From a virus, in the IMG/VR virus record IMGVR_UViG_3300035678_000006, positions 1-32,358 of that record: DNA of 32,358 nucleotides. The stretch is one strand, 5' to 3'. Below are positions 1-32,358 of the stretch, one piece after another. The translations under genes were made by a program, and so were the position numbers. The notes beneath the pieces are model-generated. The model was not told where the DNA came from. It saw only the letters and a program-made list of their open reading frames with translations, and did no database searches. Within the stretch, counting starts at the first letter, position 1; every line of letters starts with the position of its first letter.

Positions 1-37
1 CTTCTGCGTATCCTTGGTTGGCTAGTTAATAGCAAAT

Positions 38-125
38 GGAGACGTGCCAGAGCGGCCGAATGGGCTTCACTGCTAATGAAGTGTGGGGCACAACTCCACC
101 GGGGGTTCAAATCCCCCCGTCTCCG
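38..125 (+). tRNA. tRNA-Ser (anticodon GCT)
   Basis: The acceptor stem GGAGACG (38-44) pairs with CGTCTCC (118-124), and G125 is the discriminator base. The anticodon loop CTGCTAA gives GCU, and the T-arm contains GGTTCAAATCC. The long variable arm (GTGG...CCAC) is typical of class II serine tRNAs, and the 88-nt length fits. No CCA is encoded. It stands at the start of an integrase-bearing phage region, so it is the probable attachment site; the bases before it are probably host chromosome. Confidence 0.95.
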
Positions 126-193
126 CCCGCGGATGCCCGGTAACTCAACGAAGTTGCCGGGCATCCCCCCAAAAACCTCGAAAATCCCCCCAA
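111..193 (+). repeat. Three ATCCCCCC repeats at the presumed attachment site
   Basis: ATCCCCCC occurs at 111-118 inside the tRNA T-arm. The longer ATCCCCCCAA occurs at 163-172 and again at 184-193, exactly 21 bp apart. Phage attachment sites commonly combine a tRNA 3' end core with short direct repeats bound by the integrase arm-binding domain. These repeats are candidates for such sites, but the integrase gene lies about 1.5 kb away, and the right attachment site that would prove the core is outside the window. Confidence 0.4.
131..166 (+). terminator. Hairpin behind tRNA-Ser, likely terminator
   Basis: GGATGCCCGG at 131-140 pairs with the complementary arm ending at 166, extended inward to a stem of about 15 bp with one G-U pair and a short loop. 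A C-rich tract rather than a T-tract follows, so termination efficiency is uncertain. The position directly after the tRNA fits a tRNA terminator that may have been carried over from the host. Confidence 0.6.
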
Positions 194-301
194 GACCCTA
201 TAGACTTGACTCATCAAGACCCCCCGGACGGCTAGTTCTAGGGGGCCTGGTTCTTTAATCAGGAATCCGCCGGAACTCCCGGCGTCGAGATGGGGGAAGA
301 C

Positions 302-778
302 ATGCGCAAGCCAGTCGCCATAGAAGAACGATTCTGGAAGCACGTAAACAAAACTGATTCCTGCTGGCTCTGGACCGGGCCCTCAACCGGTTCAGGCAAC
401 AGGTACGGACAGGCTTTCTCCAACGGAAAGAAGCTGCGCGCTCACAGAGTCTCCTACGAGATGGCGCACGGCCTAATCCCGCCCGGGATGGTTATCGACC
501 ACACGTGCCACTCGCCAAAATGCGTCCGGCCCAGCCACCTCCAAGCGGTAACGCAGAAGCAGAATAATGAAAATCGTGCAGGTGCTGCATCCAGCAGCAA
601 GTCGGGGATACGAGGGGTGTCCTGGCACAAAACAGGCAAGTGGGTCGTCGCCGTTGCGCACAAAGGGCGCAGTTACACCGTCGGCTACTTCACAGATATC
701 AAGGAAGCGGAAGCCGCGGCTATATCCAAGCGCAACGAACTCTTCACAAACAACCTAAAGGACAGGAGTGCCAAGTGA
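302..778 (+). CDS. HNH homing-type endonuclease with AP2 DNA-binding domain
   Basis: This 158-aa protein probably nicks or cuts DNA as a free-standing homing-type endonuclease. Residues about 20-92 carry the HNH fold: the VIDHTCH motif with D66 and H67, C69 and C74, H79 and the NNEN segment near 88-91. Residues about 103-140 (GIRGVSWHKTGKWVV) match an AP2-type DNA-binding domain, an arrangement common in phage HNH proteins. An in-frame ATG at 290 is possible, but GGGGGAAG just upstream of 302 supports the later start. The gene sits between the tRNA and the integrase, suggesting either an invading selfish gene or a phage morph at the attachment end. The stop overlaps the next GTG start. Confidence 0.85.
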   Translation: MRKPVAIEERFWKHVNKTDSCWLWTGPSTGSGNRYGQAFSNGKKLRAHRVSYEMAHGLIPPGMVIDHTCHSPKCVRPSHLQAVTQKQNNENRAGAASSSKSGIRGVSWHKTGKWVVAVAHKGRSYTVGYFTDIKEAEAAAISKRNELFTNNLKDRSAK

Positions 779-1038
779 CCCCGGACGAGGCGGTAGAAGC
801 GGCGGCGACGGCCCAGTATGAGGCGCGCTATGGCATCGGGAAGTGGGGGGCATGTCCATTCCCTGACGTGTGGCGCGACATGGTCAGGCCGGGCCTCGAA
901 GCTGCGGCCCCGCACATCATTAAGGCATGGGTCAACGATACGAGCCGCCTACCGAACGACCTGCTCGGCTATGGACCAGGAGGGCGGGTCAAGCCGGCGC
1001 CCATTTACCCGCTCGGAAAGATTGAGGACAAGCGATGA
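775..1038 (+). CDS. Small protein, paralog of the gene at 1364
   Basis: This 87-aa protein of unknown function begins at a GTG that overlaps the preceding stop (GTGA), with AGGAG a few bases upstream. Its start MTPDEAVEAA and central LEAAAPHIIKAW closely match the protein at 1364-1669 (MSPDEAVESA, LEAAAPHMM). At DNA level 894-920 and 1474-1500 agree at 25 of 27 positions, so the two are duplicates flanking a DUF6221 gene. The DEAVEAA...EAAAPHI pattern recurs in small actinophage proteins as I recall them. No catalytic motif is visible. Confidence 0.75.
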   Translation: MTPDEAVEAAATAQYEARYGIGKWGACPFPDVWRDMVRPGLEAAAPHIIKAWVNDTSRLPNDLLGYGPGGRVKPAPIYPLGKIEDKR

Positions 1039-1367
1039 CGATCACCGAGTTCCTGGAAGCCCGCATCGCCGAAGATGAGGCGGAGGCGATGGACGTTCCA
1101 CTGAACGGTGACCTGTTCGACATGTCCCGGCTAGCGTTCACCCCTGCATTGCGCTCCCGCGTCCTTGCCGAGTGCGCGGCGAAACGGGCCATCCTTGCAT
1201 TCGATGAGGACATGCAGATTTGGGAGCCTCGATTGTCTTCATCGGACACTGACGCAGGGTCCTTCACGATGGGCGCGCCGAAGGATCCACATGCCCGGCA
1301 CGTAACGCGCATCCTCGCCGCCGTCTACGCCGACCACCCGGACTACCGGCAGGATTGGGCACTGTGA
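1035..1367 (+). CDS. DUF6221 family protein
   Basis: This 110-aa protein matches the DUF6221 pattern common in actinobacteria and their phages: N-terminal MTITEFLEARIAEDE, a central AECAAKRAIL helix (about 66-75) and the C-terminal YADHPDYRQDW. The function of the family is not known. The start ATG overlaps the upstream stop (ATGA) and its own TGA overlaps the next GTG, so it is translated as part of a coupled three-gene cassette. It is flanked by two paralogous small genes. Confidence 0.85.
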   Translation: MTITEFLEARIAEDEAEAMDVPLNGDLFDMSRLAFTPALRSRVLAECAAKRAILAFDEDMQIWEPRLSSSDTDAGSFTMGAPKDPHARHVTRILAAVYADHPDYRQDWAL

Positions 1368-1669
1368 GCCCCGACGAAGCGGTGGAATCTGCGAGGTTGG
1401 CGCTGGAGGACACTGCGCTTGCCGGGCTTCCGGGAACGGCTACCCTTGACTTCTCAGAGTTCGCCCGCGTCGCCCTCGAAGCTGCCGCCCCGCACATGAT
1501 GGGCGAGCCGCTGGTGCACTCCTACGCCGCCGCAGGGTTCGCGATCTGCGGAGTGCAGACTGGCGGGGCGATTAGTCGCCATGACGGATACAACGGCCCA
1601 GCCCACCGAACTACGGCGGACGATCGACTCGTAACCTGCAAGGACTGCATCAGAAAGCTAACTCCATGA
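1364..1669 (+). CDS. Small protein, paralog of the gene at 775
   Basis: This 101-aa protein of unknown function starts at a GTG overlapping the DUF6221 stop. The first half repeats the pattern of the 775-1038 product (DEAVESARLALEDT, VALEAAAPHMM). The second half differs and contains two cysteines near the end (TCKDCIRKL), a possible half of a metal-binding site. It closes the short cassette before the integrase. Duplication followed by divergence of the C-terminal part is the simplest reading. Confidence 0.72.
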   Translation: MSPDEAVESARLALEDTALAGLPGTATLDFSEFARVALEAAAPHMMGEPLVHSYAAAGFAICGVQTGGAISRHDGYNGPAHRTTADDRLVTCKDCIRKLTP

Positions 1670-1691
1670 CCAGCGGGAAGGGTGCGCTCTA

Positions 1692-2816
1692 ATGGCGACC
1701 ATTGAGGCGCGGAAGAACAGCGCGGGCCGCATCACTAGCTACCGCGTCGAATGGTACGACAAAGGCGTCAGGAACAGGCAAACACTGCCAACCGAGACAG
1801 CAGCCGTCCAATGGAAGGGCCTGCTCGAAGCGGTCAAGCACGACACCCAGGCAGCCCAGACCGCTTTACTCCGGCAGGTTTCCCGGTCCCCCTCATTCGA
1901 GGACGTCGCCCTCGGGCACATCGAACGGCTCATCAACGTCCGCGAATACACCATCAAACGATACCGCGGCTACATTCGGAACCACTTCGCCGGCATCGGA
2001 CACCTGCCCGTCGATCAGGTCACCGAGGACGACCTGATCCGCTGGATCAAGGCCATGACCAAAAAGGGCTGCTCCCCGAAGACTGTTGCCAACGTCCACG
2101 GGTTCGTACACGCCGCCATGAACTCCGCCGTCCGCCGCAGACTCCGCCCGGACAACCCCTGCAACGGCCGCCTACTCCCCAAAGACGACGCCACCGAAGA
2201 CAAAGCCATGTTCCTCACCATGGGTCAGGTGAACCTCATCATCGACAGCGCCGACGAGTGGCACCGGCCCATGTGGCTGCTTCTCATCGGTTCAGGGCTG
2301 CGTCTGGGCGAGGCAACGGCACTCACCCGGGCAGACTTCCAACTGGACGCCGCAACACCCTCCGTGCGGATCATGAAGGCGTACCAGGAGATGGAGGATG
2401 GCTGGGCTGTGGGCGCGCCGAAGACCAAGAAGGCCCGCCGTACAGTGGCCCTCGCGCCGTCCACCGTGGCAGCGATCCGGGACCGCGTCGAAGCCGCACC
2501 GAACGGGAAGCCGGTATTCACCATCTCACCCGAAACCGACGTCTACCCGCAGCACAGGCAATGGCTGGACGTCTGGTACGACGCGGTGAAGGCCGCTGAC
2601 CTGGCACTCGCACGCCGGCCCCGGATTCACGACATCAGGCACTCCCACGCATCAATGATGATCGCCGGCGACATGAACCTCTATGAGCTCGCCAACCGAC
2701 TCGGGCACGAGTCCATCATCACCACCACCAAGACCTACGGCCACCTTGTCCCGGACGCGCACTTCCGCGCCGCAGCAATGGTCGAAACCGCGCTCACCGG
2801 AGTCATCGAAGCATAG
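1692..2816 (+). CDS. int: Tyrosine-family phage integrase
   Basis: This 374-aa site-specific recombinase would insert and excise the prophage at the tRNA. Residues 1-60 form an arm-binding-like N-terminal segment, about 65-160 the core-binding SAM-like domain (TIKRYRGYIRNHF), and 170-370 the catalytic domain. Visible catalytic residues are R204 (SGLRLGE), the lysine-rich beta-hairpin around K244-K247, H313-x-x-R316 (HDIRH), H339 (LGHE) and the nucleophile Y349 (KTYGH). Length and residue order are normal for a functional enzyme. GGGAAGGG lies upstream of the ATG. A strong bidirectional terminator follows, and the convergent repressor gene lies beyond it. Confidence 0.96.
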   Translation: MATIEARKNSAGRITSYRVEWYDKGVRNRQTLPTETAAVQWKGLLEAVKHDTQAAQTALLRQVSRSPSFEDVALGHIERLINVREYTIKRYRGYIRNHFAGIGHLPVDQVTEDDLIRWIKAMTKKGCSPKTVANVHGFVHAAMNSAVRRRLRPDNPCNGRLLPKDDATEDKAMFLTMGQVNLIIDSADEWHRPMWLLLIGSGLRLGEATALTRADFQLDAATPSVRIMKAYQEMEDGWAVGAPKTKKARRTVALAPSTVAAIRDRVEAAPNGKPVFTISPETDVYPQHRQWLDVWYDAVKAADLALARRPRIHDIRHSHASMMIAGDMNLYELANRLGHESIITTTKTYGHLVPDAHFRAAAMVETALTGVIEA

Positions 2817-2822
2817 AAACGC

Positions 2823-2859
2823 AAAGGGCCCCGCCATCGTCATGATGGCGGGGCCCTTT
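2823..2859. terminator. Bidirectional intrinsic terminator between int and repressor gene
   Basis: A perfect 16-bp inverted repeat runs AAAGGGCCCCGCCATC (2823-2838), loop GTCAT, then its complement at 2844-2859. With A-tract and T-tract at the two ends it can stop transcription from both sides. It lies exactly between the convergent integrase (+) and HTH gene (-). Confidence 0.9.
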
Positions 2860-2866
2860 CGGCGTT

Positions 2867-3127
2867 CTACTGGCGGGATGCCCGGACGGCGGCCGTCAGC
2901 AGCGACAGTAGATCCACCTTCAGCACCCGGCTAATGTCCTCGACGTCAGTGGCCGTGAACGACGCCTCGCCGCGGAGCCGCTTCGACACGTACCCCTGCG
3001 AGCGGTTGGTCAGCCTGGCGAGCTGCGCACCGCTCATCTGGCGTCGGCCCAGTATGGCCCGAATCTCAGCCGACACGGCAAGCGCGAAAGGGCCGGGGCT
3101 CGGCTGGGTTCCACTAGGCACGCCCAT
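2867..3127 (-). CDS. XRE-family HTH transcriptional regulator (putative repressor 1)
   Basis: This 86-aa DNA-binding protein has an XRE helix-turn-helix at about residues 29-76: MSGAQLARLTNRSQGYVSKRLRGE with ISRVLKVDLLSLL behind it. It lacks the C-terminal cleavage or dimerisation domain of lambda CI, so it is a stand-alone binding domain. The reverse-strand start has AAGG about 8 bases upstream. It is divergent from the small HTH gene at 3360, the usual arrangement of a lysogeny repressor facing a Cro-like gene. The role as repressor is inferred from position. Confidence 0.85.
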   Translation of the reverse strand: MGVPSGTQPSPGPFALAVSAEIRAILGRRQMSGAQLARLTNRSQGYVSKRLRGEASFTATDVEDISRVLKVDLLSLLTAAVRASRQ

Positions 3128-3359
3128 CAGAGTAACCTTCCCACGCGCTCAATAAGCCTCTGACCTGCTAGTTTGTCCCACTTGTGCTAGGCGAGTCCAT
3201 ATGTAGCTGACACGCAAATCGGGCGTAACAGTCGGAGACGGTCAGGGTGTGGCTATATATGCGCTAGATTAACCTGCATAAGGACGCCACGCGCATGATG
3301 TCTGACCCTGCGTGTATCGTTCGATTAGAAAGTATGTTCGAACAGCGGGGGATTTACGG
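3128..3359. promoter_or_regulatory. Divergent control region between two HTH genes
   Basis: These 232 bases separate the leftward HTH gene (start 3127) from the rightward one (start 3360) and must carry both promoters. The clearest element is the perfect palindrome TGTTCGAACA at 3335-3344, just upstream of the ribosome-binding GGGGGA (3346-3351). A TATATA box at 3254-3259 and three GCTAG copies (3167, 3186, 3262) are also present. I cannot fix -35 and -10 boxes with confidence. An ATG at 3295 with AAGGA upstream opens only a frame that shadows the next gene. Confidence 0.6.
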
Positions 3360-3545
3360 ATGCAGTTTCAGCAAGTCATCGAGATGGTCAAGAGCACGCC
3401 CACGGACGCGCTGTGCGCGGCCTGGAGCGCCACAACCGCCGACGTGCTGGACTGCAAAAACGGCGAACGCCCCGTGACCATCCGAGAGGCCGGGGCGCTC
3501 GCCGAGCTGCATGGCATGAAGCTACTGGACATTCTCGCCGTCTAG
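3360..3545 (+). CDS. Small Cro-like HTH protein
   Basis: This 61-aa protein reads as a degenerate XRE fold: a DALCAAW segment, then TTADVLDCKNGERPVTIREAG, then AELHGMKLLDIL. That resembles the second half of HTH repressors of the type that binds through a short helix-turn-helix. I chose the ATG at 3360 because GGGGGA precedes it by 8 bases; the frame is open further upstream. It faces the repressor gene at 2867 and would be the Cro-like partner. Its last 24 bases overlap tail-to-tail with the reverse gene at 3522. Confidence 0.7.
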   Translation: MQFQQVIEMVKSTPTDALCAAWSATTADVLDCKNGERPVTIREAGALAELHGMKLLDILAV

Positions 3546-3776
3546 GCGACGCTGGGCACGTCCGGCCAGTTCAACATAAGACATGCCGAGTGCGCCGGCT
3601 ATGTCGGCGAAGGCCGGGAGTGGGATATCTCGCTCACCATTGAGGTACCGGTGCAGCGTCGTGCGCGGTATCCCTGAGTGTTCCGCCAGGTCCGGCTGCT
3701 TCCATCCCCGCTCCGTCAGCTCGACCTTAATCTGAACGGCCGTAGCGGACTGAATGTCGTGTCCATAAGTTCCCAT
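3522..3776 (-). CDS. XRE-family HTH transcriptional regulator (putative repressor 2)
   Basis: This 84-aa protein carries a full XRE helix-turn-helix at about residues 16-68 (LTERGWKQPDLAEHSGIPRT, then RYLNGERDIPLPAFADIAGAL). No dimerisation domain follows. Its ATG has no ribosome-binding sequence. Instead a -10-like TAAAGT ends exactly 6 bases before the A, so the mRNA is probably leaderless, as for lambda cI from PRM. Operators overlap both promoter spacer and start codon, pointing to autoregulation. The 3' end is antisense to the end of the 3360 gene. Confidence 0.88.
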   Translation of the reverse strand: MGTYGHDIQSATAVQIKVELTERGWKQPDLAEHSGIPRTTLHRYLNGERDIPLPAFADIAGALGMSYVELAGRAQRRLDGENVQ

Positions 3777-3783
3777 ATGGATA
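3770..3783. promoter_or_regulatory. Operator O1, over the start codon of repressor 2
   Basis: TTCCCATATGGATA follows the pattern TNCC-N4-GG shared by four sites here. Its centre lies half a base from the A of the reverse-strand start codon at 3776 and 20 bp from O2. The outer arm bases are imperfect. Confidence 0.55.
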
Positions 3784-3812
3784 CTTTAACTCCCATATGG
3801 GGAAGTTAACAA
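3777..3812 (-). promoter_or_regulatory. Leftward leaderless promoter of repressor 2
   Basis: Read on the reverse strand, TTGTTA (3812-3807) is followed by an 18-bp spacer and TAAAGT (3788-3783), each 4 of 6 to consensus. Six bases later comes the ATG at 3776, which would be the +1. Operator O2 fills the spacer. The geometry is identical to the rightward promoter at 3892. Confidence 0.6.
3790..3803. promoter_or_regulatory. Operator O2, in the leftward promoter spacer
   Basis: CTCCCATATGGGGA contains the perfect palindrome CCCATATGGG at 3792-3801. It lies within the 18-bp spacer of the leftward promoter, its centre 8.5 bp from the -10 box, the same distance as O3 in the opposite promoter. Confidence 0.6.
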
Positions 3813-3891
3813 TCAGCGCCCTTCGAACCCTGTACTCGACTTCGCTAACACCACTACTTGCTACAGCGGCACGCGGTACTCGCTTTTCGGG

Positions 3892-3921
3892 TTGACAGCG
3901 TTCCCGTTTGGGAACTATGGT
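3892..3921 (+). promoter_or_regulatory. Rightward leaderless promoter of the 3928 gene
   Basis: A perfect TTGACA (3892-3897), an 18-bp spacer and TATGGT (3916-3921) precede the ATG at 3928 by 6 bases, so transcription should begin at the A of the start codon. Operator O3 lies in the spacer and O4 over the start codon. Confidence 0.75.
3901..3914. promoter_or_regulatory. Operator O3, in the rightward promoter spacer
   Basis: TTCCCGTTTGGGAA has perfect 5-bp arms around four bases. It sits between -35 and -10, where a bound regulator would block polymerase. Its centre is exactly 20 bp from that of O4. Confidence 0.65.
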
Positions 3922-3935
3922 TTCCGTATGGAAAC
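3920..3935. promoter_or_regulatory. Operator O4, over the start codon of the 3928 gene
   Basis: GTTTCC-GTAT-GGAAAC has perfect 6-bp arms. The start codon ATG (3928-3930) lies inside it, with the operator centre half a base from the A, mirroring O1. Confidence 0.65.
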
Positions 3936-4176
3936 AAACACCGCTGTAATTACGACAGCCACCAACCGGAACATCCTTCTTGGCATCGTCCAGAACGACA
4001 CAACCAAGTCAGCCACCGCCCGCAAAGCCGGCATCCCCATGACGACCTTCGACCGCAAGATCAACGGCGGCGGGGACTTCACACTCCGCGAGCTCGGAGC
4101 AATTGCCGAAGCCCTCGGCCTCACCCTCGCCGACATCCTCCCCATCGAGATCATCACCCGCCGGAATGCGGCGTAA
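3928..4176 (+). CDS. Cro-like HTH protein, probable leaderless mRNA
   Basis: This 82-aa protein resembles small XRE/Cro proteins: SATARKAGIPMTTFDRKING forms the helix-turn-helix at about residues 27-46 and ELGAIAEALGLTLADIL the following helices (about 54-70). The frame is open back to a TTG at 3892, but that TTG is the promoter -35 box, so the ATG at 3928 is the start. No ribosome-binding sequence precedes it, in line with a leaderless transcript. Divergent from repressor 2 and sharing its operator type, it is likely the opposing switch protein and first gene of the rightward early transcript. Confidence 0.8.
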   Translation: METNTAVITTATNRNILLGIVQNDTTKSATARKAGIPMTTFDRKINGGGDFTLRELGAIAEALGLTLADILPIEIITRRNAA

Positions 4177-4178
4177 TC

Positions 4179-4418
4179 ATGGGCCGCATCTCACAGTCCT
4201 ACGCCACAGCCCAGGACATGGCGGCGAAATACAGGCTCAGCAGCTACACGGTACGCCGGAAAGCCCAGACGGGCGAATGGCCCTGCGACCGGATCGGCAG
4301 ACTCTACCGATTCTCACCTGACCAGCAAGACCAGATCGCGCAGATCGTAGCCGGCGCACAGCGCGGCGGATACGACAAAGACCGCATCGCCGCAGCACTC
4401 CGCAAGCTCTCCACCTAA
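4179..4418 (+). CDS. Excisionase-like (MerR-type winged HTH) protein
   Basis: This 79-aa protein has a MerR/excisionase-type HTH at about residues 9-50: TAQDMAAKYRLSSYTVRRKA, then a GEWPCDRIGRLYRFS wing. Such small proteins act as recombination directionality factors that bend attachment-site DNA so the integrase excises, though some are plain regulators. The ATG lies two bases after the upstream stop with a weak ribosome-binding sequence. Expression from the rightward promoter would let excision follow loss of repression. The excisionase role is inferred; the DNA-binding fold is the firmer call. Confidence 0.72.
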   Translation: MGRISQSYATAQDMAAKYRLSSYTVRRKAQTGEWPCDRIGRLYRFSPDQQDQIAQIVAGAQRGGYDKDRIAAALRKLST

Positions 4419-4545
4419 GTAACACCAGCCGCAGCGCAAAGCGCCGGCACCCCCGCACCACCCTCGCCCGACTCAGGGCACACACCACCCTGCACCACCA
4501 ATCCACCACTCTCGTGTCCCTTGCGAGAAGAAGGGGCTAATTGCC

Positions 4546-4806
4546 ATGCCCTCGAACACTGATTACCTGTCCAAGCTCGCCACCTACAACGAATTCCACG
4601 GCATCACCGCCACGTTCTCCGAGATGAAGAAAACCGCACGCCGCATGCAGAAGCACCACGAGTCCATGCCAGAAGGTTGGCGCCTCACCGTTGAGGATTA
4701 CTTCCGCCAGGTGTCCGACCCGACCGGGGAGGAAGCGACCGACAACGTTATGAACGAGCAGGCCGCTAAGAACGCCACCAACGCAGCCAGGAGGTTAGCG
4801 GCGTGA
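4546..4806 (+). CDS. Hypothetical phage protein
   Basis: I do not recognise this 86-aa protein. It is hydrophilic and helical, with a charged middle (EMKKTARRMQKHHESMPEGW) and an alanine-rich end. GAAGGGG precedes the ATG. The 127 bases before it (4419-4545) are C/A-rich and hold only a small CTCG...CGAG hairpin. Its TGA overlaps the next GTG, so it heads the long chain of coupled small genes that runs to 8.7 kb. Confidence 0.7.
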   Translation: MPSNTDYLSKLATYNEFHGITATFSEMKKTARRMQKHHESMPEGWRLTVEDYFRQVSDPTGEEATDNVMNEQAAKNATNAARRLAA

Positions 4807-5204
4807 GCACCGAAAGTCGCGTTATCGACGAAGCTCTGATCCGGCGAATCGAAGCAGCCATATCAGCCGCAAGCGTTAGCCGTTCGGCGGTTGAATTCGA
4901 TTGGCCCGATTGCCACAGGAAAGGCTGCCAGCACCGGCACGGCAACGTTGATTCGGCATTCTCGACGATGAAAATCCAAGTCATGCAGGCGGTCCGTTCG
5001 GAGCTTATGCACGAGGTCACCACCCGGCCGGACATCGCCGAGCAGGGAGACACAGAAGAGCAGACCGCCGTCTACACCTTGGCGACACTGCTAGGGCGCT
5101 ACAACGTCCGCGATGCCGGGACGTTCGTCAAAGCGGCACGACTGATCGTTGATGCATACCCTGCACTCATTCCGGTCCTCGGAGAAGCCGAGTCCGCCGC
5201 ATGA
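4803..5204 (+). CDS. Hypothetical phage protein with CHxxxC-H motif
   Basis: This 133-aa protein starts at a GTG overlapping the upstream stop. Residues about 36-46 hold CHRKGCQHRHG, which has two cysteines and several histidines and could bind zinc. The rest is helical, with a C-terminal stretch (TLATLLGRYNVRDAGTFVKAARLIVDAYPAL split over about 91-124) like small helical-bundle domains. No family is recognised. It is translationally coupled on both sides. Confidence 0.7.
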   Translation: MSTESRVIDEALIRRIEAAISAASVSRSAVEFDWPDCHRKGCQHRHGNVDSAFSTMKIQVMQAVRSELMHEVTTRPDIAEQGDTEEQTAVYTLATLLGRYNVRDAGTFVKAARLIVDAYPALIPVLGEAESAA

Positions 5205-5398
5205 ATGACCGGACGATCCCCCGCGCTGCCCGTGCCGGCGTCAAAACAATCCCTGTTGAGAAGCGCGTCCGGCCTAAACGGGTCCGCAACAACGTGCGAC
5301 TCACCCCGGACGAGATCGCCCTCGCGGTGAACATAGCCCGCGCCGACCGCATTGAGCAGGACACCCGCGACTACGCATACAAGAAGAGGACGGCATGA
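5201..5398 (+). CDS. Small basic hypothetical protein
   Basis: This 65-aa protein is strongly basic in its first half (KRVRPKRVRNNVR) and has an acidic-basic helix after LTPDEIALAVNIARAD. A nucleic-acid-binding role is possible but not shown by any motif. It begins within the stop of the previous gene (ATGA) and its own stop overlaps the 21-codon gene at 5395. Confidence 0.68.
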   Translation: MNDRTIPRAARAGVKTIPVEKRVRPKRVRNNVRLTPDEIALAVNIARADRIEQDTRDYAYKKRTA

Positions 5399-5460
5399 AA
5401 GACGACGAGTACACCGACGTGCACACCATCCGGGCTGAGTTCTCGGTGATGTGCGCGTGA
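5395..5460 (+). CDS. Very small ORF (21 aa) in the coupled gene chain
   Basis: The ORF encodes MKDDEYTDVHTIRAEFSVMCA. It is supported by ATGA overlap with the preceding gene and GTGA overlap with the following one; without it there would be a gap in an otherwise gap-free chain. It may be a real acidic peptide or only a device that carries ribosomes to the next start. Confidence 0.45.
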   Translation: MKDDEYTDVHTIRAEFSVMCA

Positions 5461-5729
5461 AGGCCGCGGTCCTCGAAGAATCCCGCGAGTTGTGGATTGC
5501 TGACGCCGTCGCGGCAATTCATGCGATAGCGACTGAGCGCGGGTCGGTGTGCGCTGATGATCTGCGCAGTGAACTCCGCACGCCGGGTCACTCGAACTGG
5601 GCGGGCTTGGCGTTTACCAGGGCCGTGGAGCTCGGCTACATCACGTCGGTCGGCCGCAAGCCCTCCGCAGTCAAATCCCGCAGAAGTGCCCGCATTGATG
5701 TGTGGGCTGCCGTAAGGAGTGAAGCATGA
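5457..5729 (+). CDS. Winged-helix-like hypothetical protein
   Basis: This 90-aa protein has a helix-rich start, then VCADDLRSELRTPGHSNW and GLAFTRAVELGYITSVGRKP at about residues 31-74, the layout of a winged-helix DNA-binding domain (helix, helix, then a strand after GYI). Comparable proteins occur in early regions of actinophages. I chose the GTG at 5457, whose GTGA overlaps the previous stop; a GTG at 5451 is also in frame. No enzymatic motif is seen. Confidence 0.7.
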   Translation: MKAAVLEESRELWIADAVAAIHAIATERGSVCADDLRSELRTPGHSNWAGLAFTRAVELGYITSVGRKPSAVKSRRSARIDVWAAVRSEA

Positions 5730-5878
5730 TCGTTCTGATCCTGGCCGCGTGTATCGGTGCCGCCGTGTACGCCCGCTACCTGTCGAACCTTGACCGTACT
5801 GACGGTTGGGCGGACATCCGTGAGTGGCATCTGCTGCACGGACCCACGGCCGGCTGTGTCGAATGCGAGGCGAAATGA
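5726..5878 (+). CDS. Small membrane protein (50 aa)
   Basis: The N-terminus MIVLILAACIGAAVYARYL is a single hydrophobic helix (residues 1-19). A polar tail follows that ends CVECEAK with two cysteines. The start is in ATGA overlap with the gene before and the stop in ATGA overlap with the gene after. It is likely inserted in the inner membrane with a cytoplasmic tail. Function is unknown. Confidence 0.65.
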   Translation: MIVLILAACIGAAVYARYLSNLDRTDGWADIREWHLLHGPTAGCVECEAK

Positions 5879-6249
5879 GCGCCCGCGACGAACTGGCCCT
5901 CGAACTATTCATAGGCGACAACGGCAACCAGTCGAGGGAACAGTCAATCGAAGACTGGCACTGGCTCAATGAGCACGCGCACCTGCGGGGACGCACTGAG
6001 CACTACGGCGTAATGGCTGCACACATCCTTGCTACTGGCTACCGGAAGCCCCGCACCATCACAACCGTCGAAGAGTTGGACGCGCTGCCGGGTGGTTCGC
6101 TCATTTTGGACGCGCTGAACTACTGCCGGGAGGCGGCCAAGCTGAAGGACGGCAACGTGTGGCGCTCGATGGGTCCGGCCTCAGTTAGGTCCTCAGGGCA
6201 ACTCCCCCTCCCCGTCACGGTCCTGCACGAGCCGGGGCCGGACCAGTGA
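5875..6249 (+). CDS. Hypothetical protein with ELDALPGGS-type C-terminal domain
   Basis: This 124-aa protein has a helical, acidic first half. The second half starts at about residue 60 with ITTVEELDALPGGSLILDAL and ends in LPVTVLHEPG, with DGNVWRSMG between. This strand-rich domain is one I have seen repeatedly in small proteins of actinobacterial phages, with no known function. The ATG at 5875 overlaps the upstream stop; earlier in-frame starts would run through the membrane-protein gene. Confidence 0.75.
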   Translation: MSARDELALELFIGDNGNQSREQSIEDWHWLNEHAHLRGRTEHYGVMAAHILATGYRKPRTITTVEELDALPGGSLILDALNYCREAAKLKDGNVWRSMGPASVRSSGQLPLPVTVLHEPGPDQ

Positions 6250-6449
6250 CGGCGGGGACAGTTAGCCCGGCCACCCTCGCGGCGGCCTTGGCTTCCGCGG
6301 AGGCGAACCACTCCGCACTCCTGACCCGGGCCCGCAACCTCGCAGGGAAACCCGCCGAACACGACGCCTGGATCCTCGTCGGCGCCGCACACCGCATCAC
6401 CGCCCGACTCCGCCACCAACACGCCACCCAAACCAAAGGAACGCCATGA
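6246..6449 (+). CDS. Small helical hypothetical protein
   Basis: This 67-aa, alanine-rich helical protein starts at GTG in a GTGA overlap. ALASAEANHSALLTRARNLA and a second helix make a likely hairpin of two amphipathic helices. No family is recognised. Its stop overlaps the next ATG. Confidence 0.62.
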   Translation: MTAGTVSPATLAAALASAEANHSALLTRARNLAGKPAEHDAWILVGAAHRITARLRHQHATQTKGTP

Positions 6450-6661
6450 ACATCAATGAAACGTACCGCAACAGCCTCGGCGTAGAGCTGAAAATTACCG
6501 GCATCCACAACATCCGGAACCGCATTATCATCGGCACCATCTATGAAGGTGTCATCCGTGACCGTGACAGCCTGTTCAGCAGCCGTCCGATTCTGGCGAC
6601 GAAGGAAGGGCTCACCGACTGCGGGTACGTCAAGATCGCTGATCCGGAAGGAACACCATGA
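6446..6661 (+). CDS. Hypothetical protein
   Basis: This 71-aa protein has alternating hydrophobic and charged residues (VELKITGIHNIRNRIIIGTI) that suggest a small beta-barrel or sheet. It sits in the overlapping chain (ATGA on both sides), and no function can be assigned. Its codon use and lower GC differ slightly from the neighbours. Confidence 0.65.
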   Translation: MNINETYRNSLGVELKITGIHNIRNRIIIGTIYEGVIRDRDSLFSSRPILATKEGLTDCGYVKIADPEGTP

Positions 6662-6972
6662 ACGACCGCGAAGGAGTCCCAGTGAAGACCATGGCCGAGG
6701 TGCTGGCAGAGCACCAATACAACCCGGAAGGTGCGGTCTGCTCGTGCAGCAACCTTGTGCAGGTCGGTTTGCGGTGCGATACACAGACCCATCCGCAACA
6801 CGTAGCCGCTGCCCTGTCCGCTGCGGGGTTCGGGGACGTCCGGGAACAGAAAGCACGCCTCGACATGCTCACGATGGCGTGCGAAGAAGCCGAGGAATGC
6901 GGCCGCGAGACGATCAGCATCAAGGGTCTCCGCGCCACACTCACCGTAAGCCAGCCTGGAACGGGGTCCTGA
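6658..6972 (+). CDS. Hypothetical protein with MAEVLAEHQ and AAGFGDVREQ motifs
   Basis: This 104-aa protein begins MNDREG; GTG at 6682 is an alternative start. Residues about 12-60 read TMAEVLAEHQY, a CSC pair, a second cysteine and HPQHVAAAL, resembling a small metal-binding module common in actinophages. The segment AAGFGDVREQKARLD (about 55-69) is encoded by a 45-nt stretch that recurs almost unchanged in the gene at 7193 and partly in that at 7654. This argues for module exchange within the cluster. Confidence 0.7.
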   Translation: MNDREGVPVKTMAEVLAEHQYNPEGAVCSCSNLVQVGLRCDTQTHPQHVAAALSAAGFGDVREQKARLDMLTMACEEAEECGRETISIKGLRATLTVSQPGTGS

Positions 6973-7196
6973 TGCCGAACTTCAATAAGCGTCTCTACAG
7001 GGTGCAGGGTGACCGTCCTGACGGGACCATACACACCCGGGATTACTTCTCGCTGACAAGGGCTGAGGTGGCTGCGTCTGCCCTGTTGAAGTCCCGCATG
7101 GTGGGTGGGAAGGTTTTGCACCCGTTGGCGAATGTCCGTGTTATCCGGTCAGCGCCTATCCGCTGGCTCCACGACGAACCGAAAGACACACCATGA
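6972..7196 (+). CDS. Hypothetical protein
   Basis: This 74-aa basic protein shares one base with the upstream stop (TGATG). The sequence YRVQGDRPDGTIHTRDYFSL, then a helix (TRAEVAASALLKSRM) and a strand (NVRVIRSAPI), suggests a small alpha/beta fold like those of phage proteins that modify host enzymes. No family is recognised. Confidence 0.65.
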   Translation: MPNFNKRLYRVQGDRPDGTIHTRDYFSLTRAEVAASALLKSRMVGGKVLHPLANVRVIRSAPIRWLHDEPKDTP

Positions 7197-7657
7197 GCGA
7201 CCGCGACAAACTGGCTGAGGCCATCGATAGCACCATTGGGCATGAGTGCCACCACACGGGCCCGGTAGATGACAGTGCACCTGGAGGGTGCGGCGATTGC
7301 TATGCACTCGCCAAGCGTGTCGCCGACGATCTAATCGCTGCGGGGTTCGGGGACGTCCGGGAACAGCAAGCACGCCTCGACGCCGTGGAGGCGCTGATTG
7401 ACGCGGCCCCTAAGACCTCTCCGTGTGCAGGATTTCGGGGCGCCCCGGACGACTACCCGGACTATTTCGACATGGTGGGAGAAGGCCGCTACGAACTGGC
7501 GCAACAACTCCGTGCCGCGCTCACCGCAACGGAGGGTGCGGAAAGCCTCGCCCGCATTGAGACCGAAGAGTTCGCACACGCAGAATGGTGCAACTACCCC
7601 CACACATCAAGCCCCTGCCGTATTGTCCGTCGCCTCTCAGACAGCCCGCAAGCATGA
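7193..7657 (+). CDS. Hypothetical Cys-containing protein with AAGFGDVREQ motif
   Basis: The 154-aa protein has an N-terminal helix (DRDKLAEAIDST), then H-x-C-HH and GGCGDCYAL (about 17-37), a possible metal site. AAGFGDVREQQARLD (about 49-63) follows. The DNA encoding that segment (7337-7381) differs from 6820-6864 at one base. The C-terminal part has another CNYPHTSSPC pattern. Several metal-binding half-sites in one small protein suggest a structural zinc role. The start overlaps the upstream stop (ATGA). Confidence 0.7.
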   Translation: MSDRDKLAEAIDSTIGHECHHTGPVDDSAPGGCGDCYALAKRVADDLIAAGFGDVREQQARLDAVEALIDAAPKTSPCAGFRGAPDDYPDYFDMVGEGRYELAQQLRAALTATEGAESLARIETEEFAHAEWCNYPHTSSPCRIVRRLSDSPQA

Positions 7658-7965
7658 GCGGGATGGCCGAAGTGCTCGCGGCACACCAGTGGTACGACGC
7701 GACGACAGATAACGAAGACCCAGCCACCGGCTGCACCGGCTGTCCTGAATGGTTCGGCTCGGAGGATGCACTGGACGACGGATCGTTCGCCAACCACCAA
7801 GCCGACATGCTCACCGCTGCGGGGTTCGGGGACGTGCGGGAAGCCGGGGCGCAGGCCTTGGAAGAAGCGGCGGCGGAAGTCGACGAGGGGGTGCCGGCGT
7901 ACGGCCAGGAAGAATACGCCGACTGGCTCCGCGCCCGTGCTGCTGCTGTGCGGGGTGACGGATGA
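7654..7965 (+). CDS. Hypothetical protein, MAEVLAAHQW family
   Basis: The 103-aa product begins MSGMAEVLAAHQW and continues with a CTGC pair and HQADML, the same layout as the 6658 product (MAEVLAEHQY...HVAAAL), then AAGFGDVRE. It is a paralog of that gene with a different acidic tail. The start is the ATG at 7654 in ATGA overlap. The paired cysteines and spaced histidines suggest metal binding; the function is unknown. Confidence 0.7.
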   Translation: MSGMAEVLAAHQWYDATTDNEDPATGCTGCPEWFGSEDALDDGSFANHQADMLTAAGFGDVREAGAQALEEAAAEVDEGVPAYGQEEYADWLRARAAAVRGDG

Positions 7966-8153
7966 GCGGGGCGACGTTCTGCCGCTGCGATGCGCCGCAT
8001 GTTGAGCGCGTCGAGCTGTCCCCGCTGCACATCCTCGGCCCCGGCACCTACTGGCTGGCCGCCAAGCCCGGAGGCGCCTACCTTGTGGGCCACGGCAACC
8101 ACTTCTACAGCGAGGCCGATGCACAGGACTACGCATTTGGGGAGGCGGCATGA
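7962..8153 (+). CDS. Small hypothetical protein
   Basis: This 63-aa protein has a CRCDAPH motif near the N-terminus and a compact strand-rich middle (GTYWLAAKPGGAYLVGHGNHF). It ends in an acidic helix (EADAQDYAFGE). No family is recognised. It is linked by ATGA overlaps to both neighbours. Confidence 0.65.
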   Translation: MSGATFCRCDAPHVERVELSPLHILGPGTYWLAAKPGGAYLVGHGNHFYSEADAQDYAFGEAA

Positions 8154-8254
8154 GCGAGGATGTCCGTGAGCGCCAGGCCAGGGCGCAGGAAGCCGACCGG
8201 ATCAGCCACGACCCCGAACACACCGACACCAACGAAAGAGAAGACCACAGATGA
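8150..8254 (+). CDS. Very small charged protein (34 aa)
   Basis: This 34-aa ORF is highly charged (DVRERQARAQEADRISHDPE). It fills the gap between two genes and overlaps both by four bases (ATGA at each end), the same linkage used throughout the cluster. A single helix is likely. Function is unknown. Confidence 0.55.
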   Translation: MSEDVRERQARAQEADRISHDPEHTDTNEREDHR

Positions 8255-8466
8255 AGACGAACAGACTTTCCGGCCACGAGCTGCAGTCCGAGGGCGCTCC
8301 ATTTCGGCGTGACGGCAAGAGGGTTCACTCGGGCTGGGGAGGCACTGGGGGCGTGGGGCATGCGCGGTGCAGTTGCGGCGCAGTCTCCCCCGAGCTCACG
8401 TCCGGCACACAGCGCAAGGCGTGGCACCGGGCGCACAAGGACGAGATCAGAGCAGCCCGTGGCTGA
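8251..8466 (+). CDS. Small zinc-ribbon-like protein
   Basis: This 71-aa basic protein has a GHARCSCGAVSPEL segment (about 36-49) followed by RKAWHRAHKDEI, giving C-x-C then H-x3-H, a pattern of short actinophage proteins with one probable zinc site. Function is unknown. Its start overlaps the 34-aa gene and its end overlaps the next small ORF by 8 bases. Confidence 0.68.
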   Translation: MKTNRLSGHELQSEGAPFRRDGKRVHSGWGGTGGVGHARCSCGAVSPELTSGTQRKAWHRAHKDEIRAARG

Positions 8467-8581
8467 GTGTGAGTCGGACGGTGAGCAGCTGGTCGCCGCG
8501 ATCCACACCCGCCGGCGGATAAAGTGCATCGCGGAAGGCGCACACCCGACAGAAGGCGAATGCCAACGATGCGGCCTCTAG
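8459..8581 (+). CDS. Small Cys-rich ORF (40 aa)
   Basis: GTG at 8459 opens a 40-aa frame with CES, IKCIAEGAH and CQRCGL at the end, giving four cysteines and one histidine in zinc-finger-like spacing. It overlaps the previous gene by 8 bases and the next by 22, and has no strong ribosome-binding sequence of its own. The cysteine pattern and the compact packing support it. Confidence 0.5.
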   Translation: MAECESDGEQLVAAIHTRRRIKCIAEGAHPTEGECQRCGL

Positions 8582-8682
8582 GGTGCACATGCCCACCATC
8601 CGTCTACAACCCCACGTGGCCACGACCCACCAACCCCGAATGCTTAGTGCACGGGGAGCCGGAACCGACTGAGAACCAATAA
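8560..8682 (+). CDS. Small protein with C-x-CPP...C..HGEPE motif (40 aa)
   Basis: This 40-aa frame starts at 8560 (or ATG 8569) after AGAAGG. It contains CTCPPSVYNPTW and ECLVHGEPEPT: C-x-C-P-P, then C-x2-H-G, a pattern shared by many tiny actinophage proteins and consistent with a metal site. The stop at 8680-8682 is followed at once by an intrinsic terminator, so it is probably the last gene of the cluster. Confidence 0.6.
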   Translation: MPTMRPLGCTCPPSVYNPTWPRPTNPECLVHGEPEPTENQ

Positions 8683-8691
8683 CCAACCACC

Positions 8692-8712
8692 GACCCGCGA
8701 GGGTCTTTTTTT
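8692..8712 (+). terminator. Intrinsic terminator before the exonuclease gene
   Basis: GACCC (8692-8696), a GCGA tetraloop and GGGTC (8701-8705) are followed by seven T. The next start codon is only 11 bases further on, with its GGGGAAAA ribosome-binding sequence directly behind the T-tract. There is no room for a promoter in between. Confidence 0.88.
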
Positions 8713-8723
8713 ATGGGGAAAAC

Positions 8724-9539
8724 ATGAAACCAGGGATTTACGACGGCATCACGAACGCCGCCTACCACCGCGACCCGGCGCTCGGCTCGACGTCACTGAA
8801 GACGCTCGCAACCCGCACCCCGGCGCATTGGAAATGGGAGCGGGACAACCCAGTCCACAAGGACGCCTACGACATCGGCACGCTCGCGCACAGCCTGATC
8901 CTCGAAGGCGACGTTTCGCTTCACGAGGTCATCGACGTGCCGGACAAGATGGGTAATAAATGGAAGCTCCCGGCGAACGAGGCGAAGGCTAACGGCCTGA
9001 TCCCAATCACGCCGAAAGAGTGGGCTGGAATCGTTGCCATGAAGGACGCCGTCATGGCGCACCCCCTCGCACGGGCAGCGTTCACCGGGCACAAGCCCGA
9101 GCAGTCCGTCTTCTGGGATGAGGACGGACTCGCGCTAAAGTGCCGGCCGGACGCATGGAAGCCCGGCGCGCTCATCGACTTGAAAACCGCCAGAGACGCT
9201 AACCCTAACGAGTTCGGCAAGACCGCAGCCGAATACGGATACCACCAGTCAGCGGCTCACTACATCGACGGCGTCAAAGCAGCGACCGGCGAAGAGCTGC
9301 CCTTCCATTTCGTACTCGTAGAAAAAACGGCACCCTACCTTGTGTCCGTGGTCGAACTCGACTGGGAAGCCGTCAATATCGGCCGAGCGCTCAACGACCG
9401 GGCAAAACGCATCTACCGCGAATGCGCCGAGTCCGGCAACTGGCCAGGCTACCCGAGCGCCGAACCCATCAGCCTGCCCAACTGGGCGGTCTACCAAGCC
9501 GAAGACCTACTCGGCATCGACAACGAAATGAGGCTCTAG
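8724..9539 (+). CDS. RecE-like PD-(D/E)XK exonuclease (exodeoxyribonuclease VIII C-terminal type)
   Basis: This 271-aa nuclease would resect double-stranded DNA ends 5' to 3' for phage recombination. H56 in the GTLAHSLIL motif, E126 before SVFW, D143 in CRPDAW and the IDLKT motif with D152 and K154 form the metal-dependent active site. Y173 and Q175 (GYHQSAAHY) complete the family pattern. Length fits the RecE C-terminal nuclease alone, without the long E. coli N-terminus. GGGGAAAAC precedes the ATG. The usual partner RecT is not visible; the next gene holds that position. Confidence 0.9.
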   Translation: MKPGIYDGITNAAYHRDPALGSTSLKTLATRTPAHWKWERDNPVHKDAYDIGTLAHSLILEGDVSLHEVIDVPDKMGNKWKLPANEAKANGLIPITPKEWAGIVAMKDAVMAHPLARAAFTGHKPEQSVFWDEDGLALKCRPDAWKPGALIDLKTARDANPNEFGKTAAEYGYHQSAAHYIDGVKAATGEELPFHFVLVEKTAPYLVSVVELDWEAVNIGRALNDRAKRIYRECAESGNWPGYPSAEPISLPNWAVYQAEDLLGIDNEMRL

Positions 9540-9541
9540 CC

Positions 9542-10102
9542 GTGGACCTGTCCGAAAGCATCGTCCCGAAATCTGACCAGCTCAACAGCGACGACCTGAT
9601 CGCTGGCCCCGTGACTGTGACCATCACTGAGGTTCGCGCTGGCAACGCTGAGCAACCCGTCGAAGTCCACCTTGCAGAGTTCCCCGGACGCCCATACAAA
9701 CCGTCCAAAAGCATGCGCAGGGTAATGGTGCAGGCATGGGGGGCGGAGTCAAGCGCCTACACCGGGCGCCGGCTCACCCTGTTCCGCAACCCGGAGATCA
9801 AGTTTGGCGGCTCAACTGTTGGCGGCATCGAGATCTCCGCAATGTCGCAGCTGCAGAAGCGCCTCACGGTCTCCCTGATGGTCACCAGGGGCAAGCGTAA
9901 ACCGTTTAGCGTGGACCCCCTCCCCGACGCCGCACCGCGCACCGAACCGGCCGCGAACACCGCCCCCACGATCAGCGACAAGGTCAAGGCCGACACAGCC
10001 AAAGCCATCGCCGAGGGCACCGTCCCCGCCTACCTCGAATACCTGGCCGCCAACAACGCACCGCAACACATCACCGACTACGTAAAGGAACAGAGCAAAT
10101 GA
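9542..10102 (+). CDS. Conserved recombination-module protein of unknown function
   Basis: The 186-aa protein starts at GTG two bases after the exonuclease stop. Residues about 1-125 are strand-rich (PVTVTITEVRAGNAEQP, GRRLTLFRNPEIKFGG, RLTVSLMVTRGKRKPF), suggesting an OB-like or other beta fold. After a proline/alanine linker, a helical end (about 145-186) reads TVPAYLEYLAANNAPQHI. I have seen this protein type beside phage exonucleases but know no assigned function. Its place suggests a single-strand binding, annealing or exonuclease-partner role; that is inference. Confidence 0.75.
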   Translation: MDLSESIVPKSDQLNSDDLIAGPVTVTITEVRAGNAEQPVEVHLAEFPGRPYKPSKSMRRVMVQAWGAESSAYTGRRLTLFRNPEIKFGGSTVGGIEISAMSQLQKRLTVSLMVTRGKRKPFSVDPLPDAAPRTEPAANTAPTISDKVKADTAKAIAEGTVPAYLEYLAANNAPQHITDYVKEQSK

Positions 10103-10395
10103 GCGACCTAGAGCACGACCTAATGGCAGCACTGAACTGGGCAGGAATCGACGCTGCGGCCAATACTGCCGACTTTGAACTGGCGCACGAATTGGCCAAG
10201 GCGCCAACCCTCGCCGGTTATGTGAAGGCGGAACCGGCTTGGGCGGAAACGCTCATCAACGACAGAACCTACGAATATACCGTCAGCTCTGACTGTGACG
10301 GCTCGAACGTCAAGCACTGGCGGAGGGTCCCAGGGCTCACTTATGAGGGCCAGGCATCACCGTGGGCTATCTACACTCCGGAGTCCAGCGAATGA
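10099..10395 (+). CDS. Hypothetical protein
   Basis: This 98-aa acidic protein has a helical N-terminus (DLEHDLMAALNWAG) and an aromatic C-terminal half (WAETLINDRTYEYTV, WRRVPGLTYEG). No motif is recognised. ATGA overlaps link it to both the recombination gene upstream and the gene downstream, so it is co-expressed with the early replication module. Confidence 0.65.
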   Translation: MSDLEHDLMAALNWAGIDAAANTADFELAHELAKAPTLAGYVKAEPAWAETLINDRTYEYTVSSDCDGSNVKHWRRVPGLTYEGQASPWAIYTPESSE

Positions 10396-10748
10396 GCACC
10401 GACCTCTACCCGTCCGTGACTATCGTCGCCGGACGCATCAACCCCACACCAGGTCCGTCCGGTGCGTTCGGCCACATGCTCCGGATGCACGGCGGCGCAA
10501 CCTACATCCACATCAATCCCGAAACCGCCCGGCAATGGATCGGTGTCCTCGAGCAGATCGCGGAGCCTGTCCAGCGCCGCATCGATATGGACCCGGAGTA
10601 CACGGACGAGATGACCTCGCTCGACACGCGCCGCGATGAACTAGCCCGCGAAGGCTGGGGCATCCAGTACTACGGCCTCATCTCCTCCGTCCGGACGAAG
10701 CGGTTCATCGACCGCATCATCTCGCTGGAAAACGGGGCCAGCGCATGA
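10392..10748 (+). CDS. Hypothetical protein
   Basis: This 118-aa protein has a beta-like start (PSVTIVAGRINPTPG) and ends with a two-helix stretch (TARQWIGVLEQIAEPV, then TSLDTRRDELA). The ATG at 10392 lies in the upstream stop; the earlier in-frame ATG at 10362 would overlap more. No family is recognised. Confidence 0.65.
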   Translation: MSTDLYPSVTIVAGRINPTPGPSGAFGHMLRMHGGATYIHINPETARQWIGVLEQIAEPVQRRIDMDPEYTDEMTSLDTRRDELAREGWGIQYYGLISSVRTKRFIDRIISLENGASA

Positions 10749-10975
10749 GCACCGAGACGTTCTACTGCGGCGTCGAGGTCCGCGCCGCCCGCATGTACGA
10801 AGACCCCGAGCCCGCGGAGTACTGCGAGGAGGAAGTCGTGAACGAGGGCGACCTCTGCGCCCGGCACGACGAAGACGACGAACCCGATTACGACAACATC
10901 CGCGAAGACCGCGCCGAAATCGAGCGGGAACGCGAAGCTGACGGCTACTACGACGACGAAAGGAACGCACTGTAA
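10745..10975 (+). CDS. Acidic hypothetical protein with possible zinc site
   Basis: This 76-aa protein is extremely acidic (DEDDEPDYDNIREDRAE). It has cysteines at 8, 27 and 38 and H41 in a C...C...C-x2-H arrangement that could hold one zinc ion. The acidity recalls DNA-mimic proteins, but nothing else supports that role. It lies directly before ssb, whose start shares a base with its stop (TAATG). Confidence 0.62.
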   Translation: MSTETFYCGVEVRAARMYEDPEPAEYCEEEVVNEGDLCARHDEDDEPDYDNIREDRAEIEREREADGYYDDERNAL

Positions 10976-11469
10976 TGGCGAATGACCAACCAATCATCAT
11001 CACGGGCAATTTGGCCGGCGACCCCGAGCTCCGGTTCAACCCATCCGGATCCGCCGTGGCCAACTTCACGATCATCTTCAACCCGCGAAGGTTCGACAAG
11101 AACAGCAACTCATGGGTCAAGGGTGAACCGATTTCTTGGCGCTGCGAAGCTTGGAATCAGGGCACACTCACCCGCGCCGAGAACATCTGCAACATGCTCA
11201 AAAGCGGCGACTCGGTTGTCGCTGTTGGTGTGCTGGAAACCAAGAAGTGGACCACCAAAGAAAACGAGCCGCGGTCAAGAGTGCAGGTCAAGGTCGAATC
11301 CATCGGCAAAGACCTCACCTTCCACGGCCAGGCCTACGCGGCGAATGACCAGCAGGCGGCCACAGACCAAGCATGGGGCGGCAACGAGCAGTCCGCCGGC
11401 GGCTGGGGTAACCAGCCGCAGACCAGCCAAGGCGGCTGGGGCTCATCCAACGATGGGCCCGCGTTTTGA
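10975..11469 (+). CDS. ssb: Single-stranded DNA-binding protein
   Basis: The 164-aa SSB coats single-stranded DNA during replication and recombination. Residues about 5-110 form the OB fold: IIITGNLAGDPELRF, VANFTIIFNPRRFD, SWRCEAWNQ, VVAVGVLETKKWT. A flexible G/Q/W-rich linker (about 115-157) leads to the C-terminal tip DGPAF, a version of the acidic DDxPF peptide through which SSBs recruit partner proteins. GAAAGGA precedes the ATG. It sits between recombination genes and the clamp gene, as expected of a phage replication module. Confidence 0.94.
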   Translation: MANDQPIIITGNLAGDPELRFNPSGSAVANFTIIFNPRRFDKNSNSWVKGEPISWRCEAWNQGTLTRAENICNMLKSGDSVVAVGVLETKKWTTKENEPRSRVQVKVESIGKDLTFHGQAYAANDQQAATDQAWGGNEQSAGGWGNQPQTSQGGWGSSNDGPAF

Positions 11470-11825
11470 TGGGCGACTTTGTAATCGGAGAACGCGCCGC
11501 GATCTACCAGAACGATTACTCAAGCGGGCGTTTCACCGTGGCAGTCGTTGAGCGTGACACGAAACTCTACTGGATCGCCAACGGCAGGAAGTTCCGCAAG
11601 TCAGACGGCATCGAACCCGGCGAAAACTTCGGCTGGGGGCGGACAACCTACCTGCTCCCGCTCGATGACAAACGAGTGATCGAAGCTGGCATAGCAGCCC
11701 GCAAGAGCGCGGCCTACGGGCAGATACTCAAGGCGCAAAACGAACTAGCCAAGGACCGCGAAAACGTGGGCTGCGTCGAGGACCTGAAAGCGGCGCTGGA
11801 TGCCTACGCTGCGGCACTCCCCTAA
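11469..11825 (+). CDS. Hypothetical protein with beta-rich N-terminus
   Basis: The 118-aa protein begins at the ATG overlapping the ssb stop (TGATG). Residues 1-50 (FVIGERAAIYQNDYSSGRF, TVAVVERDTKLYWIANG) look like a small SH3-like barrel seen in many phage accessory proteins. The C-terminal half is helical (GQILKAQNELAKDRE). Function is unknown; linkage to ssb suggests the replication module. Confidence 0.68.
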   Translation: MGDFVIGERAAIYQNDYSSGRFTVAVVERDTKLYWIANGRKFRKSDGIEPGENFGWGRTTYLLPLDDKRVIEAGIAARKSAAYGQILKAQNELAKDRENVGCVEDLKAALDAYAAALP

Positions 11826-11882
11826 CCGCCCACCCCCAGGCCGACCATCATCAAAAGCCGGCCCCGTTCTAAAGGAGATCTA

Positions 11883-12116
11883 ATGTCTGAGTCCTACATC
11901 AAAGCCGAAATCGTCCGCCCGAAGCTGTCAGCCACGGAGGCTTTCACCCAGCTTTTCGGATCGCTCTTCAACCTTGCGATCCGAACCCTCATCCTGTGGT
12001 GGTTCTTCGCCGCGTGGTTCCCGGAACTGGGGCTGACTTACTGGCAGCTTGTCCTTCCCGTCTTCGCAGTCCGCACGCTGATTAGCAGGGCCCCGATCGG
12101 CCGCCAACTGAAGTAG
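11883..12116 (+). CDS. Small membrane protein, two transmembrane helices
   Basis: This 77-aa protein has hydrophobic segments at about residues 25-46 (LFGSLFNLAIRTLILWWFFA) and 50-68 (GLTYWQLVLPVFAVRTLI), joined by a short loop. Both ends are polar and would face the cytoplasm. It has the best ribosome-binding sequence in the area (AAAGGAGA). It could alter the membrane or exclude superinfecting phage, but no family supports that. An intrinsic terminator follows. Confidence 0.75.
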   Translation: MSESYIKAEIVRPKLSATEAFTQLFGSLFNLAIRTLILWWFFAAWFPELGLTYWQLVLPVFAVRTLISRAPIGRQLK

Positions 12117-12138
12117 ACCCGTCCGCACCACCAAACGC

Positions 12139-12162
12139 AAGCCGCCACACCGCGGCTTTTTT
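12139..12162 (+). terminator. Intrinsic terminator
   Basis: AAGCCGC (12139-12145), loop CACACC and GCGGCTT (12152-12158) are followed by further T to 12162. It closes the transcript after the membrane-protein gene. The sequence from GC through six T to CATGCCCTG is repeated exactly at the terminator near 27774. Confidence 0.85.
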
Positions 12163-12170
12163 CATGCCCT

Positions 12171-12201
12171 GCGGCGCCCGGCCATCACGGTCGGGCGCCG
12201 C
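12171..12201 (+). promoter_or_regulatory. Very stable leader hairpin
   Basis: GCGGCGCCCG (12171-12180) pairs with CGGGCGCCGC (12192-12201), extended inward to 13 bp with one G-U pair and an ATCAC loop. No T-tract follows; the ribosome-binding GAAAGGAAA starts a few bases downstream. It may protect the 5' end of a processed mRNA or act as a transcription pause. Confidence 0.65.
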
Positions 12202-12218
12202 AACCCGAAAGGAAAGCC

Positions 12219-12461
12219 ATGAGCACAACCGGGATTCACACCGAAACCACCCTCAGAGCACGCCACCAAGAAGCCCTTGACATCTTCCACGCATGGGCAG
12301 GCCGCCACCGCGTCGCCGGCGGCAACGAAGCCGCAGCGATCGAGATCCAGATGAACGAAGCGTGGGACTGGGTAGAGCAAACCGCGAAAGACCTCCACCT
12401 CTTCCGGCAGGTCACCCGCAACAAACCCGGCCACCTCTCGCGCCGGGCCAACGCTGCATGA
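12219..12461 (+). CDS. Small helical hypothetical protein
   Basis: This 80-aa helical protein (RARHQEALDIFHAWAGRH, then EIQMNEAWDWVEQTAKDL) starts after GAAAGGAAA. No family is recognised. It begins a transcript that continues, by ATGA overlaps, through the next small gene into the sliding clamp. Confidence 0.65.
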   Translation: MSTTGIHTETTLRARHQEALDIFHAWAGRHRVAGGNEAAAIEIQMNEAWDWVEQTAKDLHLFRQVTRNKPGHLSRRANAA

Positions 12462-12649
12462 GCCCGGATCCTTGCTGCGCACTCTGCCGCCACTCCACAG
12501 GCATCTGCCTATCCCGGCACGCCTGCGAGCACCACCGGGAAGCCCAGGCGCAGGACGACGCCAACCACCGCGCCACCCGCACCATCCGCGACCCAATCGG
12601 CGACACCGCCATAGCCAACATCACCCGAGAACGAAGGAACAAAAAATGA
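12458..12649 (+). CDS. Small Cys-rich protein upstream of the clamp
   Basis: This 63-aa protein has CCALCRHSTGICLSRHAC in residues 6-23, two C-x2-C-like pairs with a histidine each, a likely single zinc finger, followed by a helical charged tail. The ATG at 12458 overlaps the previous stop. Such CALC...HAC proteins are common small actinophage genes. Its stop overlaps the clamp start. Confidence 0.65.
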   Translation: MSPDPCCALCRHSTGICLSRHACEHHREAQAQDDANHRATRTIRDPIGDTAIANITRERRNKK

Positions 12650-13779
12650 GCACCATGCAAGCAATCACCGCGTCAGCCAAGGACTGGGTAGCTGCGTTGA
12701 CCCGCCTATCCCCCGCGATGGCCGGCAAGAAGCCCATCTCCATCCTGTACTGCGTGCACGTTGACCCGGCCGCCGGCGTCCTGTCCGGATACGACTACGA
12801 GACTTCGGCCGTCACCGCACTGCCTGAGTTCGATGGAATAGGCGCACCCTTCCTAGTCCCTTACCGCTGGCTGCTCGACGGCATCCGCGCCACGACCGGC
12901 CGCACCAAGAGCGCGCTGGTAACAGTCACTCACGACGGCAAAAAGATCACCATCTCAGCCTGCGGTTACGAAATCCACGCGGACTCCCAGGCATTGGATG
13001 AGTACCCGGAGATTCCGACGGTAACGCCCGAGGTGTCCAGCTCGTTCCCCGCCGCAACCTTCCGCGCCGCACTCCGCCGCGCAGTCGTCGCCGCCTCCAC
13101 GGATGACACCCTGCCGATTCTCAACGCCGTACAGATCCGATTGAAAAGCGGAGCCATGGAACTGAGGGCCACTGACCGATACCGACTCGTCGAGGATCAC
13201 GTGACAGGAGCGGGCGAAGGTGACGCCGTTTTCCTCCTGACCCGCAAAGCGATCAAGGCCATTGACCGGTTCCTGGTGGGCGCGGATGTGGTGATCGGCG
13301 TCAACGACAGGCATGTAGTCATCAAAACGGAGGACGCCACCTTCACCACCCTGAGCGTTGACGGCACATACCCCGCCGTGCAGGCACTCTTCCCTGTATC
13401 CACTACCGCGTCATTCGAGTTCGACCGTGCGGTGCTGCTGGAATCCGCAAAGGTAGCGCAGCGGATGAACGAGAAGTTCTTACCCTGCCTCGTGCGGATG
13501 TCCGACGCCGGCGCCGAGGTCACCTTCAACTATGGACTGTTCGGCCCGTCTAAGGCGCCGCTTGCCAGTGGAGGTGTCGTAGCCGGCGAGAAGGATGACG
13601 TCCATCTTCCGCTGAATCCGAACTTCCTAGTCGAGACACTTCAGCAGATCCCCACGGACCTCGTCCGGATCTCCTACACCACGGCCGCCAAGCCGTTCAT
13701 GTTTTCGCCGGCCGGGCTTGAGGTCAATGATCCAGAATCCCTGAAGTACCTGCTCATGCCCGTTCGGATGCCGTCATGA
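12646..13779 (+). CDS. dnaN: DNA polymerase III beta sliding clamp (phage DnaN)
   Basis: The 377-aa protein matches bacterial beta clamps in length and architecture: three similar domains of about 120 residues and the hallmark C-terminus KYLLMPVRMPS. Other clamp-like segments are LPILNAVQIRLKSGAMELRA and TDRYRLVEDH at about 160-190. As a ring on DNA it would hold the host polymerase, and no phage polymerase is visible here. GAAGGAAC precedes the ATG at 12646, which overlaps the upstream stop; the frame is open further upstream but runs through the previous gene. Confidence 0.92.
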   Translation: MSTMQAITASAKDWVAALTRLSPAMAGKKPISILYCVHVDPAAGVLSGYDYETSAVTALPEFDGIGAPFLVPYRWLLDGIRATTGRTKSALVTVTHDGKKITISACGYEIHADSQALDEYPEIPTVTPEVSSSFPAATFRAALRRAVVAASTDDTLPILNAVQIRLKSGAMELRATDRYRLVEDHVTGAGEGDAVFLLTRKAIKAIDRFLVGADVVIGVNDRHVVIKTEDATFTTLSVDGTYPAVQALFPVSTTASFEFDRAVLLESAKVAQRMNEKFLPCLVRMSDAGAEVTFNYGLFGPSKAPLASGGVVAGEKDDVHLPLNPNFLVETLQQIPTDLVRISYTTAAKPFMFSPAGLEVNDPESLKYLLMPVRMPS

Positions 13780-13940
13780 CCAAACCCCGCCCGGCGCCGG
13801 CGGGGAAGCCCCGCATGAGCGACGAAGCGGCCCCTGTGAGAGTCGCCGCACCGCACGCATGCGGCGGCCCTGGCTGCTACTTCTGCGAGTGGTCCAACCC
13901 GACCCTCGAAATACCCGAACTCGAACAACGAAAGGAGTGA
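13776..13940 (+). CDS. Small protein with C-x4-C-x2-C motif (54 aa)
   Basis: The 54-aa frame starts in the dnaN stop (ATGA). Residues about 29-37 read CGGPGCYFC, a likely half zinc knuckle, followed by EWSNPTLEIPELEQRKE. The end of this ORF (AAAGGAG) is also the ribosome-binding sequence of the next gene, so the two are linked. Function is unknown. Confidence 0.6.
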   Translation: MTKPRPAPAGKPRMSDEAAPVRVAAPHACGGPGCYFCEWSNPTLEIPELEQRKE

Positions 13941-13944
13941 CCTA

Positions 13945-14280
13945 ATGGCGTGGTTCAACGCCGACGACAAGATGCACTCGCATCCGAAATCACGGGCTGC
14001 AGGGTTGGAAGCCATCGGCCTTTGGACCCTCGCCGGCACCTACTGCACGGACTACCTGACCGATGGCGCAGTGCCACTCTGGTTCGTCGAGTCCTGGCCA
14101 CGGGGCAAGCAACTGGCCGCCAAGCTCATCAAGGCAGGCTTCTGGGAGGCAGACGGCGAGGACTACCAGTTCCTCTCATGGGACGAATACCAGCGCACCA
14201 AGGAACAGGTTCTAGCCGCCAAAGAGAAGGCCGCAGAACGCAAAGCGAAGTTCATCAAAGAACAGGGCAAGAACAAGTAA
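13945..14280 (+). CDS. Replication-initiator-like protein, N-terminal domain only
   Basis: The 111-aa protein begins MAWFNADDKMHSHPKSRAAG and has LEAIGLWTLAGTYCTDYLTD, the winged-helix N-terminus of phage replisome-organizer or DnaD-like initiators. A basic coiled tail (KEKAAERKAKFIKEQGKNK) then stops at TAA 14278-14280. Family members usually run on through a repetitive linker. Here the same frame stays open after the TAA to 14424 and encodes SVPNGVPQIVQDQDQDQ, the kind of linker expected. The protein therefore may be truncated by a stop codon, or may have become a short form. AAAGGAG precedes the ATG. Confidence 0.75.
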   Translation: MAWFNADDKMHSHPKSRAAGLEAIGLWTLAGTYCTDYLTDGAVPLWFVESWPRGKQLAAKLIKAGFWEADGEDYQFLSWDEYQRTKEQVLAAKEKAAERKAKFIKEQGKNK

Positions 14281-14358
14281 GGAACGCATGCAGAACGGCG
14301 TTCCGAAAGCGTTCCGAACGGTGTTCCTCAAATCGTCCAAGACCAAGACCAAGACCAA
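14281..14358 (+). repeat. Short tandem repeats after the initiator-like gene, possible origin
   Basis: GCGTTCCGAAA (14298-14308) and GCGTTCCGAAC (14309-14319) are adjacent 11-bp repeats, with a third GTTCC at 14323. GGAACGC at 14281 is inverted to the first. Three copies of GACCAA follow from 14341. Phage origins often lie in or next to the initiator gene and contain such iterons. The repeats also read in frame as a low-complexity protein linker, so coding origin is an alternative. Confidence 0.4.
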
Positions 14359-14376
14359 GTACTTAATACTCACCTC

Positions 14377-14403
14377 GGGCGACCAGTGTCGCCCTTTGTT
14401 TTT
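14377..14403 (+). terminator. Intrinsic terminator after the replication module
   Basis: GGGCGAC (14377-14383), loop CAGT and GTCGCCC (14388-14394) are followed by TTTGTTTTT. The stem is perfect. It ends the replication transcript. The following 96 bases up to the next gene have no clear promoter, but TTTTTGGCTG is repeated at 14399 and 14477. Confidence 0.9.
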
Positions 14404-14499
14404 GGCTGGCTTTTAGAGAAGTGATGAAAAAAGTTTCCAACCAATCGTCCAGTTCCGTAACGCGAGGGCTGGGCGATTTTTGGCTGAAAGGAATATCCA

Positions 14500-14742
14500 A
14501 TGAGCGAGACAACGAAGGAACTATCCCGCACCATGCACCCAGCGCAAGTGTGCCGTTCGAAAGGCTGGGATGTCGGGACGCGCATCAAGGGCGACGAAGG
14601 CTACGGCGAGTCAGTCATCGAGATAACAGCCGTCGGACAAAAGGCGATGCTCGCCAAGATGGTCAGCTACAAGGGTCAGCCTTCCCCCAGTAGCGAATCG
14701 ACCTGGACGCTGTCCTGCCGCGACTGGGAGCGCGTGGAATGA
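14500..14742 (+). CDS. Conserved small phage protein
   Basis: This 80-aa protein has SKGWDVGTRIKGDEGYG, then VIEITAVGQKAMLAKMVS and a closing TWTLSCRDWERV, which I recall as a widespread small actinophage family with a beta-barrel-like pattern. Function is unknown. GAAAGGA precedes the ATG. It heads the transcript leading to the methyltransferase, with ATGA overlap into the next gene. Confidence 0.75.
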   Translation: MSETTKELSRTMHPAQVCRSKGWDVGTRIKGDEGYGESVIEITAVGQKAMLAKMVSYKGQPSPSSESTWTLSCRDWERVE

Positions 14743-15113
14743 CCATCACGGACCAGCAGGGCAGGGCCGTCGCGTACCTGCTCCACGAGCTCCGACCAGA
14801 CTGGGGCGTTGGTTCGCTGCTCACCCTCATCAGCAAACACCCCGACGTCGAACTGGGGCCGCTACTCATCGCCGCGACCACCAAAGCGCTCGAACCGTCA
14901 TGTGCGACACCCGCACCGATCTACCACCCAGGCAGTCACTGGCCGGCCAGAGAACGCCAGCGACTCCCCCGCCCCGAACCATGCCCCCAACACATCGGCG
15001 AACAAGCACACAACTGCCGATGCTGCGCCGCCGACCGCAAAGCAGAACAACCACAGACCATCGAAGCCGTCCCAACCGGGGCGGCTTCAGTCATTGAAGG
15101 AGAAACTACGTGA
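14739..15113 (+). CDS. Hypothetical protein with C-terminal metal-binding motif
   Basis: The 124-aa protein begins with a helix (GRAVAYLLHELRPDWGV) and continues with ADVE-like helical sequence (LLTLISKHPDVELGPLLIAA). It ends with a proline-rich part carrying PCPQHIGEQAHNCRCC, a C-x2-H...C-x-CC set typical of a zinc-binding region that recurs in actinophage small proteins. No known activity is assigned. ATGA and GTGA overlaps tie it to its neighbours. Confidence 0.68.
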   Translation: MTITDQQGRAVAYLLHELRPDWGVGSLLTLISKHPDVELGPLLIAATTKALEPSCATPAPIYHPGSHWPARERQRLPRPEPCPQHIGEQAHNCRCCAADRKAEQPQTIEAVPTGAASVIEGETT

Positions 15114-15268
15114 CCACCATACATAGCGACCTAGAACCACGACCCCTCGTCTACTTCGACCGAAACGGCGGGGAATATCCCTGGTTCCTTCGGGAATCCG
15201 ACGGCACGGAGAGCAGCCATGAGTTGCTGGCCGACGCGGTCATGGAGGGGATCAAATGCGTGGGCTGA
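15110..15268 (+). CDS. Small hypothetical protein (52 aa)
   Basis: GTG at 15110 overlaps the upstream stop. The 52-aa product (VYFDRNGGEYPWFLRESDG, then HELLADAVMEGIK) looks like a compact sheet plus helix. Its 3' end overlaps the methyltransferase start by 13 bases and contains that gene's GGAGGGG ribosome-binding sequence. Function is unknown. Confidence 0.58.
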   Translation: MTTIHSDLEPRPLVYFDRNGGEYPWFLRESDGTESSHELLADAVMEGIKCVG

Positions 15269-16653
15269 CCAATAGGCCGTCCCCAACCATTGTCGGGACC
15301 AGTGGGAACGGCGGACCGCAGCCTCTTATGAAGTTCCGCGAACGCTGCACCACAAACCCCGCATGGGTTGGCTCAGCCGAGCCGCTGACCGTCGAAGAAG
15401 CAGCGGCGCTGCAAAGCTACCCCACCAGAAGGACTGCAATGACCAATGCAAACGCCCACATCAAAGCGCTTGACCTGTTCGCCGGCACTGGTTGGGGCGT
15501 GGCTTGCCAGCGTCTCGGCATCAAGGAGGCTGGCGTGGAAATCATGCCCGAGGCGGTCGAAACTCGCACGGCTAACGGTATGGAAACGATCTACCGCGAC
15601 GTGTGGGACGGGCTACAGCTCACCGCCGAGCAGCACCGCGAGGCCTACGGGTCCTATGGGCTGCTGATCGCATCACCGCCTTGCCAGACATTCAGCCTGG
15701 CAGGCAAGGGTGCAGGACGGGCCGCGCTGGATGAAGTCCTGGAAGCCATCGAGCTCCACGCCTACAAGGATGCCGATGCACTCCTGCGTTTTGGCGAACA
15801 ACACGACATGCGGACCGCCCTCGTCCTGACACCGCTCGCCTATGTCTGGCGCGACCGTCCCCGACTCGTTGCAATGGAGCAGGTCCCGACCGTCCTGCCC
15901 GTCTGGGAAGCATGCGCGGAGGTCATGCGCGAATGGGGCTACGAGGTGAAGGTCGAAGTTCTCAACGCCGAGCAGTACGGCGTCCCGCAGACACGGAAGC
16001 GGGCGATCCTGGTCGCGCGCCGCGGCGGCCCCGTCAACATGCCCGTACCCACGCACTCGCGCTACTACTCACGGACCCCGGAAAAGCTCGACCCGGGCGT
16101 CTTGAAATGGGTGAGCATGGCCGAGGCGCTCGGATGGGGCGACGATACCCAGACAATCTGCCACGGCGTACAGAAGCACTCCGCACGACGGCCTATGACC
16201 GAACCGGCGGCAACCATCGCATTCGGGCACGACTCGGCATCCGTTGGATTCGTGAGCGCCGACATCGGCGACCACCTTGCACTTCGGGCCGCAAAGCGTG
16301 ACGGCGGATTCGAGCCCGTGTCAGTCGAACAGGCGGCAATCCTCCAGTCATACCCGTCCATGCTGCGGTCTAACTACGGATCAGGAGGTGACGCCTCGAA
16401 GCGGGGCGAGCGCACAGCCGGTCAGCCCGCACCGACCCCGACCAGCAAGGCCGACCGTAACAAGTGGGACGGAGAACGCAACGTGACGGTAGACGAAGCC
16501 GCCGCGCTACAGAGCTACAAGCCCCCGTTCATCTGGTGCGGAACGAAGACGAAGCAGTTCCTGCAGATCGGCAACGCTGTCCCGCCGCTACTCGCCGAGC
16601 ACATCCTCGCCGCACTCATCGGCATCAAGACGACCACCCAGGAGCACAAATGA
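15256..16653 (+). CDS. DNA (cytosine-5)-methyltransferase with repeated recognition-region motif
   Basis: The enzyme would methylate phage DNA at cytosine C5, probably against host restriction. Numbering from 15256 (465 aa): motif I ALDLFAGTGWG 71-81, motif IV SPPCQ with C143, motif VI EQV 208-210 (usually ENV), motif VIII QTRKR 245-249, motif X GNAVPP 439-444. The start at 15256 has GGAGGGG; an internal ATG at 15439 has AGAAGGA and gives the normal-length enzyme. The first 61 residues look like a fragment of the C-terminal recognition region (RPSPTIVG, LTVEEAAALQSYP). That motif recurs at 356-367 and 410-421, so it occurs three times. Confidence 0.92.
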   Translation: MRGLTNRPSPTIVGTSGNGGPQPLMKFRERCTTNPAWVGSAEPLTVEEAAALQSYPTRRTAMTNANAHIKALDLFAGTGWGVACQRLGIKEAGVEIMPEAVETRTANGMETIYRDVWDGLQLTAEQHREAYGSYGLLIASPPCQTFSLAGKGAGRAALDEVLEAIELHAYKDADALLRFGEQHDMRTALVLTPLAYVWRDRPRLVAMEQVPTVLPVWEACAEVMREWGYEVKVEVLNAEQYGVPQTRKRAILVARRGGPVNMPVPTHSRYYSRTPEKLDPGVLKWVSMAEALGWGDDTQTICHGVQKHSARRPMTEPAATIAFGHDSASVGFVSADIGDHLALRAAKRDGGFEPVSVEQAAILQSYPSMLRSNYGSGGDASKRGERTAGQPAPTPTSKADRNKWDGERNVTVDEAAALQSYKPPFIWCGTKTKQFLQIGNAVPPLLAEHILAALIGIKTTTQEHK

Positions 16654-16844
16654 AATTCAAACTCAACGACCCTGTCCGCGTCATCGCCACCCCGTCCAAG
16701 CTGTTTGATGCGGTGGGGACGGTGGTCAACGTTGACCGGGATGCGTGGTGCCCGTTCCAGGTGATGACCACTGACGGGCCGCTCTGGTTCTCCGGGCACG
16801 AACTCGTACTCGCCGAGGCACCCAAGTCGGAGGTGGCCGGATGA
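16650..16844 (+). CDS. Small beta-rich hypothetical protein
   Basis: This 64-aa protein (FKLNDPVRVIATPSKLFDAV, GTVVNVDRDAWCPFQVM, WFSGHELVLA) has the strand pattern of a KOW or SH3-like barrel, frequent in tiny phage genes. The ATG at 16650 lies in the methyltransferase stop with GGAG before it. Function is unknown. Confidence 0.68.
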   Translation: MKFKLNDPVRVIATPSKLFDAVGTVVNVDRDAWCPFQVMTTDGPLWFSGHELVLAEAPKSEVAG

Positions 16845-17128
16845 AGGTGGACACCAAGGGATGCACCGGGCTCGTAACTTGCTGGGCACCCGCCCATCTT
16901 CAAAGCTGCCAAGCCCGCCCGGCCAATGATCCGGTGAACCACCCCAAGCACTACACCACCCACCCATCCGGAATCGAGTGCATCCAGATCACCGAGCACA
17001 TGGGGTTCAACCTGGGCAACGCGATCAAGTACGTGTGGCGGGCGGACCTCAAGGACGACGCGCTGGAGGACCTGCGCAAAGCGATCTGGTACATCGACCG
17101 GGAAATTCAGAAGAGGGAACGCTCATGA
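16841..17128 (+). CDS. DUF3310 family protein
   Basis: After a 27-aa leader, this 95-aa protein carries the DUF3310 pattern: DPVNHPKHYTTHPSGIECIQ, then NLGNAIKYVWRADLKDD and EDLRKAIWYIDREI. The family is widespread in phages and sometimes labelled nucleotide-kinase-like, without firm proof of activity. Two cysteines in the leader (GCTGLVTCW) are unusual for the family. ATGA overlaps link it to the previous gene and to RusA. Confidence 0.88.
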   Translation: MKVDTKGCTGLVTCWAPAHLQSCQARPANDPVNHPKHYTTHPSGIECIQITEHMGFNLGNAIKYVWRADLKDDALEDLRKAIWYIDREIQKRERS

Positions 17129-17541
17129 TCCACACGTTCGTGCCAGGCACACCCGTCCCGCAAGGATCCGTGGACGTCTACGGCGGCCGGATCGTCGGAG
17201 TGAAGGCGCCGCTACGGCAGTGGCGCGATGCCATCCGTGCCGCGACCCTCGCTCGCCACGAAGGCGAACCGCTAGACGGGCCAATCACCGTCTCACTCGC
17301 CTTCCAGCTCCGCCGCCCACAGCGACCCCGATGGCCACTACCCGCCGTCAAACCCGATTTGGACAAGCTCACCAGGGCCGTCTTCGACTCCCTCAGCACC
17401 ACCAAGAACCGCAAGACCAAGGCCATCATCAAAGGCGTCATCACCGACGATGCCCGCATAGTCAGCTTCACCGCCGCCAAGACCTACCACGGCAACCCCG
17501 GCGTCATGATCACCATCACCCAAGCAGGAGAACCCACATGA
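17125..17541 (+). CDS. rusA: RusA-family Holliday junction resolvase
   Basis: The 138-aa endonuclease resolves four-way DNA junctions formed in recombination or before packaging. Key residues are visible: KPDLDKL with D78, D80 and K81, D88 in VFDSL, and D108/D109 in VITDDARI, the acidic metal-binding set of RusA. The N-terminus FVPGTPVPQGSVDVYGGRIV is the usual first strand pair. The length is typical. The ATG at 17125 overlaps the DUF3310 stop. Confidence 0.92.
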   Translation: MIHTFVPGTPVPQGSVDVYGGRIVGVKAPLRQWRDAIRAATLARHEGEPLDGPITVSLAFQLRRPQRPRWPLPAVKPDLDKLTRAVFDSLSTTKNRKTKAIIKGVITDDARIVSFTAAKTYHGNPGVMITITQAGEPT

Positions 17542-17744
17542 GCGCCGTATTCGAACGGGCTAAGACGACCACCCGCCACGAGTACGTTATCCCGGCCCCC
17601 GCATGCTGGACCGATGTCCAGATGGCAATGCACCACGCATCCCAAGCGCGGTCAGCGGCCGGGTTGAGTAACGCCTACGACGACGTCATCAAGGTCGATT
17701 CGGACGACGAGAACGTCATCGTCTACTGGGAAGAGACAGCATGA
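17538..17744 (+). CDS. Small hypothetical protein
   Basis: This 68-aa protein has YVIPAPACWTDVQMAMHHAS followed by an acidic strand (DDENVIVYWEE). The start at 17538 is in ATGA overlap with rusA and its stop overlaps the next gene. The layout suggests a small alpha/beta domain. No family is assigned. Confidence 0.66.
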   Translation: MSAVFERAKTTTRHEYVIPAPACWTDVQMAMHHASQARSAAGLSNAYDDVIKVDSDDENVIVYWEETA

Positions 17745-18349
17745 GTCTGAATGACCACATCCACCAGCTCAGCCGGGAGCACCTGAAAACCAGCCCTGAC
17801 GGTCAGCTCCGCCACGCACCCGCACTGCTCACCGAACTCCGCAACGCCGTCACGCCAGGCAACAGCGGATCAGCCGGCGGCTCCGCGGGCCCCCCAATCC
17901 CCATCAACCCCGAAGCCGTTGACATGCTCGCCCGCATGACCAACGACGCTAAGACCGACTACCGGGAGATCACCGGCAACCCGTGGCCCGGCGACCTCGA
18001 AACACTCCTGCAGCACATCGCCGGAATGAGCCTCGACGCCGACTGGCACAACTACCTCGAGCGCCTAACGCTCGAATGGGTTGACCAGATCACAGCATTC
18101 CTCTGGCCCATCAAGCCGCGCCGGAAACTCACCGGGAAAACCTGCCCCGCATGCGGGCTCGCGCTGCACGGCGAGGATCGCGCCGTCTGCCTGTCCCTCG
18201 GATGCTGGGACGACGACGGCAACCTCGCCAAGATCGGAGCATGGGACATCGAGTGCGCATCATGCGGCGCAGCATGGTCCGGCGACCAAGTCGCATGGCT
18301 GCTGCGGGCACTCGACACGCCAACAGTGGACGTGGCGCGCATGGGTTAA
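17741..18349 (+). CDS. Hypothetical phage protein with zinc-ribbon C-terminus
   Basis: The 202-aa protein has an N-terminal helix (MSLNDHIHQLSREHLK), a glycine/serine linker near 40-52, a helical middle with LEWVDQITAFLWP, and a C-terminal part with two cysteine pairs. These are TCPACG at about 134-139 and ECASCGAAW at about 172-180, with CLSLGC between, the pattern of a zinc ribbon. This arrangement recurs in actinophages just upstream of the packaging genes, with no known function. It is the last gene before the terminators at 18.4 kb. Confidence 0.75.
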   Translation: MSLNDHIHQLSREHLKTSPDGQLRHAPALLTELRNAVTPGNSGSAGGSAGPPIPINPEAVDMLARMTNDAKTDYREITGNPWPGDLETLLQHIAGMSLDADWHNYLERLTLEWVDQITAFLWPIKPRRKLTGKTCPACGLALHGEDRAVCLSLGCWDDDGNLAKIGAWDIECASCGAAWSGDQVAWLLRALDTPTVDVARMG

Positions 18350-18395
18350 TTCCGGTATGCTGAGTCACGTCTCGCCGTAAGTGTCGAAACAACCA

Positions 18396-18421
18396 GGTCG
18401 GTCCAACGGATCGGCCTTTTT
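18396..18421 (+). terminator. Intrinsic terminator ending the early transcript
   Basis: GGTCGGTCC (18396-18404), loop AAC and GGATCGGCC (18408-18416) form a 9-bp stem with two G-U pairs, followed by TTTTT. It lies 47 bases after the last early gene, at the start of a 412-bp stretch (18350-18761) without any sizeable gene. Confidence 0.85.
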
Positions 18422-18424
18422 GCT

Positions 18425-18447
18425 GCCCGGAACCTTCCACGCCGGGC
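18425..18447 (+). other. Hairpin in the early-late junction
   Basis: GCCCGG (18425-18430) pairs with CCGGGC (18442-18447) around an 11-base loop. It follows the terminator directly. No T-tract is present. Confidence 0.5.
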
Positions 18448-18455
18448 CCACAAGC

Positions 18456-18490
18456 TGAAGCCCCGCCAACCCCCATACGGCGGGGCTTCA
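18456..18490 (+). terminator. Strong hairpin upstream of the tRNA-like element
   Basis: TGAAGCCCCGCC (18456-18467) and its exact complement at 18479-18490 form a 12-bp stem with an 11-base loop. There is no T-tract after it, so it may terminate weakly or act as an RNA processing or packaging landmark just before the tRNA-like element at 18494. Confidence 0.6.
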
Positions 18491-18493
18491 CCC

Positions 18494-18565
18494 GGGTAGG
18501 TAGCCCATCTGGTGACGGGCCGGGTTTGATCCCCAGCGAGGCAGGTTCGATTCCTGCACTACCCA
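18494..18565 (+). tRNA. tRNA-like element, anticodon uncertain
   Basis: GGGTAG pairs with CTACCC (6 bp; the seventh pair is G-A), A18565 is the discriminator, the D-arm is GCCC...GGGC with GG in its loop, and the T-arm is GCAGG-TTCGATT-CCTGC, fully canonical. The anticodon arm is poor: CCGGG-TTTGATC-CCCAG has a C-A mismatch and T at position 37. By canonical numbering the anticodon is UGA, yet the variable loop is short, unlike serine tRNAs. It may be an unusual phage tRNA or a decayed one. Confidence 0.55.
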
Positions 18566-18631
18566 CGGCGGCCCCAGTGCCGCTCCCATGAGTAAGACCG
18601 CCGGACTATTCACCCGGCAGGAGGCGCCAAG

Positions 18632-18694
18632 ATGACGACGGTCCTAAAACGTCGCGGCAATGCTGACCCGTTCGAGCCGGGCCGCCTCCACTGA
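18632..18694 (+). CDS. Tiny ORF (20 aa) with strong ribosome-binding site
   Basis: AGGAGG lies 9 bases before the ATG of a 20-codon frame, MTTVLKRRGNADPFEPGRLH. The LKR-x-G-x3-PFEPGRL pattern recalls the first strand of ATP-cone domains (KRDG...PFDPERL). A 15-codon ORF from 18588 overlaps its start by ATGA but lacks a ribosome-binding sequence. It could be a gene remnant or chance. Confidence 0.3.
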   Translation: MTTVLKRRGNADPFEPGRLH

Positions 18695-18761
18695 TCGAAC
18701 GCACTGCCGACCAACAACAGGTAACGCGGCCTAGCAAGTAGATCACCCACCAGGAGACATG

Positions 18762-19088
18762 ATGCCCCGAGCTAAGCGCGTCTGCGCCAAGGTCGGATGC
18801 CCGGCCACAGCAACCACGAGCTACTGCCCAACGCACCAAGCCGAAGCCGAACGCGCAAGAGGCAGCCGAGAGCAACGCGGGTACGATCACGCACACCGCG
18901 AACTACGCAAGCAATGGGCGCCCAAAGTAGCAAGAGGCGGCATACTCTGCGGCAAGTGCGGCAACACCATCCAGCCCGGCACCACATGGCACCTAGGCCA
19001 CACCGACGACCGCACAACATGGACAGGCCCCGAACACGCACACTGCAACCTCAGCGATGCAGGAAGACGGTCCCACCGACCCGACTAA
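18762..19088 (+). CDS. HNH endonuclease of the packaging module
   Basis: The 108-aa HNH nuclease lies beside the terminase genes, where such proteins assist genome cutting at cos in HK97-like phages. Residues about 8-25 carry C, C, C and H (CAKVGCPATATTSYCPTH), then C-x2-C (LCGKCG). The HNH core is HLGHTDDRTTWTGPEHAHCN at about 76-95, with H76, H79, H92 and N95. AGGAG precedes two adjacent ATGs (18759, 18762); spacing favours 18762. No independent promoter is recognised. Confidence 0.88.
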   Translation: MPRAKRVCAKVGCPATATTSYCPTHQAEAERARGSREQRGYDHAHRELRKQWAPKVARGGILCGKCGNTIQPGTTWHLGHTDDRTTWTGPEHAHCNLSDAGRRSHRPD

Positions 19089-19089
19089 A

Positions 19090-19106
19090 GGGGTGGGGGG
19101 CACCCC
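19090..19106. other. G-rich inverted repeat between HNH and small terminase, possible cos region
   Basis: GGGGTG (19090-19095), GGGGG and CACCCC (19101-19106) form a perfect 6-bp inverted repeat in the 100-bp gap between the two packaging genes. Cohesive ends of many HNH-bearing actinophages lie near this point. No direct evidence of cutting is available from sequence alone. Confidence 0.3.
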
Positions 19107-19188
19107 CAAACCGACCCCAATGCAACCCACCGCCGGTGAGGTCTCTCGATGGTGCGGAGGGTTCAAAAGTTTCCGGAGGGAGGCTCTG

Positions 19189-19734
19189 ATGACGAGTGGT
19201 GGTTCCCGTTTGCGTTCTGGGCCTGCGAAGGATCCGAAGTCCGGCCGGTCTGATCGTCTTGGTTTTTCTGCTACTGCGCTTCCTTCTGAGGGGTTCACCG
19301 GGGATGTTCCGGCGTTTCCACTGGGCAAGGTGAGCGTCTATTTCACGTACAAGGTTGACGGCAAGATGGTCCGCGAGTTCGACGAGGACGCCACCCAGGA
19401 GCGGTACACGCGGGAGCTCGAGTTGTGGGCGTGGGCTTGGTCCACCCCCCAGGCTGCGGCGTGGGCCCGTGAGTCGTGGCGCTGGCATTCGGTGGCGATG
19501 TGGGTCCGCACTGCGGTCATTTGTGAGTCTTCCGAGGCGCAGGCTGCCGATAAGAACTCGCTGCATAGGTTCGCGGATCAGATCGGCCTGACGCCGGCGG
19601 GGTTGGCCGGGAACGGTTGGGCGATCGCTGCGGACCAGGTCACTGAGAAGCGTGAAGAAAAGGCTGCCGAAGCTGCTCCTGAAGGTAAGGCTGCGCCGGC
19701 TCGCCGGTTGAGGGCCGTCAGTGGCGGCGGCTGA
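19189..19734 (+). CDS. terS: Terminase small subunit (P27-like)
   Basis: The 181-aa protein would recognise phage DNA and load the large terminase. Typical P27-family segments are visible: FPLGKVSVYFTYKVDG, TRELELWAWAWSTPQAAAWA, then WHSVAMWVRTAVICESSEA and RFADQIGLTPAGLAGNGWAI (about 124-143). The frame is open to 19057, but GGAGGGAGG directly before 19189 fixes the start. A charged tail (EKREEKAAEAAPEGKAAPAR) follows. It overlaps the large subunit start by 14 bases. Confidence 0.88.
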   Translation: MTSGGSRLRSGPAKDPKSGRSDRLGFSATALPSEGFTGDVPAFPLGKVSVYFTYKVDGKMVREFDEDATQERYTRELELWAWAWSTPQAAAWARESWRWHSVAMWVRTAVICESSEAQAADKNSLHRFADQIGLTPAGLAGNGWAIAADQVTEKREEKAAEAAPEGKAAPARRLRAVSGGG

Positions 19735-20794
19735 GGGTTTTCTCGTTGACTTTCCGACGCTGGGCGACTTGCTGGATGCGTGGATCGCGCACCATTGCCG
19801 TGTTCCTGATGGGTTTTCCCGTGGGGCCGAGTTTCGGCAGTCTGATTGGCAGTTTTGGTGCACGGCGAACCATTATCGGATCCGCCCGGAGGCTTACTGG
19901 AACGAGGACCAGCCCCTTCTGAACCAGGCATTCGTTTACCGGCGTTCTCAGATCGTTGCGCCGCAGAAGACGGGCAAGGGCCCTTGGGCTGCTGCTGTGA
20001 CGACTGGCGAGGCTGTTGGCCCGTCTGTGTTCAACGGTTGGGCTGAAGAGGGCGAACTGTATGAGTGTGCCGAGAACGGCTGCTCTTGTGGGTGGACGTA
20101 TGAGTACCTGCAGGGTGAGCCGAAGGGCATCCGCCATCCCTCTCCACTGATCCAGCTTACGGCGACGTCTGAGGATCAGGTGGATAACATCCTGCGCCCG
20201 CTCAAGGCGATGATCCGCCTGGGCCCGCTGTCTGATCTGCTGCTGATCCGCGAGGACTTCATCCGCATCGTTGGCGAGTCAGGCGATGAGGACATGGACC
20301 GTATCGACGCCGTGACTTCCAATGCGCAGTCGAAGCTTGGTAACCCGATCTCGTTTGCCTTCCAGGATGAGTCCGGCCTGTATACGAAGACGAACAAGAT
20401 GATCAAGGTTGCTGAGACGCAGCGCCGCGGCGCGGCCGGCATGGGTGGCCGGACGATTGAGACGACGAACGCTTGGGATCCGGCGGAGAATTCGACGGCG
20501 CAGCGCACTTACGAGTCGCAGTCGAAGGACGTGTTCAAGTTTTTCCGTCAGCCGCCGGCCGAGCTCTCTTACGGGAACAAGCGGGACCGCGCACGGATCC
20601 ACCGTTTCGTTTACGAGGGCTCGCCTTGGGTCAATCTTGACTCGATCGAGGGCGAGGCGTCGGAGCTGATGGAGACGGACAGGGCGCAGGCTGAACGGTT
20701 CTTTGGTAACCGTCTGGTCTCTGGTTCTGGCGCCTGGCTGAAGGATGGTTTGTGGGATGCAGCTTACGCCTCGCCTGTGGCTTCCGAATCCTGA
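19721..20794 (+). CDS. terL: Terminase large subunit, ATPase part (frame ends early)
   Basis: The 357-aa product holds the packaging ATPase: Walker A-like VAPQKTGKGPWAAA at 79-92, Walker B FAFQDE with D216-E217, and the coupling region TIETTNAWDPAENS. It stops at TGA 20792-20794 just after SGAWLKDGLWDAAYA, the segment that normally joins ATPase to nuclease. The nuclease domain continues in the next frame (20745-21392). The start GTG lies inside the small-subunit gene. The split may be a real mutation, a sequencing error or a +1 recoding event. Confidence 0.88.
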   Translation: MAAAEGFLVDFPTLGDLLDAWIAHHCRVPDGFSRGAEFRQSDWQFWCTANHYRIRPEAYWNEDQPLLNQAFVYRRSQIVAPQKTGKGPWAAAVTTGEAVGPSVFNGWAEEGELYECAENGCSCGWTYEYLQGEPKGIRHPSPLIQLTATSEDQVDNILRPLKAMIRLGPLSDLLLIREDFIRIVGESGDEDMDRIDAVTSNAQSKLGNPISFAFQDESGLYTKTNKMIKVAETQRRGAAGMGGRTIETTNAWDPAENSTAQRTYESQSKDVFKFFRQPPAELSYGNKRDRARIHRFVYEGSPWVNLDSIEGEASELMETDRAQAERFFGNRLVSGSGAWLKDGLWDAAYASPVASES

Positions 20795-21392
20795 CGACGG
20801 GGCCGCTATCTGTCTTGGCTTCGACGGGTCTGAGAATGACGACTACACCGCTATTCAGGCTGAGACGTTCGACGGTTTCACGTTCACGCCGCGTTACGGG
20901 CCGGATCGTAGGCCGGCGATCTGGAACCCTGCGGAGTGGGGTGGCCAGATTCCCCGCGGTGAGGTCCACGCTGCCGTTGATGAGCTTTTTGAGCGGTATC
21001 GGGTGGAGCGGTTCTACTGTGACCCGCAGGACTGGTATTCGGAGATTGGTGATTGGTCGCTGAAGTACGGCGACAATCACGTTTTCGAGTGGGCCACGAA
21101 CCGGATCAAGGCCATGTATGCGGAGATCAAACGGTTCGAAATCGACCTCGCTACTAAGCGGATCTCCCATGATGGCTGCCCGATCGCTGGGCTTCATCTT
21201 GCGAATGCCCGGAAGGCTGCGAAGCCGGGCCAGCAGTACGTCCTGATCAAACCGACGAATCATCAGAAGATCGACGCCGCCATGGCGCGGATTCTGGCTC
21301 ACACTGCAGCTTCCGATGCCCGCGAAGAGGGCTGGACGGCCGGCTACCAGTACAGCGCGAAGATTTCGAACGCCGTGTACGGCTTCAACTAA
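20745..21392 (+). CDS. terL: Terminase large subunit, nuclease part (other frame)
   Basis: This 215-aa frame carries the RNase H-like nuclease domain of the large terminase: LGFDGSENDDYTAI with the first metal-binding aspartate, FYCDPQDWYSEI with the second, and the C-terminal segment HDGCPIAGLHLANARKA. It overlaps the ATPase frame by 50 bases and is offset by +1. Meaningful sequence starts at about DDGAAICLG (20790); what precedes it (ATGs at 20745 and 20757) does not look like a natural N-terminus. It is not expected to work alone unless produced by frameshift or assembled in trans. Confidence 0.82.
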   Translation: MVCGMQLTPRLWLPNPDDGAAICLGFDGSENDDYTAIQAETFDGFTFTPRYGPDRRPAIWNPAEWGGQIPRGEVHAAVDELFERYRVERFYCDPQDWYSEIGDWSLKYGDNHVFEWATNRIKAMYAEIKRFEIDLATKRISHDGCPIAGLHLANARKAAKPGQQYVLIKPTNHQKIDAAMARILAHTAASDAREEGWTAGYQYSAKISNAVYGFN

Positions 21393-21408
21393 CGAAGAGG
21401 GTGGTGGC

Positions 21409-22827
21409 GTGGACGCCAAGCTTGCACGGAACTACCTGGAGATCGGCATGAACCGGCTGAGTGCCCAGGCTCCAGCTTGGCAGCGCCGGCAGGACTATGT
21501 GGAGGGCAAGCAGGACGATCCTTTCGCCCCGGAGGGTGTGAACACCGAGTACAAGTCGTTGCAGAAGCAGTCGATTGCGAACTTCCTTGAGATTGCGATG
21601 AATGCCCCGGTGCAGCGTATGCAGGCTGACGGGTTCCGCACCGGCCGGAATGACAAGGCGGACCTGACTGCCTGGAACGAGATTTGGCAGCCTAACAAGC
21701 TGGATTCGCGCCAGAAGATCGTCTACAAGCAGATGTACATCCACGGTCGCGGCATCATGTCAGTGTCCCCGGTCAAAGCGACTCCCAAGACGCCGAAGAT
21801 TCGCCCTGAGAACGGCAAACGGGTGTGGATTGAGCCGAACCCGGACGATCCGTTTGAGGGATTGTTCGCGGTCAAGCAGATCGGCGGCCTTGATGGCTCG
21901 GTGAATGCCTACGTCTACACCGACGCCGAGTGGGTGCAGTTCACGCAGGCGAAGGGCAAGACGGACTGGGGCATGACGGCGATGGGCCGGCATAACCTCG
22001 GCGGCCTGCCGTTCGTGACGTTCGACTTCAATGTGGACGCTGATGGCGTGCCGCACGCACCGATCGACAAGTTGATGCCGCAGCAGGACGCGATCAACAC
22101 GATCCGTTTCAACACGCTCCTGGCGATGCAGTTTTCGGCGTACCGGCAGCGCGTCTTTACCGGGTTTGATCCGGTGGCGCGTGATGCCAAGGGCAGCCCC
22201 ATCGTCCGGAAGAACGCTGACGGCACGGACATGAAGGACCTGAATGGGTTGCCCATGCCGGTGCTGAATACCCCGGGCCGCCTTGGCGTGGACCGGGCGC
22301 TGGTGTTTCCTGGTGAGCTCACGAAGGTCTTTGACCTGCCTGAGTCGAACTTGGACAACTACATCAAGGTCTACGACACGTTCCTGAATACGTTTTTCTC
22401 GACGGGGCAGATCCCGCCCCAGTACTCGCTGACGAAGATGGCGAACCTGACCGGTGACGGCATGGCCGGCGCCGAGTCCACGTTCCAGTCGCTCATCACG
22501 GATTTGAAGATGGCGGCCGGTGAGTCGCTGGAGTCTGTGATGCGCCTGGCGAACCGTGCCCGTGGCGAAACAAGCCCGGATGTGGCGTCGGAAGTGATCT
22601 GGTCGAGTTCTGAGATTCAGTCGTTCGCGCAGATCGTTGACGGCGTCGGCAAGCTCATCACGTCGGGCATGTCCCGCAAGGACGCTTGGTCGATGCTTCC
22701 GGACGCCACGCCGCCGAAGGTTGCGGAGTGGGTGGAGAACTCGGATTCGGACATCGACAGGCAGGACGCGGGTGTGAACGCTTTGGCTGCGAAGATCGGC
22801 GGAACCAGTGGAGACGAGCTTTCCTGA
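21409..22827 (+). CDS. Portal protein (SPP1 gp6-like family)
   Basis: The 472-aa portal would form the dodecameric ring at one capsid vertex through which DNA passes. Family traits include the N-terminal YVEGKQDDPFAPEGVNTEYK, the VQRMQADGFRTGRND segment, the central DKLMPQQDAINTIRFNTLLA and the later PPQYSLTKMANLTGDGMAGA helix region. The GTG at 21409 with GAGGGTGG upstream is the most likely start; the frame extends upstream only through the terminase gene. It follows the terminase directly, as usual. Confidence 0.92.
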   Translation: MDAKLARNYLEIGMNRLSAQAPAWQRRQDYVEGKQDDPFAPEGVNTEYKSLQKQSIANFLEIAMNAPVQRMQADGFRTGRNDKADLTAWNEIWQPNKLDSRQKIVYKQMYIHGRGIMSVSPVKATPKTPKIRPENGKRVWIEPNPDDPFEGLFAVKQIGGLDGSVNAYVYTDAEWVQFTQAKGKTDWGMTAMGRHNLGGLPFVTFDFNVDADGVPHAPIDKLMPQQDAINTIRFNTLLAMQFSAYRQRVFTGFDPVARDAKGSPIVRKNADGTDMKDLNGLPMPVLNTPGRLGVDRALVFPGELTKVFDLPESNLDNYIKVYDTFLNTFFSTGQIPPQYSLTKMANLTGDGMAGAESTFQSLITDLKMAAGESLESVMRLANRARGETSPDVASEVIWSSSEIQSFAQIVDGVGKLITSGMSRKDAWSMLPDATPPKVAEWVENSDSDIDRQDAGVNALAAKIGGTSGDELS

Positions 22828-24097
22828 CGCTGCTAGAGAGCATGACAGGACGATGCGGGCGCTGGAGTTGCTGGCCATGCAAGCTGCCCGCGTCGCCTGG
22901 CGGAAGGTCCGCCTAAATGACATCACCGGCTCGTGGATGTCTGCGATTGAGCCGCTAACCGCTATTGTCTCTGCTGTCCAGTTGCGGGCTGCTACTGAAG
23001 GCGCGTTCTATGGCGCCGATGCGCTGTCTCAGCAGGGCTTGTACGAGGCGCCTAAGGCGTTTGTGGATCCTCGTGGGTTCGCCGGGTTTGCGGCTGATGG
23101 TAGGACGCTGGAGGGCTTGCTGTACTCGCCTGTTGTGGGCGTGAAGAAGCTGATTGCGGGTGGGATGGCGCCGGGTCAGGCTCTTAGGTCGGGCACGGTG
23201 CTGCTTGATCGGGCTGTGCAAACAACAATTTCTGATACGGGACGGTCGGCGGCGTCAGTGGACGTTGCTGCACGGCCGCGTGTCGGCTATGTGCGGATGC
23301 TCAGCGCCCCGTCCTGCGCCCGGTGCGTCGTTCTGGCCGGGAAGTTTTACCGGTGGAATGCGGGCTTCCTGCGGCATCCTAAATGTGATTGTAGGCATGT
23401 CCCGTCCCGCGAATCCGTAGCTGGCGACGCTACCACGGATCCTTACGAGTACTTCAAGAGCCTTTCGCCTGAAGATCAGGACAAAGCGTTCACGAAAGCG
23501 GGAGCTCAGGCGGTCCGGGACGGCGCGGACATGTTCCAGGTTGTCAATAGCCGCCGCGGGTTGAAGTATGCGGGCATTTCTGAGGATGGAACGAGCCGTG
23601 GCCAGGCCGTGAAGGGCGCTTTCACCTTAGAGGGCACCACTGCGCGGGCGAACTTCGGGAAGGCTAAGCGGCTGACGCCAGAGGCCATTTATCGGCTGAA
23701 CGGCGACAACCGCGTAGCGGCTCTCGCGGACCTTGAAAAGTACGGCTATGTCCTCCCCGGTGGGCAGAATCCTTTAGGTTCCCTTCGCGGTCAACGTGAA
23801 GGGTTTGGGCAGCTCGGTCATGGCGGGGCTTATGATGCTGCGCGACAGCGGATCTTCAATGCGCGCATCAATGGGCGCGATGCTAGCGACCGCTACACCA
23901 TGACTGCGGCTGAGCGGCGCTTGAATGACGCCCGCGAGCGGTGGGAAGTGGTTCAACAGGGCCGCAACCCATTCTCTGCGCCTTCCATGACCGAGCGCGC
24001 CAAGCGCCTTGAGCAGCCCCTAACCCCGGCCATTGCGGCGGCAGTCGAAAAGGACTACCGGCGATGGCTTCTCACTGGCGGGCAAATCTTCCAGTGA
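22808..24097 (+). CDS. MuF-like minor head protein
   Basis: This 429-aa protein follows the portal with a 20-base overlap, the normal place of MuF/SPP1 gp7-type head morphogenesis proteins. An N-terminal helical part (about 1-150) leads to a cysteine-rich segment, CARCVVLAGKFYRW, then HPKCDCRHVP (about 170-200), diagnostic of MuF-like domains in actinophages. The C-terminal half is polar and repeats charged helices (TMTAAERRLNDARERW). No protease motif is certain, so maturation protease is only an alternative label. The start is GTG. Confidence 0.85.
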   Translation: METSFPDAAREHDRTMRALELLAMQAARVAWRKVRLNDITGSWMSAIEPLTAIVSAVQLRAATEGAFYGADALSQQGLYEAPKAFVDPRGFAGFAADGRTLEGLLYSPVVGVKKLIAGGMAPGQALRSGTVLLDRAVQTTISDTGRSAASVDVAARPRVGYVRMLSAPSCARCVVLAGKFYRWNAGFLRHPKCDCRHVPSRESVAGDATTDPYEYFKSLSPEDQDKAFTKAGAQAVRDGADMFQVVNSRRGLKYAGISEDGTSRGQAVKGAFTLEGTTARANFGKAKRLTPEAIYRLNGDNRVAALADLEKYGYVLPGGQNPLGSLRGQREGFGQLGHGGAYDAARQRIFNARINGRDASDRYTMTAAERRLNDARERWEVVQQGRNPFSAPSMTERAKRLEQPLTPAIAAAVEKDYRRWLLTGGQIFQ

Positions 24098-24157
24098 CCC
24101 ACATTCCAACCTGTCAGCGCGAGGCTGATGGGTCTTACCTCTGCGATGGAGGAACCA

Positions 24158-24817
24158 ATGAATAAGAAGCCACTGATCGGCCCGCACGGCATTGACCTGC
24201 GAGCCCCCGGCGGTATTGAGGCGTTGTTCGCGTTCAACCGGTCACTGTACGGCGATGCCGTCATGGAGGCTGGCGAAGGCGGAGAGGGCGGCACCCCGCC
24301 CGCGGGCAATCCCCCAGCGGGAGACCCCCCTCCGACCGCGGATCCTGCTCTTGACGCCATGAACACGGACGCTGGCAAGAAGGCTTTACAGACCGAGCGC
24401 GACGCTAGGTCGCAGGCCGAGAAGGACCTTGCTGACGCTCTGGAGCAGATCAAGCAGCTCAAGGCGCCAACACCCCCCGCGCCGCCGGCTACTGGCGAGG
24501 ATGACGCGAGCAAAAACCGCGTCACCGAACTGGAGAAGGACATTAGCACCAAAGACACCGCAATTGCTGAGCGCGACGCGAAGCTTCTGCGGTACGAGGT
24601 TGCTGCGGCCAAGGGTCTTGACCTGAAGGCGGCTCTGCGATTGCAGGGCGCCACAAAGGAAGAACTCGAAGCGGACGCGGATGACTTTGCCAAGTCATTC
24701 ATTCCTGGCGGTGTCGGTGAAGTTCCCGGCGCGGGCGCAATCGGTTCAACCGTTCGACCCAAGACAACCCCCGGTATCGGCACTCTGACTCACGCCTACG
24801 AAACCGCCGGCAAGTAA
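24158..24817 (+). CDS. Capsid scaffolding protein
   Basis: The 219-aa protein has a glycine/proline-rich low-complexity part (about 40-70) followed by a long coiled coil (ALQTERDARSQAEKDLADAL, then RVTELEKDISTKDTAIAERD at about 80-150). A charged C-terminal segment ends IGTLTHAYETAGK. This is the typical scaffold layout that shapes the procapsid and then leaves. GGAGGA precedes 24158, preferred over the ATG at 24128. It lies immediately before the capsid gene. Confidence 0.87.
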   Translation: MNKKPLIGPHGIDLRAPGGIEALFAFNRSLYGDAVMEAGEGGEGGTPPAGNPPAGDPPPTADPALDAMNTDAGKKALQTERDARSQAEKDLADALEQIKQLKAPTPPAPPATGEDDASKNRVTELEKDISTKDTAIAERDAKLLRYEVAAAKGLDLKAALRLQGATKEELEADADDFAKSFIPGGVGEVPGAGAIGSTVRPKTTPGIGTLTHAYETAGK

Positions 24818-24873
24818 ACCCCCCAAGGGCGACAGCCTGCGGGCCACACCAAAAAAGAAAGAGGTAAGCCACA

Positions 24874-25818
24874 ATGGCTGTCACCCTTCCACAGGCAGCA
24901 GTGCTGTCGGATAACGATCTGCAGCGCGGCGTTATCGAAACCTTTGTCCAGGCATCCCCCATCCTCGACCGGCTGCCCCTCATGACCATCGAGGGCAACG
25001 CCTACGCCTACAACCAGGAAGCTACCCTTCCCGGCGTGGCTTTCCGTTCGGTCAATGAAGGCTACACCGAGTCCACCGGCACCGTTGTTCAGAACAGCGA
25101 GTCCCTGGTGATCCTTGGTGGAGACGCTGACGTTGACAAGTTCATCGTCAAGACCCGCGGTAACTTGAACGACCAGCGCGCCACGCAGACGGCCATGAAG
25201 GTCAAGTCTGCCGCGTACAAGTTCCAGGAAACTTTCTTCAACGGAGACGTTGCCGTTGACCCCAAGGGCTTCGACGGTCTGAAGAAGCGACTCACGGGCG
25301 CTCAGGTGCTCGACGCCGGCACTAACGGTGTGGGTCCGGTCACCGCCGGCCATGACTTCCTTGACGCTCTGGATGCCTTGATCGCTCAGGTTCCGGGCAT
25401 CAACGGCGCGAACGGTGCGATCTACGCGAATGCCTCCATTCTGGGCAAGGTCACCTCTGCGCTGCGTCGTCTCGGTGGTGCTGACTTCATCCGTGAAGAC
25501 CTGACCGGCAAGCGCGTCCTGACCTACAACGGGATTCCGATCCTTGACCCCGGCTTCACCGCCGCGGGCGTTCAGATCCTTGGTCAGAACGAAACCCAGG
25601 GAACTTCCACCGTCGCGTCCTCTGTTTACGCCGTGAAGTTCGGCAACGACGAAGGCGACCAGGCCGTGACTGGCCTGACCAACGGCGGCGTTCAGGTCGA
25701 TGACCTTGGAGAGCTGGAAACCAAGCCGGCCTACCGTACCCGCATCGAGTTCTACTGCGGTCTCGCCACGTTCGGCGGCAAGGCTGCGGCTCGTCTCCGC
25801 GGCGTCCTCGCAGCCTAG
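24874..25818 (+). CDS. Major capsid protein (HK97 fold)
   Basis: The 314-aa shell protein shows the HK97-like order: N-terminal arm with QRGVIETFVQASPILDRLPL, an extended loop region (EGYTESTGTVVQNSESLVIL), the spine-helix and P-domain sequence KVKSAAYKFQETFFNGD, and the later ANASILGKVTSALRRLGGAD with a C-terminal PAYRTRIEFYCGLATFGGKA. Length is typical for phages that use a separate scaffold. AAAGAGG precedes the ATG. Codon use is strongly biased to C-ending codons, fitting high expression. Confidence 0.93.
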   Translation: MAVTLPQAAVLSDNDLQRGVIETFVQASPILDRLPLMTIEGNAYAYNQEATLPGVAFRSVNEGYTESTGTVVQNSESLVILGGDADVDKFIVKTRGNLNDQRATQTAMKVKSAAYKFQETFFNGDVAVDPKGFDGLKKRLTGAQVLDAGTNGVGPVTAGHDFLDALDALIAQVPGINGANGAIYANASILGKVTSALRRLGGADFIREDLTGKRVLTYNGIPILDPGFTAAGVQILGQNETQGTSTVASSVYAVKFGNDEGDQAVTGLTNGGVQVDDLGELETKPAYRTRIEFYCGLATFGGKAAARLRGVLAA

Positions 25819-25850
25819 TTAACCCTTACACGAACTAAGGAGTTCATAGC

Positions 25851-26162
25851 ATGGCTATTCGCAAGAGCACTGAGGAAAAGACGACGCTGGACAGCGACGT
25901 CACCAAGCCGTCCGTAACCGCCCCCGGCGACGGCCCGGCGGACACCACAGACCCCACCGAGATTGCTGTCTCTGTCCCGGCCGCGCCGGGCGCCGAGTCG
26001 CTGAAGGTTGGGACCGTGAACACGGTTGTGCCGGTGGAAGCACCCCCGGCCGCCGCCGAGGTTTCCGATCCGCGCATCGAATCCTACGAGGCCATCAAGC
26101 CGGACGGCTCGACGGTCACCGTGGAGCGGAACATCGAAACCGGCGAATCCAAGGTCAAGTAG
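25851..26162 (+). CDS. Head-module accessory protein
   Basis: The 103-aa protein has a long low-complexity proline/alanine-rich region and a short folded end (DGSTVTVERNIETGESKVK). Such small proteins often lie between the major capsid and the connectors of actinophages; decoration or joining roles are unproven. AAGGAG precedes the ATG. Confidence 0.7.
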   Translation: MAIRKSTEEKTTLDSDVTKPSVTAPGDGPADTTDPTEIAVSVPAAPGAESLKVGTVNTVVPVEAPPAAAEVSDPRIESYEAIKPDGSTVTVERNIETGESKVK

Positions 26163-26178
26163 AAGGCAGGAGGGCGTC

Positions 26179-26553
26179 ATGCAGGTATCAGTAGCGCAAA
26201 CCGATATTGAGAAGGTGTGGCGCCCTCTGACTGCTGAAGAGGCCGCTGTTGTTCCGGGCCTCTCCGCCCGGGCGTGGATCCGGATCGTCGCCAAGATCCC
26301 GGGCGTGGACGAATCGAGCATCGCTGAGGACGTCATCAGGGACGTCATGGTTTCCATGATCGTCCGCGTACTGAAGAACCCGGACAGCGCTAGGGTCATC
26401 TCGGAATCGATTGACGACAGTACGGATTCCCGCACGCTGGACGCAGCCATTGCGAGCGGTGAGATGTACGTGTCCGACGACGAGTTGGCCATGCTAACCC
26501 CGGCCCCTGTGGTCCCGTTCTACGGGATGTACGTTTTGGGGCTGGGCGGATGA
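26179..26553 (+). CDS. Head-tail connector (Gp19/Gp15/Gp42-like)
   Basis: The 124-aa protein has VEKVW-like WRPLTAEEAAVVPGLSARAW and a helical middle (IAEDVIRDVMVSMIVRVLKN), matching the Gp19/Gp15/Gp42 family of head-completion adaptors that sit on the portal. The C-terminal part holds short strands. GCAGGAGGG precedes the ATG at 26179. It opens a series of four overlapping connector genes. Confidence 0.8.
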   Translation: MQVSVAQTDIEKVWRPLTAEEAAVVPGLSARAWIRIVAKIPGVDESSIAEDVIRDVMVSMIVRVLKNPDSARVISESIDDSTDSRTLDAAIASGEMYVSDDELAMLTPAPVVPFYGMYVLGLGG

Positions 26554-26945
26554 ACCTGGACCGCGCTCTGAAGCGAGCCCGTGCCCGTGCTGAGTCTCGG
26601 ATGGTTGATGAGTGCGTGATCAGCCGGCCTGGGGAGACGGTTACGGATCCGGAATCGGGCGACGTCACGAGCTCCCCAGCCGCCCCGGTCTATGCCGGCA
26701 AGTGTGAGGTGCAGACGCGGGACACTGTGGCTGCTAGTCCGGAGGCTGGCGGGCATGTGTTCACGGTTGTATCCCGGGTGGTGAAGATCCCGGCTAACTC
26801 CGCGGACGTGCGGGACGGGGACGTGGTCAAGTTGACGGCGTCTCGGTTGAACGCGTTCACGGTCGGGAAGCAGTACCGGGTGGAGGGCTTCACGCCTGAC
26901 AGTTTCGAGACGGCTGCCCGGCTGCCGGTGAAGGAGCTGATGTGA
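26550..26945 (+). CDS. Head-tail joining protein (DUF6093-like)
   Basis: This 131-aa protein begins with a basic helix (NLDRALKRARARAESRMVDE) and continues with strands including YAGKCEVQTRD and VVKIPANSADVRDGDVVKLT. The pattern is that of the DUF6093 group, the stopper or joining proteins of actinophages. The ATG overlaps the previous stop. The position between adaptor and gp10-like gene fits a head-closure role. Confidence 0.78.
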   Translation: MNLDRALKRARARAESRMVDECVISRPGETVTDPESGDVTSSPAAPVYAGKCEVQTRDTVAASPEAGGHVFTVVSRVVKIPANSADVRDGDVVKLTASRLNAFTVGKQYRVEGFTPDSFETAARLPVKELM

Positions 26946-27331
26946 GCGCTGATACTTCTGATTTGGACGGACTGGCGCGGTCCTTCCGGGCGATCCCGGC
27001 CACGATGGTTCCGAAGATCCGCGGCGTTGTCGCCAAGTCTGCGCTGAACACCAAGAAGCTAATGCAGACGGACGCCCGCCGGTCGCGCCACTTCAAGCAA
27101 CTCGCGCCGACTATCAGCTACGACCTGAAGGTGCACGAGTTTGGCGGCGACGGCGTCATTGAAGCGGAGATCGGGCCCTCGGGCGGTGGCGCTGCTTCCC
27201 TCGCTGGCATCGCCTACTTCGGCACGTCGCGCCCTGGCGGCGGGACGGTCCGCAGCCCGGAAGACGCGATGCTCGAGGAAGCCCCGAACTTCTACGAGTA
27301 CGCGTTCAAGGCGACGGAGGGCCTGCTGTGA
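26942..27331 (+). CDS. Tail component, HK97 gp10-like
   Basis: The 129-aa protein starts at GTG (GTGA overlap). It has a helical half (LARSFRAIPATMVPKIRGVV, ALNTKKLMQTDARRS) and a strand-rich half with IEAEIGPSGGGAASLAGIAYF and the closing FKATEGLL. This is the common layout of HK97 gp10-like neck or tail-completion proteins. ATGA overlap links it to the next gene. Confidence 0.76.
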   Translation: MSADTSDLDGLARSFRAIPATMVPKIRGVVAKSALNTKKLMQTDARRSRHFKQLAPTISYDLKVHEFGGDGVIEAEIGPSGGGAASLAGIAYFGTSRPGGGTVRSPEDAMLEEAPNFYEYAFKATEGLL

Positions 27332-27741
27332 TCAAGGAACACTACGACGCCATCAAGGCCCTCCTGCCGCCCACGGTGCGGGTGCACATGTGGTCCGTTC
27401 CGGCGGATCCTGTCTACCCGTACGTGGTGCTGTGGGGCGATCTGGGCGAGGAGTCGTCGGGCGGTCCTGACGGCGGTTCGTTGCAGGATGTTCCGGACGT
27501 TCTGTCGCTGCGGGTCCGGGCGACCTATGTCGGGGCGAATGCTGATTCGATGCTCATCACTGCCCGGAATGCCCGCAGGGCCCTGAACCGAAAGACTCCT
27601 GTCGTGGCGGGATGGCTTACCAACCCGCTACGACAGTCCGTCTTGATGGACGGCCAGGTGGACACAGATGTGACGCTGACCGGCGGCGGTAATCCCACCT
27701 TCGCGGTGGACGAGTTCGCGCTCGTGTCTTCCAAGCTCTAA
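27328..27741 (+). CDS. Tail terminator-like protein
   Basis: The 137-aa protein has YDAIKALLPPTVRVHMWSVP, VYPYVVLWGDLGEE and VLSLRVRATYVGANADSMLI, then DGQVDTDVTLTGGG, the alternating helix and strand order of tail terminator proteins that cap the growing tail tube. It lies in the canonical place, last of the connectors and before the major tail protein. A strong terminator follows its stop. Confidence 0.77.
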   Translation: MIKEHYDAIKALLPPTVRVHMWSVPADPVYPYVVLWGDLGEESSGGPDGGSLQDVPDVLSLRVRATYVGANADSMLITARNARRALNRKTPVVAGWLTNPLRQSVLMDGQVDTDVTLTGGGNPTFAVDEFALVSSKL

Positions 27742-27754
27742 CCCAAACCATCCC

Positions 27755-27780
27755 AGCGCCTCACCTCGGGGCGCTTTTTT
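27755..27780 (+). terminator. Intrinsic terminator within the structural module
   Basis: AGCGCCTC (27755-27762), loop ACCTC and GGGGCGCT (27768-27775) with one G-U pair are followed by a run of T to 27780. It probably reduces but does not abolish transcription into the tail genes. The 17-bp sequence from GC through six T to CATGCCCTG also occurs at the terminator near 12155. Confidence 0.85.
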
Positions 27781-27797
27781 CATGCCCTGGAGGCGAT

Positions 27798-27947
27798 ATG
27801 TCATTCGTTGACGCCATCAACCTGCGCGGTGAGATTCAGACCGTGCCGGAGCATTTCCTGACCGACTTCCCGGATCAGTTCAAGGTGCCTGATTCCGAAC
27901 CAAAACAAACCCCGCCGGCTAAGGCCGCAACCTCGAAGGAGTCCTAA
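27798..27947 (+). CDS. Small protein before the major tail protein (49 aa)
   Basis: The 49-aa frame starts after GGAGG with MSFVDAINLRGEIQTVPEHF, then FPDQFKVPDSEPKQTPPAK. Tiny genes with an equivalent VPEHFL segment are found at this place in several actinophages. The end of the ORF (GAAGGAG) provides the ribosome-binding site of the major tail gene two bases downstream. Function is unknown. Confidence 0.65.
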   Translation: MSFVDAINLRGEIQTVPEHFLTDFPDQFKVPDSEPKQTPPAKAATSKES

Positions 27948-27949
27948 AC

Positions 27950-28459
27950 ATGGGCACTCGCCTACTTGCCGATGGTAAGACAAGGTTCACCATCCTGACC
28001 ACGAAGCCCGCCAATCCGGCCGCGCCAACAGTTGCAGAACTGAACGCGGGGATACACCTGCATGACAATATCCTGACGTCTGACTTCACGTTCGGTGCTG
28101 TCGATTCGGACAAGGTGGCTGAGAAGCCGCTCGGCTCATCGGGTAACGCTAACGCGATTGGCGCGTCGAATTTCCAGCTTGCCTTCACGATCTGGCGGAA
28201 GTTCCTGACCGCCGGCGGCTTCGACGCTGCCGACGAGGCGGGCTGGGCTGCGCTGAAGGTGAAGGGCGCGACGCTCTGGGCTTATGCCCGGCAGACCGAC
28301 AAGGAGGCTTCGGCTGCGTGGGCCGCTGCGGATGAGATCTACCTCGGCGCCGAGTTCAGCAATGACAACCCGCAGCGCACGGACGGCACCGGGTTCGTGA
28401 AGTACCGCTGCCCGTGCGAGGTCCAGAAGGGTTACCCCTTCATCGCTGCCGCTGCGTAG
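27950..28459 (+). CDS. Major tail tube protein
   Basis: The 169-aa protein has the strand-rich content and position of siphovirus tail tube subunits: TRLLADGKTRFTILTTKPAN, DNILTSDFTFGAVDSDKVAE, FVKYRCPCEVQKGYPF. It lies after the tail terminator and before the tail assembly chaperones. GAAGGAG precedes the ATG. It is smaller than many tube proteins (often 190-250 aa) but in range. Confidence 0.82.
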   Translation: MGTRLLADGKTRFTILTTKPANPAAPTVAELNAGIHLHDNILTSDFTFGAVDSDKVAEKPLGSSGNANAIGASNFQLAFTIWRKFLTAGGFDAADEAGWAALKVKGATLWAYARQTDKEASAAWAAADEIYLGAEFSNDNPQRTDGTGFVKYRCPCEVQKGYPFIAAAA

Positions 28460-28468
28460 GGGGACTAG

Positions 28469-28786
28469 ATGGCTATCGCTAATTATTCGGTCCCCGTCCT
28501 GGCGGGTACGCCGCCTACGTTCGCCGCGCCTGCCACATCTGAGACTGTGCAGGTCGGTTCAACTCTGGTTGTGAAGAACGGTTCTGCCGGTGCTGTGACG
28601 GTGACGTTGGTGACTCCGGGGAACCTGCCCACGGGTGACGCTTACCCTGACCGGGTTTACACGGTCGCGGCTGGTGCTGAGGCGTGGATTCCGGTCCTGT
28701 CTGAGTACCGCAACACTGCCGGGGTTGCTGCTGTGACGTTCTCTGCGGTTGCTTCGGTGACTGCGGCGTCGATCAATCACAGCTAG
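28469..28786 (+). CDS. Beta-sandwich-like virion protein
   Basis: The 105-aa protein is almost wholly strand-like (VQVGSTLVVKNGSAGAVTVT, TVAAGAEAWIPVLSEY, GVAAVTFSAVASVTAA) with small residues and no cysteine, as in Ig-like or decoration domains. It may decorate the tail or head. AGGGGGA precedes the ATG. An inverted repeat follows its stop. Confidence 0.7.
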   Translation: MAIANYSVPVLAGTPPTFAAPATSETVQVGSTLVVKNGSAGAVTVTLVTPGNLPTGDAYPDRVYTVAAGAEAWIPVLSEYRNTAGVAAVTFSAVASVTAASINHS

Positions 28787-28793
28787 TTAGACC

Positions 28794-28830
28794 GGTTGGC
28801 GGCGCGTGATTAGGCTCCGCGCCGCCAACC
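28794..28830. terminator. Long perfect hairpin after the tail-tube genes
   Basis: GGTTGGCGGCGCG (28794-28806) and its exact complement (28818-28830) form a 13-bp stem with an 11-base loop. No T-run follows immediately (CCCAACTTTCC). It may terminate partly or guard an mRNA 3' end for the abundant tail protein. Confidence 0.65.
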
Positions 28831-28874
28831 CCCAACTTTCCTTGAGCCTATCCCCTAGAAATGGAGCCTAACCC

Positions 28875-29390
28875 ATGACTGAAACCCCGAAGGATTTTGA
28901 CTTTGACGCATGGCTGGATGGTGCGGAGCGCCCCGAGCGGGCTGTGACCGTTTATCAGAAGTCGGGGCTCATCGCCGAGCTTGACCGGCTGGCGGAGCTC
29001 ATCAACAACGCCGACGAGGAAGACGTTGATGGGCCCTCAATGGGCGGCGGTGCTGGCAGTCTGCGCGCCGAATACGCCACGATTGCGCAGCAGTTCCACG
29101 ACTCAGCGCTGACGGTTCGCGTGCAGTCGTTGACGAAGGATGAGCAGAGGGAAATTGCCGAGGCCAACACCGACCTAGACAAGACCGCGCTGGGGCGCGT
29201 GATCCTGTCTCAGGCCATCATTTCCCCGAAGGCCACCCCTGCGCAGGTGAAGAAGTTGGAGCGCGTCATCGGTGACGCGCAGTTCGCCAGGATCCTCACC
29301 GCCTACTACCAGGCGTGCAATGAGGTGCCTGAAGTGAGCGCCGATTTTTTGCCGAAGCCCTCTACACGGGGCGATGGTGGCGAGTCCTAG
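28875..29390 (+). CDS. Tail assembly chaperone (G-type)
   Basis: The 171-aa acidic, helical protein precedes the tape measure gene and matches lambda gpG-type chaperones in place and nature (FDAWLDGAERPERAVTVYQK near the start, LDRLAELINNADEEDVDGPS, then LERVIGDAQFARILTAYYQA). It would coat the tape measure protein during tail assembly. A slippery heptamer at 29345-29351 near the end lets some ribosomes shift to the -1 frame and make the longer GT form. Normal termination occurs at TAG 29388-29390. Confidence 0.88.
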   Translation: MTETPKDFDFDAWLDGAERPERAVTVYQKSGLIAELDRLAELINNADEEDVDGPSMGGGAGSLRAEYATIAQQFHDSALTVRVQSLTKDEQREIAEANTDLDKTALGRVILSQAIISPKATPAQVKKLERVIGDAQFARILTAYYQACNEVPEVSADFLPKPSTRGDGGES

Positions 29391-29752
29391 CAGCGCTGAA
29401 GACGGCTGAGCGCTTCCAGCGCCCGCCCTCCGCCTATCTCGGGCCGCTCCCCGAGTCCAAGGACAGGCTGCTGGAGTTCGCCTACACGCTTTACGTGGAG
29501 GGCATGTGTGATTGCGGCCGCCCAAAGTTCGAGTGCCGCAACGACGCCAACGCCGGGCTATACGAAGTCGCGGACGTGACCTGCCATGCGCAAGCCGCGG
29601 TCGAGGAACGCACCGGGCAGAAGGGTTTCAAGCCCGAGCCTGGGCAGCGGTTCTACGCAACCGAGATTGACGACGAATTAATCACCCGCAGGACGTTCGC
29701 GCCACTTCCCAATCCCGACGATCGCGGTAATGAAACCGGCGATGGCGACTAG
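28875..29752 (+). CDS. Tail assembly chaperone frameshift product (GT-type)
   Basis: After -1 slippage at 29345-29351 the product continues with ALYTGRWWRVLAALKTAERF, LLEFAYTLYVEGMCDCGRPK and a cysteine set (CDCG, C, C) reminiscent of a metal-binding T domain. It ends GNETGDGD at 29752, giving about 292 residues. In lambda the T part binds the tail tube protein while G binds the tape measure. A stand-alone start at 29495 is possible, but the upstream in-frame coding supports the fusion. Confidence 0.85.
29345..29351 (+). promoter_or_regulatory. Programmed -1 frameshift slippery site
   Basis: T TTT TTG lies in exact phase with the chaperone frame (GAT TTT TTG). Slipping back one base puts ribosomes into a frame that is open to 29752 and reads ALYTGRWWRVLAALKTAERF next. 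This is the classic gpG/gpGT arrangement. Confidence 0.88.
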
Positions 29753-29893
29753 CGCAGCCCAACCTGTCATCGCGTTGGGCTCCTGCTCGTAGCCGAAAGC
29801 CAGTGCGATTGCTACGCCGAACACGAGCATCCCCAGCCCCGTCTTCATGATGTTGGCGCCGCGCTTCTTGTGGTCTACCCCCGTTTGAGTCAT
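29678..29893 (-). CDS. Reverse-strand small membrane protein
   Basis: This 71-aa protein on the opposite strand has two clear transmembrane helices, MKTGLGMLVFGVAIALAF (about 16-33) and TGWAALVAIAGFITAIVGIG (about 43-62), with charged ends (KWRERPAGD). ATG at 29893 or 29848 could start it. Its 3' end lies antisense to the last 75 bases of the GT chaperone. The protein-like hydrophobicity pattern would be unlikely by chance. It is the only minus-strand gene seen in the late module, and I recall similar reverse genes before tape measures in Arthrobacter phages. Function is unknown. Confidence 0.62.
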   Translation of the reverse strand: MTQTGVDHKKRGANIMKTGLGMLVFGVAIALAFGYEQEPNAMTGWAALVAIAGFITAIVGIGKWRERPAGD

Positions 29894-29942
29894 TGGCTAA
29901 TTGTGCCATGCCTCCCGCTTTCTTAAAACCCTTGGAGGGGAC

Positions 29943-32358
29943 ATGGAACGCCGCGTAAAAGTTATATACAGCGCTGAAATCCAGAACTACAAGTCTGCGA
30001 TGGAGGCTGCGGCCGCGGCGACGGAGAAGACAAAGAAAGCTTCCGAGGAAGCGGGCAAGGCTGCCGACGCCTCCGGCAAGGCTGCTGACGAGTCCGGTAA
30101 GAAGTCTGCGGAATCGGCCAAGCTGACTGCCGCCGAGATCTCCGCGCTAGCGGCAACGCACCAAGAAGCAGCTAAGGCTTCAGGGCTTCAGTATGCTGCC
30201 ACGGGTCAGCTTGTTGACATGAACGGCAAAGCGCTGTCGTCTCAGCAGGCGGCGGCGCATGGGCTGGAGGCGTTCTCGGCAGAAGCTTACCTTGCGGCTA
30301 AGGCGCTGGAGGAAACCGCAACATCGACCGAGGCCGCCGACTCGAAGCTTCAGGAGCTCCTCGCGTCAGCTACGGAGAACGGCGACGCATGGGAGACAGT
30401 AGGCGAAGTCTTCTTGGGCGCTGGAGCGTCCGCGGCCGCTGGATTTGGGCTTGCCGCCAAGGCCGCGATGGGTTGGGAATCCGCTTGGGCTGGTGTGACG
30501 AAGACCGTTGATGGTTCGCCGGAGCAGATGGCGGCACTGGAAGGTGAGCTGCGCGGCCTGGCGAAGGTGTTGCCTTCAACCCACGAGGACATCGCCGCCG
30601 TGGCTGAGGCTGCGGGCCAGCTTGGCGTGAAGCGTGAAGACGTTGCTGGGTTCACGAAGACCATGATTGACCTTGGCGAGACGACGAACCTGACCGCCGA
30701 CGAGGCCGCCACGTCAATCGCTCAGATCAGCAACGTAATGGGCACGATGGAGCGGGACGGCTCCAAGGGGGTCGAACGGTTCAGCGCCACGCTGGTTGCG
30801 CTCGGCAATGCTGGCGCGTCCACTGAGGCTGAAATCCTCGACATGGCGCAGCGTCTCGCGGGTGCTGGAAAGCTGATCGGCGCGACTGAATCCGACGTGT
30901 TGGCATTGGCTAACGCGATGGCTTCTGTGGGTATTGAGTCGCAGCTTGGCGGCGGCGTGATGTCCCGCGTGATGCAGCGCATGTACGGGGATGTAAAGAC
31001 CGGCGGCGAAGGGCTGGAGAACCTGGCGAGGGTTGCCGGCGTCACGTCCAAGGACTTCGCTAAGGCTTTTGAGACGGACCCTGTGCGGGCCGTTGACATG
31101 ATGGTCAAGGGCCTTGGCCGCGTGAAGGACGAGGGCGGAAACGTCATGGATACCATGACGGGGCTTGGCATCAAGGGCACGGAGGAAACGTCAGTCATCT
31201 TGCGTCTGGCGGGCGCTGGTGATCTGCTGGCGGATTCGTTGAAGCTTGGCGACGCGGCATGGGAGTCGAACTCTGCACTGGCTGCCGAGGCCGCTAAGCG
31301 GTACGAAACGACCGAATCCAAGGTCAAGATTGCCTGGAACAACATCAAGGACGCGGCGATTGACGCCGGCGCGGTGTTGTTGCCTGTCGTGGCTGGCATT
31401 GCGGAGTCCGCCGCTGGCATGGCGCAGGCTTACGGCAACCTGCCGGGCCCGGTAAAGGGCGCGATTACGGCACTTGGAAGTGTTGTTGGTGTTGCCGCTT
31501 TGGGCGTTGGGGCGTTCCTGACATTGACGCCGAAGATCCTCGATACGGTGGAGTCTTTCAATAGACTTGCGCCAGCTGGGGGCCGAGCCCGTGGGGCGCT
31601 GGTGGGCGTAGGTAAGGCTGCTGGCGGGGCGATGGTCATCGGCACGCTGGCGTTGGTTTTGGCGAAGATCGCCGAGGCTGACTACATGTCCAAGATCGAC
31701 GAGGGCATGGGCGGCGTTGCTCTAGCCCTCGCTGAAATTGCGTCCAACGGGCCGCAGGCTACTACCGCCATTGACGCGTTGTTCAAGGACCGTGACGGTG
31801 GCGACCTGATCAACACGGTCACGGACCTTGAATCGGCAATCAAGAGGACTTTCAATCGTGACGGCGGCCAGCAGTTTAACGACTGGGGCGAGGGGATTGT
31901 CAACTCGATGACCGGCGTCAAGGGGTCGTCTCAGATCCTGGGTGACTCCTTCAAACGGCTTGACACGGGCCTTGCCGACTTGGTGGGCAGCGGCAAATCC
32001 GAGGATGCCGCCAAGTCGTTCGAGCGGATTAAACAGGCCGCCGAGGATCAGGGCGTAACCGTTGAGGAACTGGTAAAGAAGTTCCCGCAATATGCTGACG
32101 CTTTAAAGCAGGCCGAAGCTGATGGTAAGGGCGCTGGTGAGGGCGGGGATAAGGCTGCCGCTGGCATTCAGGCCGTTGGGGACGCATCGGCTGGTGCCGC
32201 GCCGCTCACTGAGGAAGTCGCCAAACAATTGGAGGAAGTCGGGCTAAGCGCCGATGGTGCGGTAACCGACATTGGTAAGTTCACCGCGGCACTATTCAAC
32301 GCCGGATTGCTGTCTTTGTCGGCATCTGATGCTGCTATCGGCTACCAGGACGCCATCG
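29943..32358 (+). CDS. Tail tape measure protein (partial, runs off the window)
   Basis: At least 805 residues are encoded with no stop before the end. The N-terminus is a hydrophilic coiled-coil region with SGKAAD repeats (about 34-58). The TP901-1-type minor tail domain follows at about 190-400 (LAKVLPSTHEDIAAVAEAAG, QLGGGVMSRVMQRMYGDVKT). Hydrophobic segments lie near 475-530 and 560-580 (AITALGSVVGVAALGVGAFL). The length sets the tail length and the protein is ejected with DNA. GGAGGGG precedes the ATG. Confidence 0.93.
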   Translation, partial: MERRVKVIYSAEIQNYKSAMEAAAAATEKTKKASEEAGKAADASGKAADESGKKSAESAKLTAAEISALAATHQEAAKASGLQYAATGQLVDMNGKALSSQQAAAHGLEAFSAEAYLAAKALEETATSTEAADSKLQELLASATENGDAWETVGEVFLGAGASAAAGFGLAAKAAMGWESAWAGVTKTVDGSPEQMAALEGELRGLAKVLPSTHEDIAAVAEAAGQLGVKREDVAGFTKTMIDLGETTNLTADEAATSIAQISNVMGTMERDGSKGVERFSATLVALGNAGASTEAEILDMAQRLAGAGKLIGATESDVLALANAMASVGIESQLGGGVMSRVMQRMYGDVKTGGEGLENLARVAGVTSKDFAKAFETDPVRAVDMMVKGLGRVKDEGGNVMDTMTGLGIKGTEETSVILRLAGAGDLLADSLKLGDAAWESNSALAAEAAKRYETTESKVKIAWNNIKDAAIDAGAVLLPVVAGIAESAAGMAQAYGNLPGPVKGAITALGSVVGVAALGVGAFLTLTPKILDTVESFNRLAPAGGRARGALVGVGKAAGGAMVIGTLALVLAKIAEADYMSKIDEGMGGVALALAEIASNGPQATTAIDALFKDRDGGDLINTVTDLESAIKRTFNRDGGQQFNDWGEGIVNSMTGVKGSSQILGDSFKRLDTGLADLVGSGKSEDAAKSFERIKQAAEDQGVTVEELVKKFPQYADALKQAEADGKGAGEGGDKAAAGIQAVGDASAGAAPLTEEVAKQLEEVGLSADGAVTDIGKFTAALFNAGLLSLSASDAAIGYQDAI

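Follow-up and report, generated by a model that had tools for sequence, protein, structure and literature searches.

The lysogeny switch in the 32.4-kb IMG/VR virus record analysed here over its full length (the window) is best explained as a leaderless divergent switch in which a small repressor acts on four operators and the two halves of the switch contact each other across a DNA loop, a reading that we consider probable. The region serves an Arthrobacter-type phage as its lysogeny switch, with a repressor gene opposed to a lytic gene, and in type it resembles the switches of the Arthrobacter phages Zucker, Maja, Shoya and Bauer. As in other phage immunity switches, divergently transcribed genes for an HTH repressor and an HTH Cro-like protein adjoin excise and integrase genes, and the operators overlap both promoters.

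The repressor gene (3522..3776, minus strand) encodes an XRE/HTH_3 protein of 84 aa (Pfam HTH_3, 1.7e-8), which shares 75% identity with Zucker gp42, annotated as 'immunity repressor', and its ATG at 3776 is predicted to be leaderless. In the AlphaFold model of the monomer the protein forms a single domain of five helices (pLDDT 88.8), and its nearest folds include ClgR and controller proteins of R-M systems, e.g. C.Esp1396I. The first gene of the lytic operon (3928..4176, plus strand) encodes a Cro-like HTH protein of 82 aa (HTH_26, 6.7e-6; PHROG 4583 transcriptional repressor, 6e-13), a homologue of Maja gp33, whose ATG at 3928 is likewise predicted to be leaderless. Next in the cro operon lies the gene of an excisionase-like HTH_17 protein (4179..4418, plus strand; PHROG 1840 excisionase, 3e-4), relatives of which carry the annotation 'excise'; an excise-type gene is found 3' of cro in most of the loci compared below. 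Several unrelated-looking excise/HTH_17 types occupy this slot, often with a 4-nt overlap, and this variety suggests module swapping. On the other side of the switch, a 61-aa gene (3360-3545, plus strand) converges on the repressor gene and overlaps its 3' end, and the repressor codons within the overlap (Leu78 CTA, Val83 GTC) do not vary among the relatives, which is what an antisense coding overlap would lead one to expect. The window further contains, at its left end, a tRNA-Ser(GCT) (37-128) that is a possible attachment site, a tRNA-Ser(TGA) at 18494-18566, and directly after int a perfect 16-bp inverted repeat with a 5-nt loop (2823-2859), a strong terminator candidate.

Both genes are preceded by promoters of the same geometry. 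The repressor promoter (3783..3812, minus strand) consists of the -35 element TTGTTA (3812-3807) and, after an 18-bp spacer, the -10 element TAAAGT (3788-3783), which is followed after 6 nt by the ATG at 3776. In the cro promoter (3892..3921, plus strand), TTGACA (3892-3897) is separated by 18 bp from TATGGT (3916-3921), and again 6 nt precede the ATG at 3928. All promoter, start and site coordinates of the initial annotation were confirmed, as was its statement that a ribosome-binding sequence is lacking, since no Shine-Dalgarno-like sequence precedes either ATG. Within the window the pattern TTGNNN-(16..19)-TANNNT-(6/7)-ATG occurs twice, at 3776 (minus strand) and 3928 (plus strand) only. 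Leaderless genes amount to more than 20% in Actinobacteria and are recognized there by a TANNNT motif that begins, counted from its first T, about 12 bp upstream of the initiation codon (PMC3160421); mycobacterial mRNAs need no more than an ATG at their 5' end to be translated (PMC4633059). On both sides of the switch the first T of TANNNT lies exactly 12 bp upstream of the ATG, and transcription is predicted to start at 3776 and 3928, which would make both mRNAs leaderless.

For comparison, 71 homologous divergent switches were assembled from Arthrobacter and Propionibacterium phages, viral contigs and Micrococcales prophages, and were reduced to 59 nonredundant loci at a cut-off of 80% identity of the intergenic region. 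TANNNT at a gap of 6 or 7 nt before the ATG was present in all 59 repressor genes and in 57 of the 59 cro-like genes, while any other pair of gaps was seen in at most 9 (repressor) and 2 (cro) loci; as a control, 1061 further ORFs from these loci with a length of 70 aa or more were examined, of which 16 have it. The first 32 loci provide the cleaner test, as their starts were taken from annotation or homology (32/32 repressor genes and 30/32 cro genes), whereas in the second batch the start codon was picked with the -10 element in view. The spacing on whose persistence in relatives the initial annotation had staked its reading is thus kept, and Shine-Dalgarno-like sequences occur in 3/59 loci on each side. 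The annotated starts of ArV2 gp34, Maja gp32, Judy gp41 and Propionibacterium E1 gp31 are located upstream of the conserved leaderless ATG, some of them inside the promoter; these upstream starts of the ArV2, Maja and Judy repressors and of the E1 cro gene are probably mis-annotated. Brujita and Adephagia were also considered as double-leaderless cases and were rejected, as their annotated starts do not have this geometry.

Each promoter carries a pair of predicted palindromic operators. On the repressor side, L1 (GTTCCCATATGGATAC, 3769..3784) lies on the +1/ATG and L2 (ACTCCCATATGGGGAA, 3789..3804) in the promoter spacer; on the cro side, R2 (GTTCCCGTTTGGGAAC, 3900..3915) lies in the spacer and R1 (GTTTCCGTATGGAAAC, 3920..3935) on the +1/ATG. 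Their centres (3776.5, 3796.5, 3907.5 and 3927.5) are 20 bp apart within each pair, and those of the outer operators L1 and R1 lie half a base from the A of the respective ATG. When the 32-kb window was scanned with a PWM trained on the R2 (cro-spacer) sites of the relatives, with the window itself excluded, L2, R2, L1 and R1 took ranks 1 to 4 (19.2, 17.6, 13.8 and 12.1 bits). The next site reached 9.5 bits, so that over the whole window no fifth, stoperator-like dispersed site came near the four in score. At the four sites 6, 5, 6 and 7 of 8 pairs are palindromic; window-wide, the frequency of at least 5, 6 and 7 such pairs is 3%, 0.5% and 0.05%, respectively. The palindromy averaged across the 59 loci has, for both genes, a peak precisely at the junction of the ATG with the base preceding it, with 3.24 of 7 pairs at the repressor and 4.03 of 7 at the cro ATG (R1) against a background of about 1.75; the cro side has a further peak at -20/-21. 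Codon 2 of the repressor gene forms the coding-side arm of L1 and is GGA in 21/21 relatives with Gly at this position; GGA is rare at the conserved Gly codons 35, 47 and 80, and Gly5 is also mostly GGA.

The four sites can be regarded as equal in strength in the window, where R2 is not stronger than L2, but not in the family, in which the cro-spacer site dominates. Mean scores over 22 close relatives were 17.3 for R2, 7.8 for L1, 7.0 for R1 and 5.5 for L2, and R2 exceeded L2 with p 4e-4, although the matrix was trained on R2 and so favours it. As judged by these scores, R2 is the strongest and best-conserved operator of the family, and L1, L2 and R1 are variable, being reduced to half-sites in some relatives; in the Bauer/Hestia group R1 and L1 retain the coding-side arm only. 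In Bauer, Sarge and two further loci (L029 and L030), a conserved TGGGAAATCTTGACCCGATCTTGCG lies between the promoters and includes GGGAAAT, which resembles an additional half-operator.

The distance between the two ATGs varies from 94 to 205 bp among the loci and falls into discrete classes (94-96, 104-110, 116-118, 129-130, 139-142, 150-153, 158-163, 169-173, 191-195 and 201-205 bp), with a few values outside of these (156, 176). All loci together gave a period of 10.85-10.9 bp (R 0.63-0.64), and for the 39 later additions, analysed alone, R was 0.80 at 11.2 bp. A period of exactly 10.5 bp, which was the best in the first 32 loci, was replaced by about 10.9 bp once independent loci had been added. 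Measured between the inner operators (ATG-ATG distance minus 41), the spacing lies at whole turns, with a circular mean of 0.2 bp at a repeat of 10.9 bp. Shared ancestry was controlled for by greedily arranging the loci into independent pairs and comparing length changes of at least 4 bp with jitter. The independent changes (9, 10, 10, 11, 11, 12, 12, 12, 23, 23, 32, 33, 38, 54, 55 and 60 bp) are concentrated at 9-12, 23 and 32-33 bp (p 0.0005). Because the ATG-ATG distance is quantised at about 10.9 bp, the operator pairs can be taken to keep the same face of the helix. In lac loops in vivo the helical repeat is 10.9-11 bp, and 10.9 bp in modelling (PMC8501960), and the operator spacings studied there, 57.5-155.5 bp, cover a range similar to that of the switch family (PMC1762422). 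The short loops of the lac repressor resemble the switches in an effect of operator spacing, which in vivo repeats every 11 bp at distances of about 57-155 bp (PMC1762422, PMC8501960), but differ in that an engineered spacing series and the tetrameric LacI were used, whereas the period of the window family is read from natural variation. The helical phasing typical of loop-forming repressors of the lac/gal type is found here as evolutionary phasing at 10.9 bp, and the whole-turn spacing suggests that repressors contact each other across a short loop.

Between the operator pairs the window contains three TACT[TC]G direct repeats on the cro strand (plus), at 3833, 3855 and 3877 (3833..3882), which have a 22-bp spacing and form the only such cluster in the window. 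Boxes of this kind are present in 29/59 loci, whatever the excise type, at 22-24 bp from each other and in 10.9-bp steps from the cro ATG. They bring up a different account of the phasing, in which the leaderless switch and its repressor are the same, no loop is formed and each operator pair acts alone, the spacing being set by an excisionase, integrase or host protein that binds the boxes in phase with the cro promoter. There are excisionases, 186 Apl among them, whose binding sites are direct repeats at helical spacing that lie between divergent early promoters (PMC7498355). However, the phasing holds with boxes as well as without them and is equally strong in the 30 box-less loci (R 0.71), and the box sequence stays constant while the downstream excise protein changes type. 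Phasing could also arise from polymerase geometry instead of looping. We regard a switch without a loop as unlikely, though the most serious of the alternatives. Of the candidate binders, the excisionase was rejected as the obvious one, since no matching array is present in the window outside the switch and the box sequence is independent of the excise type; integrase arm sites are a less favoured source of the boxes, as nothing like the tandem GTGTACTCAT pair of other loci was seen near the window's int. Such tandem GTGTACTCAT repeats, 12 bp apart, lie downstream of the repressor gene in L006 (about 3720-3745, just before int), L072 (about 3730-3755) and L079 (about 3650-3675) and are likely attP arm-type or excisionase sites.

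The operator arms differ by lineage (TCCC/GGGA, TAGTC/GACTA, TGTCC/GGACA, AACC/GGTT) and track the recognition helix of the repressor, and for this reason the four operators are probably bound by the 84-aa repressor. A partial Mantel test was run on those 47 loci in which the R2 palindrome is clear. Here the recognition helix of the repressor accounted for R2 over and above what the remainder of the protein explained (partial r 0.32, p 0.001), whereas the Cro helix did not covary with R2 (r 0.02, p 0.34). In a wider run with 58 loci the R2 signal was weaker (0.135 for the repressor vs 0.138 for Cro), L2 (0.26, p 0.002) and R1 (0.13, p 0.008) followed the repressor only, the noncoding arm of L1 covaried with neither protein, and control positions gave no signal. 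That the Cro-like protein encoded at 3928 is instead the main binder of the four operators is improbable: it is an HTH protein, and its helix correlates weakly with R2 when all 58 loci are included (partial r 0.14, p 0.012), but it shows no covariation at L2, R1 or L1, and its correlation with R2 vanishes in the clear-palindrome loci. The proposal that one regulator serves both sides fits the covariation of the repressor helix with the arms at R2, L2 and R1. Finally, a chance alignment of ordinary promoters, with the real mRNAs carrying leaders from other promoters, is hardly credible for a pattern that occurs twice in 32 kb, at these genes only, recurs in dozens of relatives and goes along with an almost complete lack of Shine-Dalgarno-like sequences on either side.

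In the looped leaderless switch that we favour, the first base transcribed from each of two divergent SigA-type promoters would be the A of the start codon, at 3776 for the repressor and at 3928 for cro, and both arms would yield leaderless mRNAs of the kind that Actinobacteria translate well. At each promoter, repressor dimers would occupy the palindrome in the -35/-10 spacer and the one on the +1/ATG, two turns apart, and so shut RNA polymerase out of both promoters. An operator arm would at the same time be codons 1-3, because in a leaderless mRNA the +1 is the start codon. The initial annotation had the regulator block the start codon itself; what a repressor on the +1/ATG DNA would block is the initiation of transcription and not the mRNA's start codon. 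As R2 is usually the strongest site, modest repressor levels might silence the lytic promoter and only damp the repressor promoter, resulting in autoregulation. The simplest reason for operator pairs at whole helical turns would be that the bound repressors touch across a short DNA loop.

That both arms are leaderless is supported by the geometry but is not new in principle, since RACE mapping in the immB switch of Yersinia phage PY54 showed that the divergent cI and cro mRNAs both begin at the AUG and have no leader (PMC4488713). PY54 shares this trait with the window switch, where it is predicted from sequence, but has a single 16-bp operator upstream of cI that is bound by Cro, and no mirrored start-codon operator pairs were reported. 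The rep/cro switch of mycobacteriophage BPs is likewise that of an actinophage; PR and Prep diverge, one operator lies within the spacer of PR and a second one overlaps the start site of Prep. It differs by bipartite operators with variable spacers, a 136/103-aa repressor, integration-dependent immunity and more operators genome-wide (PMC4557955), whereas no such sites were found elsewhere in the window. Direct homologues with the same geometry, including annotated immunity repressors, are found in the Arthrobacter phages Zucker, Shoya, Maja and ArV2, for which no promoter or operator analysis was found in the literature searched. Like the repressor, C.Esp1396I is a single-domain HTH protein of about 80 aa, and in its solved structure it forms a tetramer bound to its natural operator (PDB 3clc); R-M controllers differ, however, in having one autoregulated promoter, about 24% identity and no phage switch. 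A family-wide mirrored layout with whole-turn spacing was not found in the open-access literature searched.

Taken together, the analysis points to a rule that applies to a large group of little-studied phages, in which both arms of the switch are predicted to be leaderless, operators lie on both start codons and the halves are spaced by whole turns. We would go further only tentatively, at somewhat less than even confidence, and propose that a repressor of about 80 aa clamps both promoters and leaderless starts in one compact loop, that DNA between the halves is gained or lost in evolution by whole turns only and that this design is widespread in actinophages. If this is true, natural sequence variation gives a direct reading of the in-vivo helical repeat (about 10.9 bp). 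The whole-turn spacing would cleanly indicate that a protein much smaller than lambda CI represses cooperatively or by looping. The conserved distance from the -10 element to the ATG is usable for correcting start-codon annotation, and the covariation of recognition helix and operator could help to predict immunity groups from sequence.
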